From an uncultured Victivallaceae bacterium (GTDB taxonomy: Bacteria > Verrucomicrobiota > Lentisphaeria > Victivallales > Victivallaceae): a stretch of 64,000 nucleotides of DNA. Position numbers and translations under genes: made by a program. This document shows positions 1 to 64,000 of this stretch, piece after piece (within the stretch, counting starts at the first letter, position 1; each line of letters begins with the position of its first letter). The notes under the pieces are model-generated. The model searched no databases, was not told the origin of the DNA, and worked only from the letters and a program-made list of their open reading frames with translations. The stretch lies in the NCBI GenBank assembly GCA_944392655.1, contig CALXXL010000001.1, forward strand, positions 62,001-126,000. The letters are read 5' to 3'.

Positions 1-76
1 TCAGTTGACCAATGCGGAATGCACATTCCGCATTGGCCGGCGATTTTGCCCGCGCCATTGCCAGAATATCAGGCAT
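1..76 (-). CDS. 5' end of an unidentified gene running off the left edge
   Basis: An ATG at 76-74 is preceded by a well-placed AGGAG (84-88) seven bases upstream and opens a frame that stays open to the window edge (25 residues, beginning MPDILAMARAKS). It overlaps the stop of the Nudix gene by eight bases, which is typical of translational coupling in an operon. The visible stretch is too short to identify a family. It contains a 13-bp perfect inverted repeat, unusual inside a coding region, so a spurious short frame is possible. Confidence 0.45.
   Translation of the reverse strand, partial: MPDILAMARAKSPANAECAFRIGQL
9..36. repeat. 13-bp perfect inverted repeat with 2-base loop
   Basis: Left arm CCAATGCGGAATG (9-21) and right arm CATTCCGCATTGG (24-36) are exact reverse complements around CA. 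The structure lies just after the Nudix stop on the minus strand. No T-tract follows within the window, so it is not an obvious intrinsic terminator. Confidence 0.7.
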
Positions 77-644
77 GGAAGAACTCCTGCGCCATCATAA
101 AAGTAAGCAGCTTTGAATCAATCCCATCTCCACGGGCAATGGCCTGATTGATAAAATCATGCAGTTCCGCTGTTTTCACTGCGAATATTTCGATGTTCTC
201 CGAATCTTCCTGGTGTGGGGTTGGCGCTCCGGCGGCGAAGTCATAGTCATTAATCTCGACAATCGCAATATTGGTGGCTTCTCCGGATAACCCGGCCGAT
301 GAGTATACCGGACATGAGCAGAATGTCAATAATCCGTGATAACCAGTCTCTTCCAGCAGTTCCCGTTTGGCAGTTGCTTCCGGGGCTTCGCCCGGATCTA
401 TCAGCCCAGCCGGGAATTCAAGGACATATTTCCCGGTAGGCGGGCGGAATTGACGGGTAATCAATATCCGGTTGGACGGCATCAGGTGACCGATAATCAT
501 TACTGCGCCTTTTGTGTTCAGGCGGTCAGCGCTCTCCCATTCGCGTTTTCTTCCACGTTCATCGACGAATATTACTTTATTCAATGCGATAAACCGCCCT
601 TCGCTTATAGCTATATGTTTTTCCCGGAATGCGGAATTATTCAT
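69..644 (-). CDS. Nudix hydrolase, ADP-ribose pyrophosphatase type
   Basis: This 191-residue protein carries a complete Nudix box at about residues 80-102 (G-x5-E-x7-R-E-L-x-E-E-x-G), preceded by the EFPAG segment typical of ADP-ribose/ADP-sugar pyrophosphatases of the NudF family. These enzymes hydrolyse ADP-ribose to AMP and ribose-5-phosphate in the cytoplasm with Mg2+ held by the box glutamates. The ATG is preceded by GTGAGGAAAAT, giving a GAGG ribosome site. The gene is transcribed away from coaE and is followed, with an eight-base overlap, by a gene leaving the window. The precise nucleotide-sugar substrate cannot be read from sequence. Confidence 0.9.
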   Translation of the reverse strand: MNNSAFREKHIAISEGRFIALNKVIFVDERGRKREWESADRLNTKGAVMIIGHLMPSNRILITRQFRPPTGKYVLEFPAGLIDPGEAPEATAKRELLEETGYHGLLTFCSCPVYSSAGLSGEATNIAIVEINDYDFAAGAPTPHQEDSENIEIFAVKTAELHDFINQAIARGDGIDSKLLTFMMAQEFFHA

Positions 645-671
645 ATTTTCCTCACGCTAACGTAAATAAAT

Positions 672-699
672 TTGCATTTTAAAAAAATTGTGCTAAAAT
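672..699 (+). promoter_or_regulatory. Candidate sigma-70 promoter upstream of coaE
   Basis: TTGCAT (672-677), a 16-base spacer and TAAAAT (694-699) preceded by TGC, an extended -10. It would give a leader of about 160 bases before the coaE start. The same layout (TTGCAT, 16-base spacer ending TTGTGC, then TAGATT) stands on the minus strand before rpsU, which supports it. Confidence 0.4.
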
Positions 700-865
700 A
701 TACACAGAGAATCAAAACTAAGCAAATTTAATTCCGCTTTTTACCCTTTCCGGATTATCCGGTGTTCCTGATAGACAAGTTCACGTTTTTTCAATGTATG
801 TGATTTGTCGCTCGTAACTTAAAATATTTTTGAGGGTAAAGCGTTGGAGCGTCAAGAATATATCC

Positions 866-1444
866 ATGAATATCGCGATAACCGGCGGCATTGGCTGCGG
901 CAAAAGCACCGTGGGAAAATGTTTTAAAAAACTGGGTGCAGCAGTATATAATGCTGATGAAATATGTCACGAGGCGATAGAGTATTCTCATATAAAAGAG
1001 CAATTATCTGCCAGGTGGGGAAATAAGATTCTGAACAGCGATAGTTCAGTCAACCGCCGTGAAGTGGCAAAAATAGTTTTCAATAATGAAAGTGAATTGG
1101 ATTTTCTTACCGGGATTATTTATAATGAATTATTTAAAATACTGGATGAGAAAATACTCGATAGCGCAATGCAATGGAAATTTTTTGAAATTCCGCTGTT
1201 ATATGAGGAAAATCTGGCAGACCGGTTTGATCGGGTAATTTCAGTATGGGCTCCGCACGAACTGGTTTTAAGACGTACGGCAAACTGGCCGGATGGCGAA
1301 TTGGAGCGCCGTTCCGCCAGGCAGTGGGCGTCTGAGCGCAAACTTGAGTGCGCTGATTTTGGAATTGTCAATGCCGGCGGAATTGATGAACTTGAATTAC
1401 AATGTTCCAGGTTGGCTCTGCAGCTTGGAATGAATAGTCTATAA
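866..1444 (+). CDS. coaE: Dephospho-CoA kinase
   Basis: CoaE phosphorylates the 3'-hydroxyl of dephospho-CoA, the last step of coenzyme A synthesis. The protein starts MNIAITGGIGCGKST, with the P-loop at residues 7-15, exactly where the family has it. I start it at ATG 866 (192 residues); a TTG at 830 in the same frame would add a 12-residue tail not expected in the family. The acidic DE pair after the P-loop (YNADEICHEAI) and the C-terminal R-rich lid region are present. It is 20 bases upstream of rho and on the same strand, so the two are probably co-transcribed. Confidence 0.9.
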   Translation: MNIAITGGIGCGKSTVGKCFKKLGAAVYNADEICHEAIEYSHIKEQLSARWGNKILNSDSSVNRREVAKIVFNNESELDFLTGIIYNELFKILDEKILDSAMQWKFFEIPLLYEENLADRFDRVISVWAPHELVLRRTANWPDGELERRSARQWASERKLECADFGIVNAGGIDELELQCSRLALQLGMNSL

Positions 1445-1464
1445 AATAAATCTGGAAAAATTCT

Positions 1465-3240
1465 ATGGAAGAACAAGAGTTAAATTTATCCTCGCCAGCC
1501 GCAGAGGCAACCCCTGAACCCGCTACTCCCAAAAAACGCCGTGGGCGTCCACCAAAAGCAAAAGCTGCTGTAACTGAATCTGCTGAGTCTGTCAAGCAGA
1601 CGGATGTCGTAAATAATACTATGGAAAAAACGGTACAGCCTGAAGTAATTCCGGAGCAGCCCAAGCGACTTGAACCGATGTTTGATGAACAGAAGCCTGA
1701 AGAAAAGACGGAGGTTAAACCCCAGCGTCCGGAACCGATGTTTGACGATAATGCTGAAGCTGTACGGCAGGAGTATGCTAATTTTAATACCGCAGATGAA
1801 CGTCCGCGGCAGAAGTTCCGTAATAACAAGATGCGTCGCCGCAACAACAATAATAACAATTCCGAAAACGGCAATAATAATCAGCGCAGATACAGCAATG
1901 GTAATAGCGGGAAAAATGACGGTGAAAACAGCTCTGTACCGCATCATGAACACAATAATGTTGACGAAATGGCCGAACAGGCGGCGGATCAGATAAATAT
2001 CAGTGCGCTGCACAGTTCAACTATGCCTGAGCTTTATGAAATGGCTGAATCGCTGGGCATAGAAGGTATTGGTGCTTTGGAAAAACACCGGCTGGTATAT
2101 GAAATTTTAAAAGCCAATGCAGAAAAAAGCGGCATGATGTACGGCTCCGGCTATCTTGAAGTTTTGCCGGACGGGTTTGGTTTTTTGCGTTCAGAGAATT
2201 ACAGTTATCTGCCATGCTCCGAGGATATATATTTAAGTCCGTCGCAGATTAAGCGTTTTGCATTGAAGACGGGCGATTATATCTGCGGCCAGATCCGGAC
2301 GCCGAGAGAGAAGGAACGTTTCTTTGCCATGCTTAAGGTGGAGACGGTCAACAATGATCTGCCTGAACGGAAAAAGGAGATCATTCCGTTTAACAATCTG
2401 ACGCCATATTTCCCGACCGAGCGTCTGGTGCTGGAACATGATCCGGCAGATCTCTCTACGCGTGTTGTAGACATTGCCGCCCCGATAGGCAAGGGGCAGC
2501 GCGGACTTATTGTTGCTCCGCCGCGTACCGGTAAAACTGTGTTAATGCAGAAGATGGCGAACAGCATCCGGAAAAATAATCCGGAAGTAAAGCTGATTGT
2601 TCTTCTGATAGACGAGCGTCCGGAAGAAGTCACGGATATGGAGCGGAGCGTGGATGCCGAAGTGGTATCATCCACCTTTGATGAGCCGCCGGAACGCCAT
2701 GTTCAGGTTGCTGAGATGGTGATAGAGAAAGCCAAGCGCCTGGTTGAGTATAAAAATGATGTAGTAATCATGCTTGACTCTATTACCAGACTTGCCCGTG
2801 CATATAATACCTTGCAGCCGCATTCAGGGAAAATTCTTTCCGGTGGTGTGGATGCCACGGCATTGCATAAGCCGAAGCGTTTCTTCGGCGCGGCCAGAAA
2901 TATTGAAAATCACGGCAGTCTTACCATTATCGCGACTGCATTGATTGAAACCGGCAGCCGGATGGATGAGGTTATCTTTGAAGAGTTCAAGGGTACAGGC
3001 AATATGGAATTGCATCTGGATCGCAATTTGGCGGATAAGCGTATCTATCCGGCGATCAATCTGGAGAAATCCGGTACCCGCCGCGAAGAGCTTCTTGTTC
3101 ATCCGGACGAATTGCAGAAAATATGGACATTGCGTCGGGCTATGACCGGTGTTCCTGCCAATGAGGCGATGGAGCTTTTAATCGGTAAACTGAAGAAGAT
3201 TCCGACCAATATTGAGTTTTTGTTGTCGTTGCAGGGTTGA
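1465..3240 (+). CDS. rho: Transcription termination factor Rho with long low-complexity N-terminus
   Basis: Rho is the hexameric RNA helicase that ends transcription. This 591-residue version begins with about 180 residues of low complexity: an AT-hook-like [11 protein letters not shown] near residues 23-33, two copies of a xxEPMFD motif, then an Arg/Asn-rich tract with a run of six Asn. A Rho_N segment (about 185-225), the cold-shock-like RNA-binding domain (about 230-305) and the RecA-type ATPase follow, with the Walker A in APPRTGKT near 350-360 and LIDERPEEV after it. The core is intact and should be functional. Escherichia coli Rho is 419 residues, so nearly all the excess is the extension. 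Confidence 0.97.
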
Positions 3241-3312
3241 TTTTTAACTTCAGGCACGATAGTTTATATTGACTGGAATTTAATACAGGATTGTGATGGA
3301 GTTTTATAGAAA

Positions 3313-3627
3313 ATGAAACAGACCCGGGTACTGGTATGGATATTTTATATCGTCCTGTTTATTCTGATGGGATTGGCGGCGGCGTTGATTTTTCCTCTGT
3401 ACAAGCAACATGCGGAGGATACCCGAGAGTTGGCCAAGTATCGTAAGATAGAGGAATCAAAGCAGGCGATCAGCAATGAGCTGGCTAACGAGGTGCATCA
3501 GTTGCAGACCTCGCCGGAAGCGGTTGAAAAGGTTGCCCGGGAAAAATTCAATCTCTGTAAAGAAGGAGAAACGGTGCTTCATTATGAGACCGCGTCTCCT
3601 GAAGGGAATTCCGGAAAAACAGAATAG
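3313..3627 (+). CDS. FtsB/DivIC-family septum formation initiator
   Basis: This 104-residue protein has one N-terminal membrane segment (about residues 7-28), then a short periplasmic coiled-coil-prone region and the conserved block PEAVEKVAREKFNLCKEGETV, which is the hallmark of the FtsB/DivIC family. Such proteins form the FtsQLB divisome complex at midcell. It lies 72 bases after rho on the same strand and is followed by an intrinsic terminator. The block and topology are clear; FtsB and DivIC cannot be told apart from length alone. Confidence 0.85.
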   Translation: MKQTRVLVWIFYIVLFILMGLAAALIFPLYKQHAEDTRELAKYRKIEESKQAISNELANEVHQLQTSPEAVEKVAREKFNLCKEGETVLHYETASPEGNSGKTE

Positions 3628-3650
3628 ATTAGTCAGCAATAAGAATTTTC

Positions 3651-3676
3651 AAGCGGCCATGTGCCGCTTTTTTATT
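3651..3676 (+). terminator. Intrinsic terminator after the coaE-rho-ftsB run
   Basis: Seven-base stem AAGCGGC (3651-3657) / GCCGCTT (3663-3669) with loop CATGT, followed by a T-rich tract. It separates the plus-strand genes from convergent lpxK. Confidence 0.8.
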
Positions 3677-3685
3677 TTATATGGA

Positions 3686-4855
3686 CTACATAAAGCATAT
3701 TCTGGATATGCACTGATCAAAACTTTCCTGACCGCTTAATATATCAATCTGAATGCGCAGATAATAGAAAGGCAGATGATTATGCTTTACTGTCGGAATG
3801 CGAACCGCGTCTTTTTCTGTGGTCAGCAAAAGTTCCGCACCGTTCTTCTTCGCCTTGGCGGCAAATTTTTCCACCTCTTGAACCGTATAACGGTGATGGT
3901 CGGCAAAATGTTCCGTATGAACCAGTTTTGCTCCGAAATCCTCAAGGAACGATTCAAAACTCCGGGGGTTGGCAATGCCGGAAAGAGCGGCGACCTTTTT
4001 CCCTTTCAGGAAATCCAATTCTTTGCGCAGATTTGGCGAATATACACCGGCCAGATATTGGGGCATGTGGCAACATTCGATAATCTCAGCCCGCGTGTTG
4101 TGTTTGCGGATAAAACGGCGCAAATGTTCGTTGCGATGACTGCCGGTTGACTTGGTGAGAAAAACATAGTCGGCGCGCCGGATATTCTTTATCGGTTCAC
4201 GCAGAATACCGCGCGGTAGAACATGGTGATTACCAAATGGGCTGGTGGAATCGACCAGTACGATATTGATATGCGGCCGCAACCGGAGATATTGAAAACC
4301 ATCGTCAAGAATCAAAGTATCAGTTTGAAATTTATCAATCGCATAAAGACCGGACTTTACCCGGTCTTTATCCACCAGCACTACTACTCCAGGAAGGTTG
4401 CGTGCCAACATAAACGGCTCATCCCCGGCATATTCGGAGTTCAGCAGAACCCGTTCTTCATCCGATACGATTTTGGGCGGATCCTCTTCTATTGTACCTG
4501 TCAACTTTATTTTCATACGGCTCCAGAACGACCGCTTGCGGCTGCGGTAACCGCGGGAGAGAATGGCTACTTTACGGCCTTTCTGATTCAATGACCGGGC
4601 AAACACCTCCACCACCGGGGTTTTCCCTGTACCACCGCAGCTCAGATTGCCGATGCTGACCACCAGGCACCCCAAGGCGTGATAACGGAAAAACCGCCGG
4701 TCATAAAGCCAGATGCGGAATTGAGTCACCATCCGGTAAAAACGGGAGGCGATAAACAAAAGCGAGGTTATTGCAATATCGCGTGGCCGCCTCTGCGGTC
4801 TGCCGACAATAAATGGCAGAAAATACTGTTCGAGTTTCTCAAAAAAAGAACGCAT
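3686..4855 (-). CDS. lpxK: Tetraacyldisaccharide 4'-kinase (lipid A)
   Basis: LpxK phosphorylates the 4' position of the lipid A disaccharide at the inner membrane. The protein has the Walker A variant [12 protein letters not shown] (residues 69-80), the family block [12 protein letters not shown], and the [10 protein letters not shown] segment, plus a hydrophobic N-terminal membrane-associating stretch near residues 28-50. At 389 residues it is somewhat longer than the usual 320-350. It is transcribed 25 bases downstream of the isopropylmalate synthase-like gene. With lpxC in the same window it shows the organism makes lipid A. Confidence 0.93.
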
Positions 4856-4880
4856 TTACTCCGCCTGTGGCCTTTTCCGC

Positions 4881-6407
4881 CTATTTCACCACCTGATTGA
4901 GCATCTTTTCCGTAGCGATAATTGCCGCTACCACCTGGTCTGAGTCTACGCCGATGGTACGCAACGGTTTGCCGCCGGGAATATCCCACATAATTGATGC
5001 TTCCACCAGAGCATCGGTTTTGCCGCCCGGGGGAATGCGCTGTTCGAAATCCAGCAGTTTCGGGAAGGATATATTTTTGCCCTTCAGTGCTTTCCGCATT
5101 GCTTTTACAAATGCGTCGAATCCGCCATCTCCAACCGCCTGTGCTTCAATTTTTTCATCATCAAATACCAGCACCACATCCGCCTTGGCCTGACAGCCCG
5201 AGCGGCTTTCCAGATGGTATGATTCGACTTTAAGCCGGTTGTGTACCGGAGTTCTTAATACTCCTGAGATTATGAACGGCAGATCGGTATTGGCAACCTG
5301 TTTTTTGCGGTCGCCCAGGCGGACAATTTCGGCCAGAACCTTTTTTCTGGTATCTTCATCCAGCTCCATTCCGAGTTCTTCAAGGTTTTTATCCAGCGAG
5401 GCCTTTCCGGCTAATTTGCCCAGTGCGTAGTTGCGACTGCGGCCGAAACGTTCCGGCAGAAGCAAATTGGCATACAGATTTCCTTTTTTGTCGCCATCGG
5501 CATGCACACCGCAAGTTTGTGTGAATACGTCAGATCCGGTTACCGGAGTATTCCATGCCGTCCGTTTTCCGGACATGTTCTGTACTGTATCGGAGACATG
5601 CTGCAACTGTTTTATGGCGATTCCTGTGGTAAAAGGCGTCATATCCTCAATGGCTACAGCAATCTGCGCCAGAGGCTGATTTCCGGTGCGTTCGCCCAAG
5701 CCGTTAATCGTAGTATGAATACCGGTGGCACCTGCTTTTACTGCCGCCAGTGAGTTGGCTGTAACCATTCCATAGTCATTGTGTCCATGAAACTCAAATT
5801 TCAGTCCCGGGAAGGCGTTGCCGAGCCACTGAAAATAACGGCTGATTTCATCCGGGTCGGCAATGCCGAGTGTGTCAGGCAGCATAAAGCGCTTGATATC
5901 TAAATCCTTTAGCGCCCGAATCATGCTGTAAACATAGCCGAAGTCTTCCCGCATGCCTCCGGTCCAATCTTCCAGATATACATTTACGCTCAGACCGCGT
6001 TCCAACGCATATTTTACGTCGCGCGCGACCTCGCTGTAATGTTCCTCCGGAGTTTTGCGCAGCTGTATAGTGCAGTGACGGCGCGAGCCTTTGGTCAAAA
6101 GATTGATCACTTTGCCGCCGCATTCGGCAATCCAGTCTACTGATTTGCCATTGTCAACAAAACCGAGGATTTCTATTGAGTCAATCAGACCGCGGCGGTT
6201 GGCCCATTCAATAATCGCTTTTACTCCATCACGTTCTCCGGCGGATACTCTGGCGGAGCCGATTTCCAGTCGGTCTATTTTGGCTCTGGTAAGCAATGTG
6301 CGGGCCAGATGAAGTTTTTCCTCCGGCGTGAAGGATACTCCGGGAGTCTGTTCTCCGTCCCGGAGTGTGGTGTCCATTATCTCTATATAATTTTTCCTGC
6401 TCTTCAT
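4881..6407 (-). CDS. 2-Isopropylmalate/citramalate synthase family protein
   Basis: The first 300 residues form the HMGL-type TIM barrel: MDTTLRDGEQTPG (11-23) with the metal-binding Asp, HGHND (207-211) with the metal-binding histidines, and GLGERTGN (237-244), the family signature. A LeuA-type dimerisation/regulatory domain follows (about 385-505). These enzymes condense acetyl-CoA with a 2-oxo acid in leucine (2-oxoisovalerate) or isoleucine (pyruvate) synthesis. The substrate cannot be settled here; the TTLRDGEQTPGVSF style and SARVS motif resemble the LeuA2/CimA-like branch. No other leu or ilv genes lie nearby; lpxK follows in the same direction. Confidence 0.88.
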   Translation of the reverse strand: MKSRKNYIEIMDTTLRDGEQTPGVSFTPEEKLHLARTLLTRAKIDRLEIGSARVSAGERDGVKAIIEWANRRGLIDSIEILGFVDNGKSVDWIAECGGKVINLLTKGSRRHCTIQLRKTPEEHYSEVARDVKYALERGLSVNVYLEDWTGGMREDFGYVYSMIRALKDLDIKRFMLPDTLGIADPDEISRYFQWLGNAFPGLKFEFHGHNDYGMVTANSLAAVKAGATGIHTTINGLGERTGNQPLAQIAVAIEDMTPFTTGIAIKQLQHVSDTVQNMSGKRTAWNTPVTGSDVFTQTCGVHADGDKKGNLYANLLLPERFGRSRNYALGKLAGKASLDKNLEELGMELDEDTRKKVLAEIVRLGDRKKQVANTDLPFIISGVLRTPVHNRLKVESYHLESRSGCQAKADVVLVFDDEKIEAQAVGDGGFDAFVKAMRKALKGKNISFPKLLDFEQRIPPGGKTDALVEASIMWDIPGGKPLRTIGVDSDQVVAAIIATEKMLNQVVK

Positions 6408-6507
6408 TTCAAAAATCCGTTAATTGTAAGCTCTTAAAAGATATAAAACTGAATAATATAGCACATTCAGTAAAAATTACCAAATTTAGACCATCTTAAT
6501 TAAAAGC

Positions 6508-8367
6508 TCAAGCTAACATTCCGGGTTGATTTTTTTCTATATTGTTGAAGACGCTTCCGGTATCTGCTGTAATAAAATCGGTGTCGGACAGGAGATTCAA
6601 CTGCGGTATATCTTCGCGGCAGACCAGCTGCAGTTCCCACAAGCCATCCGTCTCAACCAGCTCCATTGATATGTTGTAGCCGTAGTAGTTCCAGACTGTT
6701 CCATCGCCAAGCATTCCGGAAAAGCTGTCACCATGAATGGAATCCGCTATTTCATATTTAATGCCGTTTAAATTCGTATTGAGGTTTTCTGCCCGTATTA
6801 GAATATAAGTGGAGTCGACTGCTGCCCGTGCATCGAAAGCCAGAGAGATAACCAGATTATCGGAAAAAGTCACACCGGAAGCAAATTCAAGTACGCAATC
6901 TGAGCTATTGATAGGCTGGCTGGCGCTGAAGTCAAAGTCGATAGCGGAAAGTGATGAAAAATCCGTTTCCCTGGCAAATACGCTCATAGTATAGCCGTCG
7001 GAGGATAAGCGGTCAAAGTCCATGAACCGTGCATCGAGAACGCCTTGAAAGTCTTTGAATTCCAAAACTCTGTCGCCGTTAACAATACCTCCATTGCGGC
7101 CATTGCCTGATACAATGCCGGTAATTTTCAATTTACTTGAATTGTTGCCGGAATAATTTCCGGAGAAGGTGATCCGGCTGCCACCTTCAACCAGAGTATT
7201 GGCTCCGTTGCCGCCGCCGTAAATATTGGTTATGGTAGTGGTGTTCATGGTATATCCGCGGCCTCCGCCTACGATTATGTGAGTACCTCCCCGGACAATA
7301 CTGCTGCCTGCGTTTCCAGTGGATTTACCGCCCCCGTAAACCGTCCCGATGACCAGTGATTTGGTTCCCTGGCCGAATCCCAGGCCGGTCAATGCAATTT
7401 CCACTCCGCCTTCCACGATAGAACCTCCGCCGTAGTTATATCCGCCTCCGTAAAGGTTTATAACTTCGCCGCAGGTGGCGGTGATGCTGGTTCCATTATA
7501 GACAATGGCCGATCCTGTTGCCGTTCCGTCACCGAAGCCGGGAGATCCCAGACCTCCGGCATATAATTCGTGATTGATTAGCGCTCCGGCGAGCTTTACA
7601 GTTACGCCGTTCTGAACGATAGCGGTTGCCGAGGATTGACCATCTGCGGAGGTGCAAATACCGCTGCCGCCTCCAAAGACATAGTTATTGAAAGTGCCGC
7701 CGTTCAGATTCAAAGTAATTTTTCCATCAACAGTTCCGGAAACGTCTGCTGCGCCTGTGCTGTAAACCCGGCTGCCGCCGTATACCTGGGCGTTATATTC
7801 TCCAGAGGTGAACGTCATGGTAATATCGCCGACGGTGAAACCGGTATTCACCCCGGTTGAACCGCCAAAGATATAACCATTGGCAACAACGTTGTCAAAA
7901 GATATGACAGTAGAATCTGAGTTGTCGCTCATTCCATTGCCGTAAAAGGCTTCATTTATAGTTGTGTCTGAGAGTTTTACAATTATGCCTGAAGCGGAAT
8001 TATGGCCGAGTCCGCCGACAAATATTGCGTCAAATACCGAACTTTCCGCCGTCATATTCAATGTGCCGGAGAGCTTGATCCCACCGGCATTGTAGCTGTT
8101 TAATCCATAAAAGTTTTTTGCAGACACATCAGTCAGGTTAACTGTCATCGCGCCGGTAATAGATCCTTCTGCACCATTGGTATTTCCTGCTGCTGCGATT
8201 GTATTATATGAGGCGCCGGAAAGATTACAATTCACGCTGTCTGCCGTGAGATTGTCCTGGTTTATCGGTCCGAAGTAATCCTCCAGAACCTGATTATTAT
8301 TCAGTCGGTTATCCTGATTGAAATCGATTAACGTCTGTTCGGTGAATTTGTCAAAATCAAAGCTCAT
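6508..8367 (-). CDS. YGGG-repeat protein of unknown function
   Basis: I place the start at ATG 8367, preceded by GGAG nine bases upstream (619 residues); an upstream ATG at 8445 in the same frame lacks a ribosome site. No signal peptide is visible. Near residues 15-26 there is an EF-hand-like loop (DFNQDNRLNNNQ). From about residue 60 to 430 the protein is Gly/Asn/Thr/Ser-rich, with about ten repeats of roughly 38-45 residues, each carrying a core such as VYGGG, IYGGG, VFGGG or LYGGG followed by a strand with V-x-G-G. This suggests a beta-solenoid. The last 190 residues are not repetitive and show no beta-barrel. I do not recognise a family; a surface or secreted structural role is inference. 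Confidence 0.75.
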   Translation of the reverse strand: MSFDFDKFTEQTLIDFNQDNRLNNNQVLEDYFGPINQDNLTADSVNCNLSGASYNTIAAAGNTNGAEGSITGAMTVNLTDVSAKNFYGLNSYNAGGIKLSGTLNMTAESSVFDAIFVGGLGHNSASGIIVKLSDTTINEAFYGNGMSDNSDSTVISFDNVVANGYIFGGSTGVNTGFTVGDITMTFTSGEYNAQVYGGSRVYSTGAADVSGTVDGKITLNLNGGTFNNYVFGGGSGICTSADGQSSATAIVQNGVTVKLAGALINHELYAGGLGSPGFGDGTATGSAIVYNGTSITATCGEVINLYGGGYNYGGGSIVEGGVEIALTGLGFGQGTKSLVIGTVYGGGKSTGNAGSSIVRGGTHIIVGGGRGYTMNTTTITNIYGGGNGANTLVEGGSRITFSGNYSGNNSSKLKITGIVSGNGRNGGIVNGDRVLEFKDFQGVLDARFMDFDRLSSDGYTMSVFARETDFSSLSAIDFDFSASQPINSSDCVLEFASGVTFSDNLVISLAFDARAAVDSTYILIRAENLNTNLNGIKYEIADSIHGDSFSGMLGDGTVWNYYGYNISMELVETDGLWELQLVCREDIPQLNLLSDTDFITADTGSVFNNIEKNQPGMLA

Positions 8368-8558
8368 ATCGGAAATCTCCATAAAATCAAAGTAAAAAAC
8401 AAACTTGAAATCAAGGAAATTTAATCGCAAAATGCTCTTTTTCAAAGATTATCATGGTAAAAACACTATAAATCTGTAAAAAAGGCTTTCAAAAAATAGT
8501 TTAAAGTGGTATATTAATGAGTTTTATAGAAATTTACAGCGACAGGAGAATCGCCGCA

Positions 8559-9851
8559 ATGAAGCAAATAAAAGTTGGTATTATCGGGTTCGGCACAGTA
8601 GGGGCCGGGGTCGCGGATATTTTATTAAAGAACGGGGATGTTATTTCGTCCCGGGCCGGAGTGGAACTGGTGCTGGCCAGAATCGCAGATTTGGACATCA
8701 CGACAGACCGTGGAGTCAAAGTTCCTGCTGGAGTACTTACAACCGATGCTGATGCGCTGATAGATGAGGTTGATGTTGTAGTTGAACTTATCGGTGGTAA
8801 GACCGTTGCCAAGGATTTTATCCTGAAAGCGCTTAACAAGGGTAAAATGGTGGTTACGGCAAACAAGGCATTGCTGGCTGAGTACGGCAAAGAGCTCTTT
8901 GCCGCGGCGGAAGCAAACAATGCGGATATCTATTATGAGGCCAGCGTCGGCGGTGGAATTCCGGTAATCAAAGCCTTGCGCGAAGGTTTGGCCGCCAACC
9001 ATATTAACAGTATTTACGGTATCTTGAATGGTACCTGTAACTATATTCTGACCCGTATGGAACAGGAAGGGGCTGATTTTGCGCCAATTCTTGCCGACGC
9101 GCAGAAGCTGGGATATGCTGAAGCGGAACCGAGTCTGGATGTCGATGGATTTGATACTGCCCACAAGGCGGCGATTTTGGCAAGTCTGGCTTACGGTGAA
9201 TGGTTCGGGTTGGGGCCGGTATATGTTGAAGGTATCCGCAATATTTCGCAGCAGGATTTAGCTTATGCTGACGAATTGGGATATCGGATAAAACTCCTGG
9301 CCATTATTAAGCAGACTGATGGCGATGTTCAGGTGCGTGTCCATCCTACTTTGGTGCCGAAGAGTGCGCTGCTTGGCAATATCAACGGTGTATTCAACGG
9401 TGTATTCATGGAAGGCGATTTCCTTGGTCCATCACTTTTCTACGGGCGTGGTGCCGGGCGTGAAGCAACTGCCAGTGCGGTAGTGGCCGACCTGGTTGAT
9501 GTGGGGTTGAATCTGGCTTGCGGCTCAGTTCACCGGGTGCCGGCATTCCGGGCTGGCAAACTCTATAAAAATGTTCTGCCGATCAGTGAAATCCGCAGCC
9601 GTTACTATTTGCGGTTGGCAGTAAGAGATGAATCCGGAGTGCTGGCCTCGATTGCAGAAGAGCTTTCCCGCCGCAATATCAGCATATCCAGTCTGATACA
9701 GCATGAAGTAGCTGCTGAAGATGGTACTGTTCCGGTGATTATTCTTACGCATATAACTCAGGAAGCGCGTATTGTGGATGCAATAAGCGCGATTGAACAG
9801 CTTCCTGAAGTAGTTGGAGAAGTCAGACGACTCCGGATTGAAGATATTTAG
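8559..9851 (+). CDS. hom: Homoserine dehydrogenase
   Basis: Hom reduces aspartate semialdehyde to homoserine, the branch to threonine and methionine. The protein (430 residues) begins MKQIKVGIIGFGTVG with the nucleotide-binding GxGxxG at 10-15, carries the ASVGGGIPVIK and LNGTCNYILTRM blocks of the catalytic domain, and ends with an ACT domain (about 350-425) that in relatives senses threonine. ATG 8559 is chosen because AGGAG (8544-8548) lies ten bases upstream; an ATG at 8517 would add 14 residues. It has its own terminator and stands just before aspartate kinase, the enzyme two steps earlier in the pathway. Confidence 0.95.
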   Translation: MKQIKVGIIGFGTVGAGVADILLKNGDVISSRAGVELVLARIADLDITTDRGVKVPAGVLTTDADALIDEVDVVVELIGGKTVAKDFILKALNKGKMVVTANKALLAEYGKELFAAAEANNADIYYEASVGGGIPVIKALREGLAANHINSIYGILNGTCNYILTRMEQEGADFAPILADAQKLGYAEAEPSLDVDGFDTAHKAAILASLAYGEWFGLGPVYVEGIRNISQQDLAYADELGYRIKLLAIIKQTDGDVQVRVHPTLVPKSALLGNINGVFNGVFMEGDFLGPSLFYGRGAGREATASAVVADLVDVGLNLACGSVHRVPAFRAGKLYKNVLPISEIRSRYYLRLAVRDESGVLASIAEELSRRNISISSLIQHEVAAEDGTVPVIILTHITQEARIVDAISAIEQLPEVVGEVRRLRIEDI

Positions 9852-9858
9852 CCGTCCT

Positions 9859-9897
9859 GCCGCGGAGCTTAAACAGAGCTTTCCGCGGCTTTTTTTG
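9859..9897 (+). terminator. Intrinsic terminator between hom and aspartokinase
   Basis: GCCGCGG (9859-9865) pairs with CCGCGGC (9883-9889); a run of eight T (9890-9897) follows. It lies within the 82-base hom-ask gap, so either ask has its own promoter or read-through is partial. Confidence 0.8.
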
Positions 9898-9933
9898 CGA
9901 TATGTAACACTATTGGTCAAGGATAAAAAAATT

Positions 9934-11346
9934 ATGAAAAGAGCACATACCGTTGAAAAAATCGGCGGAACCTCGATGACGTGTTTCGGCGACGTAATGA
10001 AAAATGTTATAATCGGTCGTCGTAAAGGAAGTGAGCTTTATAACCGTATTTTTGTCGTCTCAGCTTACGGCGGCGTTACGAATCGGCTGTTGGAAGATAA
10101 GAAGACCGGTGAGCCGGGCATTTACGGACACTTTGCCATGGAAGATGGCAAGTGGGAGGAAAAACTGGAAGAAACCCGGAAGTTCATGATAGATTTAAAC
10201 CATTCTTTTGCCGATCTCGGTTTGAATCTGGAAGTGGCGGATGCCTTTGTCAATGAACGTCTGGACGGTATTAAGATATGTCTGCGTGATATGAAACGGA
10301 TCCGTTCATTCGGGCATTTTACTCCGGATCACTATCTGCCGGCGATGCGGGAGTTTTTGAGTGCGATAGGGGAAGCGCACAGCGCGTTCAATTCAGTGGA
10401 AATACTGCGTCATCATGGTGTAAATGCCGTGCTTGTGGATCTTTCCGGCTGGATGGAGACCACATCGCTGCCGATGGAGAAAATGATAGAAACTCATCTT
10501 GCCGGTATTGATTTTGCCACTACCATGCCGATTGTTACAGGTTATGTAAAATGCGCCGAAGGCATCATGAACCGGTTTGATCGCGGATACAGTGAAATTA
10601 CATTCAGCAAGCTGGCGGTGATTACTGAAGCGCGTGAAGGGGTAATCCATAAAGAGTTTCACCTTTCTACCGGCGATCCGAAACTTATGGGGGTGGAAAA
10701 TGTACGCACTATCGGCAATACCAACTTTGATATTGCCGACCAGCTTGCGGATATGGCCATGGAGGCGATACATCCTAAAGCATCCAAGGAGATGGAGCAG
10801 AAGAATATCCCGATCCGGGTTGCCAATACCTTCCAGCCGGATCATCCCGGCACGCTTATCAGCAATGACTATGTTTCGCCGACTCCCAGAGTGGAGATGA
10901 TCTGCGGACGTAATGATATTATTGCGGTAGAGGTACATGATCCCAATATGGTTGGAGAGAGCGGTTATGATTACCGGATTATGGAGAATTTCTACCGCAA
11001 TCACATAAGTTATATTGCCAAGAACACCAATGCCAATACGATAACCCATTATGTATCTTCGCGGAATCGCAATCTTGGACGGTGCCTTGAAGAGATCAAG
11101 GCATGCTTTCCGGAAGCGACAATCACGACGAAGGAGGTCGCGATAATTGCGGTTATCGGTTCTAATATGAAGTTGCCGGGATTTCTCTCCCGGGCGGCCA
11201 ATGCTTTGGCTGAGGCGAAGATAAATGTTCTTGCCCTGGATCAGTGCATCCGGCAGGTGAACATGCAGTTTGTTGTTGCTCGTGAAGATTATAAAGCAGC
11301 TCAGATCGCATTGCATCGTGAGCTGGTTGAAAAGGAACAAAATTAA
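9934..11346 (+). CDS. Aspartate kinase, ectoine-type (AK-Ect-like) branch
   Basis: Aspartokinase makes aspartyl phosphate, the first step to lysine, threonine and methionine. From ATG 9934 it is 470 residues, starting MKRAHTVEKIGGTSM, the phosphate-binding KxGGTS. This VEKIGGTSM form and the VSAYGGVTNRLLE segment match the aspartokinase branch first known from ectoine clusters, rather than LysC/ThrA; that placement is from memory of the family. Two ACT-like segments occupy the C-terminus (about 335-465). No ectABC genes are present; its partner here is hom. Confidence 0.88.
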   Translation: MKRAHTVEKIGGTSMTCFGDVMKNVIIGRRKGSELYNRIFVVSAYGGVTNRLLEDKKTGEPGIYGHFAMEDGKWEEKLEETRKFMIDLNHSFADLGLNLEVADAFVNERLDGIKICLRDMKRIRSFGHFTPDHYLPAMREFLSAIGEAHSAFNSVEILRHHGVNAVLVDLSGWMETTSLPMEKMIETHLAGIDFATTMPIVTGYVKCAEGIMNRFDRGYSEITFSKLAVITEAREGVIHKEFHLSTGDPKLMGVENVRTIGNTNFDIADQLADMAMEAIHPKASKEMEQKNIPIRVANTFQPDHPGTLISNDYVSPTPRVEMICGRNDIIAVEVHDPNMVGESGYDYRIMENFYRNHISYIAKNTNANTITHYVSSRNRNLGRCLEEIKACFPEATITTKEVAIIAVIGSNMKLPGFLSRAANALAEAKINVLALDQCIRQVNMQFVVAREDYKAAQIALHRELVEKEQN

Positions 11347-11361
11347 TTATCGGGTTTTGTT

Positions 11362-13473
11362 ATGAGTGTCAATTTTGATGAACTTTTTGACGCGGCTATG
11401 GCTGCGCCGAACGCAGAACACTTACAGGCGCTGTACAACGCGCTGAGCAAATGTGAAAATCCGGCTGAACAGGCGGAACTCTTAAGAATGATGCTGAGCG
11501 AATGGATGGAATCGGAAGAGGAGGATGTCTCCGAAATAGAGGCACACTTTATTCTTCAGGTTTTGCAGCTGAAGATTGGCGATAATGCTGTTTTCCGTAA
11601 AGCTCTGTCCAAGGCAGTAAAGGTATTATTGCCTCCATATATGAATAAGCCGGGTCTGGTACGGGCACTTGGAATAACCGACAGCAACGTATCCATTCAC
11701 GAAGCGGTGCGCCGGTTCCGCAATTTGCTGACGGTAAACAACAATACCCTGGTGTTCTTATCCTCCATGAAAAAATGGGGTGTGATCAACAATGTTGATG
11801 CATTGGCCGGTTCGGTTGCATTTGCACCATTAGGCAGCAGTTCAGCTAACGCTATGCCGTTGGTCAATATTTTGAGTGATGGGACCATGTTCCAGTTAAG
11901 CGTTGATTCTCAGCGATTGGCGGCGATGAACGGCCGCCCGATGAATTCCGGACATGAATACCGTAATGTAGCCAAGACCAGAGCATTGAATCATATCAGT
12001 GATGAAGAGATAAAAGAGATAGCCTTTGGTTCTCTGGTACCGGCAATTGTCAGTGAAAGTGATTTTGAGAGCTGGTGGAATGGGGAAGGCGGGAACACCG
12101 TTGCGAGTGCCGCCAGCAATTTACCGGCGTCCTGTAAAGCGCGCAGTATTCAGGAACTGGAGCTGCGCTTAAAAGTTGAGGACCCCAGGGCTGGAGTTTC
12201 TCCGGAGCAGGTAACTGCCTACCGTAATTTCTTTGCCAATTTAAAACCTGCTCACATAGATCGTGATGGTAAGACATTTGCTCAGGTAATAGCACTGCTT
12301 TCCGAGCGCCTCAGTGATGAAGAAATGGCGGAAGTTACAGCTCCTCTTGCCGGTAAATGTTCGTTCCTGCCGGCCAATCCGGAAAGTGAATTGCTGGATA
12401 AATTCGTTATTTTCGGTGAACTTAATGTAAAGACCTTGAACCGGTTGTTCGCTGCTTTGAGACTGGTGAAATCGGATGATTATATGGCCAAGCTGGCAGT
12501 TCGTCTGCCTTTAAAGGCGTTGGCGGCTCTGGCGGATATGCTGCCGGATGAGGCAATTCTTCCGGCATTACAGAACGCGGTACCGACTTCGGATATCTAT
12601 ATGTATATATGGCGTAATCGTGCCAAACGTACCAAGCCATTGCTGGATATGATCAATATCAGCAGTGTGGTAAAGGTGTTGAATCAGACCAGAATGCCGA
12701 AAGCGTGGACTGCGGCCGTGCGTGATTTAAAAAATACGCTTATGGACAAGCCTGAATTTCATAAACAGCTTCTGGACAGTGCACAGAAAGATGTAAAACT
12801 GATTACCGGAGCCTTGCAGGCGGCGCATGTATTGGGATCTGGTGAACGTCAGAGTCTGCTGGTAAAATTCTCCCGTCTATCCCGCGACTTGCAGAGCCAT
12901 CTGGAAAGCGGCGTTGGCCGGCAGCTGGTAGAGGATGCCGGTGGTGTGGAACAGCAGGCGGCTCCAGCAGAACCGTTGTTCTCTTCAGTTGCGTCATTAA
13001 AGCGGCTTAAGCAGGAATTGGATGATATAATCAATATTCACCAGCCGGAAAACCGTGAAGCGCTTAAAACTGCCCGTGCGCATGGTGACTTCCGTGAAAA
13101 TGCCGAATTTGATGCTGCCAAAGAACGGCGTAATTTCCTTACCCGTCGTCGTAATGAGTTGGAACGTATTTTAACTCAGGCGCAAGCGGTGACATTCGGC
13201 GGGGTCAAACCCGGGAAACATGCGGAGCTTGGCTGTACGGTTACATTGCAATATCCCAATGGTGCAACAGAAGCATATCATCTGCTGGGCGCATGGGACG
13301 GGAATCCTGATAAGGGATATCTTTCCTATAAGACCAGACTTGGTGAGGCGATTTATCAGCATGAAATCGGTACTACTGTAGATCTGCCCGGTGGAAAGCG
13401 TGCGACAATCGCCAAGATTGAAGCGCTGACTCCGGAAATAATTGCAGAAATGGATGAACCGGAAGAAAAATAA
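11362..13473 (+). CDS. greA: GreA transcript-cleavage factor fused to a large N-terminal domain
   Basis: The C-terminal part (about residues 540-703) is GreA: an antiparallel coiled coil whose tip reads GDFRENAEF, retaining the acidic pair D576/E579 that projects into the RNA polymerase secondary channel, then the FKBP-like domain with the LPGGKR-type end. Standard GreA is about 158 residues; here roughly 540 helical residues without recognised motifs precede it. Chlamydial GreA has a comparable long N-terminal fusion of about 700 residues in total, which is why I take this as a PVC trait. It begins 15 bases after the aspartokinase stop. The extension's role is unknown. Confidence 0.88.
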   Translation: MSVNFDELFDAAMAAPNAEHLQALYNALSKCENPAEQAELLRMMLSEWMESEEEDVSEIEAHFILQVLQLKIGDNAVFRKALSKAVKVLLPPYMNKPGLVRALGITDSNVSIHEAVRRFRNLLTVNNNTLVFLSSMKKWGVINNVDALAGSVAFAPLGSSSANAMPLVNILSDGTMFQLSVDSQRLAAMNGRPMNSGHEYRNVAKTRALNHISDEEIKEIAFGSLVPAIVSESDFESWWNGEGGNTVASAASNLPASCKARSIQELELRLKVEDPRAGVSPEQVTAYRNFFANLKPAHIDRDGKTFAQVIALLSERLSDEEMAEVTAPLAGKCSFLPANPESELLDKFVIFGELNVKTLNRLFAALRLVKSDDYMAKLAVRLPLKALAALADMLPDEAILPALQNAVPTSDIYMYIWRNRAKRTKPLLDMINISSVVKVLNQTRMPKAWTAAVRDLKNTLMDKPEFHKQLLDSAQKDVKLITGALQAAHVLGSGERQSLLVKFSRLSRDLQSHLESGVGRQLVEDAGGVEQQAAPAEPLFSSVASLKRLKQELDDIINIHQPENREALKTARAHGDFRENAEFDAAKERRNFLTRRRNELERILTQAQAVTFGGVKPGKHAELGCTVTLQYPNGATEAYHLLGAWDGNPDKGYLSYKTRLGEAIYQHEIGTTVDLPGGKRATIAKIEALTPEIIAEMDEPEEK

Positions 13474-13502
13474 GCTGATTAATTAAGCAGTTATTAATAC
13501 AG

Positions 13503-13541
13503 TGCGATACAGCAAATCATATACGCTGTATCGCATTTTTT
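13503..13541 (+). terminator. Intrinsic terminator after greA
   Basis: An 11-base perfect stem, TGCGATACAGC (13503-13513) / GCTGTATCGCA (13525-13535), is followed by six T. It lies between convergent greA and comM, and the T-tract runs into the comM stop codon. Confidence 0.9.
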
Positions 13542-15078
13542 ATATATGCAGAGTACGATCGGCGCCGCGGTAATTTACAGCTTCATACAAGTGTTCTTCG
13601 GCGATATTTTCTGTCCCTGCTAAATCGGCTATAGTTCTGGCAACTTTCAGAATACGATCGTATGCACGCGGGCTCAGTTTAAAGAAATTGATCGCCTGGC
13701 GCAGGATGGAGTTGCCTTTGGGAGACAATCTGCAGAATTTCTGCAATTCACGGCTGCCCATCTGGGCGTTGCAATAAATAGCAGAGCCGGCAAATCTATC
13801 CTGCTGAATTTTTCTTGCCGCAACAACGCGGGCGCGGATAACCGCGCTGGATTCTCCAGTCGGTGCGGCAAGCAGTTCATCTTCGGTAAGATGCAGTACG
13901 TCAACGTGGAGATCAATGCGATCCAGCAGAGGGCCGGAGATCTTGTTCAGATAGCGTTTCTTTTCATCCGGTTTACAGCGACAGCCGAATGATGCATCTC
14001 CCATTCCACATGGGCACGGGTTCATTGCCGCAATCAGCATAAAACGGGCGGGAAATACACAACTTCCAGCCGCTCTTGAGATAGTGATAAAGCCGTCTTC
14101 CAGCGGTTGCCGCAGAACCTCAAGAACATTGCGCTTGAATTCCGGGAATTCATCGAGAAACAGGACTCCGTTATGAGCCAGGCTAATTTCTCCAGGCATG
14201 GGTGATTTGCGTCCGCCAACCAGTCCCACATCGCTTATGGTGTGGTGTGGCGCTCGGAATGGACGGGAAGTCAATAACGGCTGTTCATTATTTAACAGTC
14301 CCATAATGCTGTGAATGCGGCTGGTTTCCAATGTTTCTGCCAACGTCATTGGCGGCAGAATGGTTGCCACACGGCGGGCGATCATGCTCTTGCCGGTACC
14401 CGGGGGGCCGATCATCAGTGCGTTATGGCCACCGACCGCGGCGATCTCCATTGCTCTGCGTGCCAGAAACTGTCCTTTTACCTCTTCAAAGTCAGGAGCA
14501 TTGTTGCCGGATGTTGCTGTCGTAGATACAGGATCGGCATGAAATGGCGGCAGATGACGTTCGTTAATATATTTTTGTGCTTCCAATAAGTTATCAATTG
14601 CAATAACCGGGATATGGCCGGCCGCAAGCGCCGCTTCTCTGGCGTTCGCTCTCGGAACCAGCAACGCTTCTATGTCCGGCTGGTTGCTAACGCATATTGC
14701 GGTGGGCAGAATACCACGCACCGGACGTACTTTGCCGTCCAGCGCCAACTCTCCGGTAACCGCACATCTGGCTAGGAATTCGCTGTCTGCATGTCCCTGT
14801 GCTGCCAGAATAGCCAATGCTATGGCCAAATCAAATCCGCTGCCCTCTTTTTTCAGATCGGCCGGTGCCAGATTGACGATAGTTTCGCCATACGGCATGG
14901 TCAACCCGCATGAAGTAAGTGCTGCTCTTATCCGATCACGGCTTTCGCGCACCGATGCATCCGGCAGGCCGACAATCGCCATCGACTGCATTTCGCCGTG
15001 ACTGGTGGCGTGAACCTCAATTTCTACCCGGTGGGCATCTATGCCCAGCAGTGCGGTTGAGCAGCATTTACCCAGCAT
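13540..15078 (-). CDS. comM: YifB/ComM-family Mg-chelatase-like AAA+ ATPase
   Basis: ComM is a hexameric AAA+ helicase that promotes branch migration during integration of transformed DNA; YifB is the widespread homologue. The 512-residue protein starts MLGKCCSTALLGIDAHRVEIEVH, has an N-terminal LonC-like ChlI domain, the Walker A MIGPPGTGKS near 221-230, the GGRKSPMPGEISLAHNGVLFLDE Walker B region split by the family insert, and the cysteine cluster PCPCG...FGCRC near 353-370. ATG 15078 is used; a TTG at 15105 would overlap the upstream gene. It sits seven bases after the dehydratase stop, so it is likely co-transcribed. Confidence 0.92.
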   Translation of the reverse strand: MLGKCCSTALLGIDAHRVEIEVHATSHGEMQSMAIVGLPDASVRESRDRIRAALTSCGLTMPYGETIVNLAPADLKKEGSGFDLAIALAILAAQGHADSEFLARCAVTGELALDGKVRPVRGILPTAICVSNQPDIEALLVPRANAREAALAAGHIPVIAIDNLLEAQKYINERHLPPFHADPVSTTATSGNNAPDFEEVKGQFLARRAMEIAAVGGHNALMIGPPGTGKSMIARRVATILPPMTLAETLETSRIHSIMGLLNNEQPLLTSRPFRAPHHTISDVGLVGGRKSPMPGEISLAHNGVLFLDEFPEFKRNVLEVLRQPLEDGFITISRAAGSCVFPARFMLIAAMNPCPCGMGDASFGCRCKPDEKKRYLNKISGPLLDRIDLHVDVLHLTEDELLAAPTGESSAVIRARVVAARKIQQDRFAGSAIYCNAQMGSRELQKFCRLSPKGNSILRQAINFFKLSPRAYDRILKVARTIADLAGTENIAEEHLYEAVNYRGADRTLHI

Positions 15079-15085
15079 ATTGCGA

Positions 15086-16009
15086 TTATTTTGCGCCGTC
15101 AACAATGGCGAACATCAGAGTAATTTTCATAACGAGCTTGCCGTTTACAGTGATCTCGCCGGAGCCTTTGCCGAAACGGGATTTGCTGGGGGGCAGGCCG
15201 ATATGGCTGACCATCTGGTCACCCGGATAAACCGGAGCAAAAAATTCTGCTGAATCGATGCTCATAAAGTAACCGATTTTGCCGGCATTTTCCGGACGGG
15301 AAAGTACGCAGGCACATCCGGCCTGAGCCATTACTTCGCACAGTAAAGATTCCGGGAATGTTTTGCAATCGTCTTCGTATGCCTGGAAGAGCTCTTCGCC
15401 TCCGGAGACATTCTTTACAGAAGTAACCTGATCGCCGTCACGTTTGGCGATATAGTCGGTCAGCAAAAACGGATAACGGTGCGGCATAAAGGCCAGCAAT
15501 CCTACTGTATCGAGAGCAATATCGGCATTGCGGTCGAATTCATTATAATCGCACGGCATTGTTTCCGGCCGGGATTTTTCTCTGACTGCGAGGGTTATTT
15601 TAGCCTCGCAGGTGACGCCCTGGCAGTTGGCGGTTTTGCATTTTATCACCGCCTCGCCGTTTTCAATGGATTCGACTTCGGCGGAGACTTTCATCCGGTC
15701 ACCGGGCAGATTGGGTTTACGGAACTTTACTGACTCAAGTTTGCGCATATATACGTTGCGGGAGCCAGATGGATCAAGTTCTTTAGCTACTGCGAGCATG
15801 GCCAACTGACGCATCGCTTCCACCTGCATTACGCCGGGAAGGATTGGATGGCCCGGGAAATGTCCCTGGAAGAACAGTTCATTCATGGTAAGATTACGAA
15901 TACCGGTGAGCTGAGTTGGACTTTCGATTTCAACCCGATCAAGCATCAGCATAGGATAGCGTATGTGCAGAAGCTCGCGAATTTGAGCCGCATCAAGAAT
16001 TGTACCCAT
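15086..16009 (-). CDS. Tandem FabZ-like hotdog protein; second domain lacks catalytic His
   Basis: Two hotdog domains are joined in one 307-residue chain. The first (about 1-145) has the FabZ active site GHFPGHPILPGV with H50 and E64, and should dehydrate beta-hydroxyacyl-ACP. The second (about 168-307) starts with the same FabZ-style MPHRYPFLLTDY, but where GHFPGHP should be it reads AYEDDCKTF; the helix glutamate (E225) is kept. Ordinary FabZ is about 150 residues. The ATG follows AGGAG seven bases upstream. It is 25 bases after lpxC, matching the lpxC-fabZ pairing that is a fused protein in Bacteroidetes. Confidence 0.9.
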   Translation of the reverse strand: MGTILDAAQIRELLHIRYPMLMLDRVEIESPTQLTGIRNLTMNELFFQGHFPGHPILPGVMQVEAMRQLAMLAVAKELDPSGSRNVYMRKLESVKFRKPNLPGDRMKVSAEVESIENGEAVIKCKTANCQGVTCEAKITLAVREKSRPETMPCDYNEFDRNADIALDTVGLLAFMPHRYPFLLTDYIAKRDGDQVTSVKNVSGGEELFQAYEDDCKTFPESLLCEVMAQAGCACVLSRPENAGKIGYFMSIDSAEFFAPVYPGDQMVSHIGLPPSKSRFGKGSGEITVNGKLVMKITLMFAIVDGAK

Positions 16010-16034
16010 TTTTTACTCCTGTTTTTATATTAAA

Positions 16035-16880
16035 TCAAATGTTTCCGTTCATCTGGGCGATCATCTTCTGAGCCAGAGCAACATTGCTCGGATGGCCGGG
16101 TTTCACTGCGATCACGGATGCTTTTACCCGGTGGCCGCACAAATAAAGATCGCCTATCAAATCGAGAATCTTGTGCCGGACAATCTCATTATGCCACAAA
16201 AGTTTCTCTTTGCATATAATTGCACCGTTGTTCAAAATAGCAGCATTATCCAGACTGCCGCCTTTAATTAATCCCATTGCCAGCAGTTGTTTCAGGTCGC
16301 GGTAATCGACGAATGTTCTCGCCGGAGCGATCTCCGAGTGAAACGACTCTTTGTTTACTGACAGCGAAAAGAATTGCGGATCGAACGGACAGTTGGCAAA
16401 GCTCGCGGTACAGCTGATTTTCAATTCTTCATTGCCGGGCAGGATAACCACCTGGGTTCCGCCGTTTTCCACAAAAAGTGGCGAGCTTGGCCGGAAGAAC
16501 TTTGCTTCCGCATCCTGTTCAACTATGCCGGCATTCAATATACCTTCAAAAAATTTAATAGATGAGCCGTCGAGAATTGGAGGTTCCGGTCCATCCATAT
16601 CCACAACTGCATTGTCGATTCCGGCGGCATGCAGGGCGGACATAACGTGTTCCACGGTTGCTACCGCGGCATTGCCGGAGGCGATTGTTGTCCCGCGGCG
16701 TACATCTACTACGTTTGTAGCCACCGCCTTTACCATTGGTGCGCCGGCCACATCAATTCTCCGGAACCATATCCCGGAGTCAATCTCGCCCGGATTGATC
16801 CGCAATGTGGCGCGTACTCCCATGTGCAGGGTTATTCCATTAAACTGGACGCTTTGCGCCACAGTATGTTGTTTTTCCAT
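16035..16880 (-). CDS. lpxC: UDP-3-O-acyl-N-acetylglucosamine deacetylase
   Basis: LpxC removes the N-acetyl group from UDP-3-O-acyl-GlcNAc, the committed step of lipid A synthesis. The zinc ligands are visible: H78 in EHVMSALH, and H236 and D240 in HKILDLIGD. The catalytic H263 lies in the PGHPSN loop. At 281 residues it is a little short of the usual 300-305 but both repeats are intact. It is the first gene of a minus-strand run lpxC-dehydratase-comM and shares its upstream region with miaA. Confidence 0.96.
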   Translation of the reverse strand: MEKQHTVAQSVQFNGITLHMGVRATLRINPGEIDSGIWFRRIDVAGAPMVKAVATNVVDVRRGTTIASGNAAVATVEHVMSALHAAGIDNAVVDMDGPEPPILDGSSIKFFEGILNAGIVEQDAEAKFFRPSSPLFVENGGTQVVILPGNEELKISCTASFANCPFDPQFFSLSVNKESFHSEIAPARTFVDYRDLKQLLAMGLIKGGSLDNAAILNNGAIICKEKLLWHNEIVRHKILDLIGDLYLCGHRVKASVIAVKPGHPSNVALAQKMIAQMNGNI

Positions 16881-16900
16881 ATTTTTACCGTTAAAAAAGT

Positions 16901-16929
16901 TTGCAAAAAAACCGATATCACGGCATAAT
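16901..16929 (+). promoter_or_regulatory. Candidate miaA promoter
   Basis: TTGCAA (16901-16906), 17-base spacer, CATAAT (16924-16929); start codon of miaA 53 bases downstream. Confidence 0.5.
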
Positions 16930-16953
16930 ATAATACTATAAAAGGAAAATCAA
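16925..16953 (-). promoter_or_regulatory. Candidate lpxC promoter overlapping the miaA promoter
   Basis: Read on the minus strand: TTGATT (16953-16948), 17-base spacer, TATTAT (16930-16925). The two -10 boxes of lpxC and miaA occupy almost the same bases, so the polymerases cannot bind at once. Confidence 0.4.
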
Positions 16954-16982
16954 AAGTTTTTTATTTTTTTAGTTGTAAAATT

Positions 16983-17957
16983 ATGCCGAAGAAATTTAAT
17001 GTAGTTGTTGTTACCGGTCCTACTGCAACCGGTAAAACCGCGTTGGCGGTGGAGTTGGCCAGGAGATGGAATGGGGAGGTTATCAGCGCGGATTCGCGGC
17101 AGGTTTATCAGCATCTGGATATCGGCAGCGGTAAGGATTTGCAGGAGTATGGAGAAATTCCGTACCATCTTATAGACATTGTTCCTCCGGGTGGGAGCTA
17201 TCACTTAAAGCAGTTTACTGTGGACGCGCGGAATGCGATACGCGATATAGATGCGCGTGGCAAACTGCCGGTAATCTGCGGCGGTTCGGCATTGTATATT
17301 CATGCTTTGCTTAAAAATTACACATTGCCGGGCGATGCTCCGGATGAAGAGGAGCGCAGAATTATTGACGCAACGCCGCTTGCCGAGCTTCAAAAAGAGT
17401 TGCAACGGCTGGATCCGGAATTTTACGCATCTTTTGCCGACCGTGATAACTTCAATCGCGTACGCCGTGCAGTTGAGATCCGGAGGCGTCCCTCTCCCGG
17501 TGAAGTTCCGGATATGGAATTGAATGCGTTGGTACTCGGTGTTTTGTTTCCGCGCAGAGTTGTTCATGAGCGAATTGAAGCGAGGCTCGATGCCAGATTG
17601 AACGCCGGATTGATTGAAGAAGTAGCTGATTTACATGATAAATATGGCATGAGTTGGGACGCACTGGAGTTTCTCGGTTTGGAATACCGTTGTGTCGCAG
17701 AGTATTTGCAGGGGAGATGCGAATATGAAGAGATGCGCTTTAAACTGCTGTGTCAGATCCGTCAGTTTGCCAAAAGGCAGGATATATTCTTCCGGAAAAT
17801 GGAGCGGGAGGGGATTGATATATACTGGTTGCCTGAAGGCGATCGGGGGGCGGCAGATCGTCTGATTGCTGCATTTGTCAACGGCAAAGAACTGCCGGAA
17901 CCGGAATTCCGGCTTAAGGATTTTATCAACTCCGGCGTAAGAGTTCGGAAAAGATGA
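16983..17957 (+). CDS. miaA: tRNA dimethylallyltransferase
   Basis: MiaA adds a dimethylallyl group to N6 of A37 in tRNAs reading codons that start with U. The 324-residue protein begins with the P-loop TGPTATGKT (11-19), then ISADSRQVYQHLDIGSGKD, which holds the catalytic Asp and the family signature, and ends with a Glu/Arg-rich substrate domain. No clear ribosome site precedes ATG 16983. Its 3' end overlaps the convergent dnaQ-like gene by 32 bases. Confidence 0.95.
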   Translation: MPKKFNVVVVTGPTATGKTALAVELARRWNGEVISADSRQVYQHLDIGSGKDLQEYGEIPYHLIDIVPPGGSYHLKQFTVDARNAIRDIDARGKLPVICGGSALYIHALLKNYTLPGDAPDEEERRIIDATPLAELQKELQRLDPEFYASFADRDNFNRVRRAVEIRRRPSPGEVPDMELNALVLGVLFPRRVVHERIEARLDARLNAGLIEEVADLHDKYGMSWDALEFLGLEYRCVAEYLQGRCEYEEMRFKLLCQIRQFAKRQDIFFRKMEREGIDIYWLPEGDRGAADRLIAAFVNGKELPEPEFRLKDFINSGVRVRKR

Positions 17958-18468
17958 TCTCCAGCAACTGCACCGTCCACTCCACATCTGCCATTGCGCG
18001 GTGTGCCTGCTGGTTGTCCATGGTGTCTTTTAGCTGAAAAGTCCGTCTCAGATTCTGTAAACTGTAACTTGGCAGACCTTTGAATACCTGCCGTACCAGT
18101 TTAAGCGAATCCATGGTTTTGCCTTTCCACAGCGGTAATCCGGTACGCGCAAGGGACTCTTGAAGAAACGCCAGGTCGAATCTGGCATTATGAGCCACCA
18201 GCGTGGAGCCCTTTGCCAGATCGAGGAAGTCGTAGGCAACGGCGCTGAATTTAGGCGCATTTATTACCATGGCATCGGTGATATGATGAATCAGCTGAAC
18301 CTCAATCGGTATTTTGCAACCGGGATGGATCAGCGACTGGAACCGGGTTATATGGCCGTCGGTATCGATTCTGGCCGCCGCCAGTTCGACAATACGGCAG
18401 TTTACCGGACTCATGCCGGTAGTTTCTACATCAAAAACCGTAAACGGTCCCAGTTCATACCACTGCAT
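17926..18468 (-). CDS. DnaQ-like DEDDh 3'-5' exonuclease
   Basis: The 180-residue protein has the exonuclease motifs in order: FDVETTG (ExoI D-x-E), HNARFDLAFL (ExoII), and HRAMADVEWT (ExoIII with the His and Asp of the DEDDh class). This fits a proofreading subunit (epsilon) or a related RNase T-like exonuclease. The start is taken at ATG 18468; a TTG at 18474 sits directly next to the galE stop. It is downstream of galE on the same strand. A separate dnaE lies at 55-58.5 kb; pairing with it is inference. Confidence 0.88.
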   Translation of the reverse strand: MQWYELGPFTVFDVETTGMSPVNCRIVELAAARIDTDGHITRFQSLIHPGCKIPIEVQLIHHITDAMVINAPKFSAVAYDFLDLAKGSTLVAHNARFDLAFLQESLARTGLPLWKGKTMDSLKLVRQVFKGLPSYSLQNLRRTFQLKDTMDNQQAHRAMADVEWTVQLLEIIFSELLRRS

Positions 18469-18474
18469 GGACAA

Positions 18475-19449
18475 CTATTTGCTGTAACCGTTGGGATAAC
18501 GCTGTTTCCACTGCCATGCCGATTCGATAATCGCCTCGGCGCTTTCGAGTTTTGGCTGCCATTTAAGCATCTGTCTTGCCCGGTCGGAGCAGGCGATGAG
18601 TCTGGCGGGATCGCCGGGGCGCCGCGGAGCGACTTCCACCTTAAAATCGCGTCCGGTAACTTTTCTGGTACATTCGATAATTTCGCGTACACTGAGACCA
18701 TTGCCGGTACCTAAATTGTAGTGTCCGCTTTCCGGGGCATCCAAAGCCAACATGTGCGCCTGCGCCAGATCGAGGATATGAATATAATCACGGATGCAGG
18801 TGCCGTCCGGAGTATCATAATCGTCGCCGAAAATCATCACCTTGTCACGCACTCCCATTGCCGCCTGCAGGATAATCGGGATCAAATGGGTTTCCGGGCG
18901 GTGATCCTCGCCATATTTGCCGGTTGCTCCGGCGGCGTTGAAGTAGCGCAATGCCGCATATTTCAGACCGTGGATTTCATTATACCATTTGAGGATCTTT
19001 TCAAAGCAGAGCTTGGATTCGCCATACGGATTGATCGGCACCTGGCGGTCAAATTCGCGGATTGGAATCTGCTCCGGCTGTCCGAATGTCGCAGCGGTAC
19101 TTGAGAATACGATGCTCTTTACCCCGCCTTCCACCGCGGCATCCAGCAGATTGATGCCATTGGCTACATTATTGCGGAAATATTTGGAAGGATTGGTCAT
19201 CGACTCGCCAACCAGCGAAAATGCGGCGAAGTGCATTATGCCGTCAAAGCGTTCTTTTTTGCAGAGCGCGATAACATTATCACGGTCAGCCAGGTCGCAT
19301 TTCACAAATTTTGCCCGCGGATCCACGGCATCTTCGTGTCCGGTGATAAGTGCATCTAAAACAACAACTTCAAAGTCGTGATCCAGCAGATATTCCACGC
19401 ATGCACTGCCAATATATCCGGCGCCGCCGGCAACTAGAATTTTTCTCAT
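18475..19449 (-). CDS. galE: UDP-glucose 4-epimerase
   Basis: GalE interconverts UDP-glucose and UDP-galactose (or their N-acetyl forms) using tightly bound NAD+. The 324-residue SDR protein has GGAGYIGS (8-15) for NAD+, the SSTAATFG serine region, YGESK with the catalytic Tyr and Lys, RYFNAAG, and the RDYIHILDLAQAH signature. GGAGG lies six bases before the ATG. It may feed cell-surface glycan synthesis. A 105-base gap without features separates it from the exporter permease gene upstream. Confidence 0.95.
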   Translation of the reverse strand: MRKILVAGGAGYIGSACVEYLLDHDFEVVVLDALITGHEDAVDPRAKFVKCDLADRDNVIALCKKERFDGIMHFAAFSLVGESMTNPSKYFRNNVANGINLLDAAVEGGVKSIVFSSTAATFGQPEQIPIREFDRQVPINPYGESKLCFEKILKWYNEIHGLKYAALRYFNAAGATGKYGEDHRPETHLIPIILQAAMGVRDKVMIFGDDYDTPDGTCIRDYIHILDLAQAHMLALDAPESGHYNLGTGNGLSVREIIECTRKVTGRDFKVEVAPRRPGDPARLIACSDRARQMLKWQPKLESAEAIIESAWQWKQRYPNGYSK

Positions 19450-19554
19450 ACATCGCCTCCAACTCGCTGAAAAATTATATGAATTTTATATATAAATATA
19501 ACTCTGATAACCCGTTTTGGCAAGTGTAAAAATTATTTCGTCTATTCGGGCGCA

Positions 19555-20799
19555 TTATTCAGAGCGCAGAACCTCAATCGGATTCTGCTGTGCTGCCTTC
19601 CATGCCGGGTAGGTTCCGAATACTATACCGACGAAGCAGGCGATAGCCAGAGAGGTTATGATACTCCAGCTGGAATATACTGACGGCATGTCAGCATATA
19701 TGGTAATCAGCTGTGAAATTCCGATGCCGGTAAATATTCCCAATACGCCGCCGATGGTGGTAAGCAGAACGGTTTCAATCAGGAACTGGCACAGGATATC
19801 CGACTTCTGTGCGCCCAATGCCCGTCTGGTACCGATCTCTTTACGCCGTTCAAAAACGCTGGCGAGCATGATATTCATAATGCCGATTCCGCCGACAATC
19901 AGTGAAATGCTGGCAATTGAGCTCATTACTATGGTAAAGATATTCTGGGTGGCCTCTCTTTGTTTTAACAAGTCCAGCGGTACCACCAGATCCCAGTCCT
20001 GCTTATTGGCGTGAGCCTTCTCCATATAGGAGCGGATACGTTTGGCCGTATCGTCGATATATGCAATATCCTGAACTTTGACCAGAGAAAGATCGTATTC
20101 TATTCTGGTGGAATCCGGCGCATAATTTTTCAGCAAGCTATACATAGTGGTTGACGGAATAAAGATGATATCGTTCGGATCGCCAACTTCCGGATAATTG
20201 GCGCCAACGTCATTTGAGAGTATGCCGACAATCCGGAGACGATATTTTCCTACTTTTACTGTTTTGCCAAGCAGATTGGTCTGGAGGGTAAACAGCTTGC
20301 GTTTTGCGTTTTCACCCAGCACACACACCAGGGACCGGTTCTCGTAATCTGCCGGAGTCAGCCAGCGTCCGGATATCATTTTTGAGTTGGACTCCGTCAT
20401 AAAGCCGATATCCACCGCGGCCAGTTTAGTGCTTAGCCGGTTCAATCCGCGCAATATCGGCTGCCGGCTGTCCCGCAGTTTGGTGATGGAGGCGATATTA
20501 TCCATTTTGGCGAAGTTGCCGATATCCTTGGTCGTCAGTCCGTAATTTACCAGTTGGGTGTTATTGCTGTTCTGCTGTTGTGCTTCAACCGGAGGTTTCT
20601 TGCTGTATACAATGATTTTATCGATGCCCAGCGCGTCCAGCTGAGCCAAAGCCTTCTGTTTTGCGCCTTCTGATATGGCGAGCATGGCAATAACGCTGCC
20701 GACTCCGAAGATTACCCCGAGGCTGGTCAGAATTGAACGCACTTTGTGCAGAAACAGGTTATGCAGCGAAAGCGATAATAAATCGCGTGGCAGAATCAT
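19555..20799 (-). CDS. MacB-like ABC exporter permease (FtsX-type)
   Basis: This 414-residue permease has one membrane segment near the N-terminus (about 20-42), a large periplasmic MacB_PCD domain, and three C-terminal membrane segments in an FtsX domain with the block ERRKEIGTRRALGAQKSDI, characteristic of MacB/LolC-type mechanotransmission proteins. Its ATPase is a separate gene overlapping it by four bases. The start codon ATG 20799 lies within the ATGA of the ATPase end. Likely role: drive export of a substrate across the outer membrane with the upstream MacA-like protein and secretin. Confidence 0.9.
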   Translation of the reverse strand: MILPRDLLSLSLHNLFLHKVRSILTSLGVIFGVGSVIAMLAISEGAKQKALAQLDALGIDKIIVYSKKPPVEAQQQNSNNTQLVNYGLTTKDIGNFAKMDNIASITKLRDSRQPILRGLNRLSTKLAAVDIGFMTESNSKMISGRWLTPADYENRSLVCVLGENAKRKLFTLQTNLLGKTVKVGKYRLRIVGILSNDVGANYPEVGDPNDIIFIPSTTMYSLLKNYAPDSTRIEYDLSLVKVQDIAYIDDTAKRIRSYMEKAHANKQDWDLVVPLDLLKQREATQNIFTIVMSSIASISLIVGGIGIMNIMLASVFERRKEIGTRRALGAQKSDILCQFLIETVLLTTIGGVLGIFTGIGISQLITIYADMPSVYSSWSIITSLAIACFVGIVFGTYPAWKAAQQNPIEVLRSE

Positions 20800-21515
20800 T
20801 GCGTCACCTCACCGACAGTATCTTCAGTCAATCCGTCACGCAAACGGATAACCTGGTCAAAATGTGACTCCAGCGCCGGGTTATGCGTTACCATAATAAT
20901 AGTGGAGCCGGATTCATGAAGTGCATGAAAGAGTTTCATAATTTCAATACTGGTCTTTTCATCCAGATTCCCGGTCGGTTCGTCCGCCAGCAAAAAGGCG
21001 GGACGGTTGCTCAATGCTCTTGCTACCGCAACCCGCTGGCACTCGCCGCCGGAGAGCTGAGTGGGCTTGTGCCCCAGGCGATGCCCGAGTTTCACCTCTT
21101 TTGCCAACTCAATTGCCCGCTGCCGGCGTTCTTTTGCCGGGACTCTGGCATAGAGCATGGGCACTTCTATGTTCTGTTCCACGGTCAGATGCGGGAAGAG
21201 GTTGAATGACTGGAAGATAAATCCGATCTTGCGGTTACGGATATTGGCCAGCTCGGAATCGGATAGTTTCTCTACTTCAATATCTTCAAGAATATATTTG
21301 CCCTCGGTTGGAATATCCAGCATCCCGAGAATATTCAAAAGTGTTGATTTTCCGGAGCCGGACGTTCCGATAATGCCGACAAAAGTCCCCTTTTTTACTT
21401 CAAAATTTATACCTTTAAGTACCGGAACCGATAATGGCCCGGAGAAATAGGTCTTTTTAAGGTTGACCAGTCGCACCAGAATATCCGACTGTGACATTGT
21501 TCTGTTTCCGGACAT
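20796..21515 (-). CDS. MacB/LolD-type ABC transporter ATPase
   Basis: The 239-residue ATPase carries Walker A GTSGSGKST (50-58), the Q-loop in FIFQSFNLFPHLT, the signature LSGGECQRVAVARAL, Walker B LLADEPTGNLD and the switch histidine in MVTHNP. This set, including the TGNLD, is typical of the MacB/LolD/FtsE group. It is translationally coupled to the permease (four-base overlap) and lies five bases downstream of the membrane-fusion protein. ATG 21515 is used; ATG 21497 is an alternative. Confidence 0.95.
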   Translation of the reverse strand: MSGNRTMSQSDILVRLVNLKKTYFSGPLSVPVLKGINFEVKKGTFVGIIGTSGSGKSTLLNILGMLDIPTEGKYILEDIEVEKLSDSELANIRNRKIGFIFQSFNLFPHLTVEQNIEVPMLYARVPAKERRQRAIELAKEVKLGHRLGHKPTQLSGGECQRVAVARALSNRPAFLLADEPTGNLDEKTSIEIMKLFHALHESGSTIIMVTHNPALESHFDQVIRLRDGLTEDTVGEVTQ

Positions 21516-21520
21516 TGCGC

Positions 21521-23023
21521 TTATTTCTCTCCCTCTTTGCTCTGGAACGGGCGGTATAGATAGACTACGTCGCCTTCTTCCAGGCCGGATGTAATTTCAA
21601 CAAAAGCGTCGTTGCTGCGGCCGATGGTGACAATCCGCTCCTCCGGTCCGGAAAAGCTTTTCAGGTAAACAAAAAACTTATCCTCATTTTCAAATACTGC
21701 CTCTACCGGGACAAAAAGTGTATTGGGGATTACTCCGGTAACAATATCGAGTTGTACACTCATGCCATTGACCAGCTGTTTGTCCTGGCTGTCCATCTCC
21801 ACCTTGGATTTATAGACTTTGGGAGAGTCGGGATCCCAGAAGACCTCGTTCACCGGCATAGTGGCGACGTGGTCGAGTTTGCCGGAGAACTTAACGCCCT
21901 GAAGCGAATCCGGTGTGATTATGACATTGTTGCCGACGCTGACCGCGCTGCGGTACATTTCCGGTAGATCAAAGTCAACAATCAAATTACGCATATCCGG
22001 AATAGTCATTAAAACCATTCCGCGGTAGATGTCCATACCCAATTTGATCTCATTGCGGTTCCACCGTTCGTCAGGATTGCCGTAAAGCACAATACCATCC
22101 ACCGGAGCCGTCATCTCCATCATTGGCAGATAGGACTGCTGTTGTGCCAGTGTCTCTTTCTGGCGGCGGATACGGGTACGCATGTTATCGATTTCGCGTT
22201 GTTTCTGAACTCTCTGGCTATTGACCTGCACCTGAACTTTTTCCAGATTAAGTTTTGCCTGTTCCACCTCGTTATTCAGTGATTTCATCTTGGTCGGGTT
22301 GTCATAGCGCAGGAATACCTTGCGTGCGCTTTCCGCACTCTCAAGTGTTTTTTCTGCATTAGTAATCGCAGTTTGCAGCGAAGAGAGCTGCTGTTCCTGT
22401 TTCGCCTGTTCATTGGCGTCAGAGGAACTGCTGGATGAAAGCTGCGTGAGGTAGTCATTATAATCAGTTTTTGCTTTGCTCAAGGCGACTTCTGCATCCT
22501 GAATTTTTGTATCCAGGTCATCGCGGCTTGAGCGCAATTCATAGCGGCGGTATTTCCGCAATGCGTCCAGTGCCTGATCAAGGCGGTCATGAGCAGTACG
22601 CATGCTTTCTGCGCCGGTACTTTCCTGAATGGTCTGATCCTGAAGCATCACGTCGAGTTCTTTTTCCAGATTGTCCACTTCTACTGAAAGGTCGTTGATT
22701 TTATTTTTCAAATCCTCAGAGTCAAATCTGGCGATTACATCCCCCTCTTTAACATGGGTGTTTTCATCAATGATCCATAGAAGTTTGGTGGACATATTTG
22801 CTTCAAGCCGCAGCAGGTATTTTTTTCTGGCGTTTACCGTCCCTGAGACGGTAACGCCAAGAGTCAGATCTCCGCGGTTTACCGTGTATGTGCGGTCAAG
22901 TGCACCGGAGGTATTGTCCTTCTCGGTGTCCTTGTCGCCGCATCCGCCGGATGGTATAATCATGGCGCCAAACAGTGTGGCGAGCATGAATATTTTGGAA
23001 AATATGCTGTTATTTTTCCTCAT
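21521..23023 (-). CDS. MacA/HlyD-type membrane-fusion lipoprotein
   Basis: At 500 residues, this adaptor begins with a hydrophobic signal segment and a lipobox-like SGGC (Cys28), suggesting a lipoprotein in the inner membrane. A lipoyl/barrel-sandwich domain flanks a long helical hairpin (about 85-295, rich in Glu/Gln/Lys/Arg, coiled coil), followed by beta-barrel and membrane-proximal domains ending in LVPVEAVFENEDKFFVYL, as in MacA. The start overlaps the secretin end by 14 bases with GAGG nine bases upstream. The hairpin is longer than in typical MacA, which may reflect the secretin partner. Confidence 0.9.
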   Translation of the reverse strand: MRKNNSIFSKIFMLATLFGAMIIPSGGCGDKDTEKDNTSGALDRTYTVNRGDLTLGVTVSGTVNARKKYLLRLEANMSTKLLWIIDENTHVKEGDVIARFDSEDLKNKINDLSVEVDNLEKELDVMLQDQTIQESTGAESMRTAHDRLDQALDALRKYRRYELRSSRDDLDTKIQDAEVALSKAKTDYNDYLTQLSSSSSSDANEQAKQEQQLSSLQTAITNAEKTLESAESARKVFLRYDNPTKMKSLNNEVEQAKLNLEKVQVQVNSQRVQKQREIDNMRTRIRRQKETLAQQQSYLPMMEMTAPVDGIVLYGNPDERWNRNEIKLGMDIYRGMVLMTIPDMRNLIVDFDLPEMYRSAVSVGNNVIITPDSLQGVKFSGKLDHVATMPVNEVFWDPDSPKVYKSKVEMDSQDKQLVNGMSVQLDIVTGVIPNTLFVPVEAVFENEDKFFVYLKSFSGPEERIVTIGRSNDAFVEITSGLEEGDVVYLYRPFQSKEGEK

Positions 23024-24404
23024 TCGCGGAATCCTCTTTAAAATCCCTCATTCCGGGAGCATTTTCCAATTCTTCCTGAACCTTTTCGATGGTGGTTGTA
23101 GTTGGCGGGAATGTTACCGGGTCTTTAATTATATCGCCTAGCTGCAAACTTTCCTGAGCCTGCTGTTGAGGATCATAAATTATGCCGTCAAGCAATTCTT
23201 CCGGAGAGAGAATAGTGGCGCGCATAATAAATACCAGCTGAACCAGCTCTTTGGTATTTGATTTGGATGTAAAGAGTTCACCTACCCATGGAATATCGGA
23301 TAAAAACGGTGTTCTCTGCTCGTTTATCACCTCGCGTGTATTGAATAATCCACCCATCATGATTACCTGTCCGTTATTGACAGTCAGATTGGTATCAATG
23401 CTTCTAACGGATATAATCGGTACCTGATAAGAGACATTGCTGGCAGTAATCCGGTCATATTGCAAGACGTTGGATACTTCCGGGTTTATATTCAACAGAA
23501 CGGAATTGTTATTGATGATTTTCGGCGTTACCCTTAGTGTTACCCCGATATTGCGGTATTTGGTTGAGAATGATACAGTTGAACCGTTCTGCGACTGTTC
23601 CTGAATCGGGATTTCCTGCCCGGTATTGATAGTTGCGGTATCGCCGCGCGAGATAGTTATATTCGGCGATGAAATGATCTTGGCATCCTGTGCTCCGAGC
23701 AGCCATTGGAAGAAGACATTGATATTGTTATTGTCTGTTGCATATGGGTAAAAGTTTACCACAGCTCCGCTGTTTTGGGAATTTTTACCTATAACTTCGT
23801 TCAAGAAGCCTGAGCTGCCGGTCATATAAGCGTCTTCGCCCTCGGTATTCCAGCCTTTTTCGCGTTGATTGAAAGAAAAAGAGAGATTTCTCTGTGATTC
23901 ATCTGTAATCATTACTTCAACCACTTTGGCTTCGATCAACACTTGCGGGGCGGGAGTGTCGATTGCGGCAATGGCTTTACGGAATACCGGCATACGCTCT
24001 GTGCCATCTACTACCAGAATTTTATTCTGTTCGCTGTTATATTCCACATACCCGTTGTTTGAACATACGGCATCCAGCGTTTGCGCCATTTTATTGGCTG
24101 TGGTATTACGGCAGAAGTAGATTAAAGTGGATTTCCCGTCGACGTCAGGAATTTCTACAAAAGTCGGCTCATCCGGCGGCATAATCGTTCGTTTGCCCAG
24201 TGCGGTAGACGGTGTATGAAGCAACTGTCGCAACTCCTCCACCACATTTTGAACGTTGATTTTGCCTTGTTCGCGTGCCGCCTCATCGCGTACTATCGGC
24301 TCGGTGTTGCTGAATGTGTTCAGGTCATTTTCCTGTCCCAATGCCGTGTGGGTCATTGCAGCCGCAGTCAACAGGAAAAGACAAAAACTGCGTGATTTCC
24401 TCAT
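23010..24404 (-). CDS. Secretin (GspD/PilQ-family outer-membrane channel)
   Basis: The 464-residue protein has a cleavable signal peptide (about 1-23, ending ALG), a short N-terminal region, one N1/NolW-like domain (about 90-155) and the secretin domain (about 160-415) with the conserved VLIEAKVVEVMI entry, the gate region, GLFNTREVINEQRTPFLSDIPWVGELF and the final LVQLVFIMRATIL strand. It is short for a GspD (about 650), lacking extra N-domains. It is the first gene of the exporter operon. No other type II secretion or pilus genes are nearby. Confidence 0.92.
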   Translation of the reverse strand: MRKSRSFCLFLLTAAAMTHTALGQENDLNTFSNTEPIVRDEAAREQGKINVQNVVEELRQLLHTPSTALGKRTIMPPDEPTFVEIPDVDGKSTLIYFCRNTTANKMAQTLDAVCSNNGYVEYNSEQNKILVVDGTERMPVFRKAIAAIDTPAPQVLIEAKVVEVMITDESQRNLSFSFNQREKGWNTEGEDAYMTGSSGFLNEVIGKNSQNSGAVVNFYPYATDNNNINVFFQWLLGAQDAKIISSPNITISRGDTATINTGQEIPIQEQSQNGSTVSFSTKYRNIGVTLRVTPKIINNNSVLLNINPEVSNVLQYDRITASNVSYQVPIISVRSIDTNLTVNNGQVIMMGGLFNTREVINEQRTPFLSDIPWVGELFTSKSNTKELVQLVFIMRATILSPEELLDGIIYDPQQQAQESLQLGDIIKDPVTFPPTTTTIEKVQEELENAPGMRDFKEDSANEEK

Positions 24405-24466
24405 TCTTTACTTGTCCCGGAAGTTAAAATTGTATTTTTATATAAAATGTCTTAATAATCGAGAAT

Positions 24467-24478
24467 ATTACCGGTAAT
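24467..24478. repeat. 12-bp perfect palindrome in the secretin/tyrA intergenic region
   Basis: ATTACCGGTAAT reads the same on both strands. It lies 63 bases upstream of the secretin start in a 274-base divergent gap, a plausible dimeric regulator site. Confidence 0.35.
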
Positions 24479-24618
24479 TTATATATTCATTATGGTTATT
24501 ACAAGCTGTTTTTTGGTAAAAAATTACTTATTTAATTCTTTATTTGCCAAAACAACTCTTTACGGATTGATTTTATTGTTAAATCAACACGGAAAAATAA
24601 CAGAAACCCGACTTGTTT

Positions 24619-24647
24619 TTGCAGAAGTATCAATAACGGAGTATATT
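24619..24647 (+). promoter_or_regulatory. Candidate tyrA promoter
   Basis: TTGCAG (24619-24624), 17-base spacer, TATATT (24642-24647), with the tyrA start 31 bases further on. Confidence 0.5.
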
Positions 24648-24678
24648 ATAGTTATAATTTTTTATAATATAAACGGTA

Positions 24679-25584
24679 ATGGAAATGTCTTTAAAAGATA
24701 AAAGTATTGCGGTAATCGGGTTGGGGTTGCTTGGCACATCGCTGGCAATGGCCTTGAAAGGCAAGTGTCGTGAGCTTACCGGTTGGAGCCGTCAGGAAAA
24801 GGTGCGGCGGTATGTTCTGGACAACGGCATTGTCGATAATGCTCCGGAGTCGCCTTCAGAGGCGGTATGCAACGCGGATATTACTGTATTGTGTCTGCCG
24901 ATTCCGGTAATATGCGACTTTTTGCGGCAGCATGCTGGCGATTTCAAATCCGGGGCGGTGGTAACAGATATCGGCAGTGTTAAGGGGATAATAGTTCGTA
25001 CTGGCGAAGAGGCGTTAACGCCGTCAGGAGTAAAATTTGTTGGTTCTCACCCCATGGCCGGCACTGAGAAGACGGGAGCCTTTGCTGCTTTCCCTGGACT
25101 TTATGATCATGCCGAGGTCTTCATTACTCCGACAGAGAATACTGATGAGAGCGCATTGTCATCCGTGTATGCTCTCTGGAGTGCCGTGGGGACTGCGATA
25201 AGAGTAATTACTCCGGATTACCATGACCGGCTGGTGGCACATACAAGTCATATTTCACATCTTTTGGCATTAGGTATAACATTGAGTGTTTTGAATGAGG
25301 ATGATCCGCAATTGCGGCGAGATCGTTTTTCCGGTTGTGCCACCGGTTTTCGCGATACCTCCAGAATTGCCTCCTCGTCGCCTTCTATGTGGCGTGAGAT
25401 AATTGAGGCTAACCAGCAGCCGGTTTTGGAGGCGATAGCTGAATTTGAGCGTTATTTCAATGAGATAAAAGAGCTGATAAAATCCGGCCGGTTTGATGAG
25501 TTTGAAAAACTTTTTGCCCGTGGCAAGGAGCTGCGGGACAGCTGGATAGCATATAAAAATTCCGAACATAACTGCAAGTGGTGA
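24679..25584 (+). CDS. tyrA: Prephenate dehydrogenase
   Basis: TyrA oxidises and decarboxylates prephenate to 4-hydroxyphenylpyruvate for tyrosine. The 301-residue protein has the NAD-binding GLGLLGTSLA near residue 14, VTDIGSVKG, the GSHPMAGTEKTG block that binds prephenate, and the catalytic-region HTSHISHLLA. There is no ACT or chorismate mutase domain. ATG 24679 and ATG 24685 are both possible starts. The stop overlaps or abuts the following ABC ATPase gene. Confidence 0.93.
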   Translation: MEMSLKDKSIAVIGLGLLGTSLAMALKGKCRELTGWSRQEKVRRYVLDNGIVDNAPESPSEAVCNADITVLCLPIPVICDFLRQHAGDFKSGAVVTDIGSVKGIIVRTGEEALTPSGVKFVGSHPMAGTEKTGAFAAFPGLYDHAEVFITPTENTDESALSSVYALWSAVGTAIRVITPDYHDRLVAHTSHISHLLALGITLSVLNEDDPQLRRDRFSGCATGFRDTSRIASSSPSMWREIIEANQQPVLEAIAEFERYFNEIKELIKSGRFDEFEKLFARGKELRDSWIAYKNSEHNCKW

Positions 25585-25589
25585 AGAAG

Positions 25590-26378
25590 ATGAAAGATTT
25601 AGTGGTAAATGTTGAAAATGCGACGGTGCGGGTAAAAGGCCGGGTGATTCTTGATAATCTCAGTTTGCAGATTAAACGTGGTGATCATCATTTTATTCTT
25701 GGAGCGAACGGAGCTGGAAAAACGACTCTGGTCAAGATGCTGATGGGTTTTGTCTGGCCTTTGTACGGGGCAAAGATTGAGATTCTCGGTAAACTGTTCG
25801 GCAATTACAATCTGGCAGATTTAAGGCGGCGCATTGCGTGGGTCAGTCCGTTTTTTCAGCAGTGGGGCAATCATGACAGTACCGGCTTGGATTTGATTAT
25901 CTCCGGAGTGGACGGGACGCTGGATCTATTCCGCAAGCCTACGGATGCTGAAGTTGAAAAGGCCGAATCTATTATGCGTGATTTGCGTTGTTTGCACTTG
26001 CGGGATCAGAACTTATTTACCATGTCAAGCGGAGAGCAGATAAAGATACTTATTGCCAGGGCGTTTATGACCGATCCGGATCTGGTTATCCTTGATGAGC
26101 CAAGCGTCTTTCTTGACATTACCAGTCGTGAATATCTGCTGCGCGAAGTAAGTGAGCTGGCAAAACGGCGTGACGATATCACCATAATATTCATCACTCA
26201 GCGTATTGAAGATATCATGCCGGTTTTCAAGCATGGTTTTATCTTGAGTCATGGCAAAATTGCCGCATCCGGCAGCCGTGAAGAGGTTATTACGCAAGAA
26301 AATCTTCTACAGGCATTTGGAATGCCGATAGATTTCACGATCTCCAAATCAGGCCGTTACTGGCCGGTTATTGAGTAA
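25590..26378 (+). CDS. Orphan ABC ATPase
   Basis: A 262-residue stand-alone nucleotide-binding domain: Walker A LGANGAGKTT, signature variant MSSGEQIKILIARA, Walker B LVILDEPSVFLD, and the switch residue replaced by Gln in IFITQR. It resembles the YlmA/ModF-like group of solo ATPases with no linked permease. The start is ATG 25590; a GTG at 25578 would overlap tyrA. No permease gene is adjacent, so its partner or its role (transport or not) is unknown. Its end overlaps the convergent gene by 22 bases. Confidence 0.85.
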   Translation: MKDLVVNVENATVRVKGRVILDNLSLQIKRGDHHFILGANGAGKTTLVKMLMGFVWPLYGAKIEILGKLFGNYNLADLRRRIAWVSPFFQQWGNHDSTGLDLIISGVDGTLDLFRKPTDAEVEKAESIMRDLRCLHLRDQNLFTMSSGEQIKILIARAFMTDPDLVILDEPSVFLDITSREYLLREVSELAKRRDDITIIFITQRIEDIMPVFKHGFILSHGKIAASGSREEVITQENLLQAFGMPIDFTISKSGRYWPVIE

Positions 26379-27298
26379 ACTGGGAAATCCAGAATCCAGG
26401 CCATTTCGCGGTAATAGCGGAAACGTTTTGCCAGTTTGAGCATCCGTTCCCGGTCTTCCGTGTTGCCGGCTATGACGAAACACTTCGCGTTGGAGGTGAA
26501 GAGTTCGACATAGCCGAGGTGTTTTCCTGCCGCCTGAAGCAATTCAGTCAATTTATGCGGATTGATAAATTGCAGATTCATGGCAACGAAGCCACCGGGG
26601 GCCAGAATTGCTGAAATATGCCGGAAGAAATTTTCGGAATATACCGTTGTAACCGGGTCGCTTCCGGAGAAAATATCGCATAAAATAAAATCATATTTCT
26701 CCTGTTTTTCATCTGATCCGGCAACGAAATCTGCGGCATCGGCATTTACCAGTGTAAAGCGGTCTGCCGGCAGATCGTTGAGAAAATACGGCGACATAAT
26801 TTCAATAGTTTCACGGGAGAGTTCAACTCCTGTTGCCCGGCATTCCGGATATAGGGTTAGCAGGTATCGCGGTATTGCTCCGCCAGCCACTCCAAGAATC
26901 AGGGCATGTTCCGGTGATCGGGTATCAAAATACAGCGGTATAAGAGCGGAAATTCCTTTCAGGTATAATTCCCCATGAGGTTTGTTGTCAAGTGGAATAA
27001 TTGAGCTTATTCCGTAGCGGTGGCGGATTGCCCGCTGGCGCGGCTCCTGCCAGAATTTCAATGGGTAGATGTCTACTATATCCATCGTGGTTCCGTCAAT
27101 TTTACATTGAAATACTTTGCGGGTGAATTTATAGTTCCGCATTATCCATATTCCGGCCGCGATTGCGGGTAAAAGAGCAAAAAATGTTCCTGTTATGGAT
27201 AGTTCACCATAGTAGAAAAGCAATACGGCCATAATCGCATAAAGCAGTATGGTGCCTGTCAAAATATATTTCTTATATCGTCCGAGAAAATTTTTCAT
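26357..27298 (-). CDS. Membrane-anchored spermidine-synthase-like protein
   Basis: Two hydrophobic segments at the N-terminus (about 10-31 and 34-52) anchor a C-terminal Rossmann domain of the spermidine synthase/SAM-methyltransferase fold: ALILGVAGGAIPRYLLTLYP (nucleotide motif), GVELSRETIEI and YDFILCDIFSGSDP. Membrane-linked SpeE-like proteins are common and mostly uncharacterised, and the aminopropyl-acceptor residues cannot be confirmed here. GGAG lies eight bases before the ATG. The 313-residue length includes the anchor. Confidence 0.8.
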   Translation of the reverse strand: MKNFLGRYKKYILTGTILLYAIMAVLLFYYGELSITGTFFALLPAIAAGIWIMRNYKFTRKVFQCKIDGTTMDIVDIYPLKFWQEPRQRAIRHRYGISSIIPLDNKPHGELYLKGISALIPLYFDTRSPEHALILGVAGGAIPRYLLTLYPECRATGVELSRETIEIMSPYFLNDLPADRFTLVNADAADFVAGSDEKQEKYDFILCDIFSGSDPVTTVYSENFFRHISAILAPGGFVAMNLQFINPHKLTELLQAAGKHLGYVELFTSNAKCFVIAGNTEDRERMLKLAKRFRYYREMAWILDFPVYSITGQ

Positions 27299-27513
27299 AA
27301 TATGCTCCGGGATAGTTTCTCATAAATATAGTCATTGCCGGAGCTGTTGGCAAATTTTATAACTGCAAAATAGAGTATCGCGATAAAAATTCTTAACATA
27401 GGATCGGGTGGGCGGGAAATTGCGCTATGTACAGTAGACGTTTTCCAAATGATTAACGGTGGTGCATAATATTGGTCTGAATCTTAATTGTAGGGAGCCC
27501 CAATTTTCCATAA

Positions 27514-27540
27514 AACAAAAAAGCCACCCTGAGGTGGCTT
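27514..27540 (-). terminator. Intrinsic terminator of the tRNA-Gly unit
   Basis: On the minus strand AAGCCACC / GGTGGCTT form an eight-base stem with a four-base loop (27521-27540), followed by a T-run (27514-27520), just 12 bases beyond the tRNA 3' end. Confidence 0.85.
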
Positions 27541-27551
27541 GGAATTTTAAT

Positions 27552-27627
27552 TGGAGCGAGTGACCGGAATCGAACCGGCGACAATCACGTTGGCAACGTG
27601 ATGCTCTACCAGCTGAGCTACACTCGC
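27552..27627 (-). tRNA. tRNA-Gly (anticodon GCC)
   Basis: A 76-base cloverleaf: acceptor GCGAGTG/CACTCGC, D-arm with AGCTCAGCTGGTAGAGC, anticodon loop TTGCCAA on the stem ATCACG/CGTGAT, T-arm with GGTTCGATTCC, discriminator T and an encoded CCA. Anticodon GCC reads glycine codons GGC and GGU. It is a single-gene unit with its own terminator and a probable promoter. Confidence 0.97.
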
Positions 27628-27645
27628 ATCGCTTGCTATGCCTTT

Positions 27646-27673
27646 AAATTAGACCATTTTTTGCAAAAAGCAA
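27646..27673 (-). promoter_or_regulatory. Candidate promoter of tRNA-Gly
   Basis: Minus strand TTGCTT (27673-27668), 16-base spacer, TAATTT (27651-27646), 18 bases before the mature tRNA 5' end. Confidence 0.45.
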
Positions 27674-27721
27674 ATGCAGAAATGTAAAAAATCAAAAAAA
27701 ACCGCTTTTTTGGAGCAGAAA

Positions 27722-28879
27722 TCATGGTACAGCCAGGAAACGTTCATCTCCGGCAAAGAGTTTTAACAGTACAATAAGCGAATATGCGCTGGAGCGTGAA
27801 CATGCTCCGCCCCGGCCGTATTCATCCATTCCGCCTTCAAGATACGGATACATACTGGCATTATTTTGTCTGGAAAACAGAGCTTTCAAGGCGCGGCATT
27901 CTGATTCTCCGGTGAAATTATGCGGTACGTTCAGTTTTTCCGCTTCCAGGACGGTATTAAGAACCACCGGAATTCCGGCGCAACTCTGTTCAAAAAATCC
28001 ATCCGGCTGCTGGTCGCGGGCAACGGCTGCGAGAAACTTTTCCGCGCCGTCAAGGAATTTCCGGTCTCCGGTAGCTTTGTAAGCGCATAGAAGTCCCAGA
28101 GATGTAAGGTCGTCATTAGATTTATGCAGTCCGCCCTGCGGGTCGTTTTCTGGTACGCTCATGGTTGCCTTGATAACAGTGCGATAGTAGCCGTCCGGCT
28201 GCTGGACATATTTTAAATAACGTTCAGCAAAAGATACATACCAGTCGCCAATCCATTTCTTATCGCCTGTAGCTTTATAGAGGTGATAAAAGAAATTCAA
28301 GCATCCGCCGTGAAAATCGCCAAGTACATCGTTGCGCATAAGAGCCGAACCATCCCGCCATGGCGGTTCCAGATCTACTCCCCATAAAGGCAGTCCATCT
28401 TCATCCTGACCTTTCCGCATATACCACTCAGCCCACAGCACTGCCCGTTCAAGATACTCTTCTTCCCCGGTGACGCGATAGAAATCGACGAACCCCCATG
28501 CACCGGATAGCCCATCACGCACATAACACCAGGTACTTTGTGGGGTATGTTCGCGCAGTGCTCCGCGATGTTCAGGTATAAACGGGTCGAAGATCTGTAA
28601 ACTCTTCAGGTAAACCCCCATTTTTTGTGCCGCATAAAGATAGCGCTGATCGTCAAACACTTTAGCCGCGCTGAACATGCCCATGGCTGCAAACGCAATG
28701 GCCCATTCAGTCGCGGACAACTGTGGAATGCCAAAAGCGTCATATTCAAAAAAGAAACTTCCGGCTCCGGGTTCCCAGTCCCGGAAGCGGATCTGATTGC
28801 GCAGATAATATTCAGCGATGCCGTGGGCACACTTCATGCCGGCGTCAGAGAGTCCGGCAACATTTTCAATAATACTCAT
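27722..28879 (-). CDS. Alpha/alpha-barrel carbohydrate-locus protein, paralogue 1
   Basis: From ATG 28879 (AGGAG eight bases upstream) it is 385 residues. The chain is a series of helical hairpins with aromatic- and Gly-rich turns (YRVTGEEEYLERA, YKATGDKKWIGDW, YKATGDRKFLDGA), the pattern of (alpha/alpha)6 barrels such as six-hairpin glycosidases, epimerases and unsaturated uronyl hydrolases. Conserved stretches shared with the next gene include GAWGF, GLPLWGV, DPQGGLHKSNDD, FEQSCAGIPVVLN and SSAYxLIVLLKLFAG. No signal peptide is seen, so it probably acts in the cytoplasm. I cannot name the substrate or an established family with confidence. Confidence 0.75.
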   Translation of the reverse strand: MSIIENVAGLSDAGMKCAHGIAEYYLRNQIRFRDWEPGAGSFFFEYDAFGIPQLSATEWAIAFAAMGMFSAAKVFDDQRYLYAAQKMGVYLKSLQIFDPFIPEHRGALREHTPQSTWCYVRDGLSGAWGFVDFYRVTGEEEYLERAVLWAEWYMRKGQDEDGLPLWGVDLEPPWRDGSALMRNDVLGDFHGGCLNFFYHLYKATGDKKWIGDWYVSFAERYLKYVQQPDGYYRTVIKATMSVPENDPQGGLHKSNDDLTSLGLLCAYKATGDRKFLDGAEKFLAAVARDQQPDGFFEQSCAGIPVVLNTVLEAEKLNVPHNFTGESECRALKALFSRQNNASMYPYLEGGMDEYGRGGACSRSSAYSLIVLLKLFAGDERFLAVP

Positions 28880-28901
28880 AATTAAGCTCCTCTCAATGTA
28901 A

Positions 28902-30071
28902 TTATTTTGCCGCCGAGAGGAAGCGGTCTTCCCCGGCAAATAGTTTCAAAAGAACAATTAAGGCGTATGCACTTGAACGCGTGCATACTACGCCGTCGGA
29001 ATATTCATCCAGCGCGCCACGCTTATTCGGGAAGATATCACCCGGATCCTGCCGTTTGTAAAGGGCCCGCAGTGCCTCTGCCGCCTGCTCAAGCCGTGAT
29101 TTGGGCCATGGACCGAGTTCTCCTTCCGACTCCAGAAGGATATTCAGTACCACCGGGATCCCGGCACAGCTCTGTTCAAAAGAGCCGTCTGGACGCTGTA
29201 TAGCGAAAACAGCCTCAATAAAATCGTGAACCGCATCTAGAAAATATTTTTTCCCTGTAACCCGGTAGGCGGCCAGCATGCCGAGAGATGAAAAGTCGTC
29301 GTTAGATTTGTGCAATCCACCCTGAGGATCTTTATCTGGAACTCGCCCGTCAGCTTTGAACACGGTTTTGAAGAATCCATCCGGCTGTTTAGCATTAGCG
29401 ATATAGAATTCAGCAAAATCCTCGAAACGTGAGTCGATATAGCGGCGGTTACCGGTTATCTGGTACATCCGGTAGAAGAAGTTCAGTATGCCGCCGGTAA
29501 AATCACCGAGCATGTCATTGAGCATAGGTGGCGTACCCTCTGAAAGCGGAGGAGCGAATTCAACTCCCCACAAAGGCAGTCCCTGTTGATCAACTCCTTC
29601 GCGGAAGTACCACTCTGTCCACAATTCCGCCCGGCGCAGATATTCCTCATTGCCGGTAACCTGGTAATATTCCAGAAATCCCCATGCCCCGGTTATCGCA
29701 TCCTTAATATAACACCATGGAGTTAACGCAGTCATCTCTCTGATGGCGCCGTAATGTCTTGGCAGATATGAGTCAAATATCTGCAAAGAACGCAGATAAA
29801 AGATCATTTTCTCTGCCGAATAATTGTACAGATCGCAATTGAAAGCCCGTCCGGCGGCCATCTGCCCCATAGCGGCAAAAGCCAGCTGCCAGTTGGTTAC
29901 TCCGCCCGATGGCTGTCCGATAAAGCTTATGGCAGCCGGGAAGCTCCCTGCGGCGTGGATATAATCCTTGTACCTAACCTGATTATTGACATACCATTCA
30001 GCGATTCCTTTTGCGCATTTTAATCCGTCTTTGCGCAGACTTTCCAGTGACTCCACCAAAAGTGACATCAT
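28902..30071 (-). CDS. Alpha/alpha-barrel carbohydrate-locus protein, paralogue 2
   Basis: At 389 residues, this protein is collinear along its whole length with the downstream paralogue and shares the same blocks (AKGIAEWYVNNQVRYKD against AHGIAEYYLRNQIRFRD; GGLHKSNDD; EQSCAGIPVVLN). It was probably made by tandem duplication followed by divergence. It is the first gene of the pair, 22 bases upstream, so the two form an operon pointing away from the divergent regulator gene. It has no signal peptide. ATG 30071 or the adjacent ATG 30068 may start it. Confidence 0.75.
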   Translation of the reverse strand: MMSLLVESLESLRKDGLKCAKGIAEWYVNNQVRYKDYIHAAGSFPAAISFIGQPSGGVTNWQLAFAAMGQMAAGRAFNCDLYNYSAEKMIFYLRSLQIFDSYLPRHYGAIREMTALTPWCYIKDAITGAWGFLEYYQVTGNEEYLRRAELWTEWYFREGVDQQGLPLWGVEFAPPLSEGTPPMLNDMLGDFTGGILNFFYRMYQITGNRRYIDSRFEDFAEFYIANAKQPDGFFKTVFKADGRVPDKDPQGGLHKSNDDFSSLGMLAAYRVTGKKYFLDAVHDFIEAVFAIQRPDGSFEQSCAGIPVVLNILLESEGELGPWPKSRLEQAAEALRALYKRQDPGDIFPNKRGALDEYSDGVVCTRSSAYALIVLLKLFAGEDRFLSAAK

Positions 30072-30095
30072 CCCTCTCCCAGGTATTATTGGTTT

Positions 30096-30154
30096 AGTTA
30101 TACTGTGTTGTTTCAGTTATACCATAACGCCTAATCGGTATAAAACCAGTATAA
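30096..30154. promoter_or_regulatory. Cluster of GTTATAC-type half-sites, probable operator
   Basis: AGTTATAC occurs at 30096-30103 and 30115-30123 (as AGTTATACC), and the inverted form at 30137-30143 (GGTATAA) and 30148-30154 (AGTATAA). The second and third form an inverted pair with a 13-base spacer. They lie between the paralogue pair and the divergent regulator, where an autogenous LacI/GntR-type operator would be. Confidence 0.4.
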
Positions 30155-30221
30155 AAATTATGAAAAATCGTTTTTAATTCATTGACTTTGTTAATGAAAT
30201 AACATTTTTATTTTTTAATGC

Positions 30222-30250
30222 TTGACTTTTATATAAAATTATGTTATCTT
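30222..30250 (+). promoter_or_regulatory. Promoter of the GntR/LacI-hybrid regulator
   Basis: TTGACT (30222-30227), exactly 17 bases, TATCTT (30245-30250) preceded by TGT (extended -10). It overlaps the upstream ATG at 30241, which rules that codon out as a start and supports 30292. Confidence 0.6.
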
Positions 30251-30266
30251 TAAATATAAAACATTT

Positions 30267-30279
30267 ATATAACAAAAGA
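30267..30279 (+). promoter_or_regulatory. Shared leader motif, copy 1
   Basis: ATATAACAAAAGA is found here in the leader of the regulator and again at 31357-31369, ahead of the next gene. Confidence 0.4.
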
Positions 30280-30291
30280 ATAACAAAACCA

Positions 30292-31338
30292 ATGGCGAAA
30301 CTGGAAACATTAATATCGGAAGTTGCGGCAGAGATCTCTCGCGGGGTGTATGGCGGTCCCGGTGATAAGTTTATTACAATAAGAGAGATGTGCATGAAAA
30401 AAGATATATCGCTGAAAACCTCGTTTCTGCTGTTTGCTGCCCTGCGTGATATTGGGGCAATCGAGAAGCGCAGGAAGAGCTATTTTATTCTCGATGGATT
30501 GCAACGACCAGGTATAACAAAGCAAAAACCATTGATCGGCTGCGTGGTCACTGCTTTGGAAAGTCCATATTTCAGTAAATTGGTTCGATATATAGAAGAG
30601 GCGGTAAGCCAATACGGTGCGAGTTTGCTTATTGCGTCAAGTGAATATAATTTTGAGCGTGAAAGAGCGCGGATTACCGGATTTCTGGAGCATGGCGCGT
30701 CCGGCCTGTTGATTTGCCCGTGGGCGAGCGAGGAAGAGGAGAGCTTTTATCGCAATATAGATGTTCCGGTGGTGATGATAGGTCATAAGCCTAAAAGTGT
30801 AGCTGTGGATGCGGTTATGGTGAACAATCAGACTGCGGCGCAGATGGTGGCAGGACATTTGATGGCACGCGGCTGTAAAAATTTTGCTTATATCGGCCAG
30901 CGTGGGGTACAGCGGGATGAGCGCCTGTTCGGATTCCGTTCCCAGCTTTATGCGCATGGGATTATGCTGAACGATAATGATATTGTGATGACAGACTACG
31001 CCAATCAGGAGCAGTGTGACCGCGATATTGTGCAATTGCTGGTGAATCGCCGTCCGGGAACCGGAATTTTCTGTTATCACGATCTGTTTGCCGCCAGGGT
31101 GATAATGCATTGTCACAAATTGAATATAGATGTACCCGGAGATATCAGGGTGGTTGGTTTTGATGATCTGCCTATGGCTTCGGAGCTTTCGCCGGCATTG
31201 ACCACAGTACGCTATCCGATAGAAGCGATGGCGCGGATTGCTTCGGAGATGCTCTATGCCAGGATGACGCTGGAGAATGCCGCCGAACCGGCATATTCAT
31301 ATTTGGATTCTGAACTTGTGGAACGGGAGACAACCTGA
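30292..31338 (+). CDS. GntR/LacI-hybrid transcriptional regulator
   Basis: The N-terminus (about 1-70) is a GntR-type winged helix-turn-helix (FITIREMCMKKDISLKTSFLLFAALRDIGAIEKRR); the remaining 275 residues are a LacI/Peripla_BP_3 sugar-binding domain (GCVVTALESPYFSKLVRYIEE; VGFDDLPMASELSPALTTVRYP). Such hybrids, e.g. AraR of Bacillus, bind a sugar and release DNA. It has a strong promoter, lies divergent to the paralogue pair and directly upstream of the other four genes of this locus. The ligand is unknown. The regulator's own leader contains a motif repeated before the next gene. Confidence 0.9.
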   Translation: MAKLETLISEVAAEISRGVYGGPGDKFITIREMCMKKDISLKTSFLLFAALRDIGAIEKRRKSYFILDGLQRPGITKQKPLIGCVVTALESPYFSKLVRYIEEAVSQYGASLLIASSEYNFERERARITGFLEHGASGLLICPWASEEEESFYRNIDVPVVMIGHKPKSVAVDAVMVNNQTAAQMVAGHLMARGCKNFAYIGQRGVQRDERLFGFRSQLYAHGIMLNDNDIVMTDYANQEQCDRDIVQLLVNRRPGTGIFCYHDLFAARVIMHCHKLNIDVPGDIRVVGFDDLPMASELSPALTTVRYPIEAMARIASEMLYARMTLENAAEPAYSYLDSELVERETT

Positions 31339-31356
31339 GTTCACATATATTTTACA

Positions 31357-31369
31357 ATATAACAAAAGA
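31357..31369 (+). promoter_or_regulatory. Shared leader motif, copy 2
   Basis: The 13 bases ATATAACAAAAGA are identical to 30267-30279. It sits 17 bases before the start of the TIM-barrel-like gene and just upstream of its AGGAG. Confidence 0.4.
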
Positions 31370-31385
31370 CAGGAGATTTTTTAAC

Positions 31386-32417
31386 ATGGCGATTACGCAA
31401 ACCGCGATAAGCTATTATGGCTTGAATTATGTGGAACATGCGGCCGAGGATTTCCGTGAAATGCTGGATCACGGCTGTACCACGGTTATTCTGGCGGTAA
31501 CGGAATTTGACTTTGATTTCTGGCGTCCCAATATTCCTAAGATTGTAGCCAAGGCGCATGAGTTGGGGCTGAAAGTTCTGTTGGATCCGTGGGGGATCGG
31601 CAAATACTTCGGTGGCGAACAGGTGAGCAAATTTCTGCAGAATAATACTGAAAACCGTCAGGTCTCCGCTTTGACGGGTGAAAAACTGCCGTATGCCTGC
31701 TTCAATACCAACAGTTTCCGGGATTATTTTCAGAATATGTGTCTGGCTCTGGGGCGTGAAGCCGGAGCGGACGGTTTCTTTTGGGATGAGCCGCACTACG
31801 CATTTCCCAAATCTTACGCATCAATTACCGGCGGCGCGGGTGAGGATTGGACCTGCCGTTGTCCGGTGTGCATGAAGAAATTTTATGACTATTACGGTTA
31901 TGAAATGCCGAAGGTAATGAATGATGACGTCAAGCAGTTCCGCTGGCGCGAAGCGTTGTTTATTCTTGAAGATACCTCGCGTAAGATCAAGGAGATCAAT
32001 CCGGAGCTTGAAATAACCTGTTGTGTTCATGCCACATTGAACACCTACTATGTTACTGAATATCGTGGGTATGACAATTGGGACATGGTTGCGTCGAGTC
32101 CGTATTTTGACGTTTTTTCCACCACAATTATCGCGTGGGAACTGCCGGAAGGATTTTTTGAAAATATTACCCGTCGTACGGTGGAAATGGCGAAGAAGTA
32201 TGGCAAAAAATCGGAACGCTGGCTGATGGGATACTTTAAACAGCCGAAGGATTTTGAACAGGTTGATAAAGTAGTTGATATGTATGAAAAGCTTGGCGTT
32301 GACCGTCTGGCGGCGTGGACTTACCGCGGCGGCTATGGTACGGTTCTTGCTGCGCCTGATGCGCTGAAGCTGTGGGATAAGATCGGCGAAAATTATAAAC
32401 GGGTATTGAAAAAATAG
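31386..32417 (+). CDS. TIM-barrel-like protein with CxCxxC motif, function unknown
   Basis: A 343-residue cytoplasmic protein with AGGAG ahead of its ATG. Strand-helix alternation and the C-terminal strand LAAWTYRGGYGT fit a glycoside-hydrolase-like TIM barrel. GADGFFWDEPHY places an acidic residue pair where GH barrels often carry a catalytic acid. A WTCRCPVCMKKF segment near residue 158 gives CxCxxC, suggestive of metal binding. I do not recognise a specific family. It starts the four-gene run after the regulator. Confidence 0.75.
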   Translation: MAITQTAISYYGLNYVEHAAEDFREMLDHGCTTVILAVTEFDFDFWRPNIPKIVAKAHELGLKVLLDPWGIGKYFGGEQVSKFLQNNTENRQVSALTGEKLPYACFNTNSFRDYFQNMCLALGREAGADGFFWDEPHYAFPKSYASITGGAGEDWTCRCPVCMKKFYDYYGYEMPKVMNDDVKQFRWREALFILEDTSRKIKEINPELEITCCVHATLNTYYVTEYRGYDNWDMVASSPYFDVFSTTIIAWELPEGFFENITRRTVEMAKKYGKKSERWLMGYFKQPKDFEQVDKVVDMYEKLGVDRLAAWTYRGGYGTVLAAPDALKLWDKIGENYKRVLKK

Positions 32418-32429
32418 GATATTTACAGG

Positions 32430-33188
32430 ATGGAAAAATTTAACGATTTAGGTTATGTCGCTGCTGCTTTTGCCAATATACAGGAGGTATTGGAAAAGCA
32501 GGCGGACAATATCCGTAAGGCCGGGGCACTGATGGCTGATGCAATTGAAGCGGATAAACTTATCAGTGTCTATGGCGGCGGCGGACACACCACTCTGGTT
32601 ATGGGAGAGATGTTCTTCCGGGCCGGAGGCTTGAGCAATATCAACCCGATTATGGAGACCGGGTTGTCGGTCTTCAACCAGTCGCTTAAGTATCTTGAGC
32701 TTGAGCGCTGTGTGAATTACGGTGCTGCGATTATGAAATATTATGATCTTAAAAAGGATGATCTTTTAATAATATTCCATAATATCGGTATAAATGCCGC
32801 GACGATAGATGCAGCGTTGGAGGCGAAGAAGAATGGCGTGAAGATCATTGCTGTATCCAGCTCTTACTGGCAGAATGAGATGCCGGCAGATCACTTTATC
32901 AGACATCCATCCGGCAAAAATCTTTTTGACCTGGCTGATGTGTGCATAGATGACTACAATCCGGTTGGCGACTCCGCAGTAAAAGTGCCTGGGTTTGACA
33001 CTGCAATTGCGCCGATATCCAACGTAGTGGATTTTACTATTGCCCATCTGCTGGAAATAGAGTGTGTGCGTGAATGTGTGGCGCGTGGAATCACACCTCC
33101 GGTATGGCGCAGTGCCAATGCACCGGGCGGGGATGAGTTCAACGCCGCGTTGATAAAGAAATATAAACCATTAATCAAGAATCTGTGA
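32430..33188 (+). CDS. SIS-domain sugar isomerase-type protein
   Basis: The 252-residue protein has a SIS phosphosugar fold: ISVYGGGGHTTLVMGEMFFRAGG near residues 45-68 as the glycine-rich loop, DLLIIFHNIGIN in place of the usual TxSGxT segment, and KIIAVSS before the helix. It resembles the UPF0309-type SIS proteins found with sugar catabolic genes. Such proteins isomerise or bind phosphosugars. It is twelve bases after the TIM-barrel gene and directly before the orphan gene, overlapping its possible GTG start. Confidence 0.82.
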   Translation: MEKFNDLGYVAAAFANIQEVLEKQADNIRKAGALMADAIEADKLISVYGGGGHTTLVMGEMFFRAGGLSNINPIMETGLSVFNQSLKYLELERCVNYGAAIMKYYDLKKDDLLIIFHNIGINAATIDAALEAKKNGVKIIAVSSSYWQNEMPADHFIRHPSGKNLFDLADVCIDDYNPVGDSAVKVPGFDTAIAPISNVVDFTIAHLLEIECVRECVARGITPPVWRSANAPGGDEFNAALIKKYKPLIKNL

Positions 33189-33190
33189 TC

Positions 33191-33901
33191 ATGAATGCAA
33201 AAATGAATGAGGCTCTGGCATTTCTGTCGGAGAAGTACAGTGTGCCGCATGGTGAAATTGTAATGGACGGCGGTCGTTACAAGGTAATTGCTGCCGATGG
33301 TACAGCGACTGCGCTGTTGCCGTGGCGGGTTGAGCGTCGTTTCTTTGAATTGAAGAATCTGATATTGAATAAGACTCTGGAACGTGTTTCTACTCTGCGT
33401 TTTGCCTCTATTACTGCCGGAGGTTCCTTGAAGGAACAATTGGCGCGTGAACTGGATCTGGCGGCATGGATGCTGAATGAAAAGATAATTTCCCTCTATG
33501 CTGTATGCGCAAAAGATGTTGCGGCCAATGTTATTGTAAAATTCGGCAATGATGTCAGCGCCAGTATTGAATGCAGTACAAAACTGCCGGCGGACGGCAG
33601 ACCGATAGACCGGCATGAGATAATTGCCGGACGCGGTATTGCCTCTGACCAGGCGGTTGACACCCAGATTCCGCAATACTCTATTTACGCTTTTACCGAC
33701 AAGGGTGAAGAGCGCTACACCGATGTTGACTCCGAACTTTTCGGGTTCAGCAATGATGAAATATGGATAATCCGTGCGGCGTTTGCGGTATTGAGCAATC
33801 CCGGATTATCGGCGGAATGGAACAGTGCGGAAAAAACCATGAATGAACTGGCTGCGGCGGTATTTGAATCTGACCGCTCAGGTTCGGTAATCAAGTTTTG
33901 A
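33191..33901 (+). CDS. Protein of unknown function in the carbohydrate operon
   Basis: A 236-residue protein starting at ATG 33191; a GTG at 33185 overlapping the previous stop by four bases, or ATG 33197, are alternatives. I see no signal peptide, membrane segment or recognised motif. The middle (NVIVKFGNDVSASIECSTKLP) and RPIDRHEIIAGRGIASDQAVDTQIPQYSIYAF region look alpha/beta and resemble the substrate-facing domain of an oxidoreductase partner. It precedes the Gfo/Idh/MocA gene by 15 bases, so a subunit role is possible but unproven. Confidence 0.65.
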   Translation: MNAKMNEALAFLSEKYSVPHGEIVMDGGRYKVIAADGTATALLPWRVERRFFELKNLILNKTLERVSTLRFASITAGGSLKEQLARELDLAAWMLNEKIISLYAVCAKDVAANVIVKFGNDVSASIECSTKLPADGRPIDRHEIIAGRGIASDQAVDTQIPQYSIYAFTDKGEERYTDVDSELFGFSNDEIWIIRAAFAVLSNPGLSAEWNSAEKTMNELAAAVFESDRSGSVIKF

Positions 33902-33916
33902 TTGGGGGTATGAAAG

Positions 33917-34996
33917 ATGAAACCGGTAAAAATTGCAATGATGTCACTGACCCATGGTCATACCCGCAAATATTATCAGACTTTGCGCGACAACAGTAAG
34001 CTGGACTGGGTTGCATCCTGCGCTGAAGATCAGACGGCGAAAGATGTTTATGAACTCTATAAAACAGGTGTTCCGTGTTATCTGAGCGCGGAAGAGATGT
34101 TTGAAAAGCATCCGGATATTGAGGCGGTAGTGTTGGCTTCGGCCAACAGCAAGCACCTGGAACAGGTTAAATTCTGTGCTGAACGCGGCATCCATATACT
34201 TTCGATGAAGATTCCAACCTTCAATATGGAAGAGTATGATGAGATGATCCGTATTTGCGACAAGGCCGGAATTGTCTGCCAGGTTGAATTGGAAATGCAC
34301 TATAATCCGGTGGTGATCCGGCTTAAGAAGTTGCTTCAGGATGGGGTTATTGGTAAAATATTGTCGGTTCAGGCGACCAATATCACGCTCTCTCCGGTAT
34401 GGGCATTCCCATGGCAGGGGAGTCCGGAAGCCAGCTTTGGCTCCCGTGTTCCGTTAAAGAGTGGAGATGCCCGTTTCCGTGGCGGTGCGTTGTGCGACCA
34501 TCCGCATATCTTCGACCTGGTACGTTGGCTGACCGGTGCGGACTTTAAGACCATCTATTCTGCGGTTGCTCCGAATCTGCGTGAGGATCTGGAGGTTGAG
34601 GATATGCTGCTTGTAAACGGCAAAATGAGTGACGGCACTGCATTTTTGTTTGATCCGTCCTGGTCGCGCATGGAAGAACGGCTCAAGGTTCCCGGTCCTG
34701 GTTGGGAAGTGTTCCCGAAGCGCATGGAGGTAAATCTTACCATTACTGGCGAAAAGGGTGTGCTGGTGTGTGACTGCTTCGGTCCGAATGTCTATCATAA
34801 CGGTGCTCCGAACGACCGTTATACGGTTCAATACACCTATTTTGATGAATGGGTTGGTCTGATAGATGAATTTGTCGATTGTATCCGCAATCACAAGGAG
34901 CCGATGATCAATCTGAAATGGCACAAGCAGACGATAGAGGCGATGAATGCCTGTTATGAAAGTATTGCTGAAGGTTCACCAGTGAAGCTCGGCTGA
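33917..34996 (+). CDS. Gfo/Idh/MocA-family oxidoreductase
   Basis: The 359-residue protein has the N-terminal NAD(P)-binding fold and C-terminal beta-sheet domain of the family. The nucleotide loop reads MMSLTHGHTRKYY instead of GxGxxG, and the usual EKP is replaced by MKIP, features of some subfamilies. CDHPHIFDLVRWLTGA carries the usual D-H-x-x-D-x-x-RW catalytic pattern. It probably oxidises or epimerises a sugar or cyclitol-type substrate; which one is unknown. It ends the operon and is followed by a strong terminator. Confidence 0.88.
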   Translation: MKPVKIAMMSLTHGHTRKYYQTLRDNSKLDWVASCAEDQTAKDVYELYKTGVPCYLSAEEMFEKHPDIEAVVLASANSKHLEQVKFCAERGIHILSMKIPTFNMEEYDEMIRICDKAGIVCQVELEMHYNPVVIRLKKLLQDGVIGKILSVQATNITLSPVWAFPWQGSPEASFGSRVPLKSGDARFRGGALCDHPHIFDLVRWLTGADFKTIYSAVAPNLREDLEVEDMLLVNGKMSDGTAFLFDPSWSRMEERLKVPGPGWEVFPKRMEVNLTITGEKGVLVCDCFGPNVYHNGAPNDRYTVQYTYFDEWVGLIDEFVDCIRNHKEPMINLKWHKQTIEAMNACYESIAEGSPVKLG

Positions 34997-35011
34997 TTAC
35001 TTGAGAAAATC

Positions 35012-35053
35012 AAAACACCTCTTGCGACATTATACCGCAGGAGGTGTTTTTTT
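35012..35053 (+). terminator. Intrinsic terminator of the carbohydrate operon
   Basis: AAAACACCTC (35012-35021) pairs with GAGGTGTTTT (35041-35050), extended by TTGCG/CGCAG, with a nine-base loop and a T-run through 35053. Confidence 0.85.
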
Positions 35054-35067
35054 ATTGCAAGGCTATA

Positions 35068-35102
35068 CAAAAAAAGCCGCTCCATAAAAGAGAGCGGCTT
35101 TT
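35068..35102 (-). terminator. Intrinsic terminator of rpsU (works in both directions)
   Basis: AAAAGCCGCTC (35072-35082) and GAGCGGCTTTT (35092-35102) form an 11-base stem with T-runs on either strand; it lies 14 bases beyond the rpsU stop. Confidence 0.85.
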
Positions 35103-35115
35103 ATCATAAACCGGA

Positions 35116-35280
35116 TCAATGACGGCGCTGTTTAGCTTTGCGCTTGACTTCGCTCGGTTTTTCGTAGTGACGACGGTTGCGCAGATCTTTGAGGGTGCCT
35201 TCCTTATCCAGCTTCTTCTTCAGGCGGCGCAGAGCGCGGTCGATCAATTCACCTTTCTTAAGACGAACTTCTGTATGCAT
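35116..35280 (-). CDS. rpsU: Small ribosomal subunit protein bS21
   Basis: The 54-codon gene is too short for many gene callers. Its product starts [19 protein letters not shown], then [34 protein letters not shown]: the compact, very basic bS21 protein of the 30S subunit with its RHYEKPS block. A strong GGGGGTGA site precedes the ATG. It lies 123 bases downstream of the sigma factor gene on the same strand, with its own likely promoter, echoing the rpsU-dnaG-rpoD link of Enterobacteria. Confidence 0.95.
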
Positions 35281-35362
35281 TTGTATTCACCCCCTTCAGC
35301 GCATGTTAAAGGTTTCTATCAATATCAACCGGAACCCGTTTCCGATCAAATTATATTTAATT

Positions 35363-35390
35363 AATCTAGCACAAATTTTATAATATGCAA
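35363..35390 (-). promoter_or_regulatory. Candidate rpsU promoter
   Basis: Minus strand TTGCAT (35390-35385), 16-base spacer ending TTGTGC, TAGATT (35368-35363), an extended -10 (TGC). Nearly the same as the promoter before coaE at 672-699. Confidence 0.55.
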
Positions 35391-35403
35391 ATCTGAGTTT
35401 TTA

Positions 35404-36918
35404 TCAATCCGCGGCGAATCCGGCTTCATCGGCCAGCAGGGTTTTGAGTTTTGTCAACGCCTGGTTCTGAATCTGGCGTACCCGTTCTCTGGTTCTTCCG
35501 ATTGCCTGTGAAACCTCTTCGAGGGTTCGCGCACGATATCCGTCAAGCCCGAAACGCATTTTCAGGATCAACTTTTCCCTGGGTTCGAGTTCTTCCAGCA
35601 GGTCAACCAACCGGTCGACTGATTCCACGTCCCCGAGAACCTGATCCGGAGTCATTGCCCGGCGGTCTGGAATAATATCCTGGAATTCGCCCTCTTCGCC
35701 CTGCTGGATCGGGTCATGCAGACTGAAAGTACGCAGATCTGCCAGTCTGAGGCCGGTCACAGTGCGTTCGGAGAAGTCCAGATGTTCCGCCACTTCGCCG
35801 TCGGTAGGCTCGCGGCCGAGCATTTCAGTCAATTTCATTCTGACAGTTTTAATTTTATTGATTTTGCCAGCCGACTGTACCGGAATACGGATAGTACGGC
35901 TCTGGTTGGCCAAAGCCCGGCGCATCGACTGTTTAATCCACCATGCGGCATAAGAGCTGAATTTCGCACCTTTTGCCGGGTCGAATTTTTCCACTGCACG
36001 CATCAACCCGATATTGCCTTCGCTGATCAGGTCAAGCAGAGGCAGCCCCAAACCTTTGAAGTCGTGAGCGATTTTCACTACCAAACGCAGATTGGCTTTT
36101 ATCAAAGTGGCGCGAGCCTCTTCGTGCGCGGCGATATCGCCGTTATGAATGGCTTCAGCCAGATCCGCCTCTTCATTTTTGGTCACCAGAGATATCTGAC
36201 CGATTTCGCTCATGTATACTTTCATGGTATCGTTTCTGGAGCCGACACCACCTTTGGCTTCCAAAGCGCTTTTGCGAGCCATCTCTTTTTCCCGTTTAGT
36301 ACGCGGGCGGCCTGAGAGCAGCTCTTTCTTCCGGAGCCGGGCCGGTTTTACCACAGGTGCAACCGCAGCAGGCTGTTCTATTGTTTCGTCTTGCGGTATT
36401 TCCTGAGCTGCGGGCTGAGCTTCATCAATTTGAATTTCGCCGGCTTCCGGAGTATTTTCACCCTGATCCGCAATGATGTCATCGGCTTTAGCAGAAATTG
36501 TTTTCTTCTGGCGTTTTGCCGGACTTTTCTCTTTAGCTGCAACCGGTTCAGAACTTTCCCCGGTTTCCGCAGTCTTATCCGGTTCCGTATTTTTTGCACT
36601 TGTATCAGCTGCGGTCGATTTCCCGGAAGAGCTTTTTGATGTTTTTTTAGCCGTGCTTTTGTTGTCGCCGGAATCCTCTATGACGGTAGACTCTGCGTTT
36701 TCAGCCGCGGCAGGGACATCGGCAGAAGCCGCCTTTGTCGATTTCGCGGATTTTTTTGTGGAAGTCTTCTTCTTTTTGGGTTCGAGGGTCGTTTCCGCGC
36801 CGTCTTTTTCCGGTAGTTCCTGATTCACTGATTCGGTGATATTTCCGGTTTCCGCCGGGTCAGCGGATTTTCTGGCAGCCTTTCCTGGCTTGGCCGTTTT
36901 TTTTACAGATTCTGTCAT
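35404..36918 (-). CDS. rpoD: RpoD-type primary sigma factor with long low-complexity N-terminus
   Basis: Residues from about 228 to 504 are a group 1/2 sigma-70: region 1.2 ([14 protein letters not shown]), region 2 ([63 protein letters not shown]), region 3 and region 4 ([37 protein letters not shown]). The first ~225 residues have no region 1.1; they are Lys/Ala/Ser/Glu-rich repeats in a histone-H1-like style ([15 protein letters not shown]). As the only housekeeping-type sigma in view with an SDE-type region 2, I call it rpoD. Confidence 0.9.
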
Positions 36919-36966
36919 AAATACTGTTTTGACCTCGATTAATTAGAAAACCATATTTAACTAAAC

Positions 36967-36988
36967 AGGTTCGCAAAAATACGAACCT
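36967..36988. repeat. Inverted repeat AGGTTCG-N8-CGAACCT between sigma gene and mfd
   Basis: A seven-base inverted repeat lies in the 167-base gap between divergent rpoD and mfd. It has no T-run for a terminator in either direction, so a regulator site is as likely as a hairpin. Confidence 0.45.
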
Positions 36989-37085
36989 AGTGTTATATTA
37001 CTGAATAAAGTGAAATTGTTTCAAGAATTTACACATTTCCGAAATATAATATAACATTGTAATATCACTTTGTAAAGCGGTAATT

Positions 37086-40000
37086 TTGAATTGGAATAAT
37101 AAAATTGCAGATTTTTTGCGGACGGTGCCGTCAAAATCGGCATTCAGGCAACTGGACGAAGAAATTCTGCCATTTGCCGCGTGGACGCAGTATGCTGCGC
37201 CGCAGTTGCTGCTGGTTCCGAACGGTGTTATGGCGGAGAAGCTGGCGTCGTCGCTCAAGTTGCTTGGCGGTGCGCTGGGAGAGAATCGTAAAGTTGTTCT
37301 GTTGCCGGAGTTGCCGGGCGGAAAACTTCGTACTCCGGAGTTGGAAGCGGAGTTTCTTGCTACATTATTCGGGGTGTTAAAGGAGTGCCCGGATTACATT
37401 GTTGCTGCCGCGGGGGTATTGATTCAGTCTGCTCCGCGTCCGGAGGTGCTGGCAGATAGCGAGCTGGTTTTGCGTGCTGGCTCCAAGGTGGATTTTACCG
37501 CTTTATTGGATCGGTTGGTAAAGTGGGATTACGATGATGAATTTGAGGTGGTATCGCCGGGAGAGTTTGCCAGGCGTGGAGGGCTTATAGATATTTTCAG
37601 TCCGGCCCATCCGTTTCCTGTCCGTCTTGATTTCTGGGGGGATCAACTGGAATCCATCCGTCGTTTTTCTCCGGAGACGCAACGTTCTGATGGTGCGGTT
37701 GACGAGTACCGGGTTATCGCCTGTTCAACGCAGGAGCTGGACAATGGCGGAGCCACGGTAGCTGATTATGTCCGCAAGCTGAAGCTGGAAGTAAAACTTA
37801 TTTATCCGGAACTGTGCTACAACCAATTAAAGACCTACTCTTCGGCGGAGAAGTTATCTGAATTCATGGTCGCGTATGGTCGTCTTCCGGTTAAGAGCGT
37901 GACAGAGTGGGGGGATATAGCCGGAGGAGAAGGCAGTAAAAAAGGCGGCAAAGCAAAGTTATTTGGGTGTTTTCCCGCGGTAGCGCATCTGGTTAATCTT
38001 CTGCCGGAAGAGATTGTGGAGAGTTCACTGGAGCTGTTGCGGGAACAGATTTCCGGCCAGATAAAGCAATGGCTGAATACCGGTTATACGGTTTTTGTGG
38101 GAGTAGGGGCGGACGAGGCGGCGAAGGAGCATGTCGCCCGCTGGCGCGAGGTTTACGGAATTGCGGACAATGCATTGATTCCGGTTGCGGCATTATTGCC
38201 TGCAGGGGTGATTTTTCCGGAATTAAAACAGGTTTTTTTAAATGAAAAGGAGTTGTTTGCCGCCAATCTTCAAAGAAAGGTCCGATCCGGTTCCGGTGCG
38301 GTGACGGCTGTGCCTCCGCGCCGCAAGCTTAAGCTGGATACCTCCGGAGTGATTGCCGACCTGAACGAGGGGGATTATGCGGTGCATCTGACATATGGGA
38401 TCGGCATATTCCGTGGTATTCGTATTCTGCAATCGCACGGGGTCAAGCGCGAAGTGATGGTGTTGGAGTATGCGGATGATAAGCTGCTTTATGTCCCGAT
38501 GTATCAGTCGCATCTTATTTCGCGTTATCTGGGTTCTGCCGGCAAGGTTCCGCTTCACCGGTTGAATTCCCGGAAGTGGCAGAATGACAAAAATGGCGCT
38601 ATGCGTTCAGTGCGTGAATATGCGGCGGATCTGCTGCGTATGCAGGCGGTGCGTTATAATGCTCCGAATCTGCCGCTGCCGCCGGAGGATTATGAGCAGC
38701 TGGCATTTGAGAACGGGATAGATTTTGAGCTGACGGTGGATCAGCAGCGTGCCATTGCCGAGATCAAAGCGGATCTCAATGGTGAACACCCGATGGACCG
38801 GCTTTTGTGCGGGGATGTCGGTTTTGGCAAGACCGAGGTGGCAATGGTTGCGGCGTTCCGGATGGTCTATGCCGGTTATCAGGTGGCGGTTCTTGCGCCG
38901 ACTACGGTATTGGCGCAGCAGCACTTTTACAGTTTCCGGGAGAGGTTTGCCGAATACGGAGTGAATATAGATATGCTGTCGCGTTTCCGCAGTGCCGCAG
39001 AGCAGAAAACAGTCATGGAGCGTCTGGCAGATGGAACGCTTGACATTGTTATCGGTACTCACAGATTATGCCAGGGAGATATAAAATTTGCCAATCTAGG
39101 TATGGTAATTATTGACGAGGAGCAGCGTTTCGGAGTAAAACATAAGGAGATACTGCGGCGTTTGCGGGCGGATATTAACGTATTGAGTATGTCGGCAACA
39201 CCTATTCCGCGTACGTTGTATCTGGCGATGGCTGGAGCGCGTGATCTTTCAACGATAATGACAGCTCCGATGGCGCGTCTTCCGGTCAAGACGATCATCT
39301 GTGAAGAGAATGATAAGGCGCTGTTAAGCGCTATAAATCTGGAACTCAACCGTGGCGGGCAGGTCTATTATCTGCATAACCGGGTAAAGACGATAGAGAA
39401 GTGTGCGTTGCGCCTGAAGGAGGATTTCCCGGCGGCCAGAATAGCCATTGCCCATGGGCAGATGGATGAGGATGAACTTGAATCGATAATGGCATCGTTT
39501 ATTGCCGGAGATATCGATATACTGGTCTGTACTACCATAATTGAATCCGGTATGGATGTACAGAATGCCAATACCATTATAATAGAGCGGGCTGACCGCT
39601 TCGGACTGGCCGAACTTTATCAGCTGCGTGGCCGGGTTGGCCGGTGGATCAATCAGGCCTACGCCTGTCTTCTGCTGCCCAGGGCTGAGATGATGACGCT
39701 GGACGGCCGTAAGCGGATTGCCGCCATTCGCCGTTATACTCATCTTGGCGCCGGGTTCCAGCTGGCGCTGCGGGATCTGGAGATAAGAGGATGCGGCAAT
39801 TTGCTTGGCAAGGAGCAGTCCGGCCATGTAAAAGCGATCGGGTTCGAATTATATTGTCATCTGTTGACTAACGAGATAAAAGCGTTGAAAGGGGAGAAGC
39901 CGGAATTTCTGCCGGAGGTGGAGATATCGCTTGATTTTGTCGCTTTTACCTGGGAGGAGCAGGATGGAATGGTTCCGGCAGGCATTCCGCCTGAATATAT

Positions 40001-40337
40001 AGAAAGCGAACGGCTCAGGGTGGAGGCTTACCGCAAGCTGGCGCGTGCGGTGAGCGAAAAAGAGCTTAATGACCTGCGCGATGAATTTTGCGACCGTTAC
40101 GGAAGACTGCCGCGTCCGGCGGAGAACTTCTTTGCACTTACCCTAATAAGGATACTGGCGGCGCAGCGGGGGTATATATCAGTAGCTGCAATGGGTGGAA
40201 CGGTGCTTTTCCGGGATGGAGCTGGACATCCATTCCGGATTAACGGCAAACTGCCGCTGCTCGGGCATACATTAAAGCCGGGGCAGAAGCTGGTGCGGAT
40301 GGTTGAATTTGCCCGAAAGTTGGGGGATACGGTTTAA
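37086..40337 (+). CDS. mfd: Transcription-repair coupling factor
   Basis: Mfd displaces stalled RNA polymerase and recruits UvrA. This 1083-residue protein has the N-terminal UvrB-like module, the RNA-polymerase-interacting (CarD-like) domain at about 420-490 (EGDYAVHLTYGIGIFRGI), then the RecG-type translocase with Walker A GDVGFGKTE, DEEQRFGVKH (Walker B), the SATPIPRTLYLAM motif and RQLRGRVGR-like QLRGRVGR, and a C-terminal TRCF domain. The likely start is TTG 37086; the first in-frame ATG is well inside. It diverges from the sigma gene. Confidence 0.95.
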   Translation: MNWNNKIADFLRTVPSKSAFRQLDEEILPFAAWTQYAAPQLLLVPNGVMAEKLASSLKLLGGALGENRKVVLLPELPGGKLRTPELEAEFLATLFGVLKECPDYIVAAAGVLIQSAPRPEVLADSELVLRAGSKVDFTALLDRLVKWDYDDEFEVVSPGEFARRGGLIDIFSPAHPFPVRLDFWGDQLESIRRFSPETQRSDGAVDEYRVIACSTQELDNGGATVADYVRKLKLEVKLIYPELCYNQLKTYSSAEKLSEFMVAYGRLPVKSVTEWGDIAGGEGSKKGGKAKLFGCFPAVAHLVNLLPEEIVESSLELLREQISGQIKQWLNTGYTVFVGVGADEAAKEHVARWREVYGIADNALIPVAALLPAGVIFPELKQVFLNEKELFAANLQRKVRSGSGAVTAVPPRRKLKLDTSGVIADLNEGDYAVHLTYGIGIFRGIRILQSHGVKREVMVLEYADDKLLYVPMYQSHLISRYLGSAGKVPLHRLNSRKWQNDKNGAMRSVREYAADLLRMQAVRYNAPNLPLPPEDYEQLAFENGIDFELTVDQQRAIAEIKADLNGEHPMDRLLCGDVGFGKTEVAMVAAFRMVYAGYQVAVLAPTTVLAQQHFYSFRERFAEYGVNIDMLSRFRSAAEQKTVMERLADGTLDIVIGTHRLCQGDIKFANLGMVIIDEEQRFGVKHKEILRRLRADINVLSMSATPIPRTLYLAMAGARDLSTIMTAPMARLPVKTIICEENDKALLSAINLELNRGGQVYYLHNRVKTIEKCALRLKEDFPAARIAIAHGQMDEDELESIMASFIAGDIDILVCTTIIESGMDVQNANTIIIERADRFGLAELYQLRGRVGRWINQAYACLLLPRAEMMTLDGRKRIAAIRRYTHLGAGFQLALRDLEIRGCGNLLGKEQSGHVKAIGFELYCHLLTNEIKALKGEKPEFLPEVEISLDFVAFTWEEQDGMVPAGIPPEYIESERLRVEAYRKLARAVSEKELNDLRDEFCDRYGRLPRPAENFFALTLIRILAAQRGYISVAAMGGTVLFRDGAGHPFRINGKLPLLGHTLKPGQKLVRMVEFARKLGDTV

Positions 40338-40394
40338 AACTGTTGTCCGGTGTGATATATTATAAAATATATTCATCAGAGATGGAGGCTTGGG

Positions 40395-41549
40395 ATGCAG
40401 GATTATCTGGAGTTTTACAATAAAAAACTTGAAGAGCTTAACTCCAATGCCCAGAAGCGCAGATTGTTTCCTGCCGCGGTTCTGCCTGGCGGTTATGCCG
40501 GTTCGAATGGTAAAAGTTATATAAATTTCTCCAGTAACGACTATCTTGGCGTGGCGGGAGATGTTGATTTGAAGCGGGAATTTTTCTCGTTGTGTGCGGA
40601 TGAGTTGCCCGGATTGGGTTCAACCGGATCGCGGTTATTGGGCGGCGATTCGCTTGAGGTTGAGGCGCTGGAATGCGGATTAGCTGATTTTTATGGTAAA
40701 GAGGCGCTCTCTTTCAACTCCGGATATCATGCCAATACAGGCATATTGCCGGCTCTGACTACGCGTGATTCGATAATTTTGGCCGATAAACTCGACCATG
40801 CCAGTATAATCGACGGGCTGAAACTGTGCAACGGGGAGTTCAAACGTTATCGTCATTTGGATTATGAACAGCTTGAAGGAATGCTGGCTCAGGCGTACAA
40901 AGATGGCCGGCAGGCGTTTATTGTTTCGGAATCGGTATTCAGCATGGATGGCGATGAAGCGGATATACGGAAGCTGGTTGAGCTTAAAAAACGTTATTCT
41001 GCGGTATTGGTGATTGATGAAGCGCATTCGGTTGGCGCAATGGGACCGGCCGGGCGTGGGGTATGCGCCGCACTTGGAGTGTTGGATGATGTGGATGTTA
41101 TGATAGGTACTTTCGGAAAAGCCTTCGGCTCAATGGGCGCATTTGCAATCACCAACAAAGTTATAAAAGAGATGCTGATAAACAGGATGCGTTCGTTTAT
41201 CTTCTCTACGGCTCTGCCGCCGGTCAATGCCAGGTGGACGCGATTTGTATTGGAAAAGATGCCTGATTTTGAAGAACGCCGGAAAAAACTTAAGCGGCTT
41301 TCAGATGCGGTGCGCAACGTAGTTACAGAGTCTGGCTACCAGAGTCTGGGCGATTCACATATAGTGCCATTGATAGTCGGGGATAATGGTGAAACACTGA
41401 AATTGTCCGGCAAATTGTTTGAGAGTGGTATTCTCTGCGGTGCGGTTCGTCCGCCAACAGTTCCTAAAGGGAGTGCGCGGTTGCGGTTCAGCATGAATGC
41501 CGCGTTGGATGAAGCTGTGCCGGAACGTTTGAGAGAGGCTTTGAGCTGA
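40395..41549 (+). CDS. bioF: 8-Amino-7-oxononanoate synthase
   Basis: BioF joins pimeloyl-ACP/CoA and L-alanine in biotin synthesis. The PLP fold is complete over 384 residues: SSNDYLGVAGD, GLGSTGSRLLGG, YHANTG, HASIIDG, VIDEAHSVGAMG and TFGKAFGSMGAF with the Schiff-base lysine near residue 242. GGAGG precedes the ATG by six bases. It is the first gene of the biotin operon and follows mfd with a 57-base gap without a BirA-like operator. Confidence 0.95.
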   Translation: MQDYLEFYNKKLEELNSNAQKRRLFPAAVLPGGYAGSNGKSYINFSSNDYLGVAGDVDLKREFFSLCADELPGLGSTGSRLLGGDSLEVEALECGLADFYGKEALSFNSGYHANTGILPALTTRDSIILADKLDHASIIDGLKLCNGEFKRYRHLDYEQLEGMLAQAYKDGRQAFIVSESVFSMDGDEADIRKLVELKKRYSAVLVIDEAHSVGAMGPAGRGVCAALGVLDDVDVMIGTFGKAFGSMGAFAITNKVIKEMLINRMRSFIFSTALPPVNARWTRFVLEKMPDFEERRKKLKRLSDAVRNVVTESGYQSLGDSHIVPLIVGDNGETLKLSGKLFESGILCGAVRPPTVPKGSARLRFSMNAALDEAVPERLREALS

Positions 41550-41550
41550 G

Positions 41551-42186
41551 ATGGAAATATGCGCATTAATGGAGAGATCCCCGGAGCGGCTGCTGTTGGT
41601 ATTTGACGGTTTTGGCGGTTCGGCATTGCGTGGCGGTGCGGTACCGTTGCCTGCTGACGGTTTTACGGTATGGAGTGTATATGATTACCGGAGCGAGGAT
41701 TTTCCGGTGGAGAAGCTGAAGTCGTTCCGCGAGATACATCTGGCGGCGTGGTCGCTTGGCGTCTGGCAGGCGGCGCGGGTTCTGCGTGGAGTCAAGCTGG
41801 CATCAGCAATTGCTTTGAACGGTACATTGAAGCCGATTGATCCGGAATACGGTATTGCTCCGGAGATTTTTGCTGCCACACGGGACAATTGGAGTGAGGC
41901 TGCGCGGCTTAAGTTCAACCGCCGGATTGCATTGCCGACAGAGTTTGCATCTCCCCGTCCGGTTGCGGAGGAGCAGGAGGAGTTGCGGCTGCTGTTTGAC
42001 CGGATATGCGGCAGTGCCGGGACTCCGGAAAATATCTATAAACTGGCGGTGATAGGGACAAAAGACCGGATATTTCTGCCGGAGAACCAGCGTGCATTCT
42101 GGCGGACGACTGATGTAAGGACAATAGAGCTTGATGCTCCGCATTTTTTATGGGATAAAATCGAAAGCGTGGAAGATATTGGATAA
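41551..42186 (+). CDS. bioG: BioG-family pimeloyl-ACP methyl ester esterase
   Basis: The alpha/beta hydrolase demethylates pimeloyl-ACP methyl ester, closing the BioC cycle. The 211 residues match BioG: LLLVFDGFGGS oxyanion segment, nucleophile S68 in AAWSLGVWQAA (the GWSxG-like elbow replaced by WSLG), D172 in GTKDRIFLP and H198 in DAPHFLW. BioH has a different length and motif. It lies one base after bioF and between bioF and bioC, as expected. Confidence 0.93.
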   Translation: MEICALMERSPERLLLVFDGFGGSALRGGAVPLPADGFTVWSVYDYRSEDFPVEKLKSFREIHLAAWSLGVWQAARVLRGVKLASAIALNGTLKPIDPEYGIAPEIFAATRDNWSEAARLKFNRRIALPTEFASPRPVAEEQEELRLLFDRICGSAGTPENIYKLAVIGTKDRIFLPENQRAFWRTTDVRTIELDAPHFLWDKIESVEDIG

Positions 42187-42931
42187 GAGTTTAATACAAA
42201 AACGTTTTTCCCGGCGGCTGTCCAGTTATTCCGGCGCGGCGCTGGTGCAGCAGCGGATGGCGGAACATCTTTTGGAAAACGTTGATGATTTTTCCGGCGG
42301 ACGGACGGGGTTTGACCGTATATTTGAGTTTGGTTGCGGAGCAGGAACATTGACCGGGAGAATTGTAAAACGCTACCGCTACAGGGAGTTCTTTCTCAAT
42401 GATCTGGTGCCGGAGTGTGAGAGTGTAACGCGGGAGTTGTCGGACAACAGTGAATTTATTCCCGGAGATATTGAAAAAATATCGTTTCCGGATAAGACGG
42501 ATCTTGTCATTTCCGGAGCCACACTGCAGTGGGTGGATGATATTGAGAAGATAATGCAAAAAGTGCAGAGTTCGCTTGCGCCCGGAGGAATATTCGCTTT
42601 CAGTACATTTGCTCCGGGTAATCTTCGGGAGGTGAAGGAGATTACCGGATGTGGTTTGGAGTATATTGAACCTGTGGTGCTGGAAGAGCTTGGCTATCGT
42701 TATTTTAAATTGCTTAAGTGTATATCAGAGACGATTGAACTGGAATTTGACACCCCTTATGAGGTATTGCATCATTTGCGGGAGACTGGTGTTTCCGGGC
42801 TGTCCGGAGCGCCGCCGGGCAAAGGTTGGCTCGATCGTTTCAGCCGGGAATATTCGGAACGTTTTTCCCGCAACGGCAAAGTGAAACTCACCTATTGTCC
42901 GGTATATTTTACCGGCAGAGTGGAGGAATAG
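42179..42931 (+). CDS. bioC: Malonyl-ACP O-methyltransferase
   Basis: BioC methylates malonyl-ACP to enter the fatty acid cycle and make pimeloyl groups. The SAM motif FEFGCGAGTLT and LVISGATLQWVDDI are characteristic, and the family begins with a helix of the type QKRFSRRLSSYSGAA. I place the start at TTG 42179 (MDKSLIQKRF; overlap of eight bases with bioG, 250 residues); a TTG at 42131 would overlap 56 bases and add 16 residues. BioG and BioC are adjacent. Confidence 0.9.
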   Translation: MDKSLIQKRFSRRLSSYSGAALVQQRMAEHLLENVDDFSGGRTGFDRIFEFGCGAGTLTGRIVKRYRYREFFLNDLVPECESVTRELSDNSEFIPGDIEKISFPDKTDLVISGATLQWVDDIEKIMQKVQSSLAPGGIFAFSTFAPGNLREVKEITGCGLEYIEPVVLEELGYRYFKLLKCISETIELEFDTPYEVLHHLRETGVSGLSGAPPGKGWLDRFSREYSERFSRNGKVKLTYCPVYFTGRVEE

Positions 42932-42935
42932 AGTT

Positions 42936-43625
42936 ATGAGTATATTTTTTGTATCCGGCATTGATACTGATGCCGGGAAAACCTATGTTACCGGAGCTTT
43001 ATTGAAATATCTGCTGGATAATGGTATAAAAGCGATTACATTCAAGTTGATTCAGACTGGCAGTGATGACAATAGAAGCATAGATATTGACGCTCACCGC
43101 CGGATTGCCGGCATGGCGGAGACGGATCTGGACAAAGCCGGTTTGACCCATCCGCAGGTCTTCACTTATCCCGCCTCACCGCACTTGGCGGCAGAATTGG
43201 ATAAAAGAGAGATTGATTTTGCCGCCATCGAAGATGCGCTGACCCGGGTTGAAAAAGAGTATGATGTGGTTCTGGTGGAAGGGGCCGGCGGTCTTATGGT
43301 GCCGCTTACCAGGGAGCTGCTGACGGTGGATTACGCTACGGAAAAAGGGTGGCCGCTGATACTGGTAACATCGGGCAAACTCGGTTCAATAAATCACACG
43401 TTACTCTCTCTGGAGGCCGCGGCGAGCCGGGATATGAAGATTGCCGGAGTAATATACAATGATTATCCGGAGATTGACCGGATTATCGAGGACGATGCAA
43501 AAATATATATGAAAGATTATATTGCGAAACATTATCCCGGCTGTGCCTGGTGCCGTACTCCGGTATACCGTGAAAACGGTTTTGATGGAGAATTGGATTT
43601 TTCCGCGATATTCAAACTTGGGTGA
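42936..43625 (+). CDS. bioD: Dethiobiotin synthetase
   Basis: BioD carboxylates diaminopelargonic acid with ATP and closes the ureido ring. The 229-residue protein starts MSIFFVSGIDTDAGKTYVTGALL, the P-loop variant GTDxxxGKT, and has FKLIQTG with the catalytic lysine region and VLVEGAGGLMVPL, the other signature. It follows bioC by four bases and overlaps none; bioA follows after three bases. All features of a functional enzyme are present. Confidence 0.95.
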   Translation: MSIFFVSGIDTDAGKTYVTGALLKYLLDNGIKAITFKLIQTGSDDNRSIDIDAHRRIAGMAETDLDKAGLTHPQVFTYPASPHLAAELDKREIDFAAIEDALTRVEKEYDVVLVEGAGGLMVPLTRELLTVDYATEKGWPLILVTSGKLGSINHTLLSLEAAASRDMKIAGVIYNDYPEIDRIIEDDAKIYMKDYIAKHYPGCAWCRTPVYRENGFDGELDFSAIFKLG

Positions 43626-43628
43626 ATA

Positions 43629-44909
43629 ATGATGAATGCAGCAGATTTGACAAAATTCGACCGTGAGCATGTCTGGCATCCTTATTCCGGAACGGTAAAT
43701 CCGCGTTATTGCATAGAGGCGGTTTCCGCTGAGGGAGTGGAAATAACCCTGGCTGACGGGCGTAAACTGATAGATGGTATTTCCAGCTGGTGGACGATGG
43801 CGCATGGTCATCGTCATCCGAAGATTGTAGAAGCGATGAAGCGTCAGTTGGAGGTTATGCCGCATGTGATGTTTGGCGGCTTCACCCATGCCCCGGCGGT
43901 GGAACTCACTGAAAAACTGCTGAAACTTGCTCCGGAAAAGATGCACTGGGTATTCTATTCTGATTCCGGCAGTGTTGCGGTGGAGGTGGCGATGAAGATG
44001 GCGTTGCAATACTTCTATGCGCAGGGAAAGCGGGAAAAGTGTAAATTTCTTTCCGTGGAGCACACCTATCACGGTGATACATTCGGTACTATGGCATTGG
44101 GCGGCGGAGCGGGGTCAATGCATGAATATTTCAGTTATCTGTTAACGCCGCATTTTACCGCAAAGGCTCCGAGTCTGGGGTTTGACAACTTCCAGCCGGG
44201 GGATATTGAAGATATGCGCCGCATTATGGAGCAGCACAGCGGTGAGATTGCCGCGGTAATTCTGGAACCTGTTCTTCAGGGCGCAGGCGGAATGCGGATA
44301 TATTCTCCGGAATATCTGCGTCAGTTGAAGAAACTTTGCGAAGAATTTGGCATTCTTCTTATATTGGATGAGATTGCCACCGGATTCGGGCGTACCGGTG
44401 AGATGTTCGCCGCTGATTATGCCGGAATTTCACCTGATATTATGTGCGTAGGCAAGGGATTGACCGGCGGACATATTACGCTTGCGGCCACGCTGGCTGC
44501 GGATGAAATAGGGCGGGTGATTTCCGGTGGGGACCCCGGAGCTCTGATGCACGGTCCGACATTTATGGCAAATCCGGTCGCCTGTGCCGCGGCCAATGCT
44601 TCAATGGAGTTATTCGGCGAATATGATTGGCGCAGCAACGTGAAGGCGATTGAAAAACAGTTGCGGTGCGAGCTTGAACCATTGCGTAAAGAGGCCGGAG
44701 TGGCTGACGTCCGGGTATTGGGGGCAGTTGGCGCGGTGGAATTGAAAAATGCGGTGAATGCCGATGAGTATACCAGAAAATTCGTTGAGCTTGGCTGCTG
44801 GGTGCGTCCTTTCGGGAAAGTGGTCTATCTGATGCCGCCGTTTGTCATAACAGAGTCACAGCTCGGTAAACTTACCTGGGCGGTAAACAAGGTTATAAGA
44901 GGTAATTAA
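43629..44909 (+). CDS. bioA: Adenosylmethionine-8-amino-7-oxononanoate aminotransferase
   Basis: BioA moves the amino group of SAM to 8-amino-7-oxononanoate. The 426-residue class III aminotransferase has HVWHPYSG, ISSWWTMAHGHRHP, the PLP-binding ILDEIATGFGRTG and the lysine in MCVGKGLTGGHITLAA, the family order. ATG 43629 or ATG 43632 may be used. It closes the biotin genes: bioB, the last step, is not in this window. Confidence 0.96.
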   Translation: MMNAADLTKFDREHVWHPYSGTVNPRYCIEAVSAEGVEITLADGRKLIDGISSWWTMAHGHRHPKIVEAMKRQLEVMPHVMFGGFTHAPAVELTEKLLKLAPEKMHWVFYSDSGSVAVEVAMKMALQYFYAQGKREKCKFLSVEHTYHGDTFGTMALGGGAGSMHEYFSYLLTPHFTAKAPSLGFDNFQPGDIEDMRRIMEQHSGEIAAVILEPVLQGAGGMRIYSPEYLRQLKKLCEEFGILLILDEIATGFGRTGEMFAADYAGISPDIMCVGKGLTGGHITLAATLAADEIGRVISGGDPGALMHGPTFMANPVACAAANASMELFGEYDWRSNVKAIEKQLRCELEPLRKEAGVADVRVLGAVGAVELKNAVNADEYTRKFVELGCWVRPFGKVVYLMPPFVITESQLGKLTWAVNKVIRGN

Positions 44910-44910
44910 G

Positions 44911-45549
44911 TTGATATCGACGCCGAAGATCATTCCGCTTCCGGCGGTGAAAATGCCGGAAAAAGAGATATTTATCCGTCTGCGCACACGGGTGCAGGAT
45001 CTGCCGGAATCGGATTACCGGCGGATTGTGGAAATTATGCGCCGCGGTTTCGGATACTGCCGTTTCAGCGGATGTTTCTGCGAGGCGGATATAAAGGTTG
45101 CGGATGGCGTGATAACACTTAATGATGCAGTAACGTGGAAGTCGGAAAAATTATCGGCAAATCTGGCGGATTGCCGTAAGCTGATAATTTTCGGTGTTAC
45201 GGCCGGCAGAGAGATTGTCGAGCGTTCGATAGCGGCGTTTGACAATGCGGTTGCTTCGGAGGGGGCGATTTTCGATGCGGTCGGCAGTGAATCGGTTGAG
45301 GCCGCGGCAGATGCGCTTGAGGATTATCTCAGACGGCAATATGCGAGAACCGGCCAGATTCTGGTAAAGCGCCGTTTCTCTCCGGGCTACGGGGACTGGG
45401 CGCTGACAGCTCAGAAAGATATCTTCAATATTCTGCCGATGGATAAAATCGGGGTGAAATTATCTCCGGAGCTGATAATGGCACCGGAAAAGAGTATTAC
45501 TGCGGTAATCGGCATAATTAATCCGGGAGACGCAAAGGATAATGAATAA
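44911..45549 (+). CDS. Methionine synthase activation-domain protein (split MetH)
   Basis: This 212-residue protein resembles the AdoMet-binding reactivation domain of MetH: VEAAADALEDYLRRQ, RRFSPGYGDWALTAQKDIF and a C-terminal LSPELIMAPEKSITAVIGI, the blocks that bind AdoMet and reduce cob(II)alamin. It stands as its own gene with a TTG start (one base after bioA) and overlaps metH by eight bases. The main MetH here lacks this domain, so the two should act together. Confidence 0.88.
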   Translation: MISTPKIIPLPAVKMPEKEIFIRLRTRVQDLPESDYRRIVEIMRRGFGYCRFSGCFCEADIKVADGVITLNDAVTWKSEKLSANLADCRKLIIFGVTAGREIVERSIAAFDNAVASEGAIFDAVGSESVEAAADALEDYLRRQYARTGQILVKRRFSPGYGDWALTAQKDIFNILPMDKIGVKLSPELIMAPEKSITAVIGIINPGDAKDNE

Positions 45550-47941
45550 GAGTGAATTTCGCAGGCTTGTAGAGCAGAAGACAGTTATTCTGGATGGTGC
45601 CACTGGTACTGAATTGGCCAAACGCGGTATGCCTGCCGGGGTGTGCCCTGAAGCATTTGTAATGGAGTATCCGGAGACAATCATTGATATTCACAATGCC
45701 TATTTTGCCGCCGGAAGTGATATAGTCTATATCCCCAGTTTTGGTGCGAACCGTTTAAAGTTGAAAGAGTTCGGTCTTGATAACAGTGTGCGGGAGATCA
45801 ACTGCCGTCTGGCAGAGATTGCTAAACGTAACGCCGCCGGGCGCGGTTGGGTATTCGGGGATATTTCGCCGGTGGGTGAATTTCTCAAACCTTGGGGTAA
45901 TCTGGAGTTTGAGGAGTTGATTGCAATCTATGCGGAACAGATTGCCGCACTGGCTGAAGGCGGGGCAGATGGGTTGGCGATTGAGACGATGCTGGATTTG
46001 CAGCAGACGCGCGCAGCGCTGATTGCGGCGAAGGAGACCGCGCCTGAGTTGCCGGTGATCACCACTTTAACCTTTGACGAACATGAGCGTACATTGTCGG
46101 GCAATGATCCATTATCTGCATTGATAACCTTGCAGTCACTAGGGGCTGATGCATTCGGGTGTAACTGTTCGACCGGCCCGGAATCAATGATCGAGTTAAT
46201 TCGTAAGATCAAGCCTTATGCCGCGGTGCCATTGGTGGCCAAACCGAACGCCGGTATGCCGAAGCTGATTAATGACAAAACGGTTTTTGAGATGACTCCG
46301 GAGACTTTTGGCAGTTTTGCCGATGCGATGCACGAAGCCGGAGTTAATATTGCCGGCGGTTGTTGTGGATCTTCGCCCGATCATATTGCCGAATTGGCTG
46401 CCAGACTGAAAAATTTGCCTCCTCCTCCTGTAGCCTGCACCAGGCCTGGGATGGTGACATGTGCGGCCGGCAGTGTGGCGTTGAATGATCATGCCGGATT
46501 GAAAATTATCGGGGAAAGGATCAATCCTACCGGGAAAAAACGTTTGCAGGCTGAACTTAGGGCTGGCTCGCTTGAATTGGTGCGTGATTTTGCCCGGCAG
46601 CAGCTGGAACAGGGGGCAAAGATACTTGACGTGAATCTTGGCCTGGGCGGAATAGATGAAAAAGAGATGATGTGCCGGGTTGTGGATGAACTCTCCACGG
46701 TTATCATTGCACCATTGTGCATAGACAGTACTGATCCTGAGGTGATGGAGGCGGCATTGCGCCGTTATCCGGGGCGTGCACTGGTAAATTCTATTTCGGC
46801 GGAAAAAGACCGGATAGAGAAGCTGCTTCCGGTGGCGGCGAAGTACGGTGCGGCTCTGATTCTTCTGCCGGTGGCGGATTCCGGTATTCCGGAGACATTG
46901 GAGGAACGCATATCCACGGTTGAGTACATTCTTGGCGAAGTATTAAAATATGACAATTACACTAAAGATGATGTAATTGTCGATGCATTGGTTATGACGA
47001 TTGCTGCCGGAGGGACGCCTGGCCTGACTACACTGGGATTGATAGAGTGGGTTACAAATACTTTGAAAACCGGCAGTGTGGCGGGCTTGTCAAATGTCAG
47101 TTTCGGGTTGCCTGAACGCGGCATGTTAAACTCGGCTTTTCTGGCTATGGCGATGGCCAAGGGGCTTACCTGTGTTATTGCCAATCCGGCCAGTGAGCAG
47201 GTGATGAATATGGCGGCTGCCGGCGATGCTCTGTTGGGTGAGGATGAAAATCTTGTCCGCTATCTTGGTCGTTTCACACCTCAATCGGATGAGCCGCATG
47301 AGCTTGCAACAGATCCGGTTTCGCGGATAATGGATCTTGTGATTTCCGGGAAGAAAGAGTCGATAGTCGAAGCGGTGGAGCAGGCGTTGGCTTCCGGTAT
47401 TGAACCGAATGTAATAATGGATGACGCTTTGATCGCCGGGATTAATAAAGTTGGAGATTTTTTCAGTTCCGGCAAATATTTTCTGCCGCAGCTTCTTATG
47501 AGTGCCGATGCGATGCAGTTGGCGATTGCCCGTATAGAACCTTTGCTGATGCGTACAGAGGTGACGGAGAAGCGTCAGACGGTTGTAATTGCTACAGTAG
47601 AAGGCGATATTCACGACATAGGTAAAAATATAGTTGCTTTAATGCTGCGCAATTACGGTTTTAAGGTTATTGATCTGGGGAAGGATGTTCCTGCTGCAGC
47701 AATAATAGATGCAGTGAAACAGAATAAAGCCGAATTCTGTGGTTTATCGGCATTGATGACCACTACGATGCCGCGTATGCGTGAAGTAATTGAGCTTGCC
47801 CGTGCGTCCGGTCTTACGGAAGTAAAGTTTATTATTGGCGGCGCTGCGGTTGATGCGCATTATGCGGATGAGATTGGCGCTGAATATGCGCACGATGCTA
47901 TGGACACAGTAAAAATCTGCCAAATTAATGTTGAATCGTAA
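45542..47941 (+). CDS. metH: Cobalamin-dependent methionine synthase without activation domain
   Basis: In order: homocysteine-binding barrel (1-290; GATGTELAKRG; zinc cysteines in FGCNCSTGP near 205 and GGCCG near 272), methyltetrahydrofolate barrel (about 310-560; GERINPTGKK), and the cobalamin cap and Rossmann domain (about 580-799) with the B12-binding VEGDIHDIGKNI near 688-699. The total is 799 residues against about 1200 in E. coli; the missing C-terminal domain is encoded just upstream. No B12 riboswitch-like leader is visible before the operon. Confidence 0.95.
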   Translation: MNKSEFRRLVEQKTVILDGATGTELAKRGMPAGVCPEAFVMEYPETIIDIHNAYFAAGSDIVYIPSFGANRLKLKEFGLDNSVREINCRLAEIAKRNAAGRGWVFGDISPVGEFLKPWGNLEFEELIAIYAEQIAALAEGGADGLAIETMLDLQQTRAALIAAKETAPELPVITTLTFDEHERTLSGNDPLSALITLQSLGADAFGCNCSTGPESMIELIRKIKPYAAVPLVAKPNAGMPKLINDKTVFEMTPETFGSFADAMHEAGVNIAGGCCGSSPDHIAELAARLKNLPPPPVACTRPGMVTCAAGSVALNDHAGLKIIGERINPTGKKRLQAELRAGSLELVRDFARQQLEQGAKILDVNLGLGGIDEKEMMCRVVDELSTVIIAPLCIDSTDPEVMEAALRRYPGRALVNSISAEKDRIEKLLPVAAKYGAALILLPVADSGIPETLEERISTVEYILGEVLKYDNYTKDDVIVDALVMTIAAGGTPGLTTLGLIEWVTNTLKTGSVAGLSNVSFGLPERGMLNSAFLAMAMAKGLTCVIANPASEQVMNMAAAGDALLGEDENLVRYLGRFTPQSDEPHELATDPVSRIMDLVISGKKESIVEAVEQALASGIEPNVIMDDALIAGINKVGDFFSSGKYFLPQLLMSADAMQLAIARIEPLLMRTEVTEKRQTVVIATVEGDIHDIGKNIVALMLRNYGFKVIDLGKDVPAAAIIDAVKQNKAEFCGLSALMTTTMPRMREVIELARASGLTEVKFIIGGAAVDAHYADEIGAEYAHDAMDTVKICQINVES

Positions 47942-47981
47942 AAATTATATCGTTTTAAATTTTTTATGTTATAATTTTTTG
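47941..47981 (+). terminator. Possible AT-rich terminator after metH
   Basis: AAAATTATA (47941-47949) and TATAATTTT (47970-47978) pair around a 20-base loop, with T-runs following. The stem is weak. Confidence 0.3.
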
Positions 47982-48008
47982 TAATAAAACTTTATTCACT
48001 GCTTGCAA

Positions 48009-48036
48009 TTGAGTTTTTTAAGCCTACAGTTATCTT
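48009..48036 (+). promoter_or_regulatory. Candidate promoter of the GH20-type gene
   Basis: TTGAGT (48009-48014), 16-base spacer, TATCTT (48031-48036), 61 bases before the start codon. Confidence 0.45.
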
Positions 48037-48096
48037 ATGAGTTTTCCTGATGTGGTCAGGAATGGGGGTTGTAATATAAAAAAAGGAATCAACTCG

Positions 48097-50808
48097 ATGG
48101 GCTTGAAAAAGTTATTGCTGGGGGCATTGCTGACGGCCGGATTCTGCGTTACGGCGGCGGAACCTTTGTCGGTCAAGATGTCCAATCTCGGGTTGGAGAT
48201 ATTGTCTAAGGATTTGGGCAATATTTCCATGGGGTCAAGGATTGTAGCGGTGGAACCGCCATGGGTGCAGCTGCGTTTTTACAGCGTGTGGGCGCAACTG
48301 AATTGTATCAATCAGGGCAACACGGCTGAAATGAAGCAGGCGATTGACACTGAGGCTTTCAAGATTATCAACTATTCTGCTGTGGCTGATGGTAATACTG
48401 TTACAGTCAAATTTTCCGGAGAGTTGCGTGAAGATGTGCCGACAGCGGTAGAATACAGTATGTTTGCTGTTCCGGCATTTCTGTTGGCCGGCTCTTCTTA
48501 TACTGTTACCTATTATGATGGTGCAAAATCGAGTGGTACAATTCCGCAGATCGGGGAAAACACCACCAATGCTTTCATCAAACGTGCTCAAAAGGTTGAA
48601 TTTGAGGGTACATATGGTAAATTGACGGTTGAATCTGTAAAAGGACCGTTGTTTGATGTGGTTGACCGTCGTCTTTATACATTTGAAGGAGAAAGCGTAT
48701 TCTGGTTCGGCAAACTTGTGGATGAAAAAGAGCCACTGAAGTTTGGAGAAGTTTATGATTCCGAATTGAAATTTACGTTTGAGCCTACCGGTAATACTAT
48801 TTTTGCGCCTGAACTGGCCAATATCAATGATGGTTTGCCAATGGAGCAGGTGGAAGATGAAAACTTCTATGAAGAGTATGAATTTGATCTTCCGACCTAT
48901 ATGCCGCAGCCGAAAGAGATGGTGGTTTACGGTATTATGGATGAGGCTAAATCATTCAAAGTCGGTAAATTCTCGGAAGATGTCTCTGAAGAGGACCGCG
49001 GTTATCTTTCCAAAGCGATCAACTCCATAGATGATGCCGGGGAAGATGGTGCCCGTCCGGTAAATATTACATTGGTATTGGATGATCCGGCGATGCCGGA
49101 AAGTGAAGAAGGCTATATTTTAACGGTAACTGCTGATGTTGCCTCGATCAGAGCCAAGACTCCGCGCGGAGCATTTTATGCGATTCAGACCTTGAAGGCG
49201 ATGCCTCAGGATGAGATGTATGTTGTCCGTGACTGGCCGGATTTGGGATTGCGCAGCGTGCATCTTCTGGCAGCAGAAGAGACTCCGACATTCCATAAGT
49301 GGATGGTGGAAAATATTTTCTCGCGTTACAAGCTGAATAAGATTATTCTTGAAGTTGAATATGCACAGTGGGATACGACAAAGAATCTGCATCAGCCGCG
49401 CACTGCTACCAAAGACGGGCTGCGTGAATTTGTTCAGGTCTGCCGGGAAAATTACATAGAAGTAATTCCGCTTTTCCAGACATTGGGGCATCTGGAATGG
49501 TTCTTCTACAAGGGGCAAAATCTGGAGATGGCGGAGGATCCAAATGTTCCATACGCTTATAATCCAATGCATCCCGGGGTATATCCGATAATGGATGCGA
49601 TTCTGGAAGAGATTATTGAAATTTTTGATTCCGAATATATTCACATCGGTCATGACGAAGTGGATATGATCGGTCGTTTCCCGAACCGTCCGGAAAATGT
49701 TGAGCGTGGGATAGCCAACGTGGTGTATGATGATATTATGCACTATTACGACTGGGCGAAAGCTCACGGTAAAAAGCTGATGATGTGGCATGACATGATG
49801 CTTTCGAATCAGGAGTGCCCGAATGGTTCCGGTATGCACATCGACAACGTCAAGGAGGCTTTCCGCGATCGTCTGCCGCGTGATATTGTGATTGCCGACT
49901 GGCAGTATTCCGGCAACAAAGCCCATGCTGAATACAAAGATGTAAAACTTCTGATGGATGAAGGCTTTGAAGTTATCGGCTGTACCTGGTATGAAACTGA
50001 CAATGTTGAGAACTTCACCAAAGCGATCAAGAAGTATGGTGCATTGGGCATGATGGGTACCACATGGACTGGATATTTCTCCGGTTGGAACTCATTTGAT
50101 GAACATTTCCATCAGATGGCCACCTATCCGCGGGTTGGCGCCTGGGCTTGGACGGTAACGGATGACAATTACGCGTTTGGCAATTATCATGAAGTGCTTG
50201 CCGATATTCTTATGAAGAAAGCGCCGTGGAGCAGTGAAGAAGACGACACTGCGTCGGAAGGCCGGCTGGTCAACCTGAACAAGGTAGTCAATCTTGCGCT
50301 TCCGGAGAACTGCAATGTATTTTTGGCCAATACAGATTTTGGTTTACCGTCCGCGCTTACTCCTGGAAAGGTGATGCGTGCCGGCAGTGCTGACTTCCTG
50401 ATTCCGGAGCGTGATGGGGAATTGGCCGTGATTGGTATCAAGTCGCGTCAGAATGCCAATCTGCCCGACAGCGTATCCATAAAATTGGATACCAAGGCAG
50501 AAAAGCTCTATTTGTTGCATTCGCATATCGGTCCGAGCGTGCCTAATTTTGACCAGGAGATTGCCCGGCTGAAGCTGGTCTATGCCGATGGGACATCGGA
50601 AGAGCTTCCGTTGATATTCGGGCGCAATATTGGTTCATTCAAGGGAGAAGCCAGCAAGAACCTGACCAGAGCCAATGTGCTGGTCACTCCGGAAGGAAGA
50701 ATCTGGTATACTGTCTGGGACAATCCGCATCCGGATAAAGAGATTGCGTCGCTTGATATTATTTCAAGCATCATGCCTTACTATCTCTTCGGGCTCAGCT
50801 TGCAGTAA
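48097..50808 (+). CDS. Secreted GH20-type beta-N-acetylhexosaminidase-like protein
   Basis: From ATG 48097 (AGGA nine bases upstream; the upstream ATG 48037 has no signal peptide) the 903-residue protein starts with a signal peptide (MGLKKLLLGALLTAGFCVTAA). A GH20b-type N-terminal domain is followed by the catalytic barrel (about 395-720), with the acid/polariser pair D520-E521 in HIGHDEVDM. GH20 enzymes remove terminal N-acetylhexosamine from glycans. The substrate is not visible in sequence. A strong terminator follows. Confidence 0.88.
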   Translation: MGLKKLLLGALLTAGFCVTAAEPLSVKMSNLGLEILSKDLGNISMGSRIVAVEPPWVQLRFYSVWAQLNCINQGNTAEMKQAIDTEAFKIINYSAVADGNTVTVKFSGELREDVPTAVEYSMFAVPAFLLAGSSYTVTYYDGAKSSGTIPQIGENTTNAFIKRAQKVEFEGTYGKLTVESVKGPLFDVVDRRLYTFEGESVFWFGKLVDEKEPLKFGEVYDSELKFTFEPTGNTIFAPELANINDGLPMEQVEDENFYEEYEFDLPTYMPQPKEMVVYGIMDEAKSFKVGKFSEDVSEEDRGYLSKAINSIDDAGEDGARPVNITLVLDDPAMPESEEGYILTVTADVASIRAKTPRGAFYAIQTLKAMPQDEMYVVRDWPDLGLRSVHLLAAEETPTFHKWMVENIFSRYKLNKIILEVEYAQWDTTKNLHQPRTATKDGLREFVQVCRENYIEVIPLFQTLGHLEWFFYKGQNLEMAEDPNVPYAYNPMHPGVYPIMDAILEEIIEIFDSEYIHIGHDEVDMIGRFPNRPENVERGIANVVYDDIMHYYDWAKAHGKKLMMWHDMMLSNQECPNGSGMHIDNVKEAFRDRLPRDIVIADWQYSGNKAHAEYKDVKLLMDEGFEVIGCTWYETDNVENFTKAIKKYGALGMMGTTWTGYFSGWNSFDEHFHQMATYPRVGAWAWTVTDDNYAFGNYHEVLADILMKKAPWSSEEDDTASEGRLVNLNKVVNLALPENCNVFLANTDFGLPSALTPGKVMRAGSADFLIPERDGELAVIGIKSRQNANLPDSVSIKLDTKAEKLYLLHSHIGPSVPNFDQEIARLKLVYADGTSEELPLIFGRNIGSFKGEASKNLTRANVLVTPEGRIWYTVWDNPHPDKEIASLDIISSIMPYYLFGLSLQ

Positions 50809-50835
50809 CAGCTTTGAAATAAGCGAATAAAATTG

Positions 50836-50866
50836 AAAGCCGCACTTTAAAAGGTGCGGCTTTTTT
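50836..50866 (+). terminator. Intrinsic terminator after the GH20-type gene
   Basis: AAAGCCGCAC (50836-50845) pairs with GTGCGGCTTT (50854-50863) and is followed by T to 50866. Confidence 0.9.
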
Positions 50867-50912
50867 CATTCTGTTGTTTTCCAATAGATAACGCTGTGGG
50901 ATGGTAGAAAAA

Positions 50913-51416
50913 TTAATTTGAAAGATCTTTCATAATAATATCAACTGCATCATCTAAAGTTATCTCGGCTTTAAAAATCTTTTCAGATATTATTTTCAGA
51001 TAATCCCTGTTTCGCCACCACTGTCGCATTTCTTGTTCTCCAAAATCGGAGCGTTCTTTTCTGGTTGTATGCCGTTTTAATGTTTCTTCAAAAGAGAGAT
51101 CATAATAATATGCGTATATTCTGTTGCCGAAAATATTTACAGCCTGTTTGAATAGAGGTTCATACCAATCGGCATAGAGAATACCTTCAAGAATAACATG
51201 CCGGCAATGACTATGTCCGTAATTCAATAAATCGGCAAGCAATGATAATGCCGGGGTATCCTGCCCATCGCGAACATATAACATCTGGCGTCGGACAATA
51301 TCCTGTGATATTATCAATGTATTTCTGCCAAGTCTCATCTGTAATTCTCTGGCAGCGGTTGATTTCCCGCTGCCAGAATTACCGCGTATGATTATAAGAC
51401 GCGAGTCGTTATCCAT
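50913..51416 (-). CDS. Small P-loop kinase (AAA/zeta-toxin-like fold)
   Basis: The 167-residue protein begins MDNDSRLIIIRGNSGSGKSTAA with a Walker A (RGNSGSGKST) and has an LEGILYADWY segment and a Lys/Arg-rich lid (RHTTRKERSDFGEQ). The architecture matches small cytosolic kinases related to zeta toxin and chloramphenicol phosphotransferase. No antitoxin gene is adjacent, so I do not call it a toxin. It lies nine bases after the heparinase-type gene stop on the same strand; the substrate is unknown. Confidence 0.8.
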   Translation of the reverse strand: MDNDSRLIIIRGNSGSGKSTAARELQMRLGRNTLIISQDIVRRQMLYVRDGQDTPALSLLADLLNYGHSHCRHVILEGILYADWYEPLFKQAVNIFGNRIYAYYYDLSFEETLKRHTTRKERSDFGEQEMRQWWRNRDYLKIISEKIFKAEITLDDAVDIIMKDLSN

Positions 51417-51425
51417 GTTGTAGTT

Positions 51426-54400
51426 TTATTTATCGACATGGTTAATCGGTTCTGTCGCTGAAATCACGATAAAGTGATCGCCCTCGTTCAACTGGATGTT
51501 GAAGACGTCGTTCTCTTTCTGAACCGGTTTCATGTCGACAATTACATTTACATCGCCAGTATTGAATTTCAGAGATGCATTAATCTCTTTTTCCGTATGA
51601 ACTGTTCCGGCATAATAGTATATGGTGTCTGTCGCCCGCGGCTGTTTACAGCCTTTGAGCGTTGTTCCCAAAAGTTCCAGTCCCGGAATATCCGCCGGAG
51701 CTTCTGTTGCATCGGGGAAGGAGAAATCACATCTGTCAGTGCTGGCTAAATAGGTATGATCATTGTATTTAACGCTTGAAGCATTGACGGACAGTATCCG
51801 GAGCAGTTCATTTTTACTGTTAAACTCAACTGCTGTTATTTCACCATTAGATGCTATGCCTCCGGCCTTGATTTCATCGGTCCCCCGGTTGGATAATACA
51901 ACTATTGTATTGCCGTTTTTGAGTTTTACCTGAGCGGCAATCCCGTTACCTTCGCACTTAAGTTCGGACATTTTTGCCCGGGTTGCGCGGGTTGCCGGGA
52001 GTTCACGTATCTGCATTGCCACAACGATATCTTCAGAGGTAACCTTTTCCGTGGTATCTCCTTTGACGTGCCACTCTTTGACTATGGTACTCTCTTCCAG
52101 TGGTTCGTTATTGCCGCGCGGGCGTACCGGCAGAACCGGATATCCGGTGGAGGTGGAAAGTTTAAGCTGCGGATGCAGGATTTTGGCATAAAGTTCCGCT
52201 TTTTCCCCGACAATATCGAAATAGTATTCCGGAGTGGATGCAAACAGAGGATATGCGCTGTGAGCGACATAGCTCAGTTCGACAGGCTGACTGGCTTCAA
52301 TTAAATCGTGCGATATGATAATCTCCGGTTTAATGAAAATTACCCGGCGGTTCCAACGGGAAAGTTTTCCATTATTTACAGTTGGATTACCGGCTTCACC
52401 TGACATATATGCGAAATTGCGGTCATCATAAAAACGTCCGAATTGTCCGCCTGCGCCCTCTTTCCTGCCGTCCTGATCCTGATTGTCAACCAGAATGGTA
52501 TTATGCGCTTTGGTGGTTATGGAGTAGCGTTTAAAATGTTCACTGCCATAATAGTCATAATATCCGGAGTTGATCAGCAGTTTATCGCCATAGGCGTTGA
52601 TTAAGATTGCGTTCTGATCATCATGCTGGTGGCCGCTGGCAAAAGGTCCGGCGTGGAGTGCCACGGTCACGTTGCGTAATCCATCAGCAAGCGCGGTATT
52701 GACTATGCCCCAGCCGATGTAGCGATATAGAACTGACTGCGGCAGTTTTACCGGTATTTCTGGCGCAATGCCGTTCAGCGGTGCTGGGGTATTACTATAC
52801 CATACACCGTATGGACTGTTTGACGCGACAGCCAGGCCCTCGATATAATTTCCGATACTTGGTATCGGGCCGGTAACGCTGTGATTTGGACGGCTGCAGT
52901 TGGCGAATGATACGGCGTATGAATTGGGAATGCAGGTATATATGGGGAATAGGATAGTTTTTCCCAGCCATGCGTGTTTAAACAGATCAATGCCGCAGGC
53001 ATTTTTCATCATTTCGCCGTACAGCTTCAAAAAGTTGCCGCCGTAGCTCCAATAGCTTATCCCCTCGCCGTTTTCTCCCTGAAAACCCTGAACCGCCAGA
53101 AACAGACCGATATAAAGCTGACGGGAATACTCTACATATTCAAGTGCCATCGGTTCTTCTCCGAGCAGAACCAGCCCTCCTTCTCCCATACCGAATATGG
53201 ATAGCCATGAGTGGTTATTGTATTCTCTATTGGTATTGCGTGGGAATGGGTTAAGGTCAAGCCAGACTTGATTTGCCCGGTATGCGATCATATCCTTCAG
53301 CGGTTTTAGGGTTTCCTGCGGATACTTGTCGTGCAATGCGTCATAGGTATAGTCCAATCCGCGCTGGACATGATATGCGCCGATGTCGCCTGCGGCGTGG
53401 CCGCTGCCGTCATTGGGATTCCATTCGCACACTTTTAGTGCATACTCTAGCAGTTTGGGTGCAAGAGATTCGTCGCCGGTGTGGACATATATTTCCGCCA
53501 TGGTCTGCAACCTTTGCCCGGTGGCGAGTACCATACCGTCATGTACTTTGCCATACCAGGAGATAAAAGACGGGAATCTTGGGTCGCCTTCGCGGAAACG
53601 CGGTGGATTGGACGGAACCTTGGTATTATAGAGTTTTTCGAACTCTTTAAGCATATTCTGACGTTCGCTTTCCGTCAACTCTTTTTTCTGAATCAGCCAT
53701 GGTCGTTTTTTCCCCTTCATGGTTTCCAGAGTAACTGGTTCAGTCATAAAGCGGTGGGCGGATTCTCTGAGTCTTATCGGTACAGTAGGCAGATACCGTC
53801 CGTCCTGGCTTTTGACGCGGTAATACCAGAGGCCAGGAGTCATAAACTCTTTTGGAGTGTAAAAGTTGCGTTTGGTAACTATGGAAGTAGTCTCTTCCGG
53901 CGGAAATTCTTTATTCATAGAATATTCCAAAGTTACTTCCCCCATTCCGGTCCGCCAGTTGAAAAATATTGGATTGGCTTCGGAAAAGAGTTCTTTAGGC
54001 TCTTTGGCAAAGAATTCGATATCGTCCAGATCCATTTCCATAACGGTTGCCGGAGCGTTATCCGGCAGCTGGATAAACAGGATAATCTTGGTTAAGATAG
54101 ATTTTTCGTCCAGATCGCCGCCTTTGCCTTCGATTTTGGTCATGCCATTAAAATCAACTTTAAACGACTGCCACTCGCTGTTGTTGTTTCCGGCGATTTT
54201 TTTAAAGAACTTTCTTTTGTCTTCAGTTTCCAGTTCCAATCCGATAAGCCCAATATTCATGTTCTCGCGAAGTTTGAATGCAAGATACATATTGGGATTG
54301 TAGAACATATTGATTTCCATCGGCAGGGCGAGTCTGCTTGAAGGCTCTTTGCCCGAAATTCTCAGGAAGCCGTTTATATCTTCATGTAGAATTTTATAAT

Positions 54401-54542
54401 TCAGCTGCGAGAAATCCAGGAAATAGTACAGTGGCTCCGGCATCCATTCAAAATCGCAGAAAAAATTATCAATGGTTGGGCGGCTCCACAGGGTAATTGC
54501 GCTGAATGCTCCCAATACCAGCGCAGCGGTTTTAGTTTTCAT
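51426..54542 (-). CDS. Secreted heparinase II/III-like polysaccharide lyase family protein
   Basis: A signal peptide (about residues 1-20) begins this 1038-residue protein. An N-terminal DUF4962-like alpha/alpha-toroid region (about 265-600) is followed by the heparinase II/III domain with SGHQHDDQNAILINAYGDKLLINSGYY and FKRYSITTKAHNTILVD at about 630-690, the conserved core of the family. Substrate could be a glycosaminoglycan, alginate or other uronate polymer; I cannot say which. It is the first gene of its minus-strand pair with the kinase. Confidence 0.88.
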   Translation of the reverse strand: MKTKTAALVLGAFSAITLWSRPTIDNFFCDFEWMPEPLYYFLDFSQLNYKILHEDINGFLRISGKEPSSRLALPMEINMFYNPNMYLAFKLRENMNIGLIGLELETEDKRKFFKKIAGNNNSEWQSFKVDFNGMTKIEGKGGDLDEKSILTKIILFIQLPDNAPATVMEMDLDDIEFFAKEPKELFSEANPIFFNWRTGMGEVTLEYSMNKEFPPEETTSIVTKRNFYTPKEFMTPGLWYYRVKSQDGRYLPTVPIRLRESAHRFMTEPVTLETMKGKKRPWLIQKKELTESERQNMLKEFEKLYNTKVPSNPPRFREGDPRFPSFISWYGKVHDGMVLATGQRLQTMAEIYVHTGDESLAPKLLEYALKVCEWNPNDGSGHAAGDIGAYHVQRGLDYTYDALHDKYPQETLKPLKDMIAYRANQVWLDLNPFPRNTNREYNNHSWLSIFGMGEGGLVLLGEEPMALEYVEYSRQLYIGLFLAVQGFQGENGEGISYWSYGGNFLKLYGEMMKNACGIDLFKHAWLGKTILFPIYTCIPNSYAVSFANCSRPNHSVTGPIPSIGNYIEGLAVASNSPYGVWYSNTPAPLNGIAPEIPVKLPQSVLYRYIGWGIVNTALADGLRNVTVALHAGPFASGHQHDDQNAILINAYGDKLLINSGYYDYYGSEHFKRYSITTKAHNTILVDNQDQDGRKEGAGGQFGRFYDDRNFAYMSGEAGNPTVNNGKLSRWNRRVIFIKPEIIISHDLIEASQPVELSYVAHSAYPLFASTPEYYFDIVGEKAELYAKILHPQLKLSTSTGYPVLPVRPRGNNEPLEESTIVKEWHVKGDTTEKVTSEDIVVAMQIRELPATRATRAKMSELKCEGNGIAAQVKLKNGNTIVVLSNRGTDEIKAGGIASNGEITAVEFNSKNELLRILSVNASSVKYNDHTYLASTDRCDFSFPDATEAPADIPGLELLGTTLKGCKQPRATDTIYYYAGTVHTEKEINASLKFNTGDVNVIVDMKPVQKENDVFNIQLNEGDHFIVISATEPINHVDK

Positions 54543-54550
54543 AAAATCGA

Positions 54551-54931
54551 CTATTCTCCTTCCAGAATGACCATGGCCACGGCGTAACTGCGCTCATGAC
54601 TGATGGACAATAATATTTTTTGGGCTCCGAGCTCTTCCATGCGCTGTTTTGCTGCGCCGGATACAGTCATTTGCGGAGCGCCAGATTCGTTGCTTAATAC
54701 CTCAATATCCTGGAAAGAGCAATGTGCTCCGATCCCGGTACCGAGCGCCTTGCTGAGGGCCTCTTTGGCGGCCCATCTGCCGGCCCAGAAAGAGACGGAG
54801 GCCAATCTTTTTTTGGTATCTCCCATTTCGATTTCGGCGGGGGTATATACGCGCTGTTTAAAACCGTCGCTGTCCAGGGCATGACAAAGCCTTGCCCGTT
54901 CGACGATATCGATTCCGACTCCTTTAATCAT
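54551..54931 (-). CDS. acpS: Holo-[acyl-carrier-protein] synthase
   Basis: AcpS transfers the 4'-phosphopantetheine of CoA to apo-ACP. The 126-residue protein opens MIKGVGIDIVE (the Asp that binds Mg2+) and has WAAKEALSKALGTG with the second metal Glu, then SISHERSYAVAMV at the end. AAAGGAGC is eight bases before the ATG. It is downstream of dnaE (35-base gap) and eight bases ahead of the heparinase-type gene, so read-through from dnaE is likely. Confidence 0.95.
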   Translation of the reverse strand: MIKGVGIDIVERARLCHALDSDGFKQRVYTPAEIEMGDTKKRLASVSFWAGRWAAKEALSKALGTGIGAHCSFQDIEVLSNESGAPQMTVSGAAKQRMEELGAQKILLSISHERSYAVAMVILEGE

Positions 54932-54966
54932 AATTAAGCTCCTTTCTTCCGTCGTCCAGACGGCGG

Positions 54967-57900
54967 TTAGCTGGAGGCTTCTGCGGTATTGGCATTTTTA
55001 GGTGCCCAATTGCCGCGCATGCGTACCTTGGGCAACCGGTCATTGCCCTTCAACTTGCATTTTTTTGCTCCAAAAATCTCTTCCACACCACGGATATATT
55101 CCGGCGATGCGGTGACCAGAATACCGGTCTCAACATAAATAATTCTTCCCGGATTATCGACCGGGGTTATACCGAAAACGACTCTGCTGGCTGTTCCGGG
55201 AAAATCGAGGTTCAGTTTTTTCAACCGTTCAAGTTTTTCCCGTGAAATCATATCGCTGTCGGAAAATATCAATATTTCAGCGGTATAATTAGCCATTGCT
55301 TCCTGAAATTCATGTACCGACTCTATAATCAGCCGGGCTTTTTCTCCCACGTCCCGTTTACTGGAAATCGCTTCAAAGAAGACCACCTTGCCTTTTTCGA
55401 GTTGCATTCCCTGGCTGTTGATTGAGGCAATTGCCCGTTCATACATCATGCACTCTGCTGAGCCGTCCAGACCCTCAACCTCAACAATAAAGTATGGTTT
55501 ACCATCTTTTTTAGTGGTCTTTCTGGTGATATTGCCGATCATTCCGCCGAAGCGTACGCCGACATTATCATCCAGATGTTCCAATGCATTAAGTTTTATG
55601 GTACTCAACGATTTAATTACATCTGCGTATTGCAGCAGCGGGTGTCCGGTAACATAGAATCCCAGCAACTCTTTTTCGCTTTTCAGGATTTCCTCTTCAT
55701 CGAATTCCGGGATATTCGGTACTGGAATGCTCTGAATTTCCTCCCGGTCGTTGCCATCGAGCAGTTCAAAGAGCGACATCTGTCCGCTCTGACGGTCGCG
55801 TACTCTGGCCTGAGCGTAGCTAACAGTCGGCTCTGCGATAGCCATAAGCTGGGAGCGGCGCAATCCGAACGAGTCGAACGCTCCGGCCCGGATCAGATTT
55901 TCCAGCATTCTTGAATTGATGGCATCGCCGCATCGTTCGCAGAAATCGGTAAAGCTGGAGAATTTTCCGCCTTCATTGCGGGCGGCCAGGATCGCTCCGG
56001 CCGCGGCTTCGCCGACGCCTTTAATTGCGCCGATTCCGAATCTTATATTATCGCCGTCCACCCCGAAATTGATCAAACTGGTATTGACGTCCGGCGGCAG
56101 CACCTGGATTTTCATATCCCGGCATGCGTTGATCAAAAAGGCGATTTTTTCTGCGTCGCGGATTTCGCTGGAGAGCACTGCCGCCATAAATTCTACCGGA
56201 TAGTTGGCTTTCAAGTAGGCGGTGCGGTAGGCTACCACTGCGTATGCGGCGGAGTGTGATTTGTTGAATCCGTATCCGGCGAACAACTCAATTTTATTCC
56301 AGATCTGGTTGGCCAGATTTTCATCGATATTATTGGTTTCCCGGCATCCGTTGACAAATTTCTCCTTCTGCTCCTCCAGTACATCCTTTTTCTTTTTACC
56401 GATGGCGCGCCGCAGAATATCTGCTCCGCCCAGGGTAAATCCGGCCAGAACCTGAACCACCTGCATAATCTGTTCCTGGTAGAGCATAATCCCATAGGTT
56501 TCCGAGAGTATGCCGGCCATTTTGGGGTGGTCATATATAATGGCTTCCGTACCTTTTTTACGGGCGACGAACTGCGGAATGAACTGCATGGGGCCGGGGC
56601 GGTAGATGGCCAGCAGAGCGATGATGTGCTCAATGGTATCTACGCCGAAGTTGCGGCAGAGGTTCTGCATACCTTCAGATTCCAGCTGGAACACGGCAAT
56701 GGTATTGCCGGCACGCAACAGGTCATAGGTTTTGGGGTCATCCAGCGGAACTTCGTTAAAATCGATATCTATGCCGCGGTTCTGTTTGATAAGTTTTACC
56801 GCGTTATGGATTACGGTAAGAGTGCGCAGTCCCAGGAAGTCCATTTTCAACAGTCCCAGACTTTCACATGGCACGGAGGGGAATTCGGTAATAACCTCGC
56901 CTTTTGCGCCTCTGGCTAAAGGTACGAGATTATCCAGTTTCTGGTCGCCGATGATCACGCCTGCGGCGTGGATACCGAGCTGGCGGTTGATGCCCTCCAG
57001 TACTTCAGCATATTCAAATACTTTGGCAACTTCTGGATCATCCTTGATCATCTGATCGAGTTCCGGAGTTGTCTGGCGGGCTTTTTCAAGCGTCATTTTG
57101 GGATCGCCGGGAATCAGTTTGGTTATGCGGTCGCCAAAAGCGAAGTCGTGGCCGAGTACGCGGGCAACGTCTTTGATTACGGCTTTGGGTTTCAGGGTTC
57201 CGTATGTACATATCTGCGCCACGGAATCCTTGCCATACTTATTGCGGACATACTCAATAACCTCCGGTCGACGGTCTTCGCAGAAGTCGATATCAAAGTC
57301 CGGCGGGCTTACGCGTTCCGGATTGAGGAAGCGTTCGAACAGGAGATTATAGCGCAATGGGTCGATATCGGTTATTTCGGTCAGGTATGCCACTACGCTG
57401 CCTGCGCCGGAGCCGCGTCCCGGTCCTACCGGAATATCCATACTTTTGGCATAGCGGATAAAGTCGCTTACCACCAGAAAATAGCTGGGGTATTTGGTTT
57501 TGATGATAATGCTTAATTCATAATCCATGCGCTTGAGGAGCTGCTGTTGAAAATCGTTCAGATTTTCAGCATTCGGGTCAAAGTGATAGCGCTTTTTTAT
57601 GCCTTTCAGACAGATTTCGCGCAAGACGTCGGCCTGAGTTTTATCCGGATCATCCAATTTGAAAACCGGATAGTGATTGGCTTTGGGCACGAATTCAAAT
57701 TCCACATTGCACCGTTCAGCGATTGCTCTGGTATTGGTTATGGCATCCGGAAGTTCCCGGAAGATGTGCTGCATCTCCTCCGGGCTTTTAAAATAGAATT
57801 CCGGTGCGCAGAAGCGGAATCTTTTAGGATCGTCCAGCGTAGTCTGGGTCTGAATGCACAACATAACTTCATGAGCTTTGGCATGCTCTTTTTTCAGATA

Positions 57901-58530
57901 ATGTACGTCATTGGTTGCCGCGAGCTGCAGGTTGAACTTTTTAGCGAGTTCAATCAGTTTGCGATTAACCGTTTTTTCCTCCTCCATACCGTGATCCATC
58001 AGTTCGAGGAAGAAGTTCTGCGGGCCGACGATTTCAACAAATTCTTCGATTGCCTTTTCCGCCCCATGTATATCGCCGCGCAGGATGTGGGCGGGAATTT
58101 CGCCGCCAATGCAGGCGGAGAGGATTATCAAACCCTCTGAATACTGGCGAAGCAGCTCTTTGTCAATTCTCGGCTTATAATATATTCCGGTTGCGAACGC
58201 CTCGGAAATAAGATGACACAGATTATGATATCCGGTATTATTTTCCGCGAGCATAAGCAGGTGATAGCCGCGCTGATGTTCCACAATCGGGTTGCGGTCC
58301 AGCCTTGAGCCGGGGGCGATATACATTTCGCACCCGTAAATCGGTTTGACATCGCTTTTAGCGAAAGTGTTATGTAAATCGATGTAACTGCCCATATAAC
58401 CGTGGTCGGTCACTGCCACGGCGGGCATTTCATATTTCTGAGCCAGTTCAAGCAGGCCTTTGGTGGTGCATGCACCGTCAAGCAGGCTGTAGTGGCTGTG
58501 AACGTGAAGATGTACGAAATCAGAACTCAT
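54967..58530 (-). CDS. dnaE: DNA polymerase III alpha subunit
   Basis: This 1187-residue replicase has the PHP domain at the N-terminus (HLHVHSHYSLLDGACT; metal-binding HxH), the catalytic palm with PPDFDIDFCEDRR (DxD pair) and the third Asp in the later GRGSGAGSVVAYLTEITDIDPLRYNLLFERF-type region, the thumb/fingers, a helix-hairpin-helix (about 830-870) and a C-terminal OB domain. It follows rdgB with 17 bases between. It is of the DnaE1 type by size and layout. Confidence 0.97.
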   Translation of the reverse strand: MSSDFVHLHVHSHYSLLDGACTTKGLLELAQKYEMPAVAVTDHGYMGSYIDLHNTFAKSDVKPIYGCEMYIAPGSRLDRNPIVEHQRGYHLLMLAENNTGYHNLCHLISEAFATGIYYKPRIDKELLRQYSEGLIILSACIGGEIPAHILRGDIHGAEKAIEEFVEIVGPQNFFLELMDHGMEEEKTVNRKLIELAKKFNLQLAATNDVHYLKKEHAKAHEVMLCIQTQTTLDDPKRFRFCAPEFYFKSPEEMQHIFRELPDAITNTRAIAERCNVEFEFVPKANHYPVFKLDDPDKTQADVLREICLKGIKKRYHFDPNAENLNDFQQQLLKRMDYELSIIIKTKYPSYFLVVSDFIRYAKSMDIPVGPGRGSGAGSVVAYLTEITDIDPLRYNLLFERFLNPERVSPPDFDIDFCEDRRPEVIEYVRNKYGKDSVAQICTYGTLKPKAVIKDVARVLGHDFAFGDRITKLIPGDPKMTLEKARQTTPELDQMIKDDPEVAKVFEYAEVLEGINRQLGIHAAGVIIGDQKLDNLVPLARGAKGEVITEFPSVPCESLGLLKMDFLGLRTLTVIHNAVKLIKQNRGIDIDFNEVPLDDPKTYDLLRAGNTIAVFQLESEGMQNLCRNFGVDTIEHIIALLAIYRPGPMQFIPQFVARKKGTEAIIYDHPKMAGILSETYGIMLYQEQIMQVVQVLAGFTLGGADILRRAIGKKKKDVLEEQKEKFVNGCRETNNIDENLANQIWNKIELFAGYGFNKSHSAAYAVVAYRTAYLKANYPVEFMAAVLSSEIRDAEKIAFLINACRDMKIQVLPPDVNTSLINFGVDGDNIRFGIGAIKGVGEAAAGAILAARNEGGKFSSFTDFCERCGDAINSRMLENLIRAGAFDSFGLRRSQLMAIAEPTVSYAQARVRDRQSGQMSLFELLDGNDREEIQSIPVPNIPEFDEEEILKSEKELLGFYVTGHPLLQYADVIKSLSTIKLNALEHLDDNVGVRFGGMIGNITRKTTKKDGKPYFIVEVEGLDGSAECMMYERAIASINSQGMQLEKGKVVFFEAISSKRDVGEKARLIIESVHEFQEAMANYTAEILIFSDSDMISREKLERLKKLNLDFPGTASRVVFGITPVDNPGRIIYVETGILVTASPEYIRGVEEIFGAKKCKLKGNDRLPKVRMRGNWAPKNANTAEASS

Positions 58531-58547
58531 TTCCGCATCCCGGATTC

Positions 58548-59147
58548 TCAGAACTCATCGTCCAGGATGGACATTTCGTCTTCAACAAATTCAATTGCCT
58601 GGCGGCATGCGGCGGCGCGGTGGCTTATCTTGTTCTTTTCATCTTCGCTCATTTCGCCGAAGGTTTTATCAAAGCCGTCCGGCAGGAAAACCGGATCATA
58701 GCCGAAACCGTTATTTCCACGCGGAGCGTCGGTAATAACGCCGTAAACGTGTCCGGTAAAAGTAGCCACGGCTTCGCCGTTTACGGCGATGGCGATGGAA
58801 CAGGTAAAGCGTGCACGACGGTTCTCCTTGCCTTCCAGAGCTTTCAGTAATTTTGCGATGCGTTCGCTGTCGGTTGGCGCATATCTGGCGGAGAATATTC
58901 CGGGGGCGCCGTCGAGTGCTTCGACTTCGAGTCCGGAGTCGTCGGCAAATGCCGGTACGTCGCAGTATTTACATGCGGCGACTGCCTTTATCTCTGCATT
59001 TTCCTGAAAAGTTGAACCGGACTCCTCCACTTCGGTATATCCGGGGTAATCGAGCAGGGATTTTATTTCAACATTCTGATCTTTCAAAAGCTCACGGTAC
59101 TCCTCCACCTTATGAGCGTTTTTAGTTGCAGCGACAATATATGACAT
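58548..59147 (-). CDS. rdgB: dITP/XTP pyrophosphatase (RdgB/HAM1)
   Basis: RdgB removes dITP and XTP from the nucleotide pool. From ATG 59147 (AGGAG seven bases upstream) it is 199 residues: VAATKNAHKVEEY at the start, FADDSGLEVEALDGAPGIFSARYA near 65-90, and GNNGFGYDPVF near 145, with the C-terminal SHRAAA. The upstream ATG at 59171 has no ribosome site. It diverges from tilS and is followed by dnaE. Confidence 0.95.
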   Translation of the reverse strand: MSYIVAATKNAHKVEEYRELLKDQNVEIKSLLDYPGYTEVEESGSTFQENAEIKAVAACKYCDVPAFADDSGLEVEALDGAPGIFSARYAPTDSERIAKLLKALEGKENRRARFTCSIAIAVNGEAVATFTGHVYGVITDAPRGNNGFGYDPVFLPDGFDKTFGEMSEDEKNKISHRAAACRQAIEFVEDEMSILDDEF

Positions 59148-59232
59148 AATTGATCTCCTGATTTTGAACAATGACTTTTTTATAATATATTAACCCGGAG
59201 AGCATCAATTATCAAATATCGGGAAAGAGAAA

Positions 59233-60570
59233 ATGACGAAAATTAACTCCGTTTGCAATAAGCTGAAAATGCTGGGAAAAGTCCGGATTCTTGCCGGAGT
59301 CAGCGGTGGTGCGGATTCAATAGCGCTTCTGCTGTTGCTTTTGCGTGCGGGGATGGATATACAGGTGATTCATTTTGAGCATGGTATCCGCGGAGCGGAC
59401 AGTGTTGCGGATGCCGACTTTGTGTTAAACTTCTGCCGCGAGCGTGGAGTCTCCTGCCGGGTAATTCCGCTCGATGTTCCGGGTCGTATGCGGCGTGGGG
59501 AAAATCTGGAAGCGGCGGCCCGCCGGATGCGGCTGGAAGAGTGGCATAAGCTGGCATTGGAGTTCCCCGGGTGTATTATTGCCATTGGGCATCATCGTGA
59601 TGATGCAATTGAGAATTTTCTTCTGCGGTTTGCGCGTGGGGGGAATCTCTCCGGCTTAACCAATCTGCGGACAAAGAAAGAGCTCGGCGGATTGCGGATT
59701 ATCCGTCCATTGCTTGAGCTGTCCCGGCTGGAGATAGAGAAGTTCCTGCTCGATGAAGGGGTGGATGATTTCCGGACGGATTCCACCAATCTGGAGGACT
59801 CATATCAGCGCAATTTTCTGCGTAATAACGTATTAAAGCCGTGGCGCAACAAGTTTCCCGCGGCTGAATCAGGATGGGTGAGATCGCTTGCGGCATTGAG
59901 TTTGGATGCTGATTTTCTTATGGAGAATGCGGAAAAACTGGCTGAAGAGGTTGTGGAAAAAACGGTGACACCGCTGTGTTTCTGGCGCGGACTGCATCCG
60001 GCGATGCTGCCGCGGGTATTGAATATTTACCTGAATGGAGATGTCAGGTTTACCGCCGGGCGGTTGCAGAAGCTGACAGAGTTTTTACAATCCGATGTAT
60101 CCAGAGGCAAGTTTCAGTTCGGGACACAGTGGTGGATAAAAGAGCGAGGGCAGTTGATTTTACATGATCCGTCAACTTCCGGCGGTGGAGATGCTGTTGA
60201 GTGGAACTGGCGTAAGGAGCATGAGTTTTACGGTTTTGCAGGGGTATTTTCTGCACATATCCATTCAACGCCACCAGAAAAATTTATCCGGGATCCATTT
60301 CATGCCTGGTTCAACCTGGAACAACTTCCGGAGAGTCTGGCAATAACCACGCGTACTCCGGGGGACGCTTATACCTCATTTGGAGGTATGCACCGGAAAA
60401 TCAAGGAGCTGTTTTGCGATAAAAAAGTTGGCGTACTGCAAAAAGATAGTCAGCCGCTGGTCAGGTGCGGTGGCACAATCATCTGGATTCCGGGGCTGGA
60501 CAACAGTAATTTTGCACCGGCGGTATCAGGGAAGCCGGTGGTTGAACTGATTTTCCGGTGTGACGATTAA
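59233..60570 (+). CDS. tilS: tRNA(Ile)-lysidine synthetase
   Basis: TilS converts C34 to lysidine in tRNA-Ile(CAU), allowing AUA decoding. The PP-loop SGGADS is present near residue 25, followed by the family's GHHRDDAIENFLLRFARG block and an N-terminal ATPase of about 220 residues; the rest is the C-terminal tRNA domain, 445 in total. Its end overlaps the convergent PD-(D/E)XK-like gene by four bases. Confidence 0.95.
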   Translation: MTKINSVCNKLKMLGKVRILAGVSGGADSIALLLLLLRAGMDIQVIHFEHGIRGADSVADADFVLNFCRERGVSCRVIPLDVPGRMRRGENLEAAARRMRLEEWHKLALEFPGCIIAIGHHRDDAIENFLLRFARGGNLSGLTNLRTKKELGGLRIIRPLLELSRLEIEKFLLDEGVDDFRTDSTNLEDSYQRNFLRNNVLKPWRNKFPAAESGWVRSLAALSLDADFLMENAEKLAEEVVEKTVTPLCFWRGLHPAMLPRVLNIYLNGDVRFTAGRLQKLTEFLQSDVSRGKFQFGTQWWIKERGQLILHDPSTSGGGDAVEWNWRKEHEFYGFAGVFSAHIHSTPPEKFIRDPFHAWFNLEQLPESLAITTRTPGDAYTSFGGMHRKIKELFCDKKVGVLQKDSQPLVRCGGTIIWIPGLDNSNFAPAVSGKPVVELIFRCDD

Positions 60571-61394
60571 GATTGCCGGCAGACTCTGGCAAAATTGCAT
60601 TTACTGCAAATATCTCTCGGGGCGCCGGAGATGGCGAAATATGCCTTCCTGGCGATAATTTCTTCCGGAATAGCCATGGCAATAGTCTCAACTTCTTCGC
60701 CAATTGTTGCTGCGGTGGCGGAGAAATTCACCGCTTCAAATTCAGGCGACCACAATTCTCCGGTAGTAATATTGTAGAAAGAGGATTTAACCGCCATTGC
60801 CGGAATACGGCGGATGCGGCAGGCATAGTAGCGGTGCATTGCGGCTGAGTCGAGCATCCGGTCTCCAGTCAATTCCAGAAAAATATATTCCTGTCCGGAG
60901 CAGAGCATGGCGAAAGGGGCGGTGTATATAATTATATCGCCAAGCATAAATTCAAGCGGCTGGTCGATAAAGACCGTACGGAATTTTTGACGTCTCATAA
61001 AAGGTGCCAATTCGCTGTGAATCAGGATCTTTCCTGCGTTGATCACGGATTCGGCGGCGGCGTCACGGATCTGATTGAAAGTCATACCGTGGTAGACCTG
61101 CTCATAAAATGTGATGCGTTCCTCCGCCATATCGAGGCTCCAGCGTTTCAGCAATTCGTCTTGGCATTCCATTGCCGACCATTGCAGACAGAATGCCTTG
61201 TACAGTATTCTGCGCATCAGCCGGTACAGATAATAATCTGCGGATTGAAGATTTTTATAGAACCACAGTTCGCGGGTTTCGGTATCTGCATCCGGAGCGA
61301 AACCGCCCGCCGAGGCGTAGAAGTGGAGAAAATACTCTCTGCGGCACCGTTTAAAACGGCGGACGCGGCTCTTGGACCAAACCAGCTCTTCCAT
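60567..61394 (-). CDS. PD-(D/E)XK-like protein with Fe-S cysteines, catalytic Lys apparently absent
   Basis: The 275-residue protein is like the C-terminal nuclease of AddB/Cas4: a first cysteine in SRVRRFKRCRREYFLHFY (C17) and a terminal cluster C263-x2-C266-x5-C272, the pattern that holds a 4Fe-4S cluster. The expected nuclease core has LGDIIIYTAPFAM (D153) but, where D-Y-K-T-G should stand, reads I-F-L-E-L-T-G (172-177), so the Lys is missing and only E174 is nearby. The protein may be a non-catalytic DNA-binding or structural relative. It follows sppA by seven bases. Confidence 0.65.
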   Translation of the reverse strand: MEELVWSKSRVRRFKRCRREYFLHFYASAGGFAPDADTETRELWFYKNLQSADYYLYRLMRRILYKAFCLQWSAMECQDELLKRWSLDMAEERITFYEQVYHGMTFNQIRDAAAESVINAGKILIHSELAPFMRRQKFRTVFIDQPLEFMLGDIIIYTAPFAMLCSGQEYIFLELTGDRMLDSAAMHRYYACRIRRIPAMAVKSSFYNITTGELWSPEFEAVNFSATAATIGEEVETIAMAIPEEIIARKAYFAISGAPRDICSKCNFARVCRQS

Positions 61395-61401
61395 TTATTT
61401 T

Positions 61402-62421
61402 TTACGGCATAAGGTAGAAAAATTTTCCCCGGTTTTCAAGCATGACCTGTTCAGATTGAGCTCCCGGGAGCGAAACTTTGACCTCTCCCGTTGCGGCTGC
61501 CTGTCCGGTAATGCGCCGGAACATAGTTTTCCAGTCGATATCTTCCGAGCTGAAACTTACCTCGTAATTGTTTTGGATTCCGGCCGTTTCGGCGGCGTAT
61601 TGGATTGCGTCGTCCAGAGAGCCGAGCTCATCGACCAACTTTAATTCAAGCGCCTGTTCTCCGGTAAAAACTCTGCCATCGCCAATGCTGGAATTTTTAA
61701 TCTCCTCTTCGGTAATATCACGTCCTTGAGCGACAACTTCCACAAAGCCCTGATAGATTTGAGCAACCATTTTTCTGGCGATTTCCGCGGCTTCCGGCGT
61801 AGTTGGAGCGCCGCCTGCGAGCATGGTTTTATTCACTCCCGAGGCGAAATTTTCCTCCTGCACACCGATTTTATTGAGTAAATCATAATATTTTATACCT
61901 GAAATCAATACGCCGATGCTTCCTGTGGTAGTGTAGCGGTTGGCAAAAATTCTGTCACATCCGGCGGCGACATAATACCCTCCTGATGCCGCCATCACCT
62001 CCATGCATGCGATCACCGGTATGTCCTCTTCGCGCAACTCCTGGATTTTGCGGTACAATATATCTGTGGCGACTACTTCTCCTCCAGGGGTATTGAGTCT
62101 CAGAACGACTGCTTTGACATTTGGATCCATTGCAATATCATCCAGCTGATTACAGATGTGTTTGACGTCGGCGACAGAGCTGCCGGCAAATCCGGTGTTG
62201 TCCTCCAGCATAATGATTCCTGCCACATCAATTACCGCAATCTGGTTGGGGTGTTCAATTTTCACCGTAGATTTAATATTGGATGCCGCTACGACACATA
62301 AGATAATCAGAAGAATTACCGGTGTAACTGCTGCGATAAATGCGGCCAGACATCCTATTCCCGCAAATCCCAGACATCCGATACCCTTTCTGCGGTTTTC
62401 ATTGCAATCTGCTTCATTCAT
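61402..62421 (-). CDS. sppA: Signal peptide peptidase SppA (36K type)
   Basis: The 339-residue S49 peptidase has one N-terminal membrane segment (about 16-47), the ClpP-like fold with LRLNTPGGEVVATDI, the catalytic serine in AASGGYYVAAGCD and the TTGSIGVLISG block; NFASGVNKTMLAGGAPTT carries the candidate catalytic lysine. It is anchored in the inner membrane and degrades cleaved signal peptides. It is one base after the PfkB kinase stop, in a four-gene run from rnc. Confidence 0.92.
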   Translation of the reverse strand: MNEADCNENRRKGIGCLGFAGIGCLAAFIAAVTPVILLIILCVVAASNIKSTVKIEHPNQIAVIDVAGIIMLEDNTGFAGSSVADVKHICNQLDDIAMDPNVKAVVLRLNTPGGEVVATDILYRKIQELREEDIPVIACMEVMAASGGYYVAAGCDRIFANRYTTTGSIGVLISGIKYYDLLNKIGVQEENFASGVNKTMLAGGAPTTPEAAEIARKMVAQIYQGFVEVVAQGRDITEEEIKNSSIGDGRVFTGEQALELKLVDELGSLDDAIQYAAETAGIQNNYEVSFSSEDIDWKTMFRRITGQAAATGEVKVSLPGAQSEQVMLENRGKFFYLMP

Positions 62422-62422
62422 A

Positions 62423-63361
62423 TCAATATTCCTCCATGGTTATTTTGCTGTAAATAACTGCGGCGTCCACTATGGGGAAGTGGCCGCAGAAGAAACTCAA
62501 ACAATTGGCCTGGGCGGCGGCGAGCGCGAATTTAAACGCCTCCTCAGGCGGAGTATTGCGCAGCAGTTCGCTGAAAAATATTCCGCTTGCAGTATCTCCT
62601 GAGCCGAGCGGGCTGACCACCTTATCCAGTTCAGGCAGGGTATAGCGCCATCTTCTGCCGTTGGCGAACAGCCATGCCGGATTAGGGCCGTCAGTTATGC
62701 CTGCAACCGGAACTCCCAATTCCGGAATAGTAGCCAGAGCTTCCCCGGCATCTCCTTTGCCGGTCAGGCGCTGAGCTTCACTTATATTGATTTTCAAAGC
62801 GTATGCTTTTCCGGATTCCAGCAGCGGGCGGGCGAATTCCGGGGCGTCAACTAAAAGAGGTTTATTCATAATATCCACTTCTGCCATCTTGTGGTAGAGC
62901 TGCCGGCTGGAATTGCCTGGGGCGGTACCGCAGATTATAATGCCGTCGTATTGTGGAACGAGTTCGGCGAATTTAGTGATATAGCAGTTGATCTCCTCTT
63001 CCGACGGTGTACCGGCCGGTTCAATTATCTCGGTCATTTCGCCATTTTCCGACAGACATGTGGTACAGCATCTGGTATTGGCGGCGGTACGGATAACGAC
63101 GTTGTCGATATCGTCGGCTTGCAGTCTGGCTGTAAGTCTGGCGCCGTTCTCGCCTCCTGCGAATTGCAGAACAGTGGATTGTGCCTGATGCCAGGTTGCA
63201 ACTGCCCGTGCACTGTTTATTCCTTTCCCTGAGGCGAATTCCCGCATTGAATGTGCGCGATTGACTTCGCCCTGGATAAAGTTGTTGAACATTAAAGTTT
63301 TCTGCCATGCCGGATTGGGTCCGGCAATCAGTATTTTTGGTATATTATTATTAATAGACAT
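62423..63361 (-). CDS. PfkB-family sugar kinase (1-phosphofructokinase-like)
   Basis: A 312-residue ribokinase-fold kinase, starting MSINNNIPKILIAGPNPAWQKTL with the PNPAxD-like 1-phosphofructokinase/tagatose-6-phosphate kinase opening, GGENGARL and GSGDTASGIFFSE (the catalytic Asp of GxGD). ATG 63361 is used; ATG 63397 overlaps the rnc stop. The substrate may be fructose-1-phosphate, tagatose-6-phosphate or another; the sequence does not fix it. Confidence 0.85.
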   Translation of the reverse strand: MSINNNIPKILIAGPNPAWQKTLMFNNFIQGEVNRAHSMREFASGKGINSARAVATWHQAQSTVLQFAGGENGARLTARLQADDIDNVVIRTAANTRCCTTCLSENGEMTEIIEPAGTPSEEEINCYITKFAELVPQYDGIIICGTAPGNSSRQLYHKMAEVDIMNKPLLVDAPEFARPLLESGKAYALKINISEAQRLTGKGDAGEALATIPELGVPVAGITDGPNPAWLFANGRRWRYTLPELDKVVSPLGSGDTASGIFFSELLRNTPPEEAFKFALAAAQANCLSFFCGHFPIVDAAVIYSKITMEEY

Positions 63362-63371
63362 ATTTAAAAAA

Positions 63372-64000
63372 TCAATAGATTTCGTTAATGGATTCATCTT
63401 TTTCCGCGATCATGCCGATGATGCGTCTGGCGGCTTCGCACTCCGCCAGTCTCCGGTTTGCGCCGATTCCTACTGCACGATAGTCGTGAACCACCGCCTC
63501 GCACGAGAAGGTTTTCTGGTGATCCGGGCCGGAAGTAGACAGTACCCGGTATTGAGGCGCAATATTCCATTTTCTCTGTGTGTATTCCTGAAGTGTTCCT
63601 TTGGGATTCAGGGTAGCTAGCAGTTTCTGCGGCTCCGGATAGGTTTCGTGAATGGCGGATAGAACAAATTTTCTGGCGGCCTCCAGGCCGCCGTCGAGGT
63701 ATATGGCTCCGGCTACGGCTTCAAAGAGGTCGCACAAGGTGGAATCGCGATCTGCGCCTCCGGCCTCTTGTTCGCCGTGTCCGATGAGCAGAAATTCGCC
63801 CAGACAGCGGTTGCGGGCCAGCGTTGCCAATGCATCCTGCTGAGCCAGCGCCGAACGCAGTTTTGTCATTACGCCTTCGGTCGCATTGGGGTAGGTTTTA
63901 TAGATATATTCTGTTATAATGATCTCCAGAACCGAATCGCCCAGGAACTCCAGCCGTTGATTATCATATTTCAGTTTAGTCTCTGCCGCATATGAGCGGT
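63372..64000 (-). CDS. rnc: Ribonuclease III, 5' end outside the window
   Basis: The frame stays open to the right edge and reads YDNQRLEFLGDSVLEIIITE, the RNase III signature with catalytic acidic residues, then the FEAVAGAIYLDGG second acidic block and a double-stranded RNA-binding domain (about the last 75 residues; NPKGTLQEYTQ to AARRIIGMI). A shorter reading from ATG 63869 would omit the catalytic signature, so it should not be used. About 208 codons are visible; a few dozen more are expected upstream. Confidence 0.93.
   Translation of the reverse strand, partial: RSYAAETKLKYDNQRLEFLGDSVLEIIITEYIYKTYPNATEGVMTKLRSALAQQDALATLARNRCLGEFLLIGHGEQEAGGADRDSTLCDLFEAVAGAIYLDGGLEAARKFVLSAIHETYPEPQKLLATLNPKGTLQEYTQRKWNIAPQYRVLSTSGPDHQKTFSCEAVVHDYRAVGIGANRRLAECEAARRIIGMIAEKDESINEIY

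What the first reader, a model, noticed from the sequence alone, without database searches (positions are those of the whole stretch)
19555..24404. A secretin replaces TolC in a MacAB-like exporter operon
Four genes in a row, with overlaps (14 bases, 4 bases), encode secretin, membrane-fusion lipoprotein, ABC ATPase and MacB-like permease. MacAB pumps normally use TolC; secretins normally serve type II or III secretion or pili. Here the tight coupling suggests a hybrid tripartite exporter, with the MFP's long hairpin reaching the secretin.
Basis: partly seen in the sequence, partly recalled or inferred. Interest (0 to 1): 0.7.

Follow-up and report, generated by a model that had tools for sequence, protein, structure and literature searches.

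The report
MacAB exporter with secretin outlet
A four-gene bacterial export machine has a secretin, the large ring-shaped outer-membrane pore normally used for pili and type II/III secretion, in the place where its close relatives carry the TolC channel, and the four genes stay together across a whole phylum, which points to an undescribed kind of envelope-spanning exporter.

Summary
Observation confirmed. Four genes on the minus strand (24404 to 19555) encode a short secretin, a MacA-like adaptor (MFP), an ABC ATPase and a MacB/FtsX permease, with a 14-base overlap, a 5-base gap and a 4-base overlap. The order is conserved: secretin and MFP genes occur together in 80 of 137 Victivallales genomes, one alone in 3 (all cut by contig ends), neither in 54. 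The secretin-MFP pairing recurs in five further Lentisphaeria and in distant Verrucomicrobiota families, mostly as the full four-gene set, with no shared flanking genes. Sister MacAB operons in the same class carry TolC at exactly the secretin's position. Secretin-linked permeases form one clade, sister to the TolC-linked clade. TolC-linked MFPs carry a hairpin-tip motif resembling the TolC-docking (RLS-type) motif in 33 of 36; secretin-linked MFPs in 0 of 88. The secretin keeps one N-domain and lacks N0. Two reader details fail: the MFP is not generally a lipoprotein, and the long hairpin is shared with TolC-linked relatives. Best reading: a tripartite MacAB exporter whose outer-membrane duct is a secretin. 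Physical assembly and cargo are untested. I found no description in the paper library I could search.

The parts
23010..24404 (-). secretin gene (464 aa): signal peptide, one N-domain, secretin pore domain, C-terminal tail
   Evidence: PF00263 136 bits, weak Secretin_N 24.5 bits, no STN/N0
23955..24161 (-). single secretin N-domain (about residues 82-150)
   Evidence: Secretin_N match to residues 99-154; predicted E-E-H-E-E-H pattern, pLDDT about 65-85
23208..23690 (-). secretin pore domain (residues 239-399)
   Evidence: PF00263; profile aligns with GspD, PilQ and pIV structures
21521..23023 (-). MacA-like membrane fusion (adaptor) protein, 500 aa
   Evidence: HlyD_D23, HlyD_3, RND_mfp; profile matches E. 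coli MacA in the PDB
22133..22720 (-). alpha-hairpin of the MFP (helices 102-197 and 203-297)
   Evidence: AlphaFold2, pLDDT about 80-94 over most of this part; the rest of the model is under 50
22418..22432 (-). hairpin tip (residues 198-202), Ser-rich, without TolC-docking-type motif
20796..21515 (-). ABC ATPase, MacB/LolD type, 239 aa, with Walker A, LSGGE, Walker B and H-loop read in the sequence
   Evidence: ABC_tran 117.8 bits; sequence
19555..20799 (-). MacB-like permease, 414 aa (MacB_PCD residues 22-257, FtsX 294-407)
23010..23023 (-). 14-base overlap of secretin and MFP genes
20796..20799 (-). 4-base overlap of ABC and permease genes
   Evidence: overlap in 53 of 65 orthologous pairs
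24405..24678 (.). intergenic region upstream of the operon, divergent from a prephenate-dehydrogenase-like gene; candidate promoter region
   Evidence: consensus matches only

Best explanation
The four genes encode a tripartite exporter of MacAB type in which a short secretin is the outer-membrane exit duct in place of TolC. The ATPase and the four-helix permease (type VII ABC) form the inner-membrane motor. The MFP ring collects substrate on the periplasmic face and carries it up a long coiled-coil sleeve. The hairpin tips, which lack the TolC-docking-type motif, seat on the secretin's single N-domain ring or the helix before it and open its gate. Shown: family assignments, conserved order, co-inheritance, TolC in the same position in sister operons, absence of the tip motif, absence of N0. 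Inferred: physical docking, gating, stoichiometry, and a cargo that needs a wide pore (folded protein or polymer).
For: Order and strand conserved in nearly all intact order loci and in L161-L170 from distant families. Co-occurrence 80/54/3, the three mismatches at contig ends. TolC (OEP) upstream of the MFP in 30 of the scanned sister operons. Permease tree rooted on canonical MacBs: secretin-linked clade 99/97, TolC-linked clade 97/86. Secretin tree: system clade 97, distinct from GspD, PilQ-like and CpaC-like secretins, with the same main subclades as the permease tree. TolC-docking-type tip motif 33/36 against 0/88 (column profiles; motif definition PMC3391258). One N-domain, no STN/N0, whereas the genome's own GspD shows a weak N0 match and two Secretin_N. 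No recurrent flanking genes.
Against: No physical evidence of a complex. The two-sequence AlphaFold2 models are poor outside the hairpin and no multimer could be run. The motif difference lies on one branch of the tree, so it is about one evolutionary event, and the pattern was drawn after seeing the TolC-linked tips. In G018 the secretin lies apart from the other three genes, and in G335/G263 secretin-MFP and ATPase-permease are on different contigs. An MFP hexamer against a 12- to 15-mer secretin would be a symmetry mismatch.
Confidence: 0.75

Rival explanations
1. The transporter still works with the genome's separate TolC, and the secretin is only co-transcribed: a stand-alone secretin, or a spare one for the cell's type II or pilus machines.
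For: The genome has one unlinked TolC on C2 next to a glutamyl-tRNA-synthetase-like gene and type II and pilus-type ATPases.
Against: The tip motif for TolC is absent; the same genome has a separate canonical MacAB on C5 that could use that TolC; secretin and transporter are co-inherited as a unit, including an apparent transfer to or from the lineage of G368; the secretin clade is separate from type II and pilus secretins.
Confidence: 0.1
2. The ABC-MFP part does not form a conduit but assembles or services the secretin, for example by a Lol-like mechanotransmission step that inserts it or delivers a pilotin, and the secretin exports periplasmic cargo alone.
For: The permease belongs to the same superfamily as LolCDE and FtsEX; the MFP hairpin is long enough to reach towards an outer-membrane partner.
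Against: No pilotin or other gene is conserved beside the four; in sister operons TolC, an established conduit partner, holds the same position.
Confidence: 0.12
3. A chance or purely local gene neighbourhood.
For: None found.
Against: Conservation across order, class and phylum in unrelated contexts.
Confidence: 0.01

Closest known systems
MacA-MacB-TolC tripartite efflux pump (E. coli)
   Same: MacB-type ATPase and permease, MacA-like MFP with a hairpin between lipoyl halves
   Different: Secretin instead of TolC; ATPase and permease in separate genes; hairpin insert 212 against 102 residues; no TolC-docking-type tip motif
Four-gene TolC-MFP-ABC-permease operons of other Lentisphaeria (for example L136, L140)
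   Same: Same order, same MFP, ATPase and permease superfamily, similar hairpin length
   Different: First gene is TolC (OEP) and the MFP tip has the conserved W/Y-x3-L-x4-Y/F-x-S/T-x2-E motif
Type II secretion secretin GspD
   Same: Same pore-domain family; best PDB profile match 6i1x
   Different: Only one N-domain, no N0; no type II genes alongside; separate clade
Filamentous phage pIV virion export secretin
   Same: Short secretin of similar size that works outside type II and III systems; profile match to 7ofh
   Different: Paired with an ABC exporter here, not with phage assembly proteins

Membership tests
MacAB-TolC tripartite exporter | MacB-type permease and ABC ATPase | tested here: met
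   MacB_PCD, FtsX, ABC_tran above cut-off; separate genes rather than a fusion
MacAB-TolC tripartite exporter | MacA-type adaptor with hairpin between lipoyl halves | tested here: met
   HlyD_D23 above cut-off, MacA in PDB, hairpin
MacAB-TolC tripartite exporter | TolC/OEP outer-membrane channel as partner | tested here: not met
   Secretin encoded in its place; the only TolC of the genome is unlinked. Genomic test only
MacAB-TolC tripartite exporter | TolC-docking (RLS-type) motif at the hairpin tip | tested here: not met
   0 of 88 secretin-linked against 33 of 36 TolC-linked MFPs
MacAB-TolC tripartite exporter | Physical inner-to-outer-membrane complex | not testable with these tools
   Needs co-purification or cryo-EM
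Secretin family (PF00263) | Secretin pore domain | tested here: met
   136 bits against cut-off 27.5; 44 of 44 aligned members match
Type II secretion system | GspD-type N0 and multiple N-domains | tested here: not met
   One weak Secretin_N and no STN/N0 in the system's secretins; weak N0 and two Secretin_N in the genome's own GspD
Type II secretion system | GspE ATPase, platform and pseudopilins alongside | tested here: not met
   Neighbours in the window are unrelated and flanks are not conserved; GspE-type genes are elsewhere
Type IV pilus or Tad secretin | Falls with PilQ, Amuc_1098 or CpaC secretins | tested here: not met
   Separate clade; NCBIfam scores all under cut-off

The most novel reading that the evidence does not exclude
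A distinct class of envelope-spanning secretion machine: an ABC (MacB-type) motor driving cargo through an adaptor sleeve into a secretin, able to pass folded proteins or polymers too large for TolC, spread through Verrucomicrobiota as a mobile four-gene module.
Probability: 0.5. Interest if true: 0.88.

Novelty: new variant of a known kind. Interest (0 to 1): 0.77.

Why it matters
Tripartite ABC, RND and MFS pumps and type I secretion are taught as TolC-family systems, and secretins as parts of type II, type III, pilus and phage export machines. A conserved module in which a MacAB exporter is wired to a secretin breaks that division. It shows how an adaptor can change outer-membrane partner (tip motif gone, length kept), and it gives natural pairs of TolC- and secretin-type operons in one genome (G144, G145, G161, G263) in which docking specificity can be tested. 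A secretin pore, wider than TolC, would also suggest larger cargo.

Tried and rejected
(a) Longer hairpin compensating for the missing TolC alpha-barrel: rejected, because insert lengths are about the same in TolC- and secretin-linked MFPs. Both are about twice E. coli MacA (102), so length is a trait of the lineage. (b) MFP as a lipoprotein: not conserved. (c) Cargo from flanking genes: none recurrent. (d) Searches of viral contigs and plasmids gave nothing useful. The two-sequence alignments gave a confident hairpin but a poor secretin, so no fold search was run. (g) The canonical RLS spacing alone, with a relaxed first residue, does not separate the groups (pattern r2); the extended motif does.

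Full report
The window lies in a 2.34 Mb genome in 37 contigs; the closest named relative is a Victivallaceae MAG (65% identity in the secretin), so the order is taken to be Victivallales, class Lentisphaeria. The four genes are as described: secretin 24404-23010, MFP 23023-21521, ABC ATPase 21515-20796, MacB-like permease 20799-19555, all on the minus strand. Pfam places them as Secretin, HlyD_D23/HlyD_3, ABC_tran, and MacB_PCD with FtsX. NCBIfam gives matches below cut-off to many secretin models (GspD 168 bits, PilQ 158), and to MacA, MacB and LolD models.

Conservation in the order. The secretin was searched in 137 genomes of the order. Orthologues were recognised in 81 genomes, separated from paralogues (best E about 1e-28) by similarity over most of the protein; the weakest orthologue hit is a fragment at a contig end. 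The MFP was found in 82 genomes, nearly always as a single copy. Both are in 80, neither in 54. The three mismatches (G046, G114, G011) all lie at contig ends. Neighbourhoods of 80 loci show secretin, MFP, ATPase, permease in this order on one strand wherever the contig is long enough, with median gaps of 3, 6.5 and -4 bases. One clear exception is G018, where the secretin stands apart and MFP-ATPase-permease remain together.

Outside the order. An MFP profile search of the class (197 genomes) gave more distant operons. In most of them the gene just upstream of the MFP is not a secretin but a protein of about 550-650 aa, and 30 of 34 scanned members match the TolC family OEP. Five class genomes outside the order carry the secretin next to the MFP: G196, G162, G161, G145 and G144; the G196 locus is cut by the contig end. 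A secretin profile search of 387 genomes of the phylum found eleven further secretins at 244-380 bits outside the class, against 167 bits or less for GspD-like ones. Nine of these have the complete four-gene set. In the other two (G335, G263) secretin-MFP stand alone, and an ATPase-permease pair elsewhere in the genome falls inside the secretin-linked permease clade. G144, G145, G161 and G263 carry both a TolC-type and a secretin-type system.

History. In a permease tree rooted on E. coli MacB and two canonical MacBs of the phylum, secretin-linked permeases form one clade (99/97) sister to the TolC-linked clade (97/86) (an earlier unrooted tree agrees). Long outgroup branches make the exact root less sure. 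The secretins form their own clade (97) apart from the genome's GspD, pilus-type and CpaC-like secretins, with the same main subclades as the permeases. Distance correlations are 0.81 with the MFP and 0.79 with the permease, which is expected of co-inherited genes and is not proof of contact. In both trees the G368 copy, from outside the class, sits with the order's clade, as expected if the whole module moved. No flanking gene recurs, so the unit is the four genes.

Anatomy. The MFP hairpin was predicted with confidence (helices 102-197 and 203-297). The insert between the lipoyl halves is about 212 residues in most secretin-linked and 204-210 in most TolC-linked MFPs for which the landmarks were found, against 102 in E. 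coli MacA, so length does not distinguish the two types. The tip does. In MacA, AcrA and HlyD an RxxxLxxxxxxS/T motif at the tip binds TolC (PMC3391258). TolC-linked MFPs here show W/Y/F-x3-L-x4-Y/F-x-S/T-x2-E followed by invariant D and L. A pattern for this occurs in 33 of 36 TolC-linked MFPs (0.8 expected from shuffles), also in E. coli MacA, and in 0 of 88 secretin-linked ones (about 0.9 expected). The MFP of the genome's own canonical MacAB on C5 does not match the strict pattern either, having a proline at the turn, so the pattern is not perfect. The first residue is aromatic rather than Arg in the TolC-linked group. The pattern was drawn after inspection and the groups differ on one branch, so it counts as one well-marked event. 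The secretin has one recognisable N-domain and no N0, the domain by which other secretins meet their inner-membrane partners (established knowledge); the genome's own GspD shows a weak N0 match and two N-domains in the same kind of scan.

Mechanism. I infer a MacAB exporter that docks its adaptor sleeve on a secretin. Type VII ABC permeases act by mechanotransmission on substrates in the periplasm (established for MacB and LolCDE). A secretin gate is wider than TolC, so folded protein or polymer cargo is plausible but not shown. The rivals, use of the unlinked TolC or a service role for secretin assembly, are not excluded.

Known or new. Ten full-text searches found no description of such a system. 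Reviews of tripartite systems and of MacB do not mention a secretin partner in the text held, and a study of secretin evolution discusses co-option in type III systems, Tad and filamentous phages, with no ABC transporter in its text (PMC6668835). Subscription papers and preprints are not covered, so novelty is provisional.

Noticed in passing
L173, L174, L175, L176, L177, L179, L180: In several Verrucomicrobiota genomes a GspD-like secretin appears split into two adjacent genes, an N-domain gene followed by a short gene with the pore domain.
   Followed up: no
G000:C5:121358-121609 (L192:6032-7333): The second 'TolC' (OEP) match in the genome is a MacA-like MFP of a canonical MacAB operon, not a TolC; the genome's only clear TolC is unlinked on C2 (L191).
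   Followed up: yes
L161 (G368): The four-gene module of a genome outside the class groups with the Victivallales copies in both secretin and permease trees, suggesting horizontal transfer of the whole module.
   Followed up: partly
L160 and L164 (G145, G144): These secretin-linked MFPs have a hairpin insert of about 328 residues, over 100 longer than most others.
   Followed up: no
window 27722-30071, minus strand: Two adjacent, overlapping genes encode similar proteins of 405 and 389 aa, apparently a tandem duplication.
   Followed up: no
G000:C13:1226-6585 (L204): Two pilus-type secretins (867 and 927 aa open frames) lie side by side; with the others the genome holds five secretins.
   Followed up: no
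genus g14: Most genomes of one genus in the same family lack the whole four-gene unit, so it is lost (or gained) as a block.
   Followed up: partly

Follow-up and report, generated by a model that had tools for sequence, protein, structure and literature searches.

Which of the genes at positions 27722-34996 of the window (the whole stretch of 64,000 nucleotides that was analysed) belong together, and on what would their products act? A preliminary description had placed here a self-contained locus of seven genes, and all seven were confirmed as open frames at the following coordinates by an ORF check. The conserved unit is Reg-Tim-Sis1-Orf-Moc, 30241-34996 on the plus strand; thus, the locus is self-contained over this interval but not for the barrel pair BarA/BarB.

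BarA, 27722..28879, minus strand: paralogue of BarB (52% identity); neighbour only
BarB, 28902..30071, minus strand: alpha/alpha-toroid protein; neighbour only, outside the conserved module
Reg, 30241..31338, plus strand: regulator with a helix-turn-helix-like N-terminus and a LacI/Peripla_BP_3 sugar-sensor domain
Tim, 31386..32417, plus strand: 343 aa, glycoside-hydrolase-like TIM barrel (AF2 and Foldseek)
Sis1, 32430..33188, plus strand: NagS-family SIS protein (alignment to the NagS structure 9eol)
Orf, 33185..33901, plus strand: 238 aa, Gfo/Idh/MocA C-terminal domain without Rossmann domain
Moc, 33917..34996, plus strand: Gfo/Idh/MocA oxidoreductase with invariant K98 and H197
Terminator-like stem-loop with T-run, 35018..35050, plus strand: closes the operon; long loop; sequence AACACCTC...GAGGTGTT
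Opposing terminator, 35102-35072, minus strand: from the terminator scan; convergent with the operon stem-loop

The closure of the operon by a terminator, as previously described, is borne out by the stem-loop and T-run near 35018-35050, which were read by eye; the loop exceeds the limit of the terminator scan. Neither a transporter nor a sugar kinase is present among the ORFs of the locus, the former in agreement with the preliminary description. The barrels are indeed two collinear paralogues with alpha/alpha-toroid signals, transcribed divergently from Reg across a 169-bp intergenic region, and terminator-like sites lie downstream of BarA at 27718-27702 and 27540-27521. Their toroid matches (GH127, C5-epimerase, GH88, GH76, LanC, and cellobiose 2-epimerase) are all weak or short: BarA reaches 28 bits against GH127 (gathering cut-off 24.9) with a best stretch of 41 residues only, BarB falls below the gathering cut-off of this family in Pfam, the PDB profile matches are weak, and a profile search with PF07221 (AGE/cellobiose 2-epimerase) matched neither protein. 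Among 61 relatives, 5 genomes carry both Tim and barrel genes, close to the 5.9 expected by chance (Fisher p 0.80). The same-genus genome G001 has them on different contigs, and a search of 80 related Tim loci revealed no barrel homologue. The barrels were accordingly rejected as module members, and BarA/BarB is a separate unit.

The Tim gene is 76-89% identical across the 80 loci, which are distributed over Lentisphaerota, Kiritimatiellota, Verrucomicrobiota, Bacillota, Planctomycetota, and Spirochaetota in carriers from the gut, the rumen, and anaerobic digesters; the cultured Victivallis vadensis has the module in locus L027. Sis, Moc, Orf, and GH genes near Tim were scored in the 49 loci whose flanks were long enough. 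On the strand of Tim, the counts were 43 loci for Sis, 36 for Moc, 31 for Orf, 27 for a GH20-like gene, and 11 for a GH89/NAGLU-like gene. A Reg homologue is located upstream of Tim in many related loci. Neither SIS type is nearby in 11 of 79 loci, partly because of contig ends. The minimal pair is Tim plus Sis, as all 16 genomes with SIS also have Tim (Fisher p 5e-12; 61 related genomes), and Tim/Sis1 pairs persist at 44-48% identity in two loci (L134 and L135) that lack Orf and Moc. A scattering of the genes among relatives, which the preliminary description regarded as the mark of an ordinary locus, was therefore found for the barrels but not for Tim-Sis1-Orf-Moc.

Tim had been described as a TIM-barrel-like protein matching no nameable family, and both statements stand. 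Searches of Pfam, NCBIfam, and PDB (phmmer and profile) gave it no name, and no known GH family profile matched it significantly, its homologues yielding weak GHL/DUF4434 matches. The AF2 model (pLDDT 83) displays a glycoside-hydrolase-like TIM barrel, for which Foldseek returned Cwp19 of Clostridioides difficile, GH35, GH164, GH42, and PgaB with the same overall fold (E 5e-11 to ~1e-8, TM 0.6-0.67). Tim differs from these proteins in being only 10-13% identical to them, small, and single-domain, with no evident signal peptide. In the model, the pair D134-E135 directly follows strand beta4 (130-133); it is invariant throughout the Tim alignment, including homologues of 27% identity. The cysteines C157, C159, and C162 are also invariant. 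An adjacent D-E after beta4 is likewise a feature of GH20, although by sequence Tim matches neither GH20 nor any other GH family. Tim is a putative glycoside hydrolase, for which the modeled position of the D-E pair is no more than suggestive, and its identity of 76-89% across phyla suggests a specific conserved task.

The SIS assignment of Sis1 holds in Pfam, and the protein scores 226 bits against the PRK02947 sugar isomerase domain protein model (NF002805; curated cut-off 135) and E 1e-27 against NagS in phmmer. NagS (SCO4393) is the GlcNAc-6-phosphate dehydratase of Streptomyces, in which S54, S119, and S121 bind the phosphate, and loss of H53, R64, E94, D179, N228, or Ser91 inactivates or strongly weakens the enzyme (PMC12680351). 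All 62 copies of Sis1 retain the equivalents of the first five (H53, R64, E92, D181, and N230), while the three phosphate ligands are replaced by T54, H117, and I119, again in 62 of 62; the sugar contact S91 is likewise replaced in every copy, here by L89. Because the phosphate-binding serines are replaced throughout, Sis1 was not filed as NagS: by its sequence, it is a member of the SIS subfamily of NagS. A further difference from NagS is that Sis1 is encoded in a catabolic operon with a glycoside-hydrolase-like protein and a dehydrogenase. Another SIS-fold enzyme is related to NagS (PMC12680351). It resembles the proposed Sis1 in its chemistry, a beta-elimination on a 2-acetamido sugar, but acts on a phosphosugar. 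Since NagS homologues of ~26-36% identity to NagS show no useful dehydration of GlcNAc-6P, membership in the NagS family alone does not fix the reaction or substrate of Sis1. A second SIS type found near Tim carries serines at the phosphate-site positions in 15 of 16 copies. Of the 18 loci with this second type, 16 also have a PfkB or FGGY sugar-kinase gene nearby; a search of the 61 loci that lack it yielded none (p 7e-15).

The first 4 bp of Orf lie within the end of sis1. Previously labeled an orphan, Orf can now be placed as a Gfo/Idh/MocA C-terminal domain lacking the Rossmann domain: its AF2 model (pLDDT 89.7) comprises a helix-strand-strand element followed by the C-domain, the listed Foldseek matches are Gfo/Idh/MocA-type dehydrogenases (E 1e-10, prob 1.00), a profile matches the oxidoreductase C-domain, and PF01408, the Rossmann NAD-binding domain, gives no match. 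A 387-aa ORF containing Orf in locus L140 was discarded as evidence for a Rossmann domain; its extra N-terminus is arginine/serine-rich and is probably a shifted reading of sis1, at whose expected place it lies. Moc, encoded directly downstream of Orf in 39 of 45 loci, keeps its assignment as a Gfo/Idh/MocA oxidoreductase, with PF01408 and PF02894 (Rossmann and C-terminal alpha/beta domain) above cut-off in Pfam. Moc is a full member of the group that includes inositol dehydrogenases, DgpA2, GenD2, and KanD2; Orf shares the fold of their C-terminal domain but differs in lacking the Rossmann domain and in that its gene immediately precedes that of a full-length partner, with which it would presumably associate.

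Reg had been called a GntR/LacI hybrid. The LacI-type sensor domain is a strong Pfam match, but the N-terminus, GntR-like by eye, has no GntR match in Pfam; one relative reaches E 0.08. Its ligand would presumably be a sugar. A different regulator, clearly of GntR type, is carried by locus L010.

Against solved GH20 enzymes, the GH20-like neighbour scores E 2e-27, and 33 of 37 copies retain the D-E of the H-x-G-C-D-E motif of GH20 beta-N-acetylhexosaminidases; the NAGLU-like neighbour matches PF05089. Frequent as GH20 is beside Tim, the window locus contains neither a GH20 nor a GH89 gene; elsewhere in the genome there are 11 matches to GH20 and 2 to GH89. Both nagB and nagA are nearly universal in relatives and present in this genome, and the module was therefore rejected as a substitute for them: ordinary GlcNAc is already routed, so the module must serve something else. 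Overall, the previously suggested intracellular processing of an aminosugar-type product is supported.

We propose, at roughly even odds, that the operon 30241-34996 is induced by a sugar and serves to break down, in the cytoplasm, an unphosphorylated 2-acetamido-2-deoxy sugar or a short glycoside of such a sugar. The computed basis consists of gene content, synteny across phyla, the coupling of Tim with SIS, the residues kept and lost, and the folds, from which we infer the substrate class and the order of steps. Tim would cut an imported oligosaccharide, joined in many relatives by the co-encoded GH20- or GH89-type hexosaminidase. Sis1 would then open the free reducing sugar and enolise or dehydrate it, as NagS does with GlcNAc-6-phosphate, independently of a 6-phosphate, and Moc with Orf as its Rossmann-less partner subunit would perform an NAD(P)-dependent redox step. 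A bolder and rather improbable extension would make Sis1 the first SIS enzyme to carry out NagS/MurQ-type elimination on a 2-acetamido sugar that is free and unphosphorylated, or on the reducing-end residue of a 3-linked disaccharide (enzymatic "peeling").

Among the alternatives, a substrate in which another acidic group takes the place of the phosphate, such as a 6-sulfated N-acetylhexosamine or an aminouronate, with H117 and T54 binding the sulfate or carboxylate, is unlikely. The fixed His for Ser in all 62 Sis1 copies does resemble a change of ligand and not decay, and a sulfatase gene (PF00884, E 1e-62) lies near Tim in locus L030; however, neither sulfatases nor uronate enzymes recur as neighbours, and an isoleucine where NagS has Ser121 would not help to bind an anion. 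It is rather doubtful that a plant or secondary-metabolite glycoside is degraded by oxidation and beta-elimination in the style of DgpABC and glycoside 3-dehydrogenases, in which Moc/Orf would act first at C3, Sis1 and Tim later, and the hexosaminidases would be incidental. Such a route would fit the Foldseek matches of Orf, which include DgpA2 and a glucuronide-3-dehydrogenase, the profile matches of Moc to the DgpA and DgpA2 structures, and its weak NCBIfam matches to disaccharide/glycoside 3-dehydrogenases, but all of these matches are of a kind common to the whole superfamily, Tim-Sis pairs occur without Moc/Orf, and the GH20-like gene is near Tim in more than half of the scored loci (27/49).

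Equally doubtful is ordinary sugar scavenging involving no new chemistry, with Tim as a plain glycosidase, Sis1 as a plain ketol-isomerase, and Moc as an inositol-type dehydrogenase. All of the folds are well known, and the SIS and Gfo/Idh/MocA families are broad; yet Sis1 carries the essential NagS dehydratase set, which goes beyond a mere isomerase fold, and the cross-phylum identity of Tim points to a specific task. The version in the preliminary description, in which BarA and BarB feed the pathway as hydrolases or epimerases, is very unlikely, since the divergent transcription from a shared region beside Reg is outweighed by chance-level overlap with Tim in relatives, separate contigs in G001, and the absence of barrels beside Tim in the 80 loci.

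The locus was previously described as uncharacterised, and searches of the literature on UPF0309, Rossmann-less Gfo partners, and Lentisphaerota clusters turned up nothing on the Tim-Sis1-Orf-Moc module, which has apparently not yet been studied; the chondroitin pathway of Bacteroides caccae (PMC12269599), also considered, is a different system. If the bolder reading of Sis1 is true, the module would constitute an amino-sugar pathway of a non-phosphorylative type: Tim would provide Sis1 with its substrate, and a two-subunit Gfo/Idh/MocA enzyme (Moc and Orf) would take the product on. The loss of the phosphate site in the Sis1 branch and its retention in the kinase-linked branch provide a sharp, easily tested substrate prediction, and a two-subunit arrangement in which a dehydrogenase is encoded next to a copy of its C-terminal domain would be unusual among Gfo/Idh/MocA enzymes. 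Since Tim is nearly unchanged across phyla and belongs to no family by sequence, it likely marks an undescribed step of carbohydrate use in gut, rumen, and digester communities.

All seven reading frames proposed in the preliminary description are open at the coordinates listed here:

27722-28879, minus strand: BarA, an alpha/alpha-toroid protein
28902-30071, minus strand: BarB, an alpha/alpha-toroid protein
30241-31338, plus strand: Reg, a regulator
31386-32417, plus strand: Tim, a TIM protein
32430-33188, plus strand: Sis1, an SIS protein
33185-33901, plus strand: Orf, the "orphan"
33917-34996, plus strand: Moc, a Gfo/Idh/MocA oxidoreductase

Tim, Sis1, Orf, and Moc are close-packed, with intergenic gaps of 12, -4, and 15 bp, and the terminator said to close the locus was recovered by eye as a stem-loop and T-run near 35018-35050, downstream of Moc, where it is convergent with an opposite-strand terminator belonging to the next gene. 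The genome comprises 2.34 Mb in 37 contigs, and its relatives mark it as a lentisphaerote near the Victivallaceae.

The locus is real in a redrawn form, as a conserved, uncharacterised five-gene operon from which the barrels BarA and BarB are left out. Their proposed membership was not borne out, since tblastn of the other Tim loci found the barrel pair in none of them. A barrel homologue occurs in 19 of 61 relatives, only five of which carry Tim, against 5.9 expected by chance; in the other same-genus genome, Tim and the barrels lie on separate contigs with unrelated neighbours around each. The barrels bear an (alpha/alpha) toroid signature, with weak profile matches to LanC, cellobiose 2-epimerase, GH76, and unsaturated glucuronyl hydrolase, while family members match GH127, C5-epimerase, and GH88; invariant residues include E112, D124, and the motif H254-x-x-N-D-D. 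Adjoining the barrels in the window is a spermidine-synthase-like membrane-anchored protein of methyltransferase fold (26357-27298, minus strand). A family of about 415 residues adjoins a single BarA/B homologue in two genomes (L109, 10541-11788; L114, 10383-11651), and its L109 member has no match in Pfam.

Searching 84,980 species genomes with Tim returned 147 relatives, the best 80 of which show 76-89% identity over near-full length, and every ORF in the loci was clustered to compare neighbourhoods. In the 49 loci whose flanks extend at least 2.5 kb before Tim and 6 kb after it, the same-strand neighbours include an SIS gene (43), a Gfo/Idh/MocA oxidoreductase (36), Orf (31), a GH20-like gene (27), and a NAGLU-like gene (11). 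Tim and SIS are the minimal pair, because the distant loci L134 and L135, whose Tim homologues are 44-48% identical, keep an SIS gene (46-48%) directly beside Tim but have neither Orf nor an oxidoreductase. Across 61 related genomes, Tim is present in 19 and the window-type SIS in 16, all 16 of which also carry Tim (Fisher p 5e-12). In the Tim tree, the Bacillota are mostly grouped and the Kiritimatiellota are nested within the Lentisphaerota with starred support, which is compatible with gene transfer among gut and digester bacteria, with the proviso that bins may mislead.

By sequence, Sis1 falls within PRK02947, the "sugar isomerase domain" proteins, scoring 226 bits against a cut-off of 135, and its only solved sequence relatives are 3cvj and NagS (SCO4393). 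NagS dehydrates GlcNAc-6-phosphate to 6P-chromogen I; its essential residues are H53, R64, E94, and D179, N228 and S91 are important as well, and S54, S119, and S121 hold the phosphate (PMC12680351). Aligned to NagS, Sis1 shares the catalytic residues (H53, R64, E92, D181, and N230) but differs at the phosphate serines and S91, with T54, L89, H117, and I119 standing at S54, S91, S119, and S121, a pattern found in 62/62 copies across related loci. Some loci have a second SIS type, about 30% identical, and 15 of its 16 copies retain the four serines. Of the 18 loci with this second SIS, 16 also carry a PfkB or FGGY sugar-kinase gene, and the 61 loci lacking the second SIS yielded no homologous PfkB/FGGY kinase (p 7e-15), in a search whose queries were drawn from these same loci and which leaves room for other kinase types. 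Most simply, the kinase-linked SIS would act on a phosphosugar and the window-type Sis1 on an unphosphorylated sugar. Caution is warranted, as NagS itself does not depend crucially on its phosphate-site serines for catalysis, and the NagS homologues assayed in that study, at 26-36% identity, had no meaningful GlcNAc-6P dehydratase activity (PMC12680351). In the same-genus genome G001 (L132, 3173-9460), Tim-Orf-Moc is present without Sis1, and a phosphate-type SIS and an FGGY sugar kinase lie immediately upstream, as if these had replaced Sis1.

Tim matched nothing among family profiles or PDB sequences. Its AlphaFold2 model, built with 55 relatives, is a TIM barrel (pLDDT 83, pTM 0.87) whose Foldseek matches are glycoside-hydrolase barrels, namely Cwp19, GH35, GH164, GH42, PgaB, and lacto-N-biosidase. 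Immediately after strand beta4 (130-133) comes D134-E135, a pair invariant in an alignment reaching 27% identity. At the same position, GH20 and other substrate-assisted hexosaminidases rely on two neighbouring acidic residues, and by analogy D134-E135 could play a GH20-type catalytic role. C157, C159, and C162 are invariant among close relatives.

The Foldseek matches listed for the Orf model (pLDDT 89.7) are Gfo/Idh/MocA-type dehydrogenases, of which Orf is missing the Rossmann half; a profile comparison, weak on its own, aligns Orf 55-238 end to end with Moc 135-358. Moc is immediately 3' of Orf in 39/45 loci. Among loci without Orf, six (L015, L016, L022, L027 from Victivallis vadensis, L028, and L035) have another Rossmann-less protein, cluster 13, just before a divergent oxidoreductase, and this protein matches the Orf profile (probability 89%, E 2e-6). 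Cluster 13 is a second, very divergent Rossmann-less Gfo-like type. The placement of both directly before an oxidoreductase suggests a possible enzyme of two subunits. The most conserved stretch of Orf, residues about 144-166 (window 33612-33682; consensus DRHEIIARRGVACDRVVDTQVPQ), is also the least confident region of the model, which suggests a loop that may become ordered upon binding a partner or ligand.

The GH20-like neighbour has matches to GH20 enzymes of solved structure (E 2e-27), and 33 of its 37 copies retain the D-E pair within the H-x-G-C-D-E motif. The remaining four-copy branch has D-K, possibly with altered activity; its loci (L055, L064, L067, and L078) have a GH113-like gene alongside and mostly also an AAC(3)-type acetyltransferase gene. 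The NAGLU-like neighbour has a PF05089 match (1e-18) and two invariant Glu, which fit GH89. Occasional neighbours are GH113, GNAT and AAC(3)-type acetyltransferases, AGE epimerases, MFS transporters, and a sulfatase. Together, the neighbour genes and the SIS family favour a 2-acetamido sugar as the probable substrate, and the mechanism is likewise read, provisionally, from family, residues, and neighbours. Both nagA and nagB are present in this genome, so the module is not needed for plain GlcNAc catabolism. Elsewhere in the window, a GH20-family match (49279-49980) lies within a 928-aa open frame; it is one of 11 GH20 matches in the 2.3-Mb genome, a number that suggests a strong hexosamine-glycan diet. 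What is new here is a variant of known enzyme kinds, in a novel combination.
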